Assembly (NCBI GenBank): GCA_025201365.1
Contig: JAIXMF010000016.1
Span: forward strand, 310,001-374,000
DNA length: 64,000 bases
Origin: Syncephalis plumigaleata
Taxonomy: Eukaryota > Zoopagomycota > Zoopagomycetes > Zoopagales > Piptocephalidaceae
Direction: 5' to 3'
The notes beneath the pieces were generated by a model. That model was given only the letters and a program-made list of their open reading frames with translations, made no database searches and was not told where the DNA came from. Made by a program: the position numbers and the translations under genes. Position 1 is the stretch's first letter. The number at the start of each line of letters is the position of its first letter. This document shows, one piece after another, positions 1 to 64,000 of the stretch.

Positions 1-1969
1 CTGTAACACGTGGATCATTCTTGCAACGTTTCATGTAGAAACTCTTGATTTCCGCTGGGAATCGACATAACATGATGGGTTTGCCGATGGCATCGGTCAT
101 GACACGTTCCGGTGCTTCTGGAATATCATCACCGAATTCAAAGTCTTTGCCATCTTCACGCTTGATACCGTGCTCATTCAAGTAAGCAATAGCATCCTTG
201 TAGTCCATACGCATGAAGGGACGAGCGGGTTTCTTGAATTCAGGATTCAATTGATAGATCAATTTAGCGGTAGTTTCATTGGCAAGTGCACGATCAATAC
301 TATCGCAAATCTAATAAGCAACAAATAAGCGTGAGTTGCATGTTAGAAAGAAAAGCGATGCCTTCATCATTATCTACTTACTACATCTCAATAGCATTCA
401 ATAAACCATCAAAATCGATGAATACGAGTTCTGCCTCCAAATGTGTATATCTTTTGTTTAACGAATACAGTTCAATATAGTGTTATCATCATCATCTATT
501 ACTTCTATTCGATAACTTACTGTGACAAATGACGACGTGTATGTGATGTCTCGGCACGATACGATTCAGCCATACAGTAGACGTCACCCATAGCGGGTAG
601 ACAAGTCTCGAGGTAGAGTTGCGATGATTGAGTAAGATAAGCCTATACGTATTCAATTAGTAACGATACTAGCTACTACTACTACTACAGGCAATAGTAG
701 TATTACTTACCTTCTCGCCATAGTAGTCTAGATTGAATAGCGTACTACCACCTTCTACTTGAGTTTGTACCATGCATGGTGGGGTTACTTCAGTATAGCC
801 ACGTCCATCGAAATGATCACGGAATGCTTTCATAATATCAGATCGTGCGCGTAATACAGCCGATGCCGTTTCACCACGAATAACCAAATGACGCTGATCG
901 TATAATACGGATGGGTTGGATTCCTTTAATAATAATAGACTGGTTAGTTAATCATTTCTAAATGTCTCTTACTATTATGATTACCTCATTCAATTTATTA
1001 CCAATGGCTTCATCACCTCCTGGTGCCTTGCCTAATACTTCCCAGTAATCTACTACCATTTCATGGTTATCAGGTGCCTAATTCATTAACTGGTTAGTAT
1101 TACATCATATCATATCATTCATTCACAAGTTACTTACTGTTTTGCCTTCTGGTAATTCGGAAATGATACCGTAGACGCAATAGTTGACTCCATCGTCAAT
1201 GTTAATGCATCATACGTATGGTTCTATATAGGTATACTCATTAATACACGCTGATACAAATGATCATCATTACACTATATTGGCACTTACCAGAACACCG
1301 GTGAGAACACATTGAAGGAAACCAGTACCATCGCGTAGTACGATAAAGCGCATATCTTTGCCCTGAGTACGCATACGATGCACCCAACCGGATATCTTGA
1401 CGCGTTCACCACGATGTGCAACGCCATCACGTAGTTTAATCTACACGCAGACAATTTAGTCACGCTTATCTTGGAGCACTCGCATGAATACATACGGTCT
1501 TTGCAGCGGGTAAGCTTGCATCTTGCGTCAATACAATCAATTTGGCCTCCTCGAGTTTACGCTCCTCCTCGACACGTCGTTGCTCCTCTTTGGCCGCCAA
1601 CTCTTGACGTTGCTGATCTTGCTTCTTTTGCTTGCGCAATAGTTCATCGACACGCTTCTTCGCCTTCTTAAGAGCAGCGCCGGAAATAGGGCTATAGTCA
1701 GCTGGCTCGTTATCCGTTTCCGCTTTATACATCATAACTTGCACGTTCTCCGCTTGCTGCAAAGCATGTACCGCTGTCTTATAGGGAGCGGATTCGCTAC
1801 CATTACCTGCTTCATCGCTGCCGTTCACTTCATTCACATAGAAAGTGACTAGCGATATCATTGAATATGGTGAGGATATATGTTATGGATTGAAGCTTTC
1901 TTTGTTTCTTTCTTTACCTGCATTGACGGATAGATCCGCGGTTTTCTTGATTATTTCCGAGGTTGACAT
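1..1969 (-). CDS. DED81: Asparaginyl-tRNA synthetase, cytosolic (3' end outside window)
   Basis: Charges tRNA(Asn) with asparagine in the cytosol. Start ATG at 1969. Exons I can place: 1918-1969, 1496-1848, 1291-1440, 1138-1223, 985-1077, 711-923, 521-642, 382-450 and 310 to the window edge. The N-terminal appendage typical of eukaryotic AsnRS ([15 protein letters not shown], then a Lys/Glu/Gln-rich helix) is followed by the OB-fold ([11 protein letters not shown]) and the class II core with [39 protein letters not shown] (motif 2 region) and [17 protein letters not shown]. Two positions break the frame, near 1180 and near 390. Both would be healed by one extra base in a C or G run (giving IAVYG and AIEDV), so I read them as assembly errors, not decay. 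The terminal class II motif 3 region lies beyond position 1. Confidence 0.93.
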
Positions 1970-2018
1970 AGCCAATAGTTTATTTAATTAGCTAAATCTC
2001 GTCTTAACAATAACAATA

Positions 2019-2330
2019 ATGGCAGCTGTTGCAGTAGGCACAGTAAAGGAAGAACTGAGCAACGAGAAGGCAAATAACACAGGTAAAAAAAGATAAAGAG
2101 TGCAAAATGTTAGCGGAATATGAATGATCACCTTTATTAAGATTTGATGATGAAAGATCAATAAATGATTACTCAACACCTGTTAAATCTGCTGCTGTGA
2201 TAGAAGATCAAAAGTAAGCTTTACTCCTATTGATCAACGAATAATCCATGTATTAAGCAGAACTCAACGGCTTGACTGCCTTTCCTAGCTTGCCAATAGC
2301 GTACGATAGTTTAGTAGAAATCTGATCAAG
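2019..2330 (+). CDS. Possible small gene divergent from AsnRS, not identified
   Basis: An ATG at 2019 opens a coding-looking stretch (MAAVAVGTVKEELSNEK) that meets a GT donor at 2083. A second coding-looking stretch around 2143-2213 (FDDERSINDYSTPVKSAAV) ends at a GTAAGC donor. A third, around 2260-2320, contains ELNGLTAFPSLPIAYDSLV. Joining the first two in frame needs either a non-obvious donor or one extra G, as seen elsewhere in the window. The start lies 50 bases from the AsnRS start, so the two would share a bidirectional promoter. No family recognised; the 3' end is a guess. Confidence 0.33.
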
Positions 2331-2877
2331 GAATAAATCACCTAGAATGACTTGTTAGTATACAGCATACATATGCTACGTTGCAATTGCTTATCCTGTT
2401 CCTTATCATCTCATCCTAGCATAATAATTGTACGTGGATCAGTATTGCTCTTTGCATTTTGAGCATCATCTATCGTAAATGGCATTAGTTAGTACGAATT
2501 AATCAATAGCCGATTGACCATTCATACTTGTCCAATCCTCGTATACATCAGTCAATACAATGATGATTAAGGATTGATGTCGATACTAGTACACAATATA
2601 TATGCAAACATATTTCGACACTAGTCACTAGTCACTAGTATTAATAATCTAAAGCAACTGTTTATTGCGTATTTATTGTAACAGCAGAATCAATCAGCTA
2701 ATTAATACGAGCATACGATGTTGAAGTAACAAAGCAGCTATCGAGCACAGTAAACAGATTACTATCATTATTGTAGTATGCCATCTACCGTCTCTTGAAT
2801 AGATTTTACCAGCCCTACAAGATCCAGCACTGGGCCATACGCGTAAAAATTCCACAATTGTTACTACGGCCTTTTTC
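2331..2877. other. Gap without recognised gene
   Basis: AT-rich spacer. It contains a short CACTAGT direct repeat near 2620-2640. An open frame on the minus strand at 2694-2927 overlaps the last exon of the neighbouring gene and looks like a shadow of it. Confidence 0.5.
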
Positions 2878-3460
2878 TTAGGTGGCACTGTGCTTGTCCG
2901 TTCCTTGTTGTGTAATATCACCCTCACCCAGAACCTTGAACATCAAATTCCCACTAGCATCGAAGCATAGATCTATTTGACATTGATGTTAGTATTAGTT
3001 GATGTGACTTGCATTGTACTTACTATTGTGATCAGGGTAAACTAGTAAGTTGTTCATATGCGCATACTCCAATCCTAAATGGCATCGTTAATATGGCATG
3101 ACTGCATTCACTACTTGATGCTTACCTGCAAGTAATTGTGCTAGAAACTGATTACTTCGGTTTGCTCGTTCACTATTATTCTTTATTTAAAATTGTATCT
3201 ACTCCAACCTCATATGTACGCACACATTGTGTCGTTGTTCTTGCACAATAGTCCGGTCGGTTGCTGCCACTGCGAGTTCTTTGGCATAAATTTTGTATTC
3301 CCACAAAGGATATAGCCGAGATTGTTACGTCTGCTTAGTGTATGTCCTTGACGAGCACTTGATAGGAACTGTCCGTTGTCGTAATGGCTGCATTGGTGGT
3401 CGATGCTAGTAGAAGCATAGTAGTTGCGATAACGCCGGTCAAGCCTAGATTGAAGCGCAT
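2878..3460 (-). CDS. Small secreted kinase-like protein (probable pseudokinase)
   Basis: Four exons: 3220-3460, 3126-3172, 3024-3074, 2878-2972. The first exon begins with a signal peptide (MRFNLGLTGVIATTMLLLAS...NA). Exons 2-4 join into AQLLAGLEYAHMNN, LLVYPDHNNLCFDASGN and LMFKVLG, which align by eye with the kinase segment from helix E through the catalytic loop to the DFG region. The HxD catalytic motif is replaced by VYPD and the DFG position by VLG, and the N-lobe is absent, so catalysis is unlikely. Total about 140 residues against about 250 for a full kinase domain. A frame break near 3373 would be repaired by one extra G in a GG run. It resembles the larger secreted kinase-like gene at 20041-21291, suggesting a lineage-specific family. 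Function unknown; a role outside the cell is inferred from the signal peptide only. Confidence 0.62.
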
Positions 3461-3565
3461 GGTGAACTATGTGTTCCGATATATTCGTAGTGAGTTGTAA
3501 GACGATTGTATAGAAAGTGTAGTGATATGGTTATCCATCTTTGCATCACGAATAAATGGCGCCCA

Positions 3566-3571
3566 TTTATA
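3566..3571 (-). promoter_or_regulatory. TATA box of the small secreted kinase-like gene
   Basis: CCTATAAATGG on the minus strand, about 105 bases upstream of the ATG at 3460. Other secreted-protein genes here have the same element at a similar distance. Confidence 0.6.
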
Positions 3572-3782
3572 GGAGTAGCAGCAGCAGTAGTAGCAGTAGT
3601 TGACCAGTCGGGTATGCATTGCCAATGAGCCATTTGAACTGTAAGGTATTTGTCTTTTTTACATTTATGTCACTACAATATCGGCTTCTTTTTCTTTATT
3701 GCATTGATAAGGCAATGGTTGTTGCTGTGATTGGAGCGTGTAGTGAATATTACTCGTTTGTTGGATAGAATGGCGAAAATCC

Positions 3783-4077
3783 ATGACAGAGATTGTATTA
3801 GTTCCAGATGGCGTTGCCGCATTGATCAAGCACGAGGACAAATCATATAACTGGTCAGGTTATTTACCATCTAATTTGCTTCTGATTCAGCTTGCCAAAG
3901 ATTCGGAATAACTACAAATGCGCAATTATACCCGACGAGGAGATGCCATGGAACGTGGTGATGTACTCGACAAAGATTGACGCCATTTGTCTATTCAGTA
4001 ATGCGTGTAGCCGTGAACTATACGGATGGTCATTATTGCTACAAGCATCTATCGACATGATTGATAATACTCGATAG
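3783..4077 (+). CDS. Possible small ORF, unidentified
   Basis: ATG at 3783 opens MTEIVLVPDGVAALIKHED. A possible 37-base intron (3854-3890, ending TGATTCAG) joins it to an open stretch at 3891-4077 beginning LPKIRNNYKCAIIPDEE, for about 85 residues. Without splicing the first frame runs to about 3908. The intron would be shorter than any other seen here, so the model is weak. No family recognised. Confidence 0.28.
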
Positions 4078-4351
4078 TGATATCGCTCATATTACTGCTC
4101 CATTGTTAATCATATTGACTGGATTGCCATATACACATTGATTTGGACTAGCGGTGTCAACTATGGAACACGGCATTCTAATGCTCATCTCCGCATGTTT
4201 CAGCACAAGTACTGTTTGCCATAGCGGTACATACTCGATGTATTAAACTGACACCGCCATTATGTATCTAATCAATTTGTAATGGAGATGAACGAGAATT
4301 GAATATTAATGCTAAAACTAGCCTATTATCATTGTCATTTGCGTCAGAATG

Positions 4352-4873
4352 TCATGGTATATTGCCAAAGAAAAAAGAATAATGAGAATAATGAATACTT
4401 GCTACTTTATTCGAATGTGTATCTATCGCAACTTCCTGGATGCAACTCGCACCAAGCATACTAATGAGATCGGCACGTATGCCTCGTTGTAGCAATCGGT
4501 GTCGTAGCTTGTAGATACGTGACAGAGCATCTCGCGAGCTATACACCTGTCCATTAGCATCCCTGTGACCACTCCATAGTTTCTCGCCTACAGCACCGGC
4601 ACGAGGCCAGACTCGCATGTCAAGCACGTAGGCATCGCTTTTCTCGGACCATAAGGCCACTTCACCGCCAAGTATATCGGGATGCGATCTATCCACATTA
4701 CCGGTCGACTCAAGTCCCTCGATTATGTTGTGCGCGTACATGTGCTGCCATGATCTGTAGGAATTGCACTCTGGATCCTTATCGCCTACCGACCACATCC
4801 AATCACCTTGACCACGATCGAGATACCACTGATTGCTGATGGATACAATGACGCGCAATCCCACTACAATCAT
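4352..4873 (-). pseudogene. GH20 beta-N-acetylhexosaminidase, C-terminal part only
   Basis: The 173-residue frame carries the C-terminal half of the family 20 glycoside hydrolase barrel: QWYLDRG, a tryptophan-rich turn, GGEVALWSEKSDAYVLDMRVWPRAGAVGEKLWS and a closing RHRLLQRGI segment. The catalytic Asp-Glu pair of the family lies upstream of this part, and I cannot find the N-terminal half in the roughly 750 bases to the right on this strand. Either the 5' exons are lost and this is a gene fragment, or they are too short or broken to recognise. A possible acceptor (ATGATTGCAG) lies just before the open frame, which argues that it once was an internal exon. The enzyme class releases terminal N-acetylglucosamine from chitin-like chains. 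Confidence 0.7.
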
Positions 4874-5608
4874 CCGTGTACTGCAATCATAGTAGCGTAT
4901 ACCGAATGGTCACGGATATCATATGTGGTGCTAGGCTGTGTCATGCTATCAACGAGATACAATAATGATAAAATTGACAATTATTGAGCAGATGATATGT
5001 ACTTGTGCATAATAAATAAACTGCTATCAATAATGCTGATTAGTTATGCCTACACAATTATTCAAACACTAGTGTACACCAATGCGGTAGATGCATGCGA
5101 CGTGCAGCAGAACGTCCAGATCCAATTGTTAATGGTGCACGATGTGCTATTGAAGAATACGTATCCATTGCAATTACCTCTCTCTCTTTCTCTCTTCTCT
5201 TTTCACATTTGACTACGTCCTCCGTAATCACTTGTATGTGTATCGAATCGTGTTTTCACCAATCCCATTGATCACTGTTGTCATTACTCGCTTCCATGCT
5301 GTTGTATCGTTTAAGCATTAAAGTATAGAAACGTAGACGTTGTCTTTATTCCTAGCAATACAGCAACACTAGACATAGTTATGACAGGTTGTAATCCAAG
5401 TGTAATGACAATATGTAGGAAGCATAGTTCTAAGGATACTGACATATGTGATGAAGTAGCACTCGTGTAATCAATATTCGATGACCTCACTCGATATACA
5501 ATGCTCATTCATGGCACACGATAAATAATAAGCATAGCTGGAGTAGAAGAAAGAATCGAACGATGAATAGAGTAGAAGAATGCCCTATAGCATTACATAT
5601 TTATTCAA
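4874..5608. other. Gap between GH20 fragment and micro-exon gene
   Basis: No convincing gene on either strand. Includes a CT-rich tract near 5180-5205. A short minus-strand open frame at 5311-5508 has no recognisable domain. Confidence 0.5.
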
Positions 5609-5614
5609 TCAATG
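5609..5614 (-). terminator. Poly(A) signal AATAAA of the micro-exon gene
   Basis: AATAAA on the minus strand about 10 bases past the TAA at 5624-5626, placing the mRNA end just left of exon 49. Confidence 0.55.
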
Positions 5615-5623
5615 AACCAGCCA

Positions 5624-5797
5624 TTAGTTGATATTTATGTAATAGGACCATGGATGAATAGACGCAAGAGACTTGTAGATATATTTCTTGATCCAAGGAA
5701 TAATGACTTGAGTAGCATGGACACTAAAGGGTCTTGCACCAATACATTCTTGACTTGAATACCTATAATATCTACTTGATGATGTCCTTGTCTTGCT
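5624..5797 (-). other. Terminal exon 49 of the micro-exon gene: 3' UTR or alternative C-terminus
   Basis: Preceded by a normal 52-base intron (5798-5849; GTAAGT ... ATTACAG). The main reading frame stops in exon 48, making this 3' UTR. However, the frame continuous with the three-base exons (phase 0) stays open here for 57 codons to TAA at 5624-5626, so skipping of the 12-base stop-containing exon 48 would add 57 residues. That stretch contains CIGARPFSVHATQVIIPWI, which faintly recalls the last strand and helix of trypsin-like proteases; I do not regard that as proof. A second frame is open for about 49 codons, so openness alone is weak evidence. Confidence 0.45.
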
Positions 5798-5852
5798 CTG
5801 TAATCATAATGAATTAATATGAGTATAATTATTGTGGATTATTACTTACTGT

Positions 5853-8800
5853 TTATTCTTCCTATCATTCAGATGATGTAGATCGTATTGTGGTTAGTAC
5901 ACCATGGGTTAATGCCAGAATGGTAACTTACCCACTAGTATACACAGACATATGTGAATTATATGACATATTAATATCAATACAGTCATATGCTGTCATC
6001 GGGAGTAGTAACTTACGCACTGTTATCCACAATGTATGGAAATCATGTGCCACGTTATCATTAGTACATCCATTCATTATAGCAAGAATGATTACTCACG
6101 TTCTATCATAAAGGAACATATGTTGGCCATGTGCCGATACTGTGATTAGTACGCCATACATTACGATTGGAATGGTAACTTACATACTATCGTACAGGAA
6201 CATATGGATCAAGTGTCATAATGTGGTTAGTACCTCATAGTTTACGATCAAAATGGTAACTTACGCTCTATCATTAGGAAATCGTGTGCCATACCATAAT
6301 TAGCGCATTCATTGATTGCAGTCAGAATGGTAGCCTACCTCCTATCATTCAAGAACATACGTGGATCATGTGTCATATTGGAATTAGTACATTCATTCGT
6401 CACAATCAGTTGGTAACTTACAATCTATCATATAAGAGGGCATACGTGGATCATATGTCATATCATAATTAGCACCTCATTCATTATGTCAGAATGATTA
6501 CTTACATACTATCATACAAGAACGTATGCAAATCGTATGCCATATTAGAATTAGTACATCTATTCATTACGATAGGAATGGTAACCTACCTCCTATCATA
6601 TAAAAATGCAAGTGAATCATACACCATAGTGTGATTAGTACCTCATTCATTACACTCAGGATGATGACCTACTTTCTATCATACAGGAGCATGCAGGATC
6701 GTGTGTCACATTAGAATTAGTGATCATACATTACAATCAGGATGATAACTTACGCCCTATCATACAAGAAATCATGTGTCACGTTATCATTAATACGTCC
6801 ATGCGTTGCAGTCAGAGTGATTACTTACGCCCTATCATACAAAAATGTAGGTGAGTTATTTGCCATATAGTAATTAGTACCCCCTTCATTACGGTCAGAA
6901 TGATTACTTACCCACTAGCATACACAAGCGTGTGTTAATCGTGTGCCACATTATTGTCAGTACCTCACTCATTGCAGTCAGAATGTTAACATACCCACTA
7001 TCATAAGGAAATTATATGCCGTAACGTAGTTAGTATTCCATTCATTAAGCTAAAATAATAACTTACAAGCTATCATACACGAAGATATGTGGATCATGTG
7101 CCATAACGTAATTAGTACATCGATTCATTACAGTCAGAATATTAACCTACAAACTATTATACACAATCATATATGGATCATGTGCCATAGTGTGATTAGT
7201 ACCTCATACATTGCAGTTAGAATGATTACTTACTTTCTATCGTACACAGTCATATGTTAATCGTGTGCAATATTAGAATTAGTACATCCATTCATTACAG
7301 CTAGAATGGTAACTTACGGCCTATCGTACAGGAAATCATGCGAATTATAGGACATATTAGAATTTGTATTTCATTCATCACGGTAAAAATAATGGCTTAC
7401 CGTCTATCATGCAAAAACATACGTGGATCGTGTGCCACATTGTAATTAGTACCTCCTTAATGACGATCAAAATGACAACTTACTCTCTATCATACACAAA
7501 CATACGCGGATAATAAGCCACATTGGTATTAGTACATCAGGTATTACAGTCAGCCTGTTAACTTACAACCTGTCATACACAAGTATACGTGGATCGTGTG
7601 TCATATTGTGATTAGTACCTCGTTCATCACAATTAGAATGATAACTTACGCGCTATCATAGAAAAAACCATGTGCCACGCTACAATTAGTACATTCATTC
7701 ATTACGGTCAGAATGATGACTTACTCTCTAGAATACACAAGTATGCATGGGTTGTATGCCATATCGTAGTTAGTACTCATTCATTACGATCAAACTTATA
7801 ACTTACTTGCTGTCGTACAGACGCATATATGGATAATGAATCACATTAGTATTAGTCCCTCATTCATTACGGTCATAATGATTACTTACTTGCTATCATA
7901 CGAGAACGTATGTGAATTATGTGCGATATCATTGTTAGTACATCCATTCATTGCAATCATAATGATAACCTACACACTGTTATGGGCAGATATACGTGGA
8001 TCGTATGCCACATCATCATTAGTATACCATAGTTTATAAATGGAATGGCAACTTACACACTGTCATACCGGGACATACGTATGGATCATGCGCAATACTA
8101 TAATTAGCACATTCATCCATCGGATTAGAATGATGACTTACTTTCTATCGTATACAAGAACGGATGTGGATCATGTGTCAAATTGTGGTTAGTACCTCAT
8201 TCATTGCTGTCATAATGGTAACTTACTTTCTATTATACACAAGCACAGATGAAACGTGTGCCATACAATAATTAGAACGTCATTCATTACGATCAGAACG
8301 ATAACTTACGAGCTATCATACACAGACATAGGTAAATCATGTGTCATATTGTGGTTAGTATCGCATAAGTTACAGCCAGGATGATAACTTACCTCCTATC
8401 ATTCAAGAACATAGATGAAGCATGTGCCATATCGTAGTTATTATCTCGTTCATTACAAGCAGGTGATAACTTACGTCCTATCATACAAGAATGTGTGGAT
8501 CATACGTCATGCTGTAGTTAGCACATTATTCATTACAGTCAGAATGATAACTTACATCCTATTGTCCAAAAACATGTCAATCATGTGTCATACTAAGATT
8601 AGTATACTATAGATTGTAACCGAAATGATAACTTGCCCACTAGCATACACAGACATATGTTAATCGTATGCCATAAGGTGATCAGTACAGCGTAGATGGC
8701 AATCGAGATGCTGACTTACTTTCTATAATTCAGGAATATACGTAAATCGTGTGTCACATTAGAATTAGTACCTCGTTTATTGCCACCAGAATGATAACCT

Positions 8801-9814
8801 ACATGCTATCATACACGGAAATCGTGTGTCACGCTATGATTAGTACGTCCATTCATTGCAGTCAGAATGATTACTTACAGTCTATCGTACACAAACATAA
8901 ATGGATTCATGTGCCGTATTAGAATTAGTACATCATTCATTGCAGTCAATGTGCTTACTTACAAACTAGCGCACACAAACACATGTTAATCGTGTGTCAC
9001 ATTATTATTATTAGTATATCATTCATTACGGTCAGAATAATGACTTACAGACTATAATTTAGGAGTATTCGTAGATCGTGTGCCATATTAGAATTAGTAC
9101 GCCATTAATTACGATAGGAATGGCAACTTACGGCCTATCATGCAGGAACGTATGTGGATCATGTCCCAAATCGTAGTCAGTATCTCATACGTTGCAGTCA
9201 GAATGATAACTTACTTTCTATTATACAGGAACAGAGGTAGATCATGTGTCATATTAAAATTAGTACGTCATTTATTGCCATCAGAATGATAACTTACACA
9301 CTGTAATAGACAAGTGTACATGGATTGTGTGACAAACTGTAATTAGTATCCAGTTTACTACGATCATAATGATAACTTACATTCTCTTGAAATAGTAGTC
9401 ACACATATTATTTTGATTTATATTACTATTAGCATGATCCTTGTTATGGTCAATAAGATAGCTTATTACCTTCAGCTAACAAATCAATAGATAGAATAAA
9501 CATTATGATATGATTAGCATAGTACTTGTTATGGTCAATAGAATAGCTTACTGCTTTGAGCTAACAAATTTATAGGAAGAATAAACATTATGATGTGATT
9601 AGCACGTCAAAACAACCATTTAATATACATGAAATTACCATCTATCGGTAATCATTGGTGGCCAATGAAACAATAGGCTACGATTAGTACATCAATTGGT
9701 AGGGTCACGGTCAGACATACCACGACGATCCAGGATGGGACTAGCTTCAACGGCAACCAGACTGGCGACAGCGACAACGGCGGCGGCAATAGCGAGAACG
9801 GCAGAGAACTTCAT
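5853..9814 (-). CDS. Secreted four-cysteine peptide encoded by 48 coding exons, 42 of them exactly 3 bases long
   Basis: Exon 1 (9721-9814, ends in phase 1) encodes a signal peptide (MKFSAVLAIAAAVVAVASLV, likely cut after Ala24) and a dibasic Arg30-Arg31 site. Exons 2-5: 9639-9641 (3), 9552-9560 (9), 9470-9475 (6), 9381-9385 (5; restores phase 0). Then 42 three-base exons, lowest plus-strand base in transcription order: 9298, 9215, 9132, 9049, 8963, 8879, 8803, 8720, 8637, 8556, 8475, 8393, 8310, 8227, 8142, 8057, 7974, 7890, 7807, 7725, 7650, 7567, 7484, 7401, 7318, 7234, 7151, 7067, 6995, 6912, 6829, 6754, 6673, 6590, 6506, 6422, 6339, 6265, 6184, 6100, 6017, 5932. Exon 48 (5850-5861) gives Glu-Glu-stop. 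The 83-residue product has Cys40, Cys55, Cys56 and Cys80, Trp48, 68, 69 and 81, and motifs KKCCQQRR and FLWWGGKEY. No family recognised. Splicing is predicted from motifs only. Confidence 0.72.
5862..9380 (-). repeat. Tandem array of about 43 homologous introns, period about 83 bases
   Basis: Read on the minus strand, units begin GTAAGT (variants GTAGGT, GTAGGC, GTAAGC, GTGAGT, GTATGT and one GCAAGT at 8636), run through TATCATTCTGACTGTAATGA and a TACTAAT-like branch site in the middle, then a segment like ATATGGCACATGATCC, and end GTATGATAG or GTATGACAG. Intron length ranges from 69 to 83, most often about 80. Between each AG and the next GT/GC are exactly three variable bases. After the branch site almost every unit lacks AG until the terminal one. 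The array is not protein-coding in the plus direction: the open frames there at 7836-8039 and 8415-8612 are repeat shadows. Confidence 0.9.
9386..9638 (-). repeat. Second intron subfamily: introns 2, 3 and 4 of the micro-exon gene
   Basis: Introns 9561-9638, 9476-9551 and 9386-9469 (78, 76 and 84 bases) share blocks not found in the main array. Introns 3 and 4 share TATTGACCATAACAAG; introns 2 and 3 share CATAATGTTTATTCT and the end TTTGTTAG; all have a GCTAAT-type branch site. They precede exons of 9, 6 and 5 bases. So the gene holds at least two intron families of the same size class, each amplified locally. Confidence 0.75.
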
Positions 9815-9950
9815 ATTGATATTGGCCTAGTGAAATAGATAGCTCAGCTGACTAGAACGAAAGTAGAAAGTAGTGAGAGCAGAGTAGAAGAGTGTAGAGT
9901 AGAAGCGTGAATATGAAGGCGACAAGTCGAGTGTGTCAAAAAGTGCTTGA

Positions 9951-9956
9951 TTTATA
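9951..9956 (-). promoter_or_regulatory. TATA box of the micro-exon gene
   Basis: GGCTATAAATC on the minus strand, 137 bases upstream of the ATG at 9814. It fits a Pol II start near 9920 and supports that the array belongs to a transcribed gene reading right to left. Confidence 0.62.
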
Positions 9957-12305
9957 GCCGAGATGATGCTAAATATTTAGGTGGAAAGTATGATGATGGC
10001 TATCGTGGTGCCATTCATTATCCACGCGAGTAATTGTCCTGAGCATCTACTCCACATGCCGACATGCTGTAACGCTGTATTACACATTTTACTACATTGT
10101 TTTAGCTCTAATAGGCCTTCTCTCCTCATTTCCTTCACCTGAAATATTTTTCACGGGACCTTGTAACCCAATCCTATGCTGCTATCTACTATTCCTCCAT
10201 ACTCGTCACTCCCATTTCTCTTTTACCTATTATTTCAGGAGGAACATTTGCATTGGGATTACTTTGGTGATGATGATGTGATAGGGGAAACTATTGCTCA
10301 AAAGTATCAGGGTTGGTATTCGATAAACCGGTTTTTGTAAGAAGAAAACTGGAATGCTCCAGCATCGTGGCTTTTGTCCATACGTTTTGCCAACCACATA
10401 TGAGGAAGCTGGACAGGTGTTTGCTGGTCAAGGGTTAAGCAATTAGCCTCAGTTTGTGTAAAACATACCAGTTCAACAGAGCGTATTACAGCCATTCCAC
10501 TTTCGAATAGAAGCCTGGCTAAATCATTAGAATAGCCAATCATTTAATGAGGAGTGAAGTAACCATCATTTGCGATACAATGGCACAAATGCAAGCATAC
10601 AACAATGTACGAGTGTTTCATGATGTCCGTTGCTTTCAATGTGATCGGATTGGTCAGTCCAATGTAAGCAGGCTGGGAATATGATCATTTGCCGAAGGAG
10701 GGAGTGTTTACTTGCTTGGAATTATCGAATGCAACTATCATTAGTCTAGGAACTGATGTAGCTCGTTTACATCCACCTATTTGTTCGACGTCATTCTTCC
10801 CGGTCAATAAAAGTACTCATTCCCATCATCACTTGTTTTAACTCGTTAGTCTCGCATTCCACACCATTAGACATTATGCTATGCTCGGATTGTTATGCGT
10901 ATTACATACATGTGTGGTGAGGATAGTCGGCTGTTCGATGAAGTCGATTAAGAAGTGACTAGGTAAGAATAGGTGGCATGCCTGCCTAGTTGGACAGTGA
11001 TGGTAAATCAAGTGAATAGTTGATATTATGCCATTTAGCATAGAAATACGTGCGATTATGAACAATACACGATAGCTTTCAATAATAGAGCGTGCATGTA
11101 ATTATTATTCTGACTTGATTGTCACATCCATACAAATGTCATTCATTATCATGACATCTGCATGACATGTTCATTTGTATGTCATCTATCATTGCTCATT
11201 CCATTGTCATTTGACGTGATCGATACTGATTGCAATGCATTACGACATGTCATCGAATGATCCCACAATCATATGAACGTGTCAATGGAGCATGAACATA
11301 CTTGATGGTATCTATAATGCAATACGACATTCATCTGATGAATATGATCAATTATTGTATATGCAACGGTCATTAATTAGTAGGATGCAATTGGATACCG
11401 AGATTGTATGCCTAGTTTACAAATAAGAGCGGCATGTGTATTCTATTTATGATTATTAGTCGCGTATGGTCATGCCAAGTGATGAGCAGCTAAGCAATCA
11501 CTACTTGATAAGATACTGATTAGTTCATTATAGTTGATCGACTACTAACGATATTACTATTACTATTATTGATCATTGTATAAACAACAAGAAAACTGTT
11601 AATAACTAATTTCACGGATTGAAAGCTTCCTATATTTCCAAGTCAATAGATCGCTTTCTTTCTCAATTCATATAAAGACTCGCACCATCTATCTACTGAA
11701 GCAATTCATAGTATGAACAGTATACATGTATAACTCATGGTTTAATGTATGATGCATGACATTATAGAGACCAATTATCACGTAGGACTAATCATAGCTT
11801 CCTGAATACTTCTTAAGGAGATAATACTAGCCTATTACAACGTTAAATTGCCTACTGTCGCAATTCGCTATTTACCTATTGATTGTTTTCCCTTTTTAAT
11901 CCGCTATTTTTTTCTTTTTTTTCTGTATACATTCTAGCCAATCAGTATCCACCATGCTAACAACGACTAACCAATGAGCGTAAAGAATTATTGCTCTTTT
12001 ATAGAATCGTGCGGTTAGTGTCTTTTCTTTTTTCTTTACCCTTTTTCTCGTTGCTGTCGTCGTCGTTGTCGTTATAGGTTGTTGCTATTCGATTGTAGTC
12101 TAGTACGTGTATCACTACTACTATCACTACTATCGTTGCTATTCTCTAGCGTATTATTATTACTACTACTGTCATTGCTCTTTTACGCGCAAATCTACCC
12201 TTTGTGTACTTACACGCGTATAGTCTCTACAGTGACTATAGCAACTATCCTGTTAGTCTTACTCAAAGATAAGCATATACGACTTTCCCTATGGGCAACC
12301 CTATC
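9957..12305. other. 2.3 kb intergenic region
   Basis: No gene supported. A 78-codon minus-strand frame at 10307-10543 has no recognisable domain or splice context. Around 11100-11350 the text is rich in degenerate TGTCATT/ATGACA words without a clear period. The last 300 bases before the importin start are pyrimidine-rich with GTCGTC and CTACTA runs, typical of the promoters in this window. Confidence 0.5.
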
Positions 12306-15300
12306 ATGAACGATCAACAATACTTGTCGTCGTTTGAGGAGCTATTGGGCCAGCTTGTGCAAAGTACAGCCGATACGGCTCGTATTCAAACGGTAAGCAA
12401 TCATCACATACATGTAAAATTCCATGAACGGAGTTTTGATTAATAAATTTTTATTTTATTTTTTTCCACTTGTAACAGGCAGCAACCACATTAAATACGC
12501 AATATTACGATCAGGCTCGATGTGTTCCTGCTTTAGTAGAATTGACCAATCGTTCCGAGCACTGGCAGGTAAGTAACTATTAACCATATATATCTACATA
12601 TATGTATATATAATTGCTTACATTACTTGTTAGATCCGTCAATTGGCTGCTGTGGAATTGCGTAAGCGTAATGCTCGCTGGTGGATGGAATTGGATGCTG
12701 CCACCAAGACTACAATCCGCTCGACGCTACTCGAATGTGTAATGAAGGAACCAGAGTAAGTGCCCGCCCTGCTATTGTTGCTATTACTGTTGTTTATTTA
12801 CTTATTCCTCTTTATCTAGAGTCTTGGTTCGTAATGCCATTGCTCGTGCTATCTCATCGGTGGCACAGGAAGAATCGGTCAAGGAAAACTGGCCCGATCT
12901 ACTGCCATTCCTGCATCAATGTATCACTGATGGCAATGCCGGTCAACGTGAAATTGGCATCTATGTACTATACAGCATATTGGAGACCATTGCAGGTGCT
13001 TCACCCAGTCAATTAGATCAATTGATCGAACTATTCAGCCGAACTCTAATGGATGCCGAAAGCAAAGAAGTACGCATCACCTCGTTGCAAGCCTTTGGTG
13101 AATTGGCCGAATACATCGATATCGAGGATAAGAAGCAGATTCGTCAGGTACAAGATCAAATTCCTAACATGCTCGCCGTACTCCAACAATGTATTACCGA
13201 GGGTGATGAAAGCAATCTAGCCAAGGGTTTCGACGCTCTCGACACAATGATGCTTTTGGAAACGCCAATCCTATCGCGTCATGTACCGCAACTTATTGAA
13301 TTCGCCATTAGCGTCGGCTCTAATCAATCACTCGATGATTCCGCTCGTGTTATGGCGCTCTCCTTTTTACTGATGACGTCGCTCTACAAGAAGTCTCGCT
13401 TGCAAAAGGCCAAGCTTGTCACCCCGCTCATTCAACACTTGATGCCAATTGCCACCGAGGAAGACCCCGAGGATGTTGACGATGACTCTCCGTCACGCGT
13501 TGCCATTCGTAACATTCAATCGTTGTCTTCGGGCTTGCCACCCAGTCAGGTGTTCCCCGTTTTGCTACAACTCATTCTAGAGTACATGGCCAACCCAGCA
13601 GCCGGTCATCGTAAGGCAGCTATGATGGCATTCGCCGCTTCCGTGGAAGGATGCGCCGATTTCATGCGTAACAAGATCAACGACCTTATGCAGTTGGTAT
13701 TCGCCGGTCTACAAGATCCGGAAATGGTTGTACGTCGTGCAGCCTGTCTTGCGCTAAGCTGTGTAGCCGAGGAGATCGAAGAGGCCGTTACGAATAATCA
13801 TGCCATTCTTTTGCCACTTTTATTCAACTTGATCGGCGAGACTAACGAGGAGATCACCAAGCACGCTTGCAGTGCTTTAGGAGCTCTACTTGACAACTTG
13901 GGCGACGAGATTCTTCAGTATCTGCCTACACTCATGGAGAAGTTGGTCATTCTCATGGAGAACACGCAAGGTGAAATGCGTAGCACCGTTGTCAACGCCA
14001 TTGGTAGTGCCGCACAAACCTCGGGTACCGCATTCGCCCCTTACTTCCACGAGGTTATGGTGCGTCTCCAGCCAATTATGGCCTACAAGGGCTCGGATGC
14101 CGATGACATTGTTCTACGCGGTGTTGCCACCGATACAGCCGGCGCCATTGCTAGTGCTGTGGGCAAAGAAGCTTTCATGCCCTACCTCGAGCCGACTATG
14201 CAATTTGCCTTGGAGGCTCTATCCTTGGAGGGACCACGTCTACGCGAGACTAGCTACTCCTTCTTCACCTTGATGTCAGGCGTATTCGGCGAGTCAATGG
14301 CACCATTCTGCCCACCATTGTTCCGCAACTATTGCACACTTGTGCTCAAGACGAAACCGATGGTATCGAGTTGATTAACGAAGCGGAAGAAGTCGACTTG
14401 AACGACGCCGACATCGATGAGGATGATGATGAGGAGGCATTCCGCCTTAACACCGCTCTAGGTGACGAGAAGGAAATTGCCGCCGATGCCATCGGTGAAC
14501 TCGTCGAAGCTACCCGCGGACACTTTATGCCATACGTGCCTGACTGTGTCAACGCACTCATTAAGATGCTTGACCATTACGCCGATGGTGTACGCAAGTC
14601 ATCCATTGCCTCGTTGCTCAAGTTTATCGGCACTTTCAGTGATATGGCTACACCGGAAGGTAGCGAATGGGTGGCTGGCTTACCTTTACAGCAGCCTGTC
14701 CACGAGAATGTCGCCTCCATTATTCAGCTTGTAATGCCAGCATTATTACAAGCTTGGAGCACTGAAGATGACAAGATGGTGGTCATTGTTTTGCAACAAG
14801 AACTGGCCGAAGCCATCAAGCGCGTGGGTCCATCCATCATCGCTGATTCAGTTACCGAGATCAATAATGCCATTCTTCAAATATTCGAAGGCAAATCCTA
14901 TTGTCAAGTAGCCGAACTCGATGATGAAGATGAATTCGACACCGAAGAGGATAAGGATACCGATCAGTCGGAGCAGGATGCCCTACTAGTTAGTGCCAGT
15001 ACTGATATGATCGGTGCCTTGGCCCTAGCTCTAGGCCCGAACTTCGTTGACTACTTTCGAGTCTATCTGCCACATTTGCTCGCGTACTACGCGCCCAACA
15101 AGTCAACATCAGAGCGATCAATGACCATCGGTTGTATCGGTGAGGTAACATGCGGACTAAAGGGTGGTATTGCCGAATTCACAGAAACCATCTTCACCTT
15201 TGTCATCAAGGGATTGGCCGACCCAGAGGAGGAAGTACGTAGCAATGCCGCATTTGCTATCGGTGCTCTATGCCAACACAGCACTGTGGATGTAAGCTCG

Positions 15301-15657
15301 CAATATCCAACTATTCTAGCGGCACTTAGCCCGCTATTCCAAGCGAAACTGCCCAATGCCATTGATAATGCCTGTGGCGCGGTAGCACGTATGATCATTG
15401 CTCATCCAAATGCCGTTCAACTCGAGGAAGTACTCCCGGTTTTGGTGCAACATCTTCCGCTACGCGTTGACTACGCAGAGAATGAGCCAGTCTACAGGTG
15501 TCTTAGCCAATTGATTCGCACAAATCATCCAGCAATCTCTGCCCATCTAGCTACCCTTCGTGGTGTATTCACGCAAGTATTGTCGCCACCGGAGGAACAA
15601 CTTACCACGGCAACACGCAATGAATTGCTTGAGATAACACAACAACTTGGTGCGTAA
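12306..15657 (+). CDS. PSE1: Importin subunit beta-3 (karyopherin PSE1/KAP121, IPO5 family)
   Basis: Nuclear import receptor that carries cargo such as ribosomal proteins through the pore and releases it on RanGTP. Exons 12306-12392, 12479-12568, 12634-12755 and 12820-15657 join in frame. The roughly 1,045-residue product matches the family's usual length (about 1,090) and is built of HEAT repeats, with the IRQLAAVELRKRNARWW start, VRRAACLALSCVAEEIE-type helices and the acidic insert after DETDGIELINEAEEVDLND. The frame breaks at about 14322 (TTGTTCCGCAACTA); one extra C would give PPLFPQLLHTCAQDETDG, so the break is probably an assembly error. The ATG at 12306 is the first in frame and gives MNDQQYLSSFEELLGQLV. 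The first three introns cluster in the 5' 500 bases, the rest being intronless. Confidence 0.95.
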
Positions 15658-16141
15658 ACAGAGATGACAATTAGATTTTGTGTATTTGAGCACGTCTGTT
15701 GTTGTTGTTGTTGTTGTTGAAGTAGTAATGATAATATTCGTTGTTAATGATGAATACGTACGGCTCTGTGTGTCTTATTTGCCATATAAATAAAACTTTT
15801 GATTGGCTTCGTACATGTAGATGGTGTAGCGAAAGAGAGAATGAATATTTTTATTATCAGTATAATTAACATTTATTTAGCTTGACATTTACATGATAAT
15901 ACAATAGAATGGGAGAGAAAGAGAAGAGAGGAATGAATGAACATGCAATGACATGATGTGTAGACGCGATAACTATGCTTGATAACTTTCCACATTGTAA
16001 ACTAGTAATAGATTTGTATATATTTTTTATTTAAGTTATTATCGATAATGATCATATTAGTGCTAACTATTGCTGATGGCTATCTAAAGCATGATAGAGC
16101 ATAGCGAATGCTGCACGGTTGTACCTGGGTTATAAGCAATG
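15658..16141. other. Convergent 3' ends of importin and subtilisin genes
   Basis: Contains a (GTT)n run at about 15698-15719 and AATAAA at 15789-15794, a plausible poly(A) signal for the importin gene. A purine-rich GAGAGAAAGAGAAGAG stretch lies near 15913-15930. Confidence 0.55.
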
Positions 16142-18249
16142 CTAATGATCAATACCCCAACTTTTGAATTTACGGTAGTTCATTTCAAAGAAACTGTGTA
16201 TAGTTTGAATATTACCATTCAAACCAAGGTATGGCACATAGACAGCATGGTTAGATGGTGGTCTCCCATTGACCGGTGCTTCCGGATCAATGACTATGTA
16301 TCCTGAATAGACCCAATGTTGATCGTAGTCGAGCTTCGTTGGTATTATGAAAGTAATAGGTATGGATGCTTTGTCTTTCGGGTTTAGAGTAATAATTTGT
16401 GGCCCAGTAATACTAGCCTCGATATGAATGTCGGTTGTTATTGTTTCCGTGTTCTGCGCACTATCTGATTCGAATGCACGCATAGACACTGCTGGTATAT
16501 GTCGAAGGTAGAATGTTTGCGTATTTTCGCTAAGGTTATTAATGGTGATGCTTGCTGATTTGATATAATTCGATGTAGGCCGTTGTTTAATGTCTAATAG
16601 CTCGATTGCTGATGGTGATGCACTAAATTTACTCTTTATCATTCTGTCTATGTGTGCCATGCCAGCACCTTGATGTGCCACTGATCCAGCCAGATTCTTA
16701 CCCGGTACCATGTACGGTATGGCATTATTTTGTAGCAATGAGCGAAGTTGACTATAGTTCGGTCGTGTCTTTTTCTCTTTATCGCAATGCTCAAAGTAAA
16801 GAGCAGCCATGCCAGCCAGGTAAGGCGTGGCAAATGAAGTACCATCAATCATATCATATCCCCCATGCATTGTAGTTAATAAGTTTTTGCCTGGAGCAGT
16901 AATTTCAGGGCTTAATCGAAGTTTAGCTGTAGGTCCCCAGACAGACAGTTTACCTCCTACTATCTTATCTAGCTGCGGCACCATCTTTTTGCCCCAGCAA
17001 ACATGACTTCAATTGGCGTCCCTTGCACGCTTAATTGTCGCATTGTTGACATGGCTTTTGAATCGATTTTGATTACCGGTATCGTGCATGTGGATAGATA
17101 ACTTCGCGAGCTAGACATAATAATTGCAATGGGCTCCTTTCGATGTAATGTGTTGATAAACTTCGGCGTATTGCACTCATTGGGCACAAATACAATGTTA
17201 CGCCTAACATTTGCAGGGATACTGCATTGCTGTCCATTACCAGTTGGCTTTGCTGTTATAACAGAGTATACCGTACTAGGTGGATGTCTGGTACCACATG
17301 CAAGCTTATAGGTGATTTCTTCTTGGTACATGTTATAGTAAAGATAGAACGAATCCATTAGTTGAGATGGCACAGTCATACTGCCAACCGATATGACAGT
17401 TGGTAGAAGACTAGGCATACTTGTATCCCATCCCGTTATATCGCCCTTTCTATAGTTGGGTACACCAGCAATGATAATCATATTTAATCGAGCATATTTT
17501 TGCATTGTTTGGGCCAATATTCCCACATCATCAGATTCGACACCGAATGACATATTGACAATATTCATACCATCACCATACGCCATAATCATAGCATCTA
17601 TAATTTTCTTAATACTAGCAAGCTTGGAATTGCAGTTAGAAATCTTGTAAGCACCGAGTATGGCATCCGGTGCTACACCAGTATATGGCTTAGTTACTGC
17701 ACCAATAACTCCAGCCACCTTAGTACCATGTCCAGCACAATCCATTGGATCCTCAGGCGGTTGCATTTTGCCATTAATAATCTCATTATCAACGAAATTA
17801 TGACCAAACTTTACTCGTCTAGTTGCTGGATTGTCTCCACCTAGCGCTGGATGTGTATAATCAACACCGCTGTCTATGATGCCGATTCTGATGCCCTTGC
17901 CGGTAAGTCTATGCATTTCACTCACACCTGTCGCCAAATGTGCTACAGGAGGTTCGAATGGTTCTCCAGTCTTTGAATATTTAGCAATGGGACCATTTGG
18001 GAAGCTTACAATAGTAATGGGATTTTCATCTACCGATTGAGTATCGGAATCATCATCAGAGCTTATAATGCTATTGGCACTGCTACCAGGCGATGAACGA
18101 GGTCGCAGACTAACTAATCTTGATTGTTCATGATTCCTCAATAAGGATGATTGTGATGATGATGCTTGATTATCCCATGGTATAGATATAACTTGCAACG
18201 CCAGCGTAAATAGTAGTAGTACGGTGATCGATCTATAATGCGCTATCAT
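16142..18249 (-). CDS. Secreted subtilisin-like serine protease (S8A, with PA insert)
   Basis: Extracellular endopeptidase of the Vpr-like branch. Signal peptide MIAHYRSITVLLLFTLAL, then a short pro-region. Catalytic Asp126 (GIIDSGVD), His174 (CAGHGTKVAG) and a Ser near 472 (MIDGTSFATPYLAG) are all present, with the oxyanion Asn in AGVPN. A protease-associated (PA) insert of about 120 residues lies between His and Ser, and a fibronectin-like region follows (NPKDKASIPITF). Total about 702 residues, shorter at the C-terminus than many fungal relatives. The frame breaks at about 16975 in an A run (five A; six would continue FAGAKKMVPQLD), again pointing to a homopolymer error. No introns. It sits among other secreted hydrolases. 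Confidence 0.92.
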
Positions 18250-18374
18250 AATGGTGCGTAGCAGTGTATTGATATAAGATTTCTATGTGGATGTATGATT
18301 GGAATTAGTAGATATCGGTCATTCTGTATAGATGCTTCTTTTTATTTTATTTTTCAATTTTACAGCCCGTCCAT

Positions 18375-18381
18375 TTTTATA
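18375..18381 (-). promoter_or_regulatory. TATA box of the subtilisin gene
   Basis: GATATAAAAATGG on the minus strand, about 126 bases upstream of the ATG at 18249. The plus-strand open frame at 18295-18762 (155 codons) overlaps this promoter and shows no domain. Confidence 0.55.
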
Positions 18382-18965
18382 TCCAGCGCTATACTATTTA
18401 GGCAAAGCTGTCTTCTAACAGCGTGTTTATGCGACGATAAGTGTCATCATTCCAATCTAAGTATGTTAGTTTCAGAATGCTTCTTTTTGCTGTTTATGGA
18501 TTTTCTTCCCCTCATTTCGCTTCATCACCAAACACAATTAAAGAAACGATCTAGTATGATAACTTGTTCAATAGATATTGATCCTAGAGTAAGTAATATG
18601 ATCGTTGCTTTATTGGATGAATTGCTGTCTCGGTACATGTACTCGATAGCCAATGTTTATTGTATCGGCACTGCTTTTCCATACTCGATGTTAACCATTT
18701 ACAAATTGGTCATTCATTCCAAGGATATACAATGCTTCTTAGCTTGGAATAGCCAGCAATAGTGCTAGCAATAGGTGACATTCAATACCCGTAGAATCTA
18801 ATAACACGAGTCATATCGATATAAGTGAATGGTATGACAATATAAATGGATGTCTATTCACATGCATAGCACATGTAATGACCTTTACTAGACACGTGTA
18901 CGTTTACCGCTTACAAGCTAAACAACAAGCAGAATCATACATGGAATGGCTCTGTTTATACATTG

Positions 18966-19345
18966 TGATGTATCAGCAACATCGGTACTTGACAGGAGAA
19001 AGGTATCCACCGCCCACTTGAGGTACTCGTCACAATCGACACGATGCAGTGACAAGGCTTCACGAATGGCTGGCTCGTCAATTTGTATGGCAGGAATACC
19101 CGCGGCTTCCAAGTCTTGCACCTCATCTCGAATGGTCAATGCCAACTGGAAGGCAGGATCACGTCGTGGTTGATCATCGTGTACAAATGACCATTGCAGA
19201 CAAGTGATCGGACCTGTAAGCATGCCTTTAAGCGGGCGACTAGTAAGTTATTGAGCATAGCGAATGATATCCACGGTCATTCATTCAGGTCGTTGGATAT
19301 TTTCGCCATATGGTCATCATCGTGATGTGCGAGTATAGTCTAGTT
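18966..19345 (-). pseudogene. Cobalamin-independent methionine synthase (MetE/MET6), decayed fragment
   Basis: The minus strand carries about 125 residues of the MetE C-terminal domain: [79 protein letters not shown] and [19 protein letters not shown]. In-frame stops interrupt the upstream part: TGA near 19290, TAA near 19250 and two TGA near 19325. The zinc-binding His-x-Cys motif expected right after the last block is missing, and there is no N-terminal domain nearby. So this is a dead fragment, not an assembly artefact like the single-base breaks elsewhere. A functional copy presumably lies elsewhere in the genome. Confidence 0.85.
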
Positions 19346-20040
19346 ATATTATACCAGCTATGTCGTTTTGATTATAGCTGATGTCTTGTAGAGTTATTAG
19401 TATCGACTACAACTACCTTTTATTTGTAAATACACGTCTAGCATTACATTGAACATAGCTGGATATCTAGTAGAATACACGTAGTTTCGCCATCATGCTG
19501 ACCATGCTGTCACTCTATTCAATATCATCATTTTTATTTCTTTCCTCATACATACTTGTTCACATATCATTGTATCTATTAGTGTATCAATACCGCTAAT
19601 AGCTAGGTTGAGTAAGCTGCAATCACAACAAAGAATAGCGTATATAACGATGAGCAAATAATGCGTTATCTAGATCGAGCTATTATTGAAACTAAATCGG
19701 ATTCTGTTGGTTTCCATTCCATTTCTATATCAATCATACACATTTCAATCGCAGCTGAATTCAACGCACTATTATAGATTTCACTCATGTTAGCGGGAAT
19801 AGAATTAAAACTATAAATGTCATCTAATATCTATAATTGGCAAGTACACATGGCGAAATACCGTATTCTGTTTATTTTATATTCCGCATAAAAGACATTA
19901 CAATATCGTAGCCATCGACTACTCACCTATAAATGAGCAGTCATTTGCCGTGAACAATTCGATAGCTTACTATCCTCTTCTTATTTACACGCACAACATA
20001 AATACATTCACTTCTTTGCTCTTAGACCGTAACGAACAAT
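19346..20040 (+). promoter_or_regulatory. Upstream region of secreted kinase-like gene with TATA box at 19928-19933
   Basis: CCTATAAATGAG lies 108-113 bases before the ATG at 20041, the same spacing as in the small kinase-like paralogue. The rest is AT-rich without coding signal. Confidence 0.55.
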
Positions 20041-21291
20041 ATGCGAGTAACTCTACATTCTACATTGGCTATTAGCACTTGTGCTTTAGCATTGCTATCC
20101 CAGCTACCGAGTGCTCACTCATTTGGCGGTGTTTATAACAAAGAACGTAAGCTATTCATATATAGCCTATCCGATATCTGCTAACTTGTTTATAGGTAAA
20201 TACCCTATAAAAACTTTTGCCCAGGAATACGTTGAGGCAAACCATAAAAAGCTTGGACTATCGAATATATACTGGGGTGGCGGAGATGATGATGAGCTTA
20301 GTCTAGCTCGAGTAACTTGGAATAAACACGATGCCTTTATGAAATGTGCTCTAGTATCTGACAAGTTAGACCCAGCTAAATTAAATATGTCTGAAGCAAA
20401 AGCATTCAAAGTAAGTATATCAATTGCTTAGTCAAGTAGCCTTGCTCACCATAGAACATGAAATAGGCATTGGAGAAAGCAAACAAGGAGATGAAAGGCG
20501 ACTACGCAACAGGTCGGCAAAATGTCATGGATCCATTGCATCAATTTGATTTTTACAAAGAAAAACGTACGAAATATTTCTGCCATCTTTACAGCTTTAT
20601 CGACGGCGTGCTTCTAAAAGAATACATCAAGAAGCATAGCATTTCTCAGGCATTTAGTACTGCTTTTCAAATATTGCCTGATGTTATTAATGGTAAGCAT
20701 TATGATCATTCATATATAGCATGCTTACTAATTACTTTGTAGGTTTGATCTATCTCTACAATGCTGGCATTATTCATTATGATATGGACTTGAAAAGTAA
20801 GTAGGTATGAGAATAATAAACTACACTAACAATAAAATGTAGATGTCATGCTACAGCTGGATTCAGATGATAAAATAGTCGGTGTAAAGATCATCGATCT
20901 TGATTCAACAGAGGTGTTTAAGAAGCAATTACTTTGGAAACCGATAAATCCAAATGACCAGGAGTATTTACTGCCTAATCCGAGTAAAAAATACAAGAGT
21001 TGCGACGGGATTAAAGGCGCAATGGTTGAATTCTTAAGCCTATTCGTTTATCTCGATGGAGCAAGAAATCCTTTTGATCCTACCTATAGATTGACAGAAA
21101 AGGATGTACTAAATTATTTACAAAGGCTTAACTTAGCAAGATATTATTCTGAATCAGACATAGACAAAGCAAAGGCATTCATTCCTGCGATGATTCGCCT
21201 TACACGAGCAATATACACAATAAGGCATGATCCGTTTACTTGCACCTCTCCTATGCGTGCATTTAAAGGACTACCACCACGTACTCTCTAG
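20041..21291 (+). CDS. Secreted protein-kinase-like protein
   Basis: Exons 20041-20146, 20196-20410, 20467-20692, 20743-20796 and 20843-21291 join in frame to 349 residues. A signal peptide (MRVTLHSTLAISTCALALLS) starts the protein. The kinase fold is recognisable from NGLIYLYNAGIIHYDMDLKN, with HYD in place of HRD but the catalytic Asp and following Asn kept, and VGVKIIDLDST at the DFG position, keeping the first Asp. A Lys in AFMKCAL may be the ATP-anchoring lysine of the N-lobe, and no standard glycine loop is obvious. Catalysis is therefore possible but unproven. The entry into the secretory pathway is unusual for this fold. The gene resembles the shorter one at 2878-3460. FunK1-like fungal kinases or host-targeted effectors are alternatives; the sequence does not decide. 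Confidence 0.75.
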
Positions 21292-21990
21292 CTATAATGG
21301 AAATACTATTGATATACGGTAAGTATCGAGCTATAACTGATTCATTATACTAAATGCTAATATGTCATTGAATCGATTAGCAATCATATAGACAATGAGA
21401 ATGTGATGACACTTGCATAGCATGACCATACAACTGCTGATATCGCTGTATGATCTAATGATTCCATCATCAGCAATAAAACATATTCACTATTATATTT
21501 TTAATTGATTTGTGATTTAAAAGGTTTTGGATGCATGTGCTACGGTTGAAACAGAAAGCTAATGCGCTGTCGTGCGATACGTTGTTTTGAGTGTGCATCA
21601 TGATTGAGGCCAGATTTAGTTTCAGCGGCGTTATTCAAGAGGAGTCATAATGAGGGTTATGGATATCCACGTGTATCTGAGCTTTGTTTGAAGCAGAGTA
21701 ATATATGGATGTGTGTGTGTATGTGACAGTAAAATATTCTACAATGGCTTGTTTTAAATGACGGAAAAAGCTCCGTTTTATGCAATGCCATATTAAGATT
21801 CTACTTGGACGACTGCCTATTCCGGCATACTTAAATGAATGTCCGATCAGTGGCAGCGAGATAAACCGTCTATTTAAGATGCCTGCATTCCGAGTGTTTC
21901 CCCTCCCCCATTAATATTCACAACACACCATATTCCTTTCATTTCGTCTTCCTTACTCTACTTCATCAACGCACATTACGAATTTATAGA
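21292..21990 (+). promoter_or_regulatory. Intergenic region upstream of oligopeptidase B
   Basis: No gene seen. A GTGTGTGTGT run lies near 21713. CTATTTAAG near 21870 is a TATA-like element about 120 bases before the next ATG, followed by a C-rich stretch. Confidence 0.45.
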
Positions 21991-24530
21991 ATGATTTTAG
22001 CCTACCTATTCAGACTAGCGGTGCTCATAAGCATTATCGCCGATGCATATGGTGCCGCCTCTATTACACCGGTAGCAAACGTTTTAAGATTTTGTGCACG
22101 ACTAAGAACGAAACTCGTCAATCCACCCATCGCCAAAGCCACATCTCCACCCCACAATTATCATCAACAAGCAATTGCCGATCCATATCAATGGATGCGT
22201 AACGATCAAGGTCCAACCAAGGAGATGCTCGCTCATCTTCAACTCGAAAACAGCTACGCCAGAACCATGCTCCAACCGTTATGCGATATTAAACAGCAAA
22301 TCTACAGTCGACTAGAAGAGCTTGATACTGTCGATAGCGAAGCCGAGAATAAGGTTGAACCATTGATTGTAGGCAACTTTGTGTATTCAGTGAAATATCC
22401 ACCAGGCCAGAGCTTTAATGCTGTCTATCGAAAGGATAGGCAAGCATCGAATGGCGTGGAGCAAATGATCCTGGATCGTAGTAGTTTTGGTGCAACCAAT
22501 TACTTTGAAATCGCTCAGTTTAAAGTTAGCCCAGACGGGAAATATATAGCGATTGTTGTCAATCTGACCGGTACAGATCAATATATCGTTCGTTTCCTGG
22601 ATCATAGGACTGGAAAATTATTACCCAACATAATTCAACCTACAAAACCTACAATTGAGTGGAGCTCTGACGGGCAAAGCATTATCTATCTCCCATTCAA
22701 TGATAATACAAAACTCCCATCGATCTACCGCTACCATATCAATGCAATGGACGAGGCTAATGAGCATATATACACCGAGAAAGAACCGGGTTCGTGGATT
22801 ACATTTAGAAAGACCACTACTGGTGCGTTTTTCCTATTCACTATAGCGTATAGGGATAGGAATGCCGTTTATTCCATGAGCACAAATAGTGATGCGCGTG
22901 ATTTCAGGCTAGTTTATCCATACCATGCGCCGGGACACTATTACTCGGTGGAGCATTTGAACAGCCAATTCCTCATTATAACGAATATGGCTGCTAACGG
23001 GCAAATTGGCGCTAAATACAACTATTTCGTATTTGATGTAAACGTGCCGTATGAGCAAATACGCTGGACCCAAGTCCTACAAGGAGCCAAACTGAATAGT
23101 GCCAGCAGTCTTGTGGTCTCGCAAAAGTACCTCGCGGTATTTGAACGCAGTTTCTCAAAGACCAAGATTAAGATTTACAGCTTCGATGCTAATGGAAGAC
23201 TTACCCCTACCGCCACGATGAAACAAATTGATCTACCGAAAGAGCCCTCCACCATTAGTATCCCTAGTCAACAACCGGCGATCGCTGACAATCGATTCCG
23301 ATACTCGACAACGTCGTTGATTAGGCCCTCCACTCTCTTCGAATGCGATATGGCGAATGGACAGTGTGGGGAGTTATATAACATGACACCCGCCAAGTAC
23401 GATGCTAACCTTTACACCACCGTACGAATAACCGCTGATGCTCCAGCTGGCATGGGTCCCGCCGCTAATGGTCAGCAAACGGTAAAAATCCCCATTACCC
23501 TTGCTTATCGTAAAGATAAGGCTAGAATGAATGGAAGCAATCCTGCATGGTTAAATGGATATGGCGCCTATGGCATAGTACAATGGCCCACGTTTAGCTC
23601 TAAAGTGATCACTCTACTTGATCAAGGATTCGTCTACGCCATTGCTCACGTCAGAGGTGGTGGAGAGATGGGAAGCAGCTGGATTCTAGGCGGTATACAA
23701 GGACAAAAACAGAATAGCTTTAATGACTTTATCGCGGTTGCCAACAAGCTGTTTATGGATAAATACACGCAAAAAGGACAACTAGTCATTGAAGGTGGTA
23801 GTGCCGGCGGTATGCTGGTGGGTGCTGTCATGAATCAGCAACCTGATCTTGCCGAGGTTGCCATCGCTAAGAGTAAGTGTACTGGCGTGTTCTCGTCGTA
23901 AATGACTTGTTTCCCTAGACGGGCAATCGTGCTAATTATGAACAAAATACTATAGTGCCATTTGTGGACGTGCTCAACACCATGATGGACGCCAGTCTTC
24001 CATTGACCAAGAGCGATTATAGCGAATGGGGCAATCCCACCGATCCAAACTACTTTAGAGTTATTCACTCCTACTCACCCTATGACAACATTAAGGTAGG
24101 CAAGAAGTATCCCAACATATTGGTGCGTGTGGGGCTTAAAGACAATCGTGTACCTTACTGGGGTAAGTCATTCTGTGAATACCACGATCTTACGTAGCGA
24201 TATACTAACTTCGCTTCTCTAGATCCATCTAAATGGGTAGCTAGACTACGTGCCAGTAACGTGGCCAGTAGCGGTCCACAAGATACAAATCCACATACCA
24301 TTCTTCAATTGACAGATATGAATTTCGGGCACTGTAAGTAGCTGATAATAATTACACAAAAAGTGCTATTTTCAATCGTGCTAACACGTATGTATGCATA
24401 TGTATGTGTATCAGTTGGAGGATCGAGTCGTATAGAGGCATTAGAGAATACTGCCGATGAGATAGCGTTTGCCATTCGTAAACTGGAGAAAGCAAGAAAG
24501 CGTATGCCAACACCGGCATTAGCTGCTTAG
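21991..24530 (+). CDS. Oligopeptidase B-like serine peptidase (S9A) with signal peptide
   Basis: Exons 21991-23872, 23956-24162, 24223-24333 and 24415-24530 join to 771 residues. The protein has a prolyl-oligopeptidase architecture: an N-terminal beta-propeller after HNYHQQAIADPYQWM, then an alpha/beta-hydrolase domain. The catalytic triad is complete: Ser604 (EGGSAGGML), Asp690 (GLKDNRVPYW) and His733 (MNFGHFGGSSR). VPFVDVL-type and SYSPYDN segments match oligopeptidase B, which cuts after basic residues in short peptides. Members of the family are usually cytosolic. Here an N-terminal hydrophobic stretch (MILAYLFRLAVLISIIADAY) suggests secretion or membrane anchoring. All introns lie in the last quarter. 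Confidence 0.93.
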
Positions 24531-25366
24531 CGATTTCCTTGTCATTACATCTCATCAAACATTGATACCGCATTTGCCACATACAATTGAAAATAACCAA
24601 CGAAATAGATGACATGTGTCATCATGCCCATACGGCTGGATTCGTATGAGCTACTTGTTCATTTCGTTAAAGAAAATACATCATCATTCATAAATATTAT
24701 TCACATAAAGTTGACAATTTACACGTCAAAACAATAGTCTGTCATATGAAGTAAATTTCCTATGCTAGTGTTATGAATAATCAGAAAGGATTGTAGGAAT
24801 GTTCTAGCAATTGTGTTCACGTTTATCCAAAGTTGTACATTAGTAGAAATACGATAATGTATCACCGAATAGAATCTAGAATACTATTACCAAAGGCGTG
24901 AACACCGCCTAGAACTATTAGTTGGGCTATTGCTTTCTTGTCATGATGTCATGCCAAGATATTCCTGTTATCTCATTGCAAACGAGGCAAATGTATAAGA
25001 AGTCATCACGAGCTAGTAGGAACACGTTCTGTGGGTGATACTTCCATTGGCAAATCCATTTCTCGACTTTCTTTTTATATTGCCTTCTATTTAGAAATTA
25101 GACGGCTACTAAACAGGAATGGTGAGGAGACACACGCCATTGGCCGTATTACCATACGTGTCATTGCTTTTGCCTTTGGCGGAGCAGGTTTCTCGTCTAG
25201 TATAATAAAGAAGCAGTTCACAGGGAATGTCCATACAGGTTATCGCCACCATTATTCTACGTCGTTATAGCAAAGTACTTCTTTATTCGGCCTCTTTACT
25301 ACTATCGTTAGTTTGCTAATTTAGTTGTTGAATTTCTTATATCACTACTTTTCGAAGAATAGCATA
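24531..25366. other. Gap between oligopeptidase and stomatin-like gene
   Basis: A 79-codon frame at 25031-25270 has no recognisable domain and lies in the likely promoter of the next gene. Nothing else seen. Confidence 0.5.
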
Positions 25367-26664
25367 ATGGACAACCACACATTCCAACCTACAGACGTCA
25401 TTACTGTGCAGCCAACTGGCCAAGGCATGATGCAAACTAAATTTGCACATGAAATACCGCTTGGAGAACAGTCAGGCTACGGTAAGTAACAACAATGTAT
25501 AAGATATGTATCGCATTTGATGATTGATTGTACTTACTTTACAATCACATATAGCACATATTATGCATGCTATCGGTTCAGTTATTGGTATACTTGGTGC
25601 GGTAAGTGACATCTACTAAACTGTAGTCTATGATACGACGCTTATTATTCGTTTAGATTCCATGTTGCATCCTATGTCCTAATCCGTATAAAGAGGTGCA
25701 TCAAGGTAGGATACCACTAGTATTTCAGTGGACATGACTGGATGACGCTAACAATGATGACGATGATTACTATGATTTAGGATCGGTCGGTTTGATCGAG
25801 CGGTACGGTAAATACTACAAGACGGTGGATCCAGGCTTGGTGAACGTCAATCCCGTTAGTGAAAGTATTCATCGTATCGATATCAAGATGCAAATCACGG
25901 CTATTCAAGATATCTCCATCATGACAAAGGTTAGCATGGAGGGGCATCATGTTTATGCTTATGTTTATGCTTATGTTTATTATTTAGGACAATGTCAATA
26001 TCACTATTGACTGTGTTGTTTATTGGCATGTGGTGGACGTGTACCTCGCCACGTATGGTGTATCTCAACTTGAGACGGCATTGCTAGAGCGTGCACAAAC
26101 GAGTCTTCGTGCCATTCTTGGTGGTCGTTCACTACAGGACTGTATCGAGAATCGCGAGAGCATTGGACAAGCATTGGGCATGATGCTCGAGGAACCCGCT
26201 GCATCATGGGGTATTCGCGTGGAGAACACGCTAATTAAAGACTTGCAGTTCAGCCGGGAACTTCAACAGTCATTGTCGAGTGCCGCCACCCAGAAACGTA
26301 TTGGTGAATCGAAGGTTATTGCCGCTAAAGCTGAAGGTATGTCATTATCATTACTACTACTACTATTTCTAATATTATTATTCTTTACATTGTTCATCCT
26401 AACAATACAGTTGATTCGGCCAAGTTAATGCGCGAGGCATCAGAGATTCTTAACACACCGGCTGCCATGCAAATCCGTTATTTGGACACTATGGCACAAA
26501 TGTCGAAGAACGGACAGACAAAGGTTATCTTCATGCCTGTGCCAGGTCCAGATCCTCAGTCAGGCATTACAGGTCCATCTGTTGGCACTGCTTCATCTGG
26601 CGGTCAACCCACATTTACCCCACAGATGGCTGCCTTGACCGAGTATATGGGAGAAGAACGCTAG
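25367..26664 (+). CDS. Stomatin/band 7 (SPFH) family membrane protein
   Basis: Exons 25367-25481, 25555-25601, 25657-25705, 25781-25929, 25988-26336 and 26411-26664 give 320 residues. A hydrophobic hairpin-like stretch (AIGSVIGILGAIPCCILCPNP, cysteines possibly acylated) is followed by the SPFH domain: GLIERYGKYYKTVDPGLVNVNP, IKMQITAIQDISIMTKD, then a heptad-rich region (ALLERAQTSLRAILGG, LQQSLSSAATQKRIGESK) typical of oligomerising stomatins. The C-terminal tail is Pro/Gly-rich. Such proteins scaffold membrane microdomains and modulate channels. The intron in the fourth junction contains a short TTATGTTTATGC repeat. Confidence 0.92.
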
Positions 26665-27261
26665 CTAGGTTAATCATATTCATGCACACAATATGTATAC
26701 ACACATATCGATACTCAATTATTATTAATATTAATCATCTACGTAGTAATACTTGTTTATAACCAATGAATGATATCACAAATGCATTATACACTAATCT
26801 TTACTTGAACTATTCAATGCAGACAAGAATAGATAGATGACTATTTCCATCTAATCCTTGTAAGATTCATTCACATCATTGACATAAATGAATGCTCAAA
26901 TGCGTGGCATCATTCCACGGTAGTTGAAACGTGTATACATCTCATTTAGCAGTAACATTGCATAATTTTATATGAAAAGATGGAATAATAGAAGTTTCTA
27001 CAACTTGTACGTCGCTTGAATAGTTAATACACGTGTATCATCGCAAACATAATTAGTAGGAAGGTGCAAAAATCTACACGTTTTCTCTTCATATATCGTT
27101 TCTGTTTAGATGACCGATCATCTAGTGTTACTATCCATCAAGATCCGATTTTCGATGTTTATTCTATAAAAATAAATTTATTTGCTATGGCATGTCTAGA
27201 TACATCATATACATTACAGTCATTATTATACACTACACTACAATTATTTCCATTGTCATCA
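26665..27261. other. Gap before the S1/P1 nuclease
   Basis: AT-rich spacer without recognised gene. The nuclease reading frame is open upstream to 27064, but the signal peptide fixes the start at 27262. Confidence 0.5.
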
Positions 27262-28176
27262 ATGCAATCTTTTAGATATACTAGAGTCATTATACTAGCT
27301 GCTATCATTATAGTCACCTCAGTAACCACATCACCGGTTGATGCTTGGGGTATTAGCGTGCATAAGGTTATCGGTAGACTTGTTCGTAAACTACTACCCG
27401 ATGATACTAGACGCTATATGGATCGTTTATTACTATTGCCCAATGGTAATATAGAAGATTATGGTGAGGCGGCCGTTTGGGCTGACACCATACCACCCGC
27501 TAAGAATCCATTGGCCTATACCAAACCGTATCATTATGTATCGCTTCCTCAGAATGGAGTGGGTCAGTGTAGCAAGTATACGTCCAGGACATCCTGCACG
27601 AATGACGCGTGTATGGTAACCGGATTCGAGACATTTACCAAGAAGTTCCAGTGTAACCCGAGGAATAAGCAGAATCAACGGGCCATACGATTCCTGCTAC
27701 ACTTTCTCGGTGATATTAGCCAGCCACTTCATATTCTAGACTTTCATCGAGGTGGCACCACGCTATTTCATCAGTGGCGCGGTCAATCCATGTCTCTTCA
27801 TTATATTTGGGATACGGCCATGCCGAATCAGTTGCTTCGTGACAATATAGACGAATACGTACAAGAATTGGAGAGGAAGATCAAAGGCGGCGATTACAAG
27901 AAATACGTTAGCGATTGGAATCAATGTTTAACGGATAACGAACGTAATCCAAATGCTTGCATTGTACCATGGATCGATAAATTCAACGCATTTTTCAACT
28001 GTAAGATACTTTTACCGAAGTATGAGCAATTGAAACGTAGTAAGGATTTCAGTGTTGATTACTATGCGCAACACAAGGCGTATCTTCCTGTACTTTGGGC
28101 GCGTGCGGCTGTTCGTGCTGCCAAATACATTACCTTATTCTTAGAGCCATGTGTTAATCCAACTAGAACCAATTAG
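27262..28176 (+). CDS. Secreted S1/P1-type zinc nuclease
   Basis: Single exon, 304 residues from ATG 27262. Signal peptide MQSFRYTRVIILAAIIIVTS, predicted cleavage before Trp29, so the mature protein starts with the WG that ligates zinc through its N-terminus in P1 nuclease. Further metal ligands are visible: His34, the Asp of AAVWADTIP, PYHYV, LLHFLGDISQPLH and LHYIWDT. The family splits single-stranded DNA and RNA to 5' mononucleotides outside the cell or in vacuoles. The GGN motif of many members reads GGTTLFHQW here. Two extra upstream methionines in frame would put the signal peptide inside the protein, so they are unlikely starts. Confidence 0.9.
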   Translation: MQSFRYTRVIILAAIIIVTSVTTSPVDAWGISVHKVIGRLVRKLLPDDTRRYMDRLLLLPNGNIEDYGEAAVWADTIPPAKNPLAYTKPYHYVSLPQNGVGQCSKYTSRTSCTNDACMVTGFETFTKKFQCNPRNKQNQRAIRFLLHFLGDISQPLHILDFHRGGTTLFHQWRGQSMSLHYIWDTAMPNQLLRDNIDEYVQELERKIKGGDYKKYVSDWNQCLTDNERNPNACIVPWIDKFNAFFNCKILLPKYEQLKRSKDFSVDYYAQHKAYLPVLWARAAVRAAKYITLFLEPCVNPTRTN

Positions 28177-28368
28177 AATTCATCAATAATAAATCCATAT
28201 ATATGTTTAACTATAGTATACAACATTCAAGTATTATACAATGTAGTCACAGCAATTTCAAACTAACTAACTAACTAATTATTCATTTATCTAGTATTAC
28301 TACTACTACACATACAGATACACATTCCTTCTCTCTTTCTCTCTCTTTATATATATAGAGTTAAAGAT

Positions 28369-31300
28369 CTAATGAGGATCGTGCACTAGTGATGTTAGAT
28401 CGGCTACCGCTTCACGCTCTCGTTCCTCTTCCATAATACCGTACCACATGTTACTAGTGACATTACGTAGTACGGAGTCAGCATTCTCTGCTGTAATCAT
28501 CTCGGTGGATGCAATGTTTGACCATGCATCCGGTGAATGATTAGCAGTAGCAATATCAGGAGTAGTATTAGCTACATGGTTATTCGCTTGACGAGTGGCA
28601 GTAGTAGTGTTTTCGTCATTGCATTGGTAGAGGGCGATGTCACCGTTGATGGTGATAATAGTAATAGACTACCAGTGTCTGAATCAGAGGCGGGATCTCC
28701 TTCATCAGCACTAAGGAATGACGTGCCAGACATGGGTCGAGCACGTCCTGTATCAAAGTTGGACGATCTCGACGTTCCTTGTTGTCCTTGACCCCACTTC
28801 CCTTGCGTGACACGATGATCGATGGTACATCTAATCAATAACATAATGAGCGACTATGTCTACGTGTACGCACTAACTAATTAAAGCTTACCCAACTGGC
28901 CTGTACCCGGTGTAGTAACGGGGGAGAATGAACCATCGCCGCGTGCTTGTCCCATTGCTTGTCGTACCAATTGACGGAATCGTCGTCGTTGAATAAGCGT
29001 GCGTAGAATGCCCGCTACCTTCTCGCGTGCTGCTCGTTCCAGCAACTCCTCTTCTTTACGCTGTCGAATAATTAGATCCTCCACTTGTAGACACTTGTCC
29101 GTCTCCACCAGACTGTAGGCGAGCACTTGGAGCATGGCGTGGAAGGAGATACCTCGACTATCCTGCACAAGTAATGCCTCCTGATAAACGAGATTGTAAC
29201 GACGACGACGTGTTCGCACCTGTGCTACATTCATGGCAGCGAGTGTACGATTCAATCGGTGGATATCAACGTGTACGGCATCCGCGGTAAATGTCTCGCC
29301 ACCGCCCGGACCACGCTGACCCTTGATCGCTCGTCTACGTAGATTCACCACATCGTGTGTGTCGTCGTAGATACGCACCGAGAAACGACCGGTCAATGCA
29401 CGTAAGAAGGCAGGCAACACGCGTACCGGTATATAGCCGGTGGCCTTCGGATCGAAATCAGCCCATACACGCTTAAAACCGCGTAGATCAGCGCGTGTCA
29501 CATAAGCAGCGCGAATATCCCGTTGATACGTGTACGAGAAATTGTCGATCACCACAACGATAAACATGTTAACAAGAATATACGTGCCAATCACGTAGAA
29601 CGAGATGAACAGGAATAATGCCCAGTAACGACTGCCGCAATCCGTGTTGAGATAGTTGGCCGCACTCACGCAATTGGGTGCCTCTAGCATCATGTCGTGC
29701 ATGACGTAGTTCCAATTCTCGCCCGTTGTCATACGTAGCAGTAGCAGTAGAGTGTTATCGAATTCACGGAAATTCGCGTGTGTATTCGTGTATCGACCCA
29801 GACGCGTTAATCCGAATATCTCCATGAATAGAATGGCATACACGATGAATACAAGCAGTAGCACGGTCATAATATTAATGATCGACGGTACCGATGCCAT
29901 CAGTGTCTTGAATAACATTTGTAATGACTCAATCTGTTGTACTAGCTTGAAGGCAATGGCTACTAGGAATAGTTTTTGTACTTGTACAACAATATCAGCC
30001 TACAACATCAATGAGTTAGTTTAATACTTTTGTAACTATTACTGCTACTTACATTAAGATGAGCAAAGTTACAAATATCGTAATGAGAGCACCGCTAATA
30101 ACCACTAGATCAAATATATTCCAACGATTTTTACGCCACTATACAAATTATGTAAATTATGTTAAATATATATATAACATATTAACAACGTATAACTTAC
30201 CTTCTTAAACCCTAATCCGTATAGTTTAATAATCACTTCAATCATGTAGATGACAATAATGCAAGAAATATAATATCTAGTCAATTATGCATTAGTATAC
30301 AACTACAACAATTATATAATATCACCTTTAGTCTTCTCCCATAGAGTAGGTTGTCCTTTATGCTCGGTCATCATAATAAGCAAATTGAACACGGTGATTA
30401 CATTGATAAATCGTGCTAGACGACCATTCTTCTCGATGGCCAGATCGAAACACCATGCACGTAGTCGACCCGCAGGTCTTTGCGGTCTAGTGGTGGGTCG
30501 AATCATCTTCAGTTGGCGTTGTAGATCAATCCATCGACGTTGATCCACGGTCAATAGCGCGATACCGGAACGTGTCTTCAAGTTCTCGACAATGACACCG
30601 ATGAATAGTTGCACCACCACGACAGAACCGAATAGCATGTAGACGGAGAAGAAGATCGAGTTATACCAGGAAGGATCGCTATTCGTGTAATGCATCTGCT
30701 CGCCAACACTATGTGGTACGGACATGCCCGTGAACAACACATCGACCCAACCCTCACCCGAGGCCATTTCAAATAGTAATAGAATGGCAGAGCCGAACGA
30801 GTCGAAACTATACTGGTAGGGATTCGACCATACACGCGGCATCAATATGGCGATGTCGGTATCGGGTGGCGAGGATAGGAATTCACCTTGACACTCGCTA
30901 ACATTCGCCACATTATCATCGTTACATTGAGCGAAATAGCCGGCAAACACATTGACACCATAGACGGCAAACGGGATAACGAACAGTAGCGATAGAGAGG
31001 CCGTGTACAAGATACTAGGCACGGTACTAATGGTCGAGAAGAAGATCTCTCTAGTACCGCGGAACTGATTAATGAGACGTAATGGACGAATGGCGCGTGT
31101 AGCACGGAATGTACGCGCTGGACCCTGTGCTGCAGTTGCCTCGACGCAGAATCCCGCAGCAAGCGTTAATAACACGATGAAATCCATACGATTCCATGCA
31201 TCGCGTAGATAAGCATCGGGTGTGAATAGGAAACCATCTGCACATGCACGTACAAATAGTTCAATGGTGAATATAACCACAAAGATCACGTCCAACTTTG

Positions 31301-34300
31301 GATAAATACTGTCCCTCTTCTCTTCGCGGTATAATCGTTGTCGTAGTACCGGTGTATCCATGACTACCACGACAATACTACCAATAATACTGAGAATAAT
31401 GAACCAGTCGAACCATGTGCGTATACCCGCTGCTCTAGTCTCTCTAGTGCCCACGAGACTTTGACACCAACGACGTAAACGTGAGCCTGGATAGAATAGA
31501 AAGAGCGATCGTTCATAGGTGGGGTAAGCTTCCGGAATTCGGCCTCCTTAGCCGTACGTCCATCCAGTTGAGGAACGAACCGGATCGTGCTCGTTGTGGT
31601 GCCTTCTTAGTCAATCCCGGTGCATCCTCGTTAATAGTAATAATGGATCACTCGGGTATCATTCGAGTCACGTCCCATGTAATCAAATGAGTTGTCGTTG
31701 AACTAGCAACCGTGTGTGCTACTGGTATATTACCATGTTGTTGACGCTGTTGTTGTTGTTGACTAGTGGTTGCATCATCCATATTAGACAAATGGATCTC
31801 GTCCATATCATCACCTTCATTAATCGCTGTAATACCCGAGAATTGAGATGCAAATCCCGATTCATGTCGTCCACGTTTACTTGCTTGTCTACTATGACTG
31901 TATTTACCACCACTAGTAGTAGCAATAGTAGTAGTAGCAGTAGTAGTATTCGGATAGGTACGACTCATTTCCGTGTTCATTTCCTCCATGGCAATGTCTG
32001 TGGTATCACCACGAATACGTCGACGTATACTCGACCATAGACTACCATCGCCGGGATGTGATTTCGCCACTTTACTCGATGTATCATCGGTGACTACACC
32101 ACCATCGGAGAGCATGCGTCGTACCATTGACTTACGCACTTGTGCTAGCATGCCTTTAGGTAGATTGGATACTTGCAATAGACGTGGTTTCGGTTTCATA
32201 TACAAGTATGGATTCAATTTACTAGTTATCCATTTGCAATTAGATATCATTGAATTGTATACTGCTCATTAATTACTTGATAACCCACCTGAATAATCCA
32301 CCACTAATGTATTGTTCGCGTTGTTCACGTTTCGCTAAAAAGTTGACAATCTGACGTGCTCGTTTCTCCTCCTCATCCAATTCAAAGTTCTCCAACAGAA
32401 CAGCAACGAAAAGATTGGCAATCACATCTAATAACAATATTCAATATATGTATATCTATATATGTATATATGTATGAGTACTTACAATGAGAGAAACAAT
32501 AGAAATAACAACGAATAGAGCAGCTACCGAGATCATGATTCCTTTTTGTGATCTCATACAATCATAGAGTAGGACATTCCAATTCTCTCCCGTAAGTACC
32601 TAATCATAATAGATTACTCTACATCAATAAACATTCATTATATAAATGTAAACAATAACTTACCACAAATAATGACAGGAATGCATCACCGAATGTATCG
32701 AAATTAAGACGTGGCTTATCATTGTCATCCTCAAACGTGAAACTACCACTAAATACTTGCATAGTAACTGTGGATGTTACAAGTAGTGTCATAATCAAGA
32801 AAAAGATGACATTAAAGAAGGCACGCGTACTCTTGAATATTTTAGCCTACTCAACAACAACCATAGCAATAATGAATAAATAACAGCATGTACTACTATG
32901 ACTATGACACTTACCGCCATAACATTAATACGTGGTATAAGTGGAACAACACGATAGAATCGCATAACATGCAATACAGTTAGGTAGCGATACCATCCAA
33001 GTGAGTTGATCGGTGTAAATTGAATGATCGATGTGGCCACAGCTAAGAACAAATCCACTCGATTGACTGCCCTCGTCCAGAATATCGACCAACTAGGTGC
33101 GGCATAAATACGTAGAATAATCTCAGCGGCAAATACAGCGGTAAATGATATTTCCGATCGACCTTGATCACCATCATTTAGTTATTTGTTTATTAGTATT
33201 ACACTATAGATTGATTCAATTACTAACTTACTAATCATTAATAGTTGTCGCGGTGATGATCGTTGTGTACGTGTGGCCATGATACCTAAATTAGCCGCTG
33301 CCAATGCTCCTCCAAAATAGGTGAATACCGGATGATCTACCAGTTTAGCAACAGCAGCATGAATACGTTGACGTAGCGTGGGTCGACGTCCTTCCTCGGC
33401 CATCATCCAAGCTTCTTCCAATTCCATACGAGATGCTGCTGCTTTAGCCGCTAATGCTTCGTGTGCATCATGTTGCAATAATAATGGATCAGATCCAGCC
33501 GATAAGAATGCCGATGATTGTTGTCAGCGCGTACTTGTCCGAATGATTCAGTAATCACCGCTAGATTATTATCAGTATTAGCATCACTATATTCTCTATT
33601 CAATACAATCATTGCTTACCTATAAACAATTGTACAATAATAAATGTCATTGTAATAATAAGAATGCAGTAGTATAATGCGGCTAATCCATATTCTGCAT
33701 CCATTGTCCAATACATCGTGTCTGTCCAACCTTCTGTCGAACTGAGGCAATGATCGTTAATGTGGCCAGGAATATATGATCATATCCCAAATAGCCAAAG
33801 AATGGATTGTTATCTGTATCTCGACACACTTGATTGATTGGACATGTGTAGCCTTTAGTATGATACTCGCCATTGTATTATTATTAGCAGTAACTATTCG
33901 CCTTTTGATGCTTGTCATTCCAATAACTACCGCAATATTTAATCGGTGCAGTTACTATATCTATTATTTCGATGATTATTACGAGTATATATATATATAT
34001 ATATATATCTGTATATACTTACCATTGCCATTATCGTCGAACATCTCGCATCGTCGTGATAATGATCCCTTAAAGGTTTCAAGTGCAATAATGCCAAATA
34101 ACAGTAAAAAGAACATGATAAATCCGGTTACATCCACCAAGAGTGGCATAGCAACTTTAAGCGATTGCATAATAGTCTAACAACATCTTATATACATATA
34201 TTAGTAAATCATAACTATAGTTAATAGGAGATCATCTACTTACTGCTAATCCACTTGTAATAACGAGTAATCGAACAGATCGTAATGCTGCTAACCCTTT

Positions 34301-36734
34301 AAATAATGGGAATTCTTCACACCATTTAGCATTAGTACAATATCAATCCAAAAGGCGAGTACTGCAATAAAATCAATACGATTAAACGTATGTCGAAGGT
34401 AGGCCGTGTGCGGTAGTATCGGTTTAATCGGTGAACCATTAGTATAACCATCAATAGGTGCATTCGGTAATGGTGGTGTAGATGTACTATTGCTGCGTGT
34501 CATTCGAAAGGGTAACCACCAGCCTAATGATCGTTTTGGTGGTAGTGGTGTTGTTGTCGTTGCTGCTGCTGCTGCAGTTGTAATAGTAGCTGGCTTTAAT
34601 GGATCAAATTCCGTCTTACTATAAGATGCTGGTTTACTATTACGACTAGTACGGAAATAACTTGTTCCCCTCCTGAATCATCTGACATATCCGAGTGAAT
34701 AGGTGATGGTGCTGCTGAGGCAGCCGGTGAAGGAAATGGCGATATACCCGCGTAATTGTCGTCTATGTCCATGCATTTTGCACTTTTATTGCCATGATTT
34801 GTCAATTGTCGTTTATAATGCTGTTGACTTGTTGCACTGTCGTCATTTTCATCCTCTTCATTGTATCGACATCGACTACTATCTCGACGTCGTAATTGAT
34901 GTTGTCCCGCTGATAATGCTGTTGTATTACTTTTAGAGGCACGAACACCCGTATCGATACTCAATTTAGTAAGGCCTTCCTCTTGTTGTTCATTCTCGTT
35001 GGATCGTCTAGTTTTACCACGTCCTCCCGTATTGGATAGATTATGTCGTTGTATGGGCGGTGGATTGACAATCACACCGAATACAATCATCTTGACAACC
35101 ACTTCAATACTAGTAGTAATAAATGAGCAATCTTTCTCTTATGTTGTTGTTGTCGATTACTTACGTATAAATAGTAAAAATGGCCAGCATAGTGAAATCA
35201 AGCCAACTGTCACCGAATTCCTCTTTTTCATTAAACTTCTTAATATCAAATGCCAATAGTAGACAATTGATCAATACTAGTAATAGAATAAATGGTTCTA
35301 TCCAACTGGATATATCCTTGATTGATTAGCACGATGATGATGATGATTACTTGCTAGTTATTCATTCTATTGCTTACCGATTTTGTAAACAGCGTGCTAA
35401 CCATACACGTAACTCATTATCGGGTCCCAATATACCAAAGGAACGACCGCCCAACGGTGGTCTATGAGGATCTTTGTACATGTTATTATTGAATGCAAGT
35501 GCAGAAGGACGGCGTGATCTATCTGAGCGTGTAAATGAAATACGCGTACCACCACCCGGTGTAGTCATGACAGGCATTCTACTAGCGATGTAATCACGCG
35601 AGAATCTAGCATAAGAGGTGTCGCCATCATCATTGACCATACTATCCTCGTTTAATCGATTACGACCACGCGATACATTCATGGCTACATTGTTGTTGTT
35701 GTTGTCACTATTACTACCATGATCATCGAGTGTCGCTTGTCCAATGGGTGGTGAATTATCGGCTACTGCGACATCGTATAAATCAATAGGATTCTCTTGA
35801 TTATTCGCGTTCAATCTCGATCCTCTTGATACCATTCTACGATGTACACGGGATGGCTCTGTTCTTTGCTCGGCGACATCTTCTGTGGTAAATTCATTAT
35901 AATTATGATCAGTATCTGTTACAGTGGATGGCATAAATGTACGAGAGGATAAAGGAGACGCAGGGTTCATCGCATATGCATTCGCAGAAGAAGGGGAAAC
36001 ATTCGATATCGCGTCATAGGCGAGCAATGTCTCAGTAGACAATGCCGCATCACGCTCGTACCATCGTCGCGATCGTCTGCCACGCCTACCTCCATTTAAC
36101 GGATGTGCTTGTTGTTGTTGTTGTTGTTGTTGTTGAGCCTCGGCTGTTACCGCTGAAAATACCGTATGGTCATCTCCTTGACTGCCTGCTACTCTTGCCG
36201 ATATATCACGTAACGAGTCCATAATGGATTCGCGTAGGGTTGTTCTACGACTAAGTCGACCTGAATCACGAAATCGACTGGCCATCGATCCATTACTGCT
36301 ACGTGCACGTCGTGCAGCAGCAGCAGCAGCAGATGAACGTTGTACTGCCGATGGATTATTGCTGTTGTTATTAGTTGCAGTATCGATTCATCTGCCGTAT
36401 CCGACAAATGTCCCATTGTTGTATCTTGTCGAGTACTACTACGCGTGCTTAATCTAGACGGTTTACGCTCGTGAATAGTACGCCAACGTCGTACAAACTG
36501 TTGATAATCATGCTCATCAATAGAATTGGGATTGATCGATGCCACTAGTACTTCACGGGCACGAGCTCGTTCTACTTCCATACCCGCGGTCACTACAATT
36601 TCCGCATCTTCAGCGTCCGTAATACTCGCATGATGTAAATGACGACGAGTCGGTCGCTCTGCCATATGACTGATTCTGGCCTGTGGTTGAGTTGCTGCAC
36701 CATGTTCTGTAGTGGACATGGGCGGAGACGCCAT
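28369..36734 (-). CDS. CCH1: Four-domain voltage-gated calcium channel, CCH1-like
   Basis: Plasma-membrane calcium channel alpha subunit, in fungi working with MID1. The first exon spans 35378-36734: a disordered N-terminus with a polyQ run, ending in SFGILGPDNELRVWLARCL, the CCH1-type lead into domain I. Domain I lies at about 33600-35310, II at about 32480-33480, III at 30312-31454 and IV at about 29000-30250. Pore glutamates can be seen in all four: EGWTDTMY (I), TGENWNVLLY (II), SGEGWVDV (III) and TGENWNYVM (IV), supporting calcium selectivity. S4 helices with spaced arginines are clear in III (RATRAIRPLRLI). Domain I carries a long Ser/Asn/Arg-rich insert at about 34500-35100. The C-tail has an EF-like stretch (WADFDPKATGYI) and ends at TAG 28369-28371. 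Many short introns, and several single-base frame breaks of the homopolymer type; exact exon borders are incomplete. Confidence 0.9.
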
Positions 36735-38601
36735 TAATAATTAATACTAAATAAATAGATGGAGAGGAGACACAGAAAGTAAAGGTAATTCAGAAGTTAG
36801 ATGACACGCTATATGCATAGTAATATGAATAAATAAACAAACAAACAAATAAGAAAAACGCTCGATATGGTATTTACTACTACTGCTGCTATTGCTGCTC
36901 CTCATAATGGCTGAGTAGCATAGAAACACCGACACTACACACAATCCACTATTTGGTAGGACTGCTGCTTCACACTAACTAGTAAGTATGCTTATTATTA
37001 CTCCACTAATAACAATAACAATAATAGTAATAGTAATAGCAGTATAAGGTCCGCTCTCTTCATTTCCTTTACTCGTACTTTACCTTTAAGCGAAACGCTC
37101 GTCACTAACAGACTAGGTGGAATAAACTGATTAACGGTGATGGTATGCAAATTAAGCCTTAAATAAATATATATAAAGAGGAAGGAAAGAAAGATAGACC
37201 TGTATACACACTGGCAAAAAGTCAGAGGAATATGCTGCTCTACCCGATTGGTCTGTGCAGAGAAATCCTACTACCAAGAATGCTGGACTGACACGCACAC
37301 CAAGAAAGGAGAAGAAGGATGAGAGTGAGAGTGGAGTGAGAGAGGATGGCGTGATGGCTAAACGAGTAATAGACAAGTATAGCACAAGGAGAGAATGTAG
37401 TAATATCAATATTCGGTAAGAATAGCAACAGAGAGAGATAGTCTTTTTTGGTGATATGCAAGAATGGCTAAAGAAAGGAGGAACGGAGGAGTGCGTATGC
37501 TATGATGTAAACACAACCCTATCCTATGCACACGAACTGAATAAGAATAAAAGTGAACAGACAATAAAGAGATAGATAGAGAGATAGAGAGATGGAAAGA
37601 GTGAGTAAGTAAGAGGAGAGTGGTAAATAAACAAATAAATTAACTTAAAAAACACCAAAGGTTCAATTAGACTAGTAGCAATATAATAGTAACATATACT
37701 ATTACTATTACATGCATACATTCATGTATAAACTTACGTATTCTGTTTACTATTTGCTAGAGGATATCCTGTTTATTTACTTGTAATCATAGAATACTGT
37801 ATTGAATACATTATTACAGTTATATGTATGCAATATGATTTGATTAATCAATCCTATTACTACTACTACTATATATTGCTAGTGCTGCCTTAGTAATTCA
37901 AGTAAATACAAATGGAGAGTGAAATCTACCTGCCAATCATGTTGTCACTTTTCTTTGACAGTTGAACCGGATTTGTTTTACAGTTTTTAACAAAAAATAG
38001 TAGTAAAAATATTGTTCATTTTTTCATTGGTGTGTATTTGTGTGTAGATCTGGTACCGAGCCAGCCTTACTCTTCATCGTCCTTCCCTCCACTCACACTG
38101 TTCATCGTTTGTTACTGTTACGACAGCTAAACTACTATACCACAACTATACCACCGCCACTACTGCGCTCCTACACAGTTGCTGTCGTCACTCCTACAGT
38201 TAAAAAAATACGACGGTCTAGTTTGTAACCACGTTAAAGTATTTATTACTGTGTGTGTGTGTGTGTGGACTTGTTAGTTTGCTTGCTTGCCTGCTTGTAC
38301 TTTCGCGTGTGTGTGTTTGTTAGTAGGCGCAAAAGTGATCTACCCCACTGTGACAATAGTAACAGTTACTTATTCCGTGTCAAGTAAGTGAACTACCCAT
38401 ATACTGCCGTAATAGACGAATAAATAGCCCTAACTCGTATCTGTGTATGTTCTAATAACAGCAATAGTATAAAAAGTAAACGTTCTTACACGTTAATACT
38501 TTTTCATTCAACGTGGATATTATTCGATGCTAGTCACGCCTGTAGACATCGTCTAGTATTATTATCTATTTATCTATATTTATATATCTATATATATTAC
38601 T
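36735..38601. promoter_or_regulatory. 1.9 kb divergent promoter region
   Basis: Separates the channel start (-) from the next start (+). It consists of long purine-biased tracts on the plus strand (GAGAGATAGAGAGAT near 37575), (GTGTGT)n near 38250, and TA-rich text before 38602. Short minus-strand frames here are low-complexity shadows. Confidence 0.55.
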
Positions 38602-40545
38602 ATGCCAACTCATCATCTGGATAGTATGGATCTTACGATGACAGCACATGATACGGGTGATGAAACTAAAGAAGCCATGCAACTAGCATCGCGTACCTCC
38701 AATGTACATCATCACTCCATTAATGAGACTAAACTCAAATCATCAGTATCTGTCGAGTCAACTACCTCTTCCTCTTCCTCATCTGCATCAGTTACTACGA
38801 AGCCTGTTGGCATTAACACTTCTACTGCACTACTACTACTGTCAAACCTGCTGCATCTACATCTACCACATCTTCATCCAGTAATGTAGATACGACAACT
38901 GAACAAGTAACAGAAGTACAACTGGCTGGTATTACTTTATTGCTAGTAAGAAAGGGTGGTCAGATCACCTATAGATTACCGCATCATCAGCCGATTACTT
39001 CACTTACTGCAGTTCAGCGTACCACTTTACTAAATGCTATTCGTAAGATTCATCCCAATCGTCTTAATAATGCAACATCAACAGCTACTACATCAGCGAC
39101 AAGTAAAGATGCTACGAAATCGACATCTAAAGTTACAAAACGATTAGAACGACCTGCCTCCTCTAAACTTGCTACTACTACTGCTACTACTAGTACTAAT
39201 CGTGATAACTCATTACGCTCACCTACACCATCAAGTAATAGTAGTAGTAGTAGTAGTAGTACTAGTCATACACGATCAGTATCTTCTCCAATGCTACCTT
39301 CACCCAATAGATTAGTGGCTATTGCTCCTCGTCCGTATATGAATATACCATCGAGTGAACAATCTAGTGTAGCAGCAGTTCATCCAACTACACCTGCAAA
39401 CAATACGCATCACATGATAAATCATCATCATTATCAGCACCTTCCACGCCAATCACTGTTCCTACAAAGCGATTACCTCAGAAAACAGAAACAAGCAAAC
39501 CTGTTCTTAGTAACAATAATAATACAGCTACTACAGCATTTGTTACTACTCCGTGAATCCATTACGACGACGACCTGATGCCGAGGAAGTGGCACGACAA
39601 CGACGAGTAAAACGTGCATTTGCTCGCACTCTATTAGCTGATCATAAGTTGTGTATTCCTGTTTCACCGCCTACTGCTACTGCTACTGCTGCTACATCTA
39701 GTCCTGCTGCAACGGAAACGACAGAGGATGCAGATGCATCTACAACAACCACTACATCAGCACATGCTGAAGTGCCACCCATTGATCTGGCAGAATCAGA
39801 TGAAGCACTTCATTGGCGTCGTCCATTTACAGATTGGAATGATGCTGTTGATCGATTATTACCATGGCATGTATTCCAATATGTAAATGAAGACATGGTG
39901 GAAAGTCTACCGACCATCGATACAAAGTTAGATGTGAATGGTAAGCATTTCTATCAACTTTGCTAGAATTTCACTTGATTTCATTATACTAATCATGATA
40001 CAATTAGATGACAAGACGGTGTTCAGTTGCATCAGCAATTCAAGCAATTACATGATCGATTTAATGGATATTTTACTACACAAAGACGTGAGGTAATTAT
40101 TAAACTTGTTAACAGCAATAGTAGTCCAATACTAATAATGAATGCATGTTATCATCTCTAGAATGATCGTAAGGTGACCTATGAAATGTTAGCAGAACGA
40201 CTTGTAATAGAAGAGGAGAAACGTATAATCACCGAGTTACAATCTACAGGGAAGCATAAGATGTCCACTAATGCAACATCGACATTGGTTGATCATTTGG
40301 ATAATGACACGGATATTACACTAAAGAAACGACGTGTTGAACAGAAAACAACAAGTGATGATCATGATAGTAATCATGAACTAGACAAGTACGATGTTAA
40401 GCATGAAGAGAATAGTAGCAATAGGATTGATGTAGATGTAGTGGATACACTCGATCAATCTATAAAAGATACAACAATGGATAAGGCAGTAACATCTGAC
40501 ATGGAGACAGTTGCCACATCCATGTTGGCATTAACGCCACCTTAA
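38602..40545 (+). CDS. GLTSCR1-domain protein (probable chromatin-remodelling subunit)
   Basis: Three exons: 38602-39940, 40008-40092, 40162-40545. A long Ser/Thr-rich disordered N-terminus contains a folded-looking block (VQLAGITLLLVRKGGQITYRL). The conserved block reads RRPFTDWNDAVDRLLPWHVFQ, which resembles the GLTSCR1/BICRA domain signature (acidic-Phe...DA..RLLP(Y/W)H). In animals such proteins define the non-canonical BAF complex. A charged, Asp/Glu-rich tail follows EMLAERLVIEEEKRII. Three frame breaks (about 38840, 39410 and 40017) each fit one missing base. The assignment rests on the short motif read by eye, so an unrelated protein is possible. Confidence 0.55.
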
Positions 40546-40893
40546 AGCATTAGCATTAGTATGTTAATTTATCCTACTACTACCACTACTATTATTATTG
40601 CCATCTTCATGGATTCAATCTGATTATGGATTGATTACTTGATCTTTTTACGTGTTGAATAATTGTTTACGTATCATCATTAATGTACAATAGCTTACTT
40701 ATTACAATAAAACAATATAAAAATGTATATATACATGCGTAACTTACATTAGTAGTAATAGTAGTAGTAAACACAAGCAATTTAGTAACAAATGGTTTTT
40801 TATTCAACAGATTGATTATAGTAGTAAACAGAATATATCTCTTCAATTGATAGTATATTACCCTTCTCTTCGTGCTTCAACAGGAATTACAGC
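40546..40893. other. Convergent 3' region
   Basis: AT-rich, with AATAAA-like words near 40707. No gene seen. Confidence 0.5.
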
Positions 40894-43532
40894 TTAATGA
40901 ACGTTGGCTCGTGGTACAAAGAGAATTGGTTCATCGATCGGTGCCATGGTCATGCCATTGCGTGGTGCGTTACCTGGTCGTTTACCGGAAAGTGTAGAGA
41001 AGCTATAATTACGCAATGCGTAAATGGCCACAATCTTCATCTCGAGTGTGGCGAGGAAACGTCCAGGACAAGTATGTCTATGAAGAAGCGTATAAGTATA
41101 AGTATATATAATGGTATAGTAATATGTATACTTACGATCCAATACCGAATACGACAAATGATTCACTCGTGAACTGTAATCGATAATATAGAGATATATG
41201 AATATTTATACTAGTGTGCACATGATGATCGTCACTTACCGTGGATTTAAGTGCATTGGTACCTGAATCGGATTTCAAGTATTGAGACGGATTATACACC
41301 GTGACTCAGCGCCGTAGACATCAGGCGTGGAATGGATGGAATAGCCATGAATAGAGCAAAGACGTCCTATAGATGAGCATTGTAAGTGGTATGTACATAT
41401 AGCACACTCGCTAATCCATAAAATCATCTGTACTCACCTTTAGGAATGTAGAATCCATTGCTTAGTGTTACATCAGACATGGCAAGACGGAAAGAGTTAG
41501 CTATAGTAGAAGATGGCATTACAATTGATCAATAAACAATGTTATGATGATATTGCTTATGTTTAGCATTCCGTGCCAACTAACGCTACTTACTAGGATC
41601 ACCGTTAAGACGAAGTGTTTCACGAATACACGCATCGAGGAAGTGCATCTCCTTAATGATGTCCATGGTAATGGTATCGCCAAATCGCTTGATGATATCA
41701 TCTTGTTCACGTTGTAGCATCTCCCTATATAAACAGGTTGATATCGTGTTAATGATATATGTGTGCTTCTCTCTCTTACTCCATTGACATATATAATTCA
41801 ACTTACTGAATGTGCGGGTAGCCTGCGATATCAAATAGGATATGGGTGGTGAAATTGGCGGTGGCCAGCATTGAGGCAAAGCCCACTTGTAGCATACGAC
41901 GACCGAGATCATGAGCGGCATAGGGTTCACCATCCTTGCCACGATCATCAATGAGCCATTGCATGATATCATACTAATTTGCACGGTTATTAGACAATGA
42001 TTAACTAGACAAATAGGTAGGTAGATGATAGGCTTACCGGTGCCACGTAGTCATCGCCTAGTTGTTCGGCCTCGGCACGACGCCGTCTCACTTCGGGTGC
42101 AAATACCTCGTCGGCCAGTTTAATATTCGGATAGATACGCGTTTTCGAACGGGCAATCCAGCTAATCAGCATGATGATGATGCATTGTAAGTAGTTGACA
42201 CGCGTATACGCAATCATGTAGCAAAAACGACTTACCATGCAATCGAGTAAGGGAGCATCCGCTTGAGGGAAGAGAAGAAAGTGGCGTCAACACTAACGGT
42301 AAATAACATTTTACGAATTTCATCGTTGACTTGGAACTCCTAATATCAATTTAGCAATAATTACTAGGATGCTAAAGAGGATCATGTACCTTATTCTCAA
42401 ACATACAAGAGGATGCTATATAGATGTAGCATTAGATAGTATCATTAGCAAAACAAGACTATTTGTATCCTTTTGTTAGTTCAGTGACTTACTAGTACGA
42501 GCGATAGTTCGATAGGCAAAGGCCGTGACGTCCTTTAAACAGGTACCAGACTTTGTCGACACTAGTAGAATACATAGTACGATTAACAATTCCGGTATGA
42601 ATGGAACAATACCGAGTCACTTACATGGTACATGACTATTGAAGGCATCCTGCACTGCATCCCATAGACGTGGCACGAATCGTTCCAAGTTCTTGCCTAG
42701 ATTCTTGCGCATTGGCGGTATATGATATCGATTCACCGGTGTACTATCACCGAAACAAAAACCGATATCAACGATCTATTCGCATAATAGCGACAGGAAT
42801 AATATTAGTATTGATGGATGCACTACAGCTCATCAGCATGACTATGAAGCATCATTGGCTTACATGGTTAACGGCATCCGAGAAACTTAGTTGTCGGTCG
42901 GGTGCTCGCATCACTTCACGAACTTACTAGGCCCAATGACGGTGATCCAGTGACCGAACACCAGGATACTGAACGTATCGCCATACTAAATAGGAAGGGA
43001 GAACAGCGTCACAATGATAAACAATGTGATTGGTGCAAAGGGTTAGTCATGCGGATGTGGTTCTACTTCTTGGTTCTTTGTGTTGCACCAAACGACAATG
43101 GGCAATTGTCCTCGGTACTACTACCACTCGTCATTGTTATTGTCGTCGTTATCGCGGTTAGACGTACCTTTTTACTGCAATCATTCAGTAGTGAAATGGG
43201 ATCTCGCACCAATTGAAGACCATGTCCAATAAATGGAATTTTGTACTGGGCACGCGGTGGTTCACCCGCCTTCTACAATTTGTTTGGTAAATCAATATGT
43301 GTAAGTCAAATGATGGTGGTATAGGAATAGGAATAGGAACAGGAATAAAAAGACGTGTGTGTGTGTGTGTGTTCGCATTGCAAGGAAATCAAAGCTAGAC
43401 TTACTGGTCGGTTTTTGTAAGCGGTCCAAGCTGCCCATACTGCACTACTAGTGAGCAGGGTTTCAACAGTAAAGAGCTAAAGCCACCCGATGTCTCAACT
43501 AATGTTTGCGAATAGCTAATTATTTGATCCAT
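40894..43532 (-). CDS. Cytochrome P450 (paralogue A)
   Basis: Haem-thiolate monooxygenase, membrane-anchored by its N-terminus (ATG 43532, then a hydrophobic stretch). Recognised blocks in order: EPPRAQYKIPFIGHG, YGDTFSILVFGHWITVIG, helix I region near 41880, FLDACIRETLRLNGDPS (helix K ExxR), and across a splice the haem loop FGIGS|HTCPGRFLA with the cysteine ligand, ending TAA 40894-40896. About a dozen short introns. It is a close paralogue of the gene at 52960-55428, sharing the SGKRPxNA and DEPI/DPII endings. The substrate cannot be inferred; the CPGR form of the haem loop is seen in the CYP7/CYP8 clan and some fungal families. At least one frame break near the N-terminus. Confidence 0.87.
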
Positions 43533-45097
43533 ATTGTAAAGGAGAAGAAGGGATAAATGGCTAGGTTAAGAAGGGAGACGACGACGACGATGACAACAAC
43601 AACACTAGAAAAAAGATAAACAAGATAATAGTTGAATGAATCAAAATAAACTATACCGACAGAGCGGTATTTATATTGACATGAGGAACAATCAAAGTAA
43701 TATTCGGACAATTCAGTAAAGAAATAATACGAGTAAGTTGTTGCTATTGTTGCTATTGTTGCTATTGTTGTTGTTGTTGTGATAGGCAGTCCAGTGTATC
43801 GGCTATATCCATTTTAACTAGTCACAGCCTTGTACCTGCACATCAATACTTGTATCTGTCGTGGATGGGTAGAGAGGGATGGCACATATACACATATGCA
43901 CACACATACATACATAAGTATCACATGCACTATTGTTGCACGCATCTGTGTTTTCCCTATTGGCTTTGCTATTTTTTTATGCATCATTCATGAGGTAAAA
44001 TTGAATTGCCCTTTCCTCCACACCATCATCGCTTGTTTCTATTAAGAAGAGGGAATAAAAAGAGCAATCAATAATCCATAAATGTAGATAGCACCGAAAG
44101 TGATCCGTGTGTCGTATGCCTTCCTATGATCATCGTCGTTGGTAGTACGAATGCCATAATATAGCAATACATTCGGTTATTTTACAAGTCGTTAGATGAA
44201 ATGAAAACTATTACTCACCACATAGAATGGATGAGGTTACGTTTTGCGTTGAGAATGATGCATTATGATGATGATATACATGATTGGTCTGGCCACGAGC
44301 AGTGCATATCACTGGTAGAACGGATAAATAATGCAAGTATGCAGTGTTACGAGTTTCTGGCCTTAGTTAAAATCGAATTGTGTGACATCAAAGGAGTGAA
44401 GGAAAAAATACTACTAGTAGTCAAAATGACTTGTTACCGATGATAGTGAGCGAGAATGAGACACCACTTGATAATTGAATTGTCATTCTCTACATTACAC
44501 TTACTGAGTAACTCATCGATACAGCTTGTTATGTTAACGAAATATTAGTATAGCTACTAAACTGTAAGGGACAATTATTCACAAGTTACTAGGCCATTTC
44601 AGACCAACGGATTGAACATCAATGACTGACTAAAATAGCAGTACGACTGCAACAGGTTACCTGCATGTGTTGGCACAAACATTTAACGGTCTTTGTTCTT
44701 GAAACAATCATTGCAACCAATAACTACGTCAACACTGAGAATACCAACCAAATGTTTATACGTGAATGTATCGCGTTAACCAATTGATGTAGCAAATCCA
44801 AACCTAATGACGTATATTTACGATGATTGCATTGCTTCTATAGAAATCGTGCAGCATCAGTCAATCATTGTTGCTACAGTCGTATTCCTTTCACTAACGA
44901 TAAAAATAGATATGCATCATTAGTAGACATACAATAATCAGATTAGCAAGTACATTGATTCACTTGTACTAGCAATTGTAAACTAGGAATGATACCATCA
45001 TAGACACTTTTATCATTTCATAACATGCTTGATCATAATCGCATAAACCACGTAATAAGCATTTATTAATGACATAGAGAAAATAAACAAGGATGTT
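43533..45097. other. Gap between P450-A and STK16-like kinase
   Basis: Contains a TTGTTGCTA/TTG repeat at about 43738-43781. An 80-codon plus-strand frame at 44201-44443 has no recognisable domain or splice context. Otherwise AT-rich spacer. Confidence 0.5.
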
Positions 45098-46699
45098 TTA
45101 TGCTCCCAATTGTTCCATATGTGCTTCCACCATATTAATCGTCTAGGATAATTAGCGAAATCAATATTGATCTCCATAGAAATGTAGCTATCCACACTTA
45201 CCGTGCCAATATCCGGACGTTGTTTAGGATCTGTTACTAGTAATGCTTTCACTAGATTCTTGAACTCATCCGAGTAACTATAATTTATAGTATTTAATGG
45301 TAATATTAGAGTATACACAGCTAGCATGACTTACCTTGGTTGATCGGGGAATTGGAATTTACCACTTTGTACGGCCAATGCTACACTGCCACCCGCCTCA
45401 TTAACTGCCGCTTCAAATGGTGACTCGCCATACGCTATAGCATATAAGAGACAACCCAGTGACTATAATAAATGATGATCATCATCTAATGGTTAATTAT
45501 GAAGGCAATATAATGCTCATCATCCATTGATCACTTGCCCATATGTCCACTTTCTCATCTAGAACCGTGCCTGTCTTCACATCAAATAGTTCGGGTGCTC
45601 GATAAGCCATGGAACACTGTTCGGCTGCACGATCCTAGATCATCATTCCATAGTCAGGTATTAATATGTCGATTCATCTTCATCTCCATTCTAAAATGAA
45701 CAAACTTACCTGTTCCTGTAATGCTTGTTGACGAGTACGAATGGTTACTTTGGCTCGAGCCATGGAACCGAAATCCATCAATATTGGTGTTACATTATCA
45801 TCGGCCATTAGTACGTTGCTAATCAATATCAATTAGTCAATAAATACAATTGCTTATTGCAAATAAACAATAGACGCATACCCTAGTTTAATATCACGAT
45901 GAGCGTAAACAACACGACGCTCACTATTCTGTTGATCTGCATCGCCTGCATCATCTGCATCATAGCTGGTACGACCATAAGCATCTGTATTGGCATTATT
46001 GTGTTCTTGTCGACGAGCGGGCACTTCAGGCAACTCGTAGCAATGCAGTTGACGCACTGCCTGACAAACATTACGGAAGATACGTAGGATTTGCCGTTCA
46101 GGGAATGAGGCACCTTCTTTCTTCTTATCATTCAGGATATCCTGTAGTGTGCCTCGTTTGTAATAAGGGAGGAATATATAGACTGTTTTGCCTCTACCAC
46201 TACTATCTTGCGTAACACAAACATCCTATATAATAGTAGATAAGTAAGTAAATAATGAGCGGATATTGTACTCGGTGATCACTTCCACTTACTAGTACTT
46301 TAATGATATTTGGATGGTCGAATAAACGAGTCATCTCTGCTTCTTGCACAGCTTGACGAACTGCATCCTGACTACCGTCTCCTCCGCTACCAATGGCATT
46401 ATCGGCACAGTGGACCTTCTTGACGGCAAATAGGCGTTGTGTCACTGGATCCTCCACTAAATAGACTAGACTAAATCCACTGAATACGTAGAATAACAAC
46501 AATATATACAGTGTCAATACAAGTAAAGAAAACTAGCATCGACTCTATCACACCGCTATAGCTGGTCTCGTTTAGCTTACCCTTCTCCCAACAATTTCAC
46601 CACCTTTAGTGTTCTACCATTAATACGAATTAATGGAGTAGGTAGACAACAGCCAAGTGTGGCATAGAACGATTCCCGTAATGAACCAAAGAATGACAT
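45098..46699 (-). CDS. STK16/ENV7-like serine/threonine kinase (NAK family)
   Basis: Starts MSFFGSLRESFYATLGCC; the paired cysteines are candidates for palmitoylation, as in the mammalian and yeast members that sit on Golgi or vacuole membranes. Glycine loop LLGEG..FSLVYLVED, catalytic lysine FAVKKVHC, HRDIKL, DFGSMARAKV, then the NAK/STK16 signature VTIRTRQQALQEQDRAAEQC and SMAYRAPELFDV. The C-lobe ends DPKQRPDIGT and, after one more intron, a short tail to TAA 45098-45100. The length (about 330 residues) is normal for STK16. At least seven short introns. It is divergently arranged with SLY1, about 515 bases between the starts. Confidence 0.88.
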
Positions 46700-47214
46700 A
46701 GTCAATGGAATAAATACACCAGAGATACTTTGTTGTCGTGGTGGTAGTAATAGTTAGAGAACAATGCTGACACTACTTCTTAGTACGAGAATAAAGCAGG
46801 GGGATGCAGAATAGGTAGGTAAGCTAGAACAAAGTTTAAATACAAGGTGATGTTCGAGTGTGGGTGTACGTGTGTGTGCGCTTGTGTGTATGGCGAAGAA
46901 AACAATATTAATATGTCAAAGCCACAACACGCGAAAAACCACCGCCATCATATCATTTGATACTCAGTCGAGGCAACTTTAAATGGAACTTCAATCGACC
47001 AACCATCAAACACAACGTTGGCGTCATCTACACGAGCAATAATACAGCAGTAGCAACAGCTTTTGTAGAATTACCGTTTCATATTCGTTTATTGTCATCT
47101 GCTCGGTACACTGTACTGCTACTCTACAACATAGCAACAAAGGCAGTAGAGTGTATGCGAATATAGTTTAGTACATTTATTCTCTATTCTCTACTCGTTG
47201 ACTATTAGCTAGCC
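46700..47214. promoter_or_regulatory. Divergent promoter, STK16-like / SLY1
   Basis: Holds GTGTGTGCGC-type text near 46870 and no coding block. A 69-codon frame at 46957-47166 lies just before the SLY1 start and has no domain. Confidence 0.5.
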
Positions 47215-49625
47215 ATGGCTTCCAGTACAAACCGGCAGTCATTGCTGGATCGGCAAACTAGTAAGTACTATACTATTTGGATTCGTATTACTCTTAGTTT
47301 TACTATAACTTTTACACTATATGTGTATGTATGCATTGTTTAGAATCACTTATATCCATGCTTAATCTGAATAAAGAGGATACTAGTACCACGAGTGGTT
47401 TATCAACTCACGCCGGTGATGTATCTCATACGCAGTCATCTTCAGACACGCCTATTTGGAAGGTACTTGTATTCGATCGATATTGCGGTGATCTCATTTC
47501 TACGCTGTTGCGAGTCAACGATCTACGCGAGCAAGGAGTCACCGTTCATATGGGATTACAAAGTGGTAGAGCGCCTATTCCAGATGTGCCAGCCATCTAT
47601 TTCGTTGAACCCAATCAGGAGAACATTGAACGTATCGGCAAGGTTAGCACTAGCACTAGCATATGAATATGAATAATGAGTTAACCATGACAATTGCAAT
47701 AAGGATTTAGCGCGTGGTCTTTATGATCAGTATTATTTCAATTTCTCTACTGGGTTATCACGCGATTTACTTGAACAACTAGCATTGGAGACGGTACGAG
47801 CGGGACCGGAAGCTGCTGGTCGTGTAGCACAGGTGTTCGATCAATATCAAGGATTCATTAGTCATAGTTCGAATATGTTTGAACTAGGTGTCCGTGAAAG
47901 CTTCATCCGATTGCATGATCCACAAGCGAGTGATGTTGACATGGAAGCACTAGTGGAGCGTATGATCGCCGGTCTATTCTCAGTTGCTGTAACCATGGGT
48001 AAGCCAACTAGACACTAACACAAATAGCAATAGTAGCAATGAGAATAACAATGGAATAGAAACTGTGCCGATTATTCGATGCACTCGTGGTTCTGCCGCG
48101 GAAATGATTGCTCGCAAGTTGGACGCACGTCTACGTGATCATGTACGCTCAGGTGGATTCACCGCTAATACGAGTCAATCTACGACGTCTACTTCATTTC
48201 AACGACCTATACTCGTAATACTCGATCGTGATCTCGATTTACGTCCACTACTATTCCACTCGTGGACCTATCAAGCATTAGTGGCGGATGTACTCGATTT
48301 GAAGTTGAATCAAGTGACCGCCACCGTAATAGACGACACTACGAAGCGTAAGCAGCGACGTACATTTGATGTTGGTGCACGCGACTTTTTCTGGACAAAC
48401 AATGGTAACTTGCCATTCCCACAAGTGGCCGAGGTAATCGACTCGGAATTGGCGCGTTATCGACAAGATGCAGCGGAATTAACACGATCCACCGGATTAA
48501 CCTCGCTGGACGATCTTAATGCACAAAGTGCCGGCACTACCACGGCACCATCACTTGATCTCACATCGAGCGCACGTCATCTTAAGACGGCGATGAATGC
48601 CTTGCCTGAATTAACCGCGCGTAAACAAACCATTGATGCTCATATGAATATTGCCACGGCATTGTTGGAGGAGATTAAACGTCGTAAATTGGATGAATTC
48701 TTTGAGATTGAAGAGACGATTGCTAAGCAGGTAATGTATCTATTATATAGTGTGTGTATGCTAGTGTGTTGATCTAGTTGTTATTTGATGATTAGCCACG
48801 ACAAGCTATTCTAGCGGCTATTCGATCGACTAACTATCCGGATCCAGAGGATAAACTACGACTATTCATACTCTACTATCTCACGCCATCTGTTGATATG
48901 AACGACACGATGCTAGGTGAATTCGAGACGGCCCTACAAGAGGCGGGATGTGATCTACACGCCGTAGCAAGTGTTAAACAAATCAAAAGTAAACAACGTA
49001 TGACATCGATGACGAATGCCATTAGTCCGCCCACTTCTCGTAACGCACGCGATGATGGTGCTCTACTTGGTAGATTCAGTTCATTTGGTAACAAGGTAAG
49101 TAGTGCTATTGATTTCATTTGTATTACTCGCTTATCATGGATACAATTAGATTACGGGCCATATTAAAGAAGGCGGTCTACTTAGTGGACTACGTAATCT
49201 ACTGCCCACGCATAATGATCTACCCATGACACGTATGGTGTCGAGCGTGTTAGATCCCTCCTATAGCTCGTCGCCCTCCAATCGGCCATGAGTGGTGGTA
49301 GTAATGACGAGGAACTACTATATCTCGATCCGAAATCATTACGAGGTCCTAGTCAATCGACATCATCGACACGCACCTCATTCCAAGATGCCATTGTATT
49401 CATGGTGGGTGGTGGCAGTGTGATAGAGTATCAAAATCTACAAGAATACGCACAAGTAAGTTGTACACATCGATGAATGACGAGCATGGTATGGCATTAA
49501 CACTCCTGTTGATATTTGTTTGCTCTAATTAGCGTCAATCACCGCCTAAAAATATAATCTACGGTGCCATGGAATTACTATCGCCTAAAGACTTTTTGTC
49601 GCAGTTGGCGCGTACACCTTCATAG
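47215..49625 (+). CDS. SLY1: SLY1, Sec1/Munc18 protein of ER-Golgi fusion
   Basis: Clasps the syntaxin Sed5 and promotes SNARE assembly in ER-Golgi transport. Exons 47215-47260, 47344-47643, 47704-47998, 48060-48730, 48796-49095, 49151-49455 and 49533-49625. Recognised blocks: [68 protein letters not shown] (the SM-protein core), [14 protein letters not shown], and [18 protein letters not shown] near the C-terminus. About 650 residues, the usual size. One frame break near 49289 (CC where CCC would continue NRPMSGGS). Fungal Sly1 is essential in yeast. Confidence 0.93.
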
Positions 49626-50046
49626 TTTAGTTTTTCATTTGTTTAATAAATATCAACTAGTATTGCTAATAGTCATTTCTATTAGATAATCAAATTGGCA
49701 ATGTCCTCTATTAATAAGAGTAAACGAATTACGAGAACGTAAAACTAACATTGAATCGATCATAATGCCATATGTGTCCCACCAGCATTGGTTGTTACAC
49801 TTTTGGACAACTTCTTCCCTTTATTATCAACAGAGAAAAGATTTGTATTGCCTTTTCCCTTATACACGCCCGTTCTCTCACTTCACTTCCTATACTCGTA
49901 GGCAATCTCCAGTATTGTCTCCATTCTGTCACTTATTCATAACAAGCATATATAGCTCTGTATTGTTCGTTGACCATTCAGTCAAACAATTATCTCTCCT
50001 CTTCTTCCATAAGCCAATTGGGTCGTCACCGTAATTATCGCTTAGT
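49626..50046. other. Spacer between SLY1 and HRD1
   Basis: An 89-codon frame at 49765-50034 is composed of Phe/Ser/Tyr-rich low-complexity text from pyrimidine tracts, and I take it as promoter sequence. Nothing else seen. Confidence 0.5.
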
Positions 50047-52430
50047 ATGCGACTAGGGGTTTACGGTGTAGCGTCCACGTTACTGGCGGGCGTGACGCTA
50101 CAGCATGTGTACACTCAACGTGGCAATTTCTACGCTGCCGGCGTCTACCTAGCCAAATCGAATGCCTGCCTATTGATACTACTGAATTTCGGCGTGTTTC
50201 TTACGATTGTTCTAGGCAAAGCCTTGCAATCTGTGTTCTTTGGTCAGCTACGTATGGTTGAAGTAGAGGTAGGTAATGAATAGGGAACGACTACTATCTG
50301 AATTGTCAAGCAAACGAATACGATTATAACGAATATATATGTATATGTATATATTATAGCATCTCTATGAACGCTCTTGGTTTGCCATTACGGAGACATG
50401 TCTCGCTATGACGGTATTTCGCGATGACTTTGACGTGCCGTTCCTTGCTGCATTTGCCGCGCTACTCTTTGTAAAGATATTCCACTGGCTATTACAGGAT
50501 AGAGTAGAGTTTATGGATCAAGCGGCACAATTGCCTAGTTCGTTCCATGCTCGTACGCTAACATTACTCACGGTATTATGGGCCATCGATATGGAATTTA
50601 TCGCGTATGCAGCACGAGTAACATTACGCGATGGTGTCAATACATGGCTACTATTTGGATTTGAGGTATGACTATTTATTAATCGTATACATGTATACAT
50701 TGATATTGATATAATCGTTGTAGTATACGATTCTTCTTTGTACAGTGATTGCCGTGGCTGGTCGATATGCACTTAATGTGGTCGAGTCACGTATGGGCGA
50801 TGAGACATGGGAGGAGAAATCGGTATTTCTATTCTATCTAGAACTAGTAGTTGGTAAGCTAACGCTAAAGAAGAAGAAAATGCTCAACTAGTCGATTCAT
50901 TAGGGAGCTAACTCGATTCTGACTAGATTTTGTAAAATTGATCGCATACGTCTCATTCTTTACACTGCTGGTGGCATTACACGGTCTTCCCTTGCACATT
51001 ATACGAGATCTCTACGTCACTGCTCGTTCATTCTTCCGTCGCTGTGGGGACCTGCGTCGTTATCGCCGTGCCACACAAGACATGGAGCAGCGCTACCCCA
51101 CCCTGACGTCAGATGATTTGACTAGCATGTCGGACCGTGTTTGTGTGGTGTGTCGCGAGGAAATGACACTGCCACCACCCATTGGTGGAAATATCAACCA
51201 GAATTTGGCCGAACAACAACAGCCACGGCCAACCAGTCGATATCGCCTACCTGGAGATTTACCTAAGCGTCTTCCTTGTGGGCATGCGTTTCACTTTCGC
51301 TGTCTACGGAGCTGGCTAGAACGACAGCAAAGTTGCCCTACCTGGTATGTATGGGAATGATATGATACTTTGATATAGCTATTTTGAATGTGGACTAACC
51401 GATGACCACATGTCATTTTTTGTTTGCTAGTCGTCGATCCGTCCTAGAAGGTAAATAGCTAAATGGGATACACACTGTATAATCTCTACTTTTGTGTGCG
51501 TGTGTGACTAATGGCAAGTTTATTTTTGGTAATAGAAGGACGTCCACAAGAAGCGAACATGCCACAAGCACCGATACAAGTACGTGCGCCACAAGTGAAC
51601 GCTGGTGCTACTCAACCACCACCACCAGCAGCAGCAGCAGCAGCATCTCCACCATTAACACGATCAGCAAGCACGGGAAATGTCGCAGATCACTCGCAAC
51701 ATGCATCATCGACACATGTTTCTGCTACAAATGGACATTCTAATACTGCAGTAAATGATGCATCAATAGTTGAACCCGCATCCGACTCGCACGTTCTCCA
51801 CCAATCCTCGGCGACAACATCGACGATGGAACATGGATCAAGCAGCCAACCGACATACAAGGTGGGTGTAAATGGAAGAAAGGAAGAATAGAAGGGGAGA
51901 GAGAGAAAGGCTATTGACGGCTAATCCACGCTAATATACGACGAATAGGTGGGCACGCATGATAGTCTGGCAGCTCATCTGGAAGCAATAGATATTGCCA
52001 AACAGCTTAACCTTTCACACGATGCAGCTTGCGCTTTGGTGAATGAGCTTTCCCTCCTGGCAGAGAATGACCCCAACCCTAATGATGCCATGATGGCGCG
52101 CCTTTATCGATTAAGAAGTCGAGATACAACTACCAATATGGATGGACAGGCGGGTAAAAACCGCGTATTGGCCTCGACTAGTTATCATTATCGGATAGTC
52201 CACGTTATGGCGACATTATACAAAATAGTCAAGATGGTGTTCCATTGAATTCATTTACAAGATTGGCAAATCGCATGGAACGTCTCGAGGGACTGCTCGA
52301 ACGATTGTTGGAACGGCAACAGCCACACCAACAGGAACAGGAACAAGAACAGCAGCAGCCACAGCAACTACCATCACAGTTACAGTCACACGCAGAGTCG
52401 CAGTCACCCTCGTCATCCATGTCTAACTAA
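50047..52430 (+). CDS. HRD1: HRD1/SYVN1, ER-membrane RING E3 ubiquitin ligase
   Basis: Central ligase of ER-associated degradation. Exons 50047-50268, 50360-50665, 50724-50853, 50927-51344, 51431-51450 (only 20 bases), 51536-51861 and 51949-52430. The N-terminal half holds the hydrophobic helices (LGVYGVASTLLAGVTL, CLLILLNFGVFLTIVL, PFLAAFAALLFVKIF, VKLIAYVSFFTLLVAL). The RING-H2 reads CVVC...[25 protein letters not shown], with the last cysteine pair split by the intron before the 20-base exon. The cytosolic tail is Pro/Ala/Thr-rich, then a CUE-like helix (HLEAIDIAKQLNLSHDAACALV) and a coiled Glu/Gln-rich end. A frame break occurs near 52190. The exon 6 acceptor TAGAAG is a tandem NAGNAG site. 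Confidence 0.92.
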
Positions 52431-52959
52431 TATCTGATAAAGATTGAACTTTTCTCTCTCTTCTTTCCCCGCTTCGTCTTCTTTTTCGTCTTCTTTCCAT
52501 CTTACTGAATGATAATGGATAAATCAATGTCCGAACTTTTCTATTGAGCTGTGGTCGTGAAACTGTGCATTCTAATGTCTATACCTTTGCCCATTAAACT
52601 GTTTTATGCATTAAAAAGCCGAGAAAATCATCGTGCTCCGTGTAACCGGATTAAAGGTTGAACAATTCGGCAAATTAGTTAGAGCGTGTGATTGGTAGTT
52701 ATCCAGCCACATGCTATACTCGATCAAGGCGGTAGAATGATGTCAGTCAAGTAGAAAATGATAGATAGAGCGAGAGAATGATAGACACTACGTGCTGCCT
52801 ATAAAGATGCAATGATACATGTCATGTTCCTATTGATTCCATATTGTTGTCATCCATCCTATTTTATTATTGCTACTACCACTATTACTACAACTAATTG
52901 TAACAAGATTGATTATTCCTTTACAAATAGCGTTATAACCACCGTATTCATTATATAAC
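52431..52959. other. Spacer between HRD1 and P450-B
   Basis: CT-rich tract at about 52450-52500 (HRD1 3' end), then AT-rich promoter text. No gene seen. Confidence 0.5.
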
Positions 52960-55428
52960 ATGTACCGCTAGTCGACAAACTATTTGATCAATGGGGAACT
53001 AGCTATGTTGGTCAAGTGCTAGGATCACCAGCTGTACTTGTAGCACTTGCATTTGCTGCTGGTGTTTACCATTATACATCACGACAAGTAGGTAGTCTAC
53101 GTTCTAGTTGTCTATCCTACTAATTATGGTTTACGTGTTCTAATACGCAGAACCCGAATGAGCCACCACGTGCAAGCTATTCCATCCATTTGTGGGACAT
53201 GGATTCGAATTTGTCAAAGGTCCATCGAAATTCTTTAAAAAATGCCATGAAAAGGTAAACTTGATATGCAGTAGTAGTATAGTACTAGCAGTCTATGAGT
53301 TATTAACGATTGGTTGTATCACCACCACCATCATCATCATCATCATCATCATTTAGTATGGTGAAACCTTTAGCATGTACATGTTTGGTCGTTACATCAC
53401 CATTGTAGGACGAAGTGAAATTCGTAGTGTGATGCGTGCACCTGATGACCAGTTCAGTTTTAGCGACGCCGTTATGGATGTAAGTGCTTGCTAGCTACGA
53501 GTCAGCAATGCCTTTGTCTATTTGTTAATGTATATATGTTGATCTAGCTTATGGATACGGTATACATGTTTGGTGACACACAACCGAACAATCGATTCCA
53601 TGTTCCGATTCTACGTAGAAACCTTGCCAAACAATTGGATCAATTCAGTTCGCGTATGGCTGAAAAGGTGGCATTGGCCTATAAGACAAGTGTAGGAGGT
53701 AAGCGTATAGACTAGTGGCATGCTTGTTGTATAAATAACAGACTAACGATAAATACGATAGATGCCAACAAGCCATGTCAAATTGATGACGTCAGCCTAT
53801 TTATTGATGATATGGTTGCACGTGCAAGTAAGTTGTTACTGCAATTGAGGGAATGATATTCTAATACTAATACCGATACTGCCTGATAGTGGCCACTTGT
53901 ATTGCTCAGGATGAGGTAAGTAACTGCTTACACTTGCTGTCATGTCATGTTGTTAACGTTGTTGCATTAAATAGAAAATACAAAATGATGATGAAGTTCT
54001 ACGTATGATGAGGACAATCTCACGGGATGTTGCCCGTACCACTCTGCTCAAGCGTGTATTCCCTGCTTCTATTAGTCGGTGAGTAATCATTACGTTCATG
54101 ATGATGAATGTGCACTAATTGTTTATCGATTATTGTCGTCTAGTTTATTGACACGTCATGTTACTGCCATGGACAAGAATATCAAGGTGTCAGACGGCAT
54201 TATCCAAGATGAAGTGATCAAGCGTCGTCAGTTGATCAAGGAACTGGGCGATGACTATGTACCACCAGTGAGTATTTGCCACTCTTCAATAAGCTAATGC
54301 ATTAACGTATCCTGTTACGATAGCATGATATGTTAAGCTGGATAGCCGATGTCAAGGATGATAATGGCGAGCTATACGACACAGTTATTGTGGCCCGTCG
54401 CACTATGCAAATTGCCTTTGCCTCTGTCACTACCACATCAACATTTGCCCTTCACTTTATATTTGATGTGGCAGGCTATCCGGAATACCGGTAAGTTGAC
54501 CATTCCCATTAGTACAATGAGCAACACTAACTTGTAGTAATAATAACAATAATAATAATAATAGCAAAAAACTACAAGAAGAACAGGATGAGCTTGTTCG
54601 TCTTTATGGCGAGGATATTACACCGGAAGCATTACAAAAGATGCACTTTATGGATGCTTGCATTCGAGAATGCCTACGCTTGAACAGTGCTACCGGTAAG
54701 TAGATCATTATTCCTCCTGTGCTGTTGCAATACATATACATGCGTGTACCTAATATTATATGTCAATAACAATATTAGGTGTCAGTCTTCGTAAGGCCAT
54801 GTGTGACATGGAGTTGAAGAGTGGACATGTCATTCCCAAAGGTAAGCAACGCGACACTGTTACTCGACCAACACGAGTACATCTGTAGAGTGCATTGTTT
54901 AACCATTAACAATTATAGAACGTCTATGCTTCTTCCATGGAGAAGAGATTCACCTAGCAGAGGATCTATACGGATCGGAAGCAAATGTGTTCAATCCATA
55001 TCATCACTATAAATCGGATGCACCAGCTACGACTAAACCAACGGTAAATACAAATAGTCATATGAAACAAGCATTATCAATGGAAATAAGAAAATGCTAA
55101 CCATTATTATCTGTGCTATTATCGTATCATGACCATTAGACGAGTAATGATTCATTCATTGTATTCGGTACTGGACAGTAAGTAGCAAATAATAAGAAAG
55201 ACAATTGTTTCATGAAATAGTTACTAATCATCCTCTCATAACAGCCATATGTGTCCTGGTCGTTTCCTTGCCGTAATGGGTATCAAGATTGTTACAGCAT
55301 ATGCTCTACGCCACTATGACTTTAGTACGCTATCTGGTAAACGGCCAGCCAACGCACTACGCGACGGTGTTACCAATCTACCCTCTCATGACCCGATTAT
55401 TTTCAGGGCACGCACATCAACTCATTAA
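52960..55428 (+). CDS. Cytochrome P450 (paralogue B)
   Basis: Fourteen exons: 52960-53087, 53151-53254, 53357-53479, 53548-53698, 53762-53827, 53890-53915 (26 bases), 53975-54078, 54144-54267, 54324-54490, 54565-54695, 54779-54841, 54919-55043, 55140-55177, 55245-55428. About 510 residues: N-terminal anchor (VLVALAFAAGVYHY), proline-rich hinge, FSMYMFGRYITIVG, helix I region, FMDACIRECLRLNSAT with the helix K ExxR, and the haem loop FGTGHHMCPGRFLAV. Frame breaks at about 52964 (ATGTACCG, one extra C gives MYPLVDKL) and 53170 (one extra C gives SIPFVGHG) look like homopolymer errors. The nearest relative in view is the gene at 40894-43532 on the other strand. Substrate unknown. Confidence 0.9.
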
Positions 55429-58400
55429 TCCTTTTATTCATAAGTATTGCTTTTTCCTACTCCTCATTATGATAAATATAAATATATTGTTTTGTTTCTA
55501 TTTATGTATTCATTCATACATGGACAAGTGTAGAAATCATTAGGGTGGAAACATTCCTTCGTTTAATATGAAACAATGGCTTACTCCTACACTAACAATA
55601 AACACAACATTTGTAACATAAAAGGGAAACACCACGCATACGATGAAACGAGCAAACAAGTAAATAATAATGATAATAATAAAACTGGCGCCCATTCTCT
55701 CACATTTATCCGCCTTGACTCGCTAATTAAATGATTTCTATTTACTATCTACTATAGAATAAGGAAATACGCATATCTTTTACTTTTACTTACTGGTCAT
55801 TCGAAGCACACCGTATATGGCAATCGTAGATTACCACGAATACCAATATGATATCGGTAAATGAAACGGGTATACCATGAATTGACCAATCAAGCAATGC
55901 CGCCTGGCATGATACTCGTTATTTTCCCAAGTTCAAGTCATACTTCTTTATGGATCACTTCTAATCTAGCATGATGGCAGTGTCCGAGTAATGTAATGTG
56001 CCATCCATTAGTACATATACAATAATGACTAGAGATTACCAGTAACAATGAATAGAGGACAATGACTAGTAGCTCATTATTACCAAAGGCTTGTTAGTTT
56101 TAACATTATTACAATGTAACGAATCTCGATGATGATGATGATGTTTCAACTGAACAGATTGCCCCTACCAAATAAAGAAGTAGAGGATTGATTCTCAGAC
56201 AAGGATCATTGCCAGCTGTTACAGCCACAAAAATGAATATGAAGATGAACTCCGTTAAAACGAGTGTTTCCTGACAGGAACGTGGCATCATCATCTATGA
56301 ATAGACCGCGGACCTCTTCTCCTTGCGTTGCTTTTGGACACTGCTTCCATCTTGCTTTGGTTTCTTTTAAAACGCCACTTTACTGTTTACTCGGCTTTAT
56401 TGCTTTTCAGTTCTTTCTCTTTCTCTTTCTTTTCACTTATTCCACTTGTAGGTGGTATCGCTAATTACTACTAGTATTACAGCTTGTTTTACTACTACTG
56501 TTACTACTTTGCACACTCTTTCAAATCTGCTTTATCCTACGCACACACACACACAAACACACACACGCACACGCTACTCATCTACTTTTCTTTATCTTTC
56601 TATACAGTTCATTTATACAGTGCAGGCTCACCATTGCCACGCTTACTTCTTTCTTCTTTCCATTCTACTATTATCGACTATTACAGCACTCTAGGCTGAC
56701 TGTCACACTCGCTGGACGCGTGCTAATCCTTTTTTCTTTATTTCTTGCAAACAACAAGCTAACCTATAGCCTCTCTTTCCCTCTCTCTTTCATCCTATTT
56801 TACTCGTTTATTGCTATTGCTATCCTACTTGTGAACAGCACGAACGCATTCAACTTTATCGGGTCTTTCCTTTCCTCTCGAGTAAGTATACAAGTTACAA
56901 AAAAGAAAAAAGATAGCAATCAACATATCGCATCCCATTATCATGATGGTTATGTGTTACCCAAGCGATGAGACAGCGACACGTGTGTCTAAATATGCAG
57001 CTGCACTTTTTCAATTGAATGCACATCCTACTGTCGTGTATACGCATTCGCATATACTCACAAATCAATGCTGTGACTATGCGTATATATATACGTATAC
57101 GTGTGTGTACAAATACGTAACTACGTGTATAGCAAGATAAGCCTACCACGTTTACTATTGCAGTATTTGCTACTATTGCATGAAGTGAACCCATGATTAT
57201 CACATGCATCCGATAAGTACACCATAGAGTCATGAGCATAGGAGCATAGGAGCATGATCATCTCATTGATGAATGATCCTAATATAGGAGATGTAGCTTA
57301 ATCCATTCGATTAACTAGAAAACCATATGAATGGATTTTATCAGAAATGACACTAGTCTGTCAATGAGCGAGTGAGTGAGTGAGTGAGTGAGTGAATGAG
57401 TGAATGAGAGTGTGAGTACGCGTGAATCCTGAGATTGAAAAGAGTTTATCCAAGTCAACAGGATGGATGAACAAGCAGTATTCCACGCTATGAATGGTGA
57501 GAGAAAGATAGTATAGTATATACATGATATGCCTATCTACTTGCCTATCCGGTTACGCATCATATAGAATGGAGAAAAGTCGTTAGTTTGGAATGAATTA
57601 TTAGCATGTAGAATGAATGCCATACGTGATGGTTGGCTGCTAATTAAAAATGTGAATGAATGAATGAATGAATGAATGAATGAATGAATGAGTGACATTC
57701 TTCCCTCCTCCGCTTTGTAGCCCCGGTGGTGTCGATATGTTCGCATCAACATCAGCAACATCATCATCATCATCATAGCACTTTCCCTTTGAACCTTTTC
57801 TGCGTTCCTTGCTGTGCTCCTACGCCCATTTCTCTATCCTTATCTCTTTCTCACATTTCTATTTTAGCGGCCATCTCGCCTCCGTTCATTTATATTGTGT
57901 TGGCAATCGTAGTTCATTTTTTGCTAGCTGCTACGGTTAACGAGGTTATTCTCGCCTAACACGAATAATCTCAATCTCTTTCTCTTTCTCTTTAGTTGTC
58001 ATTTATTGTTCCTATTGTTTCATCTCCTATATTGCCTAGCTATTGCTGTTGCATCTTTATTGACGTCACCTTTATTATCCAACAACCCTCCTGTCATCTT
58101 GCTTCCTCCTAACTCACTCGCCGCTCACTTGTTTGTAGTATCGCGTCGAGTTGATCCTAATCGATCTCTACTCGTTCCTCGTTCTATTGTGCACATTGCG
58201 GGTGGGTATTACTTACTATATGCTGGATATGTGTCTATGGGTTTATACAGTGTTGCTGTATGGTCGGTGATATTGTGTCATAGAATACCGAGTGAGCGAT
58301 GAAGCAAAAAGGATATGCTAATCATACACCGTATACACTATACTATGCATACTGCTTATCGTAGATAACAACTAACTAACTAACGAACAACTTTGCTTAC

Positions 58401-58708
58401 TAACCTCTCTTTATTCTTCTTTTTATCTTCTATTCAACTTGTAGGCAATTTCAGGCGTGATATCTCAACTCTCTTTTTACCTTTCTCTTCGTTAAAGTGC
58501 GGGTATTGCTTTTTATTGTTTGCTTATAATAACTAGTTTGTACCCTTCGCTTACTCACTTATTCTATCTCACTAGTTTATTCTTCCTCTCCCCTTCTTCT
58601 TCCTCCTCCTCTTCTTCCGAGTGAAATTATCGACCATTGACAAACACTAGTCTCTCCTCCTTTAAAGCTCATAGGTATTATCTTTCTTACACAACTAGTT
58701 GCGCAACC
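55429..58708. other. 3.3 kb low-complexity intergenic region
   Basis: No gene supported. Notable text: CACACACA run near 56545; TATATATACGTATACGTG near 57085; tetranucleotide runs (GAGT)n at about 57365-57400 and (GAAT)n at about 57650-57690; CAT repeat near 57755; long pyrimidine tracts from 57960 to 58620 (TCTCTTTCTCTTTC). The last is probably promoter and 5' UTR of the PUF gene. A 98-codon frame at 58006-58302 is probably chance in pyrimidine-rich text. Confidence 0.6.
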
Positions 58709-61700
58709 ATGACCACTACAGCGGAAGTTACCAATAACGTCAGTAATGGTGAGCTTGGCGTTGCTAGCACCACTGCCACCAATGGCCTCGGCCATACATC
58801 GACAGAATCGACCACGGCAACAGCTACTTCAGGAGAAACTGCTGCCACTACTGGCACTACACCACAAGGTGTATTGAATCGTGGTTGGAGTTTCCCTGGC
58901 AAGCAAGCTGCTGCACCATCATCATCATCAGCCCATGCACCCATTAGATCATCGCCGCTAGCTGCTAAAGATGAATTGGCCGCCATCATTGAAGGTGGTG
59001 ATGTGGTCACTTCTAGTAGTTTGGCCGTACCATCCAACAATGCTGATATAAGCAACATTCAACGTGTTTCATCACCGCTAGATCAGCTACTTGCCAAACG
59101 TGCAGCGGCAGCAGCAAGTCGACCAGGTTTCGGTGCTCATCGTCGTTCCGAGTCACTTTCCTCGACCAGTGGTCCACCACCAGGTTTAGGAGCGATGCCA
59201 TCCGCTTCTGCACGCCCTCGCTTCCGTCCCGCTCATGGTCGTAGTACGTCGTTGTCACTTCCCGGTGCTGCACCCGGTCTAGGAGGCGGTCTATCGGGTA
59301 TGATGCCTACCGGTCTAACAAGCGGCGGTGCATCCGCTCTAACCCGTCAACCATTGGGACCAAATTCAGGCGGTGGCATCCATGGCACCGGACTGTCCAA
59401 GCCACGTTCCGGCACATTCCAACGCGATCAGAATGGTAATACTGGATTCCAACCGGGTCATCTAACCTCGGCCTCGTTATCGCATGCCTTCGGCTCTAGT
59501 ATTCTCACTAGTAGTTGGGGTAAAGAAGGAGGCGCCAATACACACGCTCATCATCATCACTCGCAGTCACATCATTTTGGACACAGTCGTGTAGCGAGTA
59601 TTGGCACATCTTCACCGGCCCGTAACATGGACGAACTCGTCGATCGTGACATTGGCGACGGTGTACTTGGTAATGTCGTGCGTACACTTGACTCACTCGG
59701 CCTGAAGGAGGAAAGCGCCACGACCTCCGGTATGATCTCCTCGAATTCACTTGGCCTAGGTGCACGGCCCGTCTCTCATCGTACTCGTTCACGTTCGTTA
59801 TTAGGAGGATCGGCCGCCACCAACGCCGCCGTATTGGGTGATGTCTCACCGTCCGGTGCAGCACTACACCGTCCATCCGGTGTTAGCAACTTCCTTAAGG
59901 CGCATAGTCGTCCACGCGCCATTAGTCTTGACTACTTTAATCCGGCCGATTTTGAAGATGAGGCCGATTTGTTGGCCGAAAGTCATCGTAGCTCGCAACA
60001 AGGTTCACCCACCGATGCTAACTTTGGTTTTGATTTTGATGAGGTAAGTGATCACTATTATTATTATTATTATTATTTATCAACAATACTAATATGGATG
60101 TGTGTATATATATATATATAGACAACAGCTGGTGAACGTCAAACACCAACTCGTTCATTATGGATTGGTAATCTACCGGCACACGTTACCTCGACAGATT
60201 TAATGCAAATATTCAGTGCCTACGGTGCTGTCGAGTCACTTCGCGTCCTTCCCGATCGTGACTGCGCCTTCATCAATTATCAACAGGTGGAGGATGCCTC
60301 GCGTGCTCATGATGACATGCGTGGTGCACGTCTAGGCGGCAGTCTCATTCGTGTCGGTTTCGGTAAGGCCGACGTCTACGGCACAGACATGCAGGGTATG
60401 CAGCCCACCCGTGCCCTATGGATCGGTAACATCTCGCCACACACCACTACGCAAATCTTGCAGCAAATATTCACGCCATTCGGTGCCATTGAATCGGTAC
60501 GTGTGCTCACCCATAAGAACTGCGGTTTCGTCAACTTTGAACGTACCGAGGATGCCATGCGTGCCAAGAGTGTGATGAACGGCCAAGAGATTGCCGGTGC
60601 CATCGTTCGTATTGGTTTCGCTAAAGTGCCAGCACTCGAGTTGACACCAGGTGCCGGTGCAACCAGCGCTGCCTCCACCACTACCTCTGGTTTGACATCG
60701 CGCGGTAAGGAAGGAGGACAAACGCATATTGTTAATGCGAACTTCTCCTTCCCGCCTACTAAGAATAATACGGCATCGGGTGCTGGTGCATCATCAATGG
60801 CTGGCGGACATGGTCTAGGCAGTAAGGGTGCGAATGACAATGGCGTCACTGGCATTGAAGTGCCATCGGAAGGCTTTGACGGTAAGCCACTTGCCTTACA
60901 AGCGGATCTACTATCGTATACCTATGCTCCCGCGCTACCCGCCTTACCACCGGTCAATCCACATCGTCGTATTGATGCATCACGCCTACGTGATATTCGT
61001 AAACGACTCGACGCCCATCCTACCGCCAAGGACATTGAATCCGCCTTCAACGATCTCTACCCCGAGGCGGTCGAGCTTAGTTTCGATTATATCGGTAATA
61101 CGGTGATTCAGAAGTTGGCGGAACACGGTACGGATGCCCAGAAGTTGCAACTATTAGAGAAGGTCGCTCCTCATTTCGCGTCCATTGGTGTTCACAAGAA
61201 TGGTACGTGGGCCGTGCAAAAGATGATCGACACCGCCAATACACCGGAGCAGATGGAGGCCATTTGCAAGAACATCAAAGCGTACGCACCTCCACTCCTA
61301 CTGGATCAATTCGGTAATTACGTCGTGCAATGCTGTTTACGATTTGGCGATCAATGGAATCAGTTCATTTTTGACGCGATGCATGTGCGATGCTGGGAAA
61401 TTGCGCAAGGTCGATTCGGTGCTCGTTCCATGCGTACTTGTCTAGAGAATGAATACTCTACTAAAGAGCAAAAGGTAAGCAAAAGAATAGTCACCATACT
61501 AATATCATTTATACTAATTGTTTATTTATTTATTTAGAAACATGTTGCCACTTCCATTGCTTTCTACGCCATTCAATTGACGACAAGTGCCAATGGTTCC
61601 CTGTTAATTAACTGGCTGCTCGATTCATCCGAGCTACCAGGTCGATTCCAAATTCTAGTGCCACGTTACATTTCACAACTGGCACAATTGGGTGTTCATA

Positions 61701-62233
61701 AACTGGCTAGTGCCACTCTATTGAAGGTTATCAATCAATCGGTAGAACCCGAGGCACGCAATCTACTCTTAAAAGCATTGTTCGGCGAGGTAGGCAGCGA
61801 TGTCAATGCGAACGACCAACCTCGTATACTTGAAGCCATCCTAGAAGATCAAACACACGGTGTTAATCTTATTCACAAGATCTTCACGAGCACGTTCATC
61901 GATGAAGCCACCAAGAAACACATTGGTGCACGTACTCGTGTGGCACTTGGTCGTCTTTCCGTTCACATCTCCTCGGTACATCGTCGTTTAGCGGATGACA
62001 TTACGGCACTTATTGGTCAACCAGCAGCAGCAGCAGCAGCAGCAGCAACCACTGTCGATAACACCATCCAAGAGGAGAGTGAAAGCAGCGAGACAATTGC
62101 AGTGGTAGCCTCATCCTCCTCTTCCACCACAACGACGACGACAACAACGACAACAGCGGCAGCGGCAACGACTATTACTGTCGCAGTGACAAGTACCACT
62201 GATGAATTGGAAGTAGCATCTACGACTCAGTAA
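58709..62233 (+). CDS. RRM-Pumilio RNA-binding protein (JSN1/PUF1-like)
   Basis: Binds 3' UTRs to control mRNA stability or localisation. Exons 58709-60043, 60122-61474 and 61538-62233 give about 1,127 residues. A Ser/Ala/Gly-rich disordered N-terminus is followed by RRM1 from about residue 458 (LWIGNLPAHVT; RNP1 DCAFINY) and RRM2 from about 542 (LWIGNISPHTT; RNP1 NCGFVNF). The Pumilio repeats run from about residue 730 (VELSFDYIGNTVIQKLAE, IGVHKNGTWAVQKMID, LLDQFGNYVVQCCLRF). Two RRMs before a divergent PUF domain is the arrangement of the fungal JSN1/PUF2 group. The tail has polyAla (GCA)n and polyThr (ACG/ACA)n runs. The ATG at 58709 is preferred; upstream the frame has no ATG. Confidence 0.93.
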
Positions 62234-62281
62234 GCATACGACGAATGTAGTAGTGTAATTCAGGGTAGACTATTAAAATTA

Positions 62282-63398
62282 CAGTGTTTTTCCATCCAAT
62301 TTGCGCATTTATCTTTTAGCATTTGCTGTTTATTAACAAATAGATCAACACAACTGTTAACATCATTATCGCATTGCTATTATTATTGAGTAGTTGTCAT
62401 TGCCCTAGCAGTTGAGAGGAATGTTAATGATCGCGATATCATATATTACAATTAGTGATAATAAGTAATAGACACGTTGATAGAACTTACATATCTTGGA
62501 TGCAAAGCGATAACAATCACGGATAAGTTGTTTTCCGCTGTTTGATCCTCGTTGATGCATTGATCCTTCATTTCTTTGAACATCTGAAGGTAACACCACT
62601 GATGAAATGTATCTATAAGTATACGTAATCCTTTCTGAGATGGGCTTCTTATTGCTCATTATTACTCCCTGTCATCCTGCATCATGAGATTGGTATCTAT
62701 GTTGGTATTACAGCCATGTCCCTTCAACACTCATCATAGTTTCAATATTGAATATGCTACATTATCCACTATAAATATGGGTCCTATTTTGTACGAATTG
62801 AATAAACTTATCTTCACCTTCCAGTTCAATCGTCCCTATTACACTCTACTCACACTACCTTATTGTATATCGCCTACACATTGTGCTTGAGCAAATCGAG
62901 CAACCATAGCTCCCATACTATCAATGAGAAAGTGTCCTACTACTTGTCATGATCCCTTACGGTAAGTATACCTCATTACACTTTGATATTTATTACAGTA
63001 TACTAATTCATTATTCTATTAGATGCACACATCGAAACAATGATTAAGAGGACATGCAAGTTAAAGGATACGAGTATCGTTTGTGGAATCGGGGTTATGG
63101 TTGCTCGTCTGGATTTCATTCAAATCACCAACTGCCTTCGTAGTGGAACCGATGTTCCAACACACCCTCATCCAAGTGTCGTTGCTTCCAATCATTCAAG
63201 ACAAGGAGGACAAGGACATCAAGGAACCAAACAACAAATAACAAATTAACCAGGTTGTATCGTCAACCGCCCCAGTCCTTCTTCAAAAGGGAGAGGGGCT
63301 GGGAAACAGAATACGGGGGTACTTGTACTTGTAAGTGTTAATTATTATTTATTCATAAAACAGAAAGCTAACTGCGCAAATTGGATGGAAATGGCCTG
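62282..63398. mobile_element. Tc1/mariner-like DNA element, 1.1 kb, with 26-base terminal inverted repeats
   Basis: Left end CAGTGTTTTTCCATCCAATT followed by TGCGCA; the right end is its inverse with four mismatches near the tip (CAGGCCATTTCC...). Nineteen internal bases match perfectly. Both ends are flanked by TA (62280-62281 and 63399-63400), the target duplication of the Tc1/mariner/pogo superfamily. The interior contains spliced-looking coding-like pieces. One on the minus strand at 62530-62640 includes FHQWCYLQMFKEMKDQ; one on the plus strand at 62945-63250 includes IETMIKRTCKLKDTSIVCG. I cannot recognise a DDE transposase in them. Either a decayed or non-autonomous copy, or one that carries captured sequence. 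It lies about 50 bases past the PUF stop codon, so it probably forms or ends that gene's 3' UTR. Confidence 0.7.
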
Positions 63399-63567
63399 TA
63401 ATAGCCGGTAATATAAAATAAATATTATTACTCTTATAATCTATTTGTAAAAGTGTTAACAATGTTCATTTGTTTGTATAATCAATAGCATGAAATGAAA
63501 TGAATAGTAAACAATTTTATGCAAGTATATCATTTAATATTTATTATAATATAATCATAACAGTAAT

Positions 63568-64000
63568 TTATGGTGTCCACTTAATGCGTGACTCTATAGA
63601 ACGATGCTGTTGTTGTTGTTGTTGTCGTTTCAACCACCAGCGACGCACAGGACCCAATACGATAAATCGTTCGTAAATAATAGCAATAACAAGATTCGCT
63701 TGGGCTAGACCCCAAATAGTCCAACGGAACCGTACCGGTAGCACGTTATGTCCAAGAGCCGAGTTGTACGATTCGATCGACCAACTCGGTCGAGGATATC
63801 CCATACTTACAAGTACGTCGGGGTCACCGCAATTCATACGGAATAGACAGCCCACGCGATTGGGGTCGGCGAGGATAATGTAGGATACGAGCGTGTAGAC
63901 GGCAAGCCACAATCCCATTAAACGCCAGTTACGCCACCAAGTTTGACGGAACTTGTAGCCGAAATTGTAGACAAAAGCAGCGGATAGGAATTGGAAGAAA
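63568..64000 (-). CDS. P5-type (ATP13A/YPK9-like) P-type ATPase, C-terminal part (5' end outside window)
   Basis: The frame enters at the window's right edge and ends at TAA 63568-63570. It shows the last transmembrane helices of a P5 ATPase: FQFLSAAFVYNFGYKFRQTWW, then LWLAVYTLVSYIILADPNRVG, a lumenal loop with CLFRMNCGDPDVLVSMGYP, and a final helix LAQANLVIAIIYERFIVL, ending in a basic, glutamine-rich tail. The cytosolic catalytic DKTG region lies beyond the window. P5B pumps act in vacuolar/endosomal membranes, handling polyamines or heavy metals in known members. The subfamily call is by eye from the C-terminus alone. Confidence 0.78.
   Translation of the reverse strand, partial: FFQFLSAAFVYNFGYKFRQTWWRNWRLMGLWLAVYTLVSYIILADPNRVGCLFRMNCGDPDVLVSMGYPRPSWSIESYNSALGHNVLPVRFRWTIWGLAQANLVIAIIYERFIVLGPVRRWWLKRQQQQQQHRSIESRIKWTP

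Follow-up and report, generated by a model that had tools for sequence, protein, structure and literature searches.

The closest known kind of gene to the one described here is the schistosome micro-exon gene, whose exons are 6–81 bp long (3–81 bp according to the abstract), mostly 15 bp, and are separated by introns of 0.1–5 kb (PMC10526429, in excerpt). Single micro-exons of 3 bp can be spliced in, as in Drosophila homothorax and human RPS24 (excerpts of PMC7392893, PMC11162997 and PMC12686416), and an intronless relative helped to deduce a fungal exon of a single nucleotide in Fusarium CYP621A (PMC12940212, in part). At the ratchet points of recursive splicing, a donor lies at or adjoins the junction after each step (PMC8605326, in excerpt). 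Aphid bicycle genes, encoding fast-evolving putative effectors, are recognized by their gene structure (PMC9168663, partial text).

The locus considered here lies in a 64,000-nt stretch of DNA (the window) from Syncephalis plumigaleata, a fungus that parasitizes other fungi. The exons of aphid bicycle genes are small, yet longer than those found here. As in the schistosome description (PMC10526429), the organism is a parasite and the gene contains runs of very short exons; the products there are secreted and variable, and secretion is predicted here. In contrast to that description, the array exons are 3 nt long rather than 6–81 bp with a 15-bp majority, the introns measure about 60–90 nt rather than 0.1–5 kb, and the organism belongs to another kingdom, the comparison being one of architecture. 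The preliminary description likewise named schistosome micro-exon genes as the nearest known architecture, with longer exons. Islands of 3 nt account for 1122 of 1157 in 40 sampled loci (redundant copies included, islands of up to 20 nt allowed). The homothorax and RPS24 genes have one or a few 3-nt exons and are otherwise normal, whereas 42 occur here in a row and probably thousands genome-wide; the CYP621A exon is a single one in one gene and completes a codon, whereas here an exon holds a codon; and ratchet points are juxtaposed acceptors and donors, whereas here one codon would be left per step. We rate the present case as beyond micro-exon genes, since exons and codons are the same units all along the mature protein; readers with stricter criteria may regard it as an extreme variant.

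Organization of the locus

All 42 units of the array, on the minus strand, consist of a [T/C]AG acceptor, exactly 3 bases and a donor (GC in one unit), and the introns following the 42 triplets are 69–83 nt long, both as previously proposed. A frame-aware splice model, which forces an open frame by construction, predicted exons of 94, 3, 9, 6, 5, 42 × 3 and 12 nt, with introns of 69–84 nt as far as the terminal exon; the final intron, read from the sequence, has 52 nt. The predicted product comprises 83 residues with cysteines at positions 40, 55, 56 and 80. The model thereby returned the same leader exons, stop exon, peptide length and four cysteines as the preliminary description, whose coordinates agree to the base where checked (exon 1, triplets, stop and start of the 3′ exon). 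The predicted features are as follows.

9721–9814, minus strand: exon 1, with ATG, predicted signal peptide MKFSAVLAIAAAVVAVASLVAVEAS and PILDRR (dibasic site); frame-aware model
9639–9641, minus strand: leader exon 2, ATG, 3 nt; frame-aware model
9552–9560, minus strand: leader exon 3, CTCAAAGCA, 9 nt; frame-aware model
9470–9475, minus strand: leader exon 4, CTGAAG, 6 nt; frame-aware model
9381–9385, minus strand: leader exon 5, AGAAT, 5 nt, setting the array to phase 0; frame-aware model, the last leader exon of many paralogs also having 5 nt
5932–9300, minus strand: array of 42 one-codon exons, CKASFTHKWDDELKKCCQQRRVRTAKFLWWGGKEYIESYNCW; splice-site scan and frame-aware model
Highest base of 3-nt exons 1–21, minus strand: 9300, 9217, 9134, 9051, 8965, 8881, 8805, 8722, 8639, 8558, 8477, 8395, 8312, 8229, 8144, 8059, 7976, 7892, 7809, 7727, 7652
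Highest base of 3-nt exons 22–42, minus strand: 7569, 7486, 7403, 7320, 7236, 7153, 7069, 6997, 6914, 6831, 6756, 6675, 6592, 6508, 6424, 6341, 6267, 6186, 6102, 6019, 5934
5850–5861, minus strand: terminal coding exon GAAGAATAAACA, stop TAA at 5855–5853; frame-aware model, paralogs having terminal exons of 9–14 nt
5798–5849, minus strand: last intron, 52 nt; read from the sequence, with a GenBank model of L030 and exact flank joins in 28 places
5624–5797, minus strand: 3′ non-coding exon, AGCAAGACAAGGACATCATC...; start from the sequence and homologous joins, far end from the preliminary description

The terminal exons of the paralogs carry TAAGCA or TAAGCG, and intronless copies as well as a GenBank model join an exon homologous to the 3′ exon. 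A frame-blind model misread the leader of this gene: it read the first small exon as 13 nt, not 3 nt, and placed the array out of phase. For the in-frame leader we therefore rely on the frame-aware model. Neither Rfam nor tRNA scans found anything in the window.

Exon length and codon-like behavior of the triplets across the genome

When 28 loci were parsed under a prior that weighted all exon lengths from 0 to 40 nt equally, 874 of 900 exons came out at 3 nt. The other 26 were of 9 (13 exons), 40 (6), 12 (3), 22 (2) and 2 nt (2); judging from the printed sequence, those of 40 and 22 nt are misparsed 3-nt exons, and those of 2 nt look real. The introns of the relatives measured 59–89 nt, except for 44–45 nt in parses judged wrong. 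The pattern ATAG-NNN-GTAAGT was found 1842 times in the genome versus 222 in the control, whereas no excess was observed with four bases between the sites (147 versus 233) or, by subtraction, for the remaining lengths of up to 15 pooled (2581 versus 3746). We reject chance or a repeat artefact on three grounds: how the exon lengths are distributed, how often the pattern occurs genome-wide, and the homology of one array (L041) presented below.

A 30-nt pattern from the start of the signal exon matched the genome 178 times with up to 3 mismatches (control, 0). The architecture is genome-wide and not that of one gene, which the earlier proposal understated. Its reading of the locus as a gene for a secreted peptide, each codon forming an exon, is supported by the paralogs, the intronless copies, the behavior of the triplets and the homology test in the unrelated gene L041. 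None of 829 non-redundant triplets is a stop, against 28.4 expected from position-wise composition. Counts at shifted offsets in the introns ran from 0, seen at one offset, up to 346 of 829, a control that is uninformative because the introns are related repeats. Adjacent Cys codons occur in 19 of 28 arrays, and the arrangement C...CC...C is common to the paralogs, with TGT/TGC switches. Ten close pairs differ by 13 single-base codon changes, whereas the rate seen in introns would give 35.1; of the 13, 7 are synonymous (expected fraction 0.22). The flanks of codons with multi-base changes are more diverged overall (94 versus 49.5), but not in each pair.

Of 38 frame-blind models (redundant copies included), 27 put the array in the frame set by the ATG; the leaders of the other 11, the present gene among them, are out of phase, and five further models have the array in phase and the stop exon out of phase. 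We ascribe the out-of-phase cases mainly to misparses, which is shown only where the frame-aware model fits. The arrays of L018, L020 and L023 each contain a 2-nt island and the signal exon of L034 appears frameshifted, so some copies may be broken. Certain codons are absent, namely CAG (0 of 22 Gln), TAC (0 of 24 Tyr) and GTA (0 of 29 Val); competing splice sites were considered as the cause and proved only partly adequate, leaving the absence of TAC unexplained.

Continuous counterparts and homology

The strongest evidence for reading the triplets as codons comes from a sequence comparison with L041, a gene unrelated to the family. Ten consecutive 3-nt exons of this gene spell LDLFGTIAFE, matching LDLFGAAAFE of protein P0044, which is read from one continuous frame (residues 1–103, C318:1455923-1456231). 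The match was spotted by eye first and tested afterwards: its score of 40 was reached by none of 5000 order shuffles. A longer L041 segment that encloses this run and includes exons of 21 and 6 nt gave a BLASTP E value of 1e-11 against P0044 in a single comparison.

Some copies within the family lack introns precisely. The leader micro-exons CGTCGTG/CTG/TTG/TCGAAC/GCC/GTG/CTC are joined continuously in 13 places (up to 3 mismatches), and the terminal exon is joined directly to the 3′ exon in 28 places (up to 2 mismatches), with 0 in the control in both cases. A GenBank gene model of L030 removes a 52-nt intron at the equivalent position. GenBank models P0035 and P0036, whose basis is either RNA or ab initio prediction, share our boundaries for 40 and 35 one-codon exons of their arrays; they skip five and several units, respectively, and their leaders differ from those of the present models. 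No continuous copy of a whole array was found on comparing the arrays of L001–L040 with L042–L066 (matches of at most 14 nt), or in a whole-genome search with two spliced genes, run without a positive control.

Pfam and PDB searches yielded no convincing relative. In protein searches, the matches bearing an organism name were from Syncephalis, and one mature region gave no match. No report of such genes was present among the matches listed in the open-licence literature (without bioRxiv), where one paper names S. plumigaleata.

Proposed splicing and origin of the arrays

We consider it highly probable (about 0.9) that the locus codes for a protein of a large secreted-peptide family, with one codon per array exon, and is spliced by the ordinary spliceosome. 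A large family combining a near-invariant signal exon with a hypervariable mature peptide forms part of this explanation, at equal confidence. The signal peptide, dibasic site, cysteines and variability are sequence traits of a putative family of secreted effectors or antimicrobial peptides.

Donor and acceptor profiles from 725 introns conform to the GT-AG consensus, and a CTRAY site is present in 41 introns of the gene, lying 36–42 nt ahead of the acceptor in 29. In vivo, the spliceosome would cut the pre-mRNA by intron definition, each intron providing its own GTAAGT-type donor, CTRAY-type branch site and TATGATAG-type acceptor. Since neighboring introns are only 3 nt apart, simultaneous occupation of all of them is hardly possible, and their removal probably proceeds one after another, as a one-codon ratchet in which each step would add one codon and bring the next donor to 3 bases past the junction. 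The product would enter the secretory pathway, be cleaved after RR and form a small disulfide peptide (C...CC...C), possibly acting on the host fungus or on competitors. The array exons are symmetric and in phase 0, so that whenever a unit is lost, gained, skipped or exchanged, only entire residues change and the reading frame is kept. Gene conversion among units, guided by the conserved splice sites flanking the codons, probably swaps codons en bloc. The peptides may serve as variable secreted effectors whose codon slots can be exchanged. A broader proposal, to which we give somewhat less than even odds, is that the codon has become the exon unit: one-codon exons, numbering in the thousands and belonging to two or more unrelated protein families, would serve as exchangeable slots, with the conserved splice sites on either side as homology arms for conversion, single residues would be replaced, added or removed in frame, and skipping would add a second, somatic layer of diversity.

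The arrays could have arisen, as with introners, when introns were inserted between the codons of genes that had been continuous, and not by tandem duplication of intron-codon units. This origin is conceivable but not favored: continuous family members exist and a stretch continuous in P0044 is spelled codon by codon in L041, but independent insertions would hardly give phase 0 at every codon, and near-identical units occur within arrays (top intron pairs 0.95–1.0), the pattern expected if units were duplicated. There is no excess of neighboring identical codons once Cys is set aside (33 versus 29.8 by permutation; all codons, 46 versus 30.5), and tandem duplication of neighbors is not supported as the main source of residues.

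It is rather unlikely that frequent skipping of single codons yields many in-frame peptides per gene and no one fixed peptide. Any subset of 3-nt exons would keep the frame, as the skips in P0035 and P0036 do, and the micro-exon proteins of schistosomes are reported to have splice isoforms (PMC10399815, in excerpt); against this, those skips may be annotation artefacts, and the shared C...CC...C and codon constraint argue for the importance of full inclusion. That the triplets are untranslated, as a tandem repeat of intron-like units in a long intron with exon 1 joined directly to the terminal or 3′ exon, is very improbable, for although TRF reports diverged tandem arrays of about 83 nt and intron similarity within arrays is 0.68–0.69 at all distances, as in a homogenised repeat, the stop-free triplets, shared cysteine codons, rarity of single-base changes relative to the introns, synonymous excess and, for the L041 triplet product, homology to a protein read from one continuous frame all speak against it.

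If the reading of one codon per exon is correct, the spliceosome of this fungus would join dozens of successive 3-nt exons in phase, far beyond the demand assumed per gene, and the arrays would allow intron definition and the order of splicing to be tested in a natural setting. Such genes may be garbled by gene finders, and they would encode a class of proteins that can escape searches of continuous sequence (for two genes, the spliced products matched nothing). For S. plumigaleata, they would provide secreted peptides that vary residue by residue without frameshifts.

Extent of the one-codon-exon family

The preliminary description proposed a secreted-peptide gene on the minus strand in which 42 consecutive codons each occupy a 3-nt exon. 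All 42 triplets are present, each unit consisting of [T/C]AG, three bases and a donor, and when splicing was modelled from the ATG with the reading frame taken into account, the same 83-residue peptide (MKFSAVLAIAAAVVAVASLVAVEASPILDRRDAQSTEENCKASFTHKWDDELKKCCQQRRVRTAKFLWWGGKEYIESYNCWEE) resulted, with cysteines at positions 40, 55, 56 and 80. The exon lengths in this model are 94, 3, 9, 6, 5, 42 × 3 and 12 nt. A neighbouring importin reading frame shows 90% identity over 92% length to Syncephalis pseudoplumigaleata.

Searches of the 32.6-Mb genome (383 contigs; the window is C68:310001–374000) revealed that the one-codon-exon architecture is that of a gene family and not of a single gene. DNA comparison within the genome gave at least 75 matches (40 of 187 candidates scored), and a 30-nt pattern for the start of the signal exon (exon 1; ≤3 mismatches) was found at 178 places, compared to 0 in a reversed control. 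The family signal peptide is also borne by database proteins named Syncephalis plumigaleata. Forty array loci (L001–L040, overlapping and allelic copies included) were sampled, with a further gene, L041, kept apart. Donor and acceptor profiles came first from the window's 42 units and were then re-derived from 725 introns; the exon-length prior was uniform. With this prior, 874 of 900 internal exons in L001–L028 are 3 nt long; when lengths up to 20 were allowed, 1122 of 1157 islands over L001–L040 had this length. The remaining islands (9 nt, 21 cases; 12 nt, 5; 2 nt, 4; 5 nt, 2; 0, 11 and 14 nt, 1 each) are chiefly leader exons, located between the signal exon and the array, and stop-bearing terminal exons.

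Genome-wide, 1842 matches to ATAG-NNN-GTAAGT stand against 222 in the control; for ATAG-NNNN-GTAAGT the counts are 147 and 233. Interval lengths 1–15 pooled gave 4423 versus 3968, so that the excess sits at length 3. The exact pattern fits 460 of 829 sampled units, and by extrapolation the genome may contain about 2,900 one-codon exons. The family profile is also matched by proteins P0054–P0057 and P0059–P0062 (jgi or ena sources, probably from metagenomes); several of them carry a related signal peptide, pointing to putative relatives in other species.

Evidence for a coding nature of the triplets

The strongest evidence obtained for a coding nature of the architecture is the homology of a gene reached by pattern search to a continuously encoded protein:

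C1:1410800–1418500, minus strand, L041, second one-codon-exon gene

The family signal exon was not found in L041. Its chain, parsed without regard to reading frame, contains mostly one-codon exons and some of 1, 6, 7, 8 and 21 nt, and spells ...EEHWIHDYIYRIEL... and ...LEKANQHLDLFGTIAFEKKQKD. GenBank protein P0044 (BDF22DRAFT_742100), whose residues 1–103 are encoded by a single uninterrupted frame (C318:1455923–1456231), contains EQPWIQDYIVRV followed by LQAANQHLDLFGAAAFEKRQKD, the order seen in L041. This likeness was spotted by eye and tested afterwards. Ten consecutive one-codon exons (LDLFGTIAFE) scored 40 against P0044, a value reached by 0 of 5000 order shuffles, and a 25-codon run scored 39 (3 of 5000); the other frames of both runs scored 13 to 19. 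BLASTP of two longer L041 segments against P0044 gave 3e-4 and 1e-11, each a single comparison, and tblastn of P0044 against L041 detected no continuous match at E 10. In L041, then, triplets from separate exons, when read in order and in phase, spell a protein whose homolog is continuously encoded. Since this unrelated gene, composed mostly of one-codon exons, matches the N-terminal part of P0044, it suggests that the architecture is not confined to the secreted family.

Within the family, no stops occur among 829 array triplets (28.4 expected from position-wise base composition), a set that leaves out 7 partner loci and identical units and is less independent than n = 829 implies, owing to paralog homology. 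An adjacent Cys pair, usually inside C...CC...C, is present in 19 of 28 arrays (those with ≥10 one-codon exons, after 10 of the 41 loci L001–L041 had been dropped as redundant or different). The nine others include a shortened relative with two cysteines (L022) as well as Gly-rich, Ala-Lys, His-containing and other peptides. Of 38 frame-blind models, redundant copies included, 27 keep array and ATG in phase and 11 do not; the stop of the 27 shares that phase in 15 models, departs from it in 5 and is unseen in 7.

Codon choice in the array triplets of L001–L040 differs from that of the window's reading frames, taken as a rough reference: Tyr is always TAT, Gln always CAA and Phe mostly TTT. NCA or NCG occurs in just 7 of 658 array triplets, and competition between splice sites does not account for the avoidance of TAC. 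In the frame-blind model of L009/L010, five consecutive 9-nt leader exons, spelling a Pro/Arg-rich stretch, precede the array.

Close copies, continuous copies and deposited models

Comparison of ten close pairs (308 codons) gave 29 differing codons. Single-base differences number 13 (35.1 expected at the intron rate) and two- or three-base differences 16 (2.4 expected); one poorly aligned pair entered with an earlier divergence estimate, its raw value giving expectations of 39.6 and 4.1. Synonymous changes make up seven of the 13 single-base differences, against an expected fraction of 0.22 (P 0.012). Having fewer small and more whole-codon changes than expected, the pairs fit purifying selection combined with en-bloc replacement of codons. 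Around multi-base-changed codons the flanks hold 94 differences, where unchanged codons in these six pairs predict 49.5; L032/L033 showed no such excess. In L011/L012 and L016/L017 the introns differ and zero triplets do. Across these two pairs and the pairs L009/L010 and L005/L007, intron divergence is 0.8–2.6%; the copies are placed on separate contigs, a number of them small, which looks as though two haplotypes had been assembled apart.

Continuous family members with signal exon and 3′ exon were also observed (L043, L045, L046, L047 and others), some apparently broken. L047 contains CGTCGTGCTGTTGTCGAACGCCGTGCTCC unbroken, a stretch that is split in L027, L028 and L039 as CGTCGTG/CTG/TTG/TCGAAC/GCC/GTG, followed by CTA or CTC. 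A 30-nt pattern for the leader join (≤3 mismatches) was found at 13 places (0 exact), and the terminal exon running straight into the 3′ exon at 28 places within 2 mismatches; the control gave 0 in both cases. Several fetched continuous copies lack an intact signal start, and none reproduces any array of the sample. They may have arisen as processed copies, or may represent an ancestral, continuous state; whichever their origin, the intron edges are exact.

Among 16 GenBank proteins taken up for mapping, five were mapped. P0035 (BDF22DRAFT_685769) is spelled entirely by L011 (40 one-codon exons, five units left out), and 71 of 92 residues of P0036 (BDF22DRAFT_685685) by L042 (35 one-codon exons in the array). 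Of the 128 residues of P0047 (BDF22DRAFT_657452, from the window's contig), just 33 can be traced from the ATG; a later 51-residue stretch corresponds, in L030, to eight one-codon exons plus the terminal and 3′ exons, read in a frame other than that of the codons reported here. P0042 and P0051 are continuous. Since their leaders and unit skips could stem from an ab initio program, the deposited models are taken as weak support.

Putative splicing mechanism and role

As every intron bears its own signals (donor and acceptor profiles, branch spacing), intron definition would suffice. Spliceosomes on neighbouring introns, 3 nt apart, should block one another; removing introns stepwise, in the simplest case starting at the 5′ end, would avoid this mutual exclusion.

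No report of genes with runs of one-codon exons appeared among the titles listed in searches of an open-licence library. Schistosome micro-exon genes come nearest, as do isolated 3-bp exons, recursive splicing and the one-base exon found in CYP621A of Fusarium; as far as the texts consulted show, none of these has exon and codon coinciding along a protein.

Judging from the conserved signal exon, RR and cysteines, the predicted product is a secreted peptide that undergoes processing. Syncephalis (Zoopagomycota) is listed among mycoparasites in a review (PMC10386755), and a putative action on the host fungus or on competitors would fit this lifestyle.
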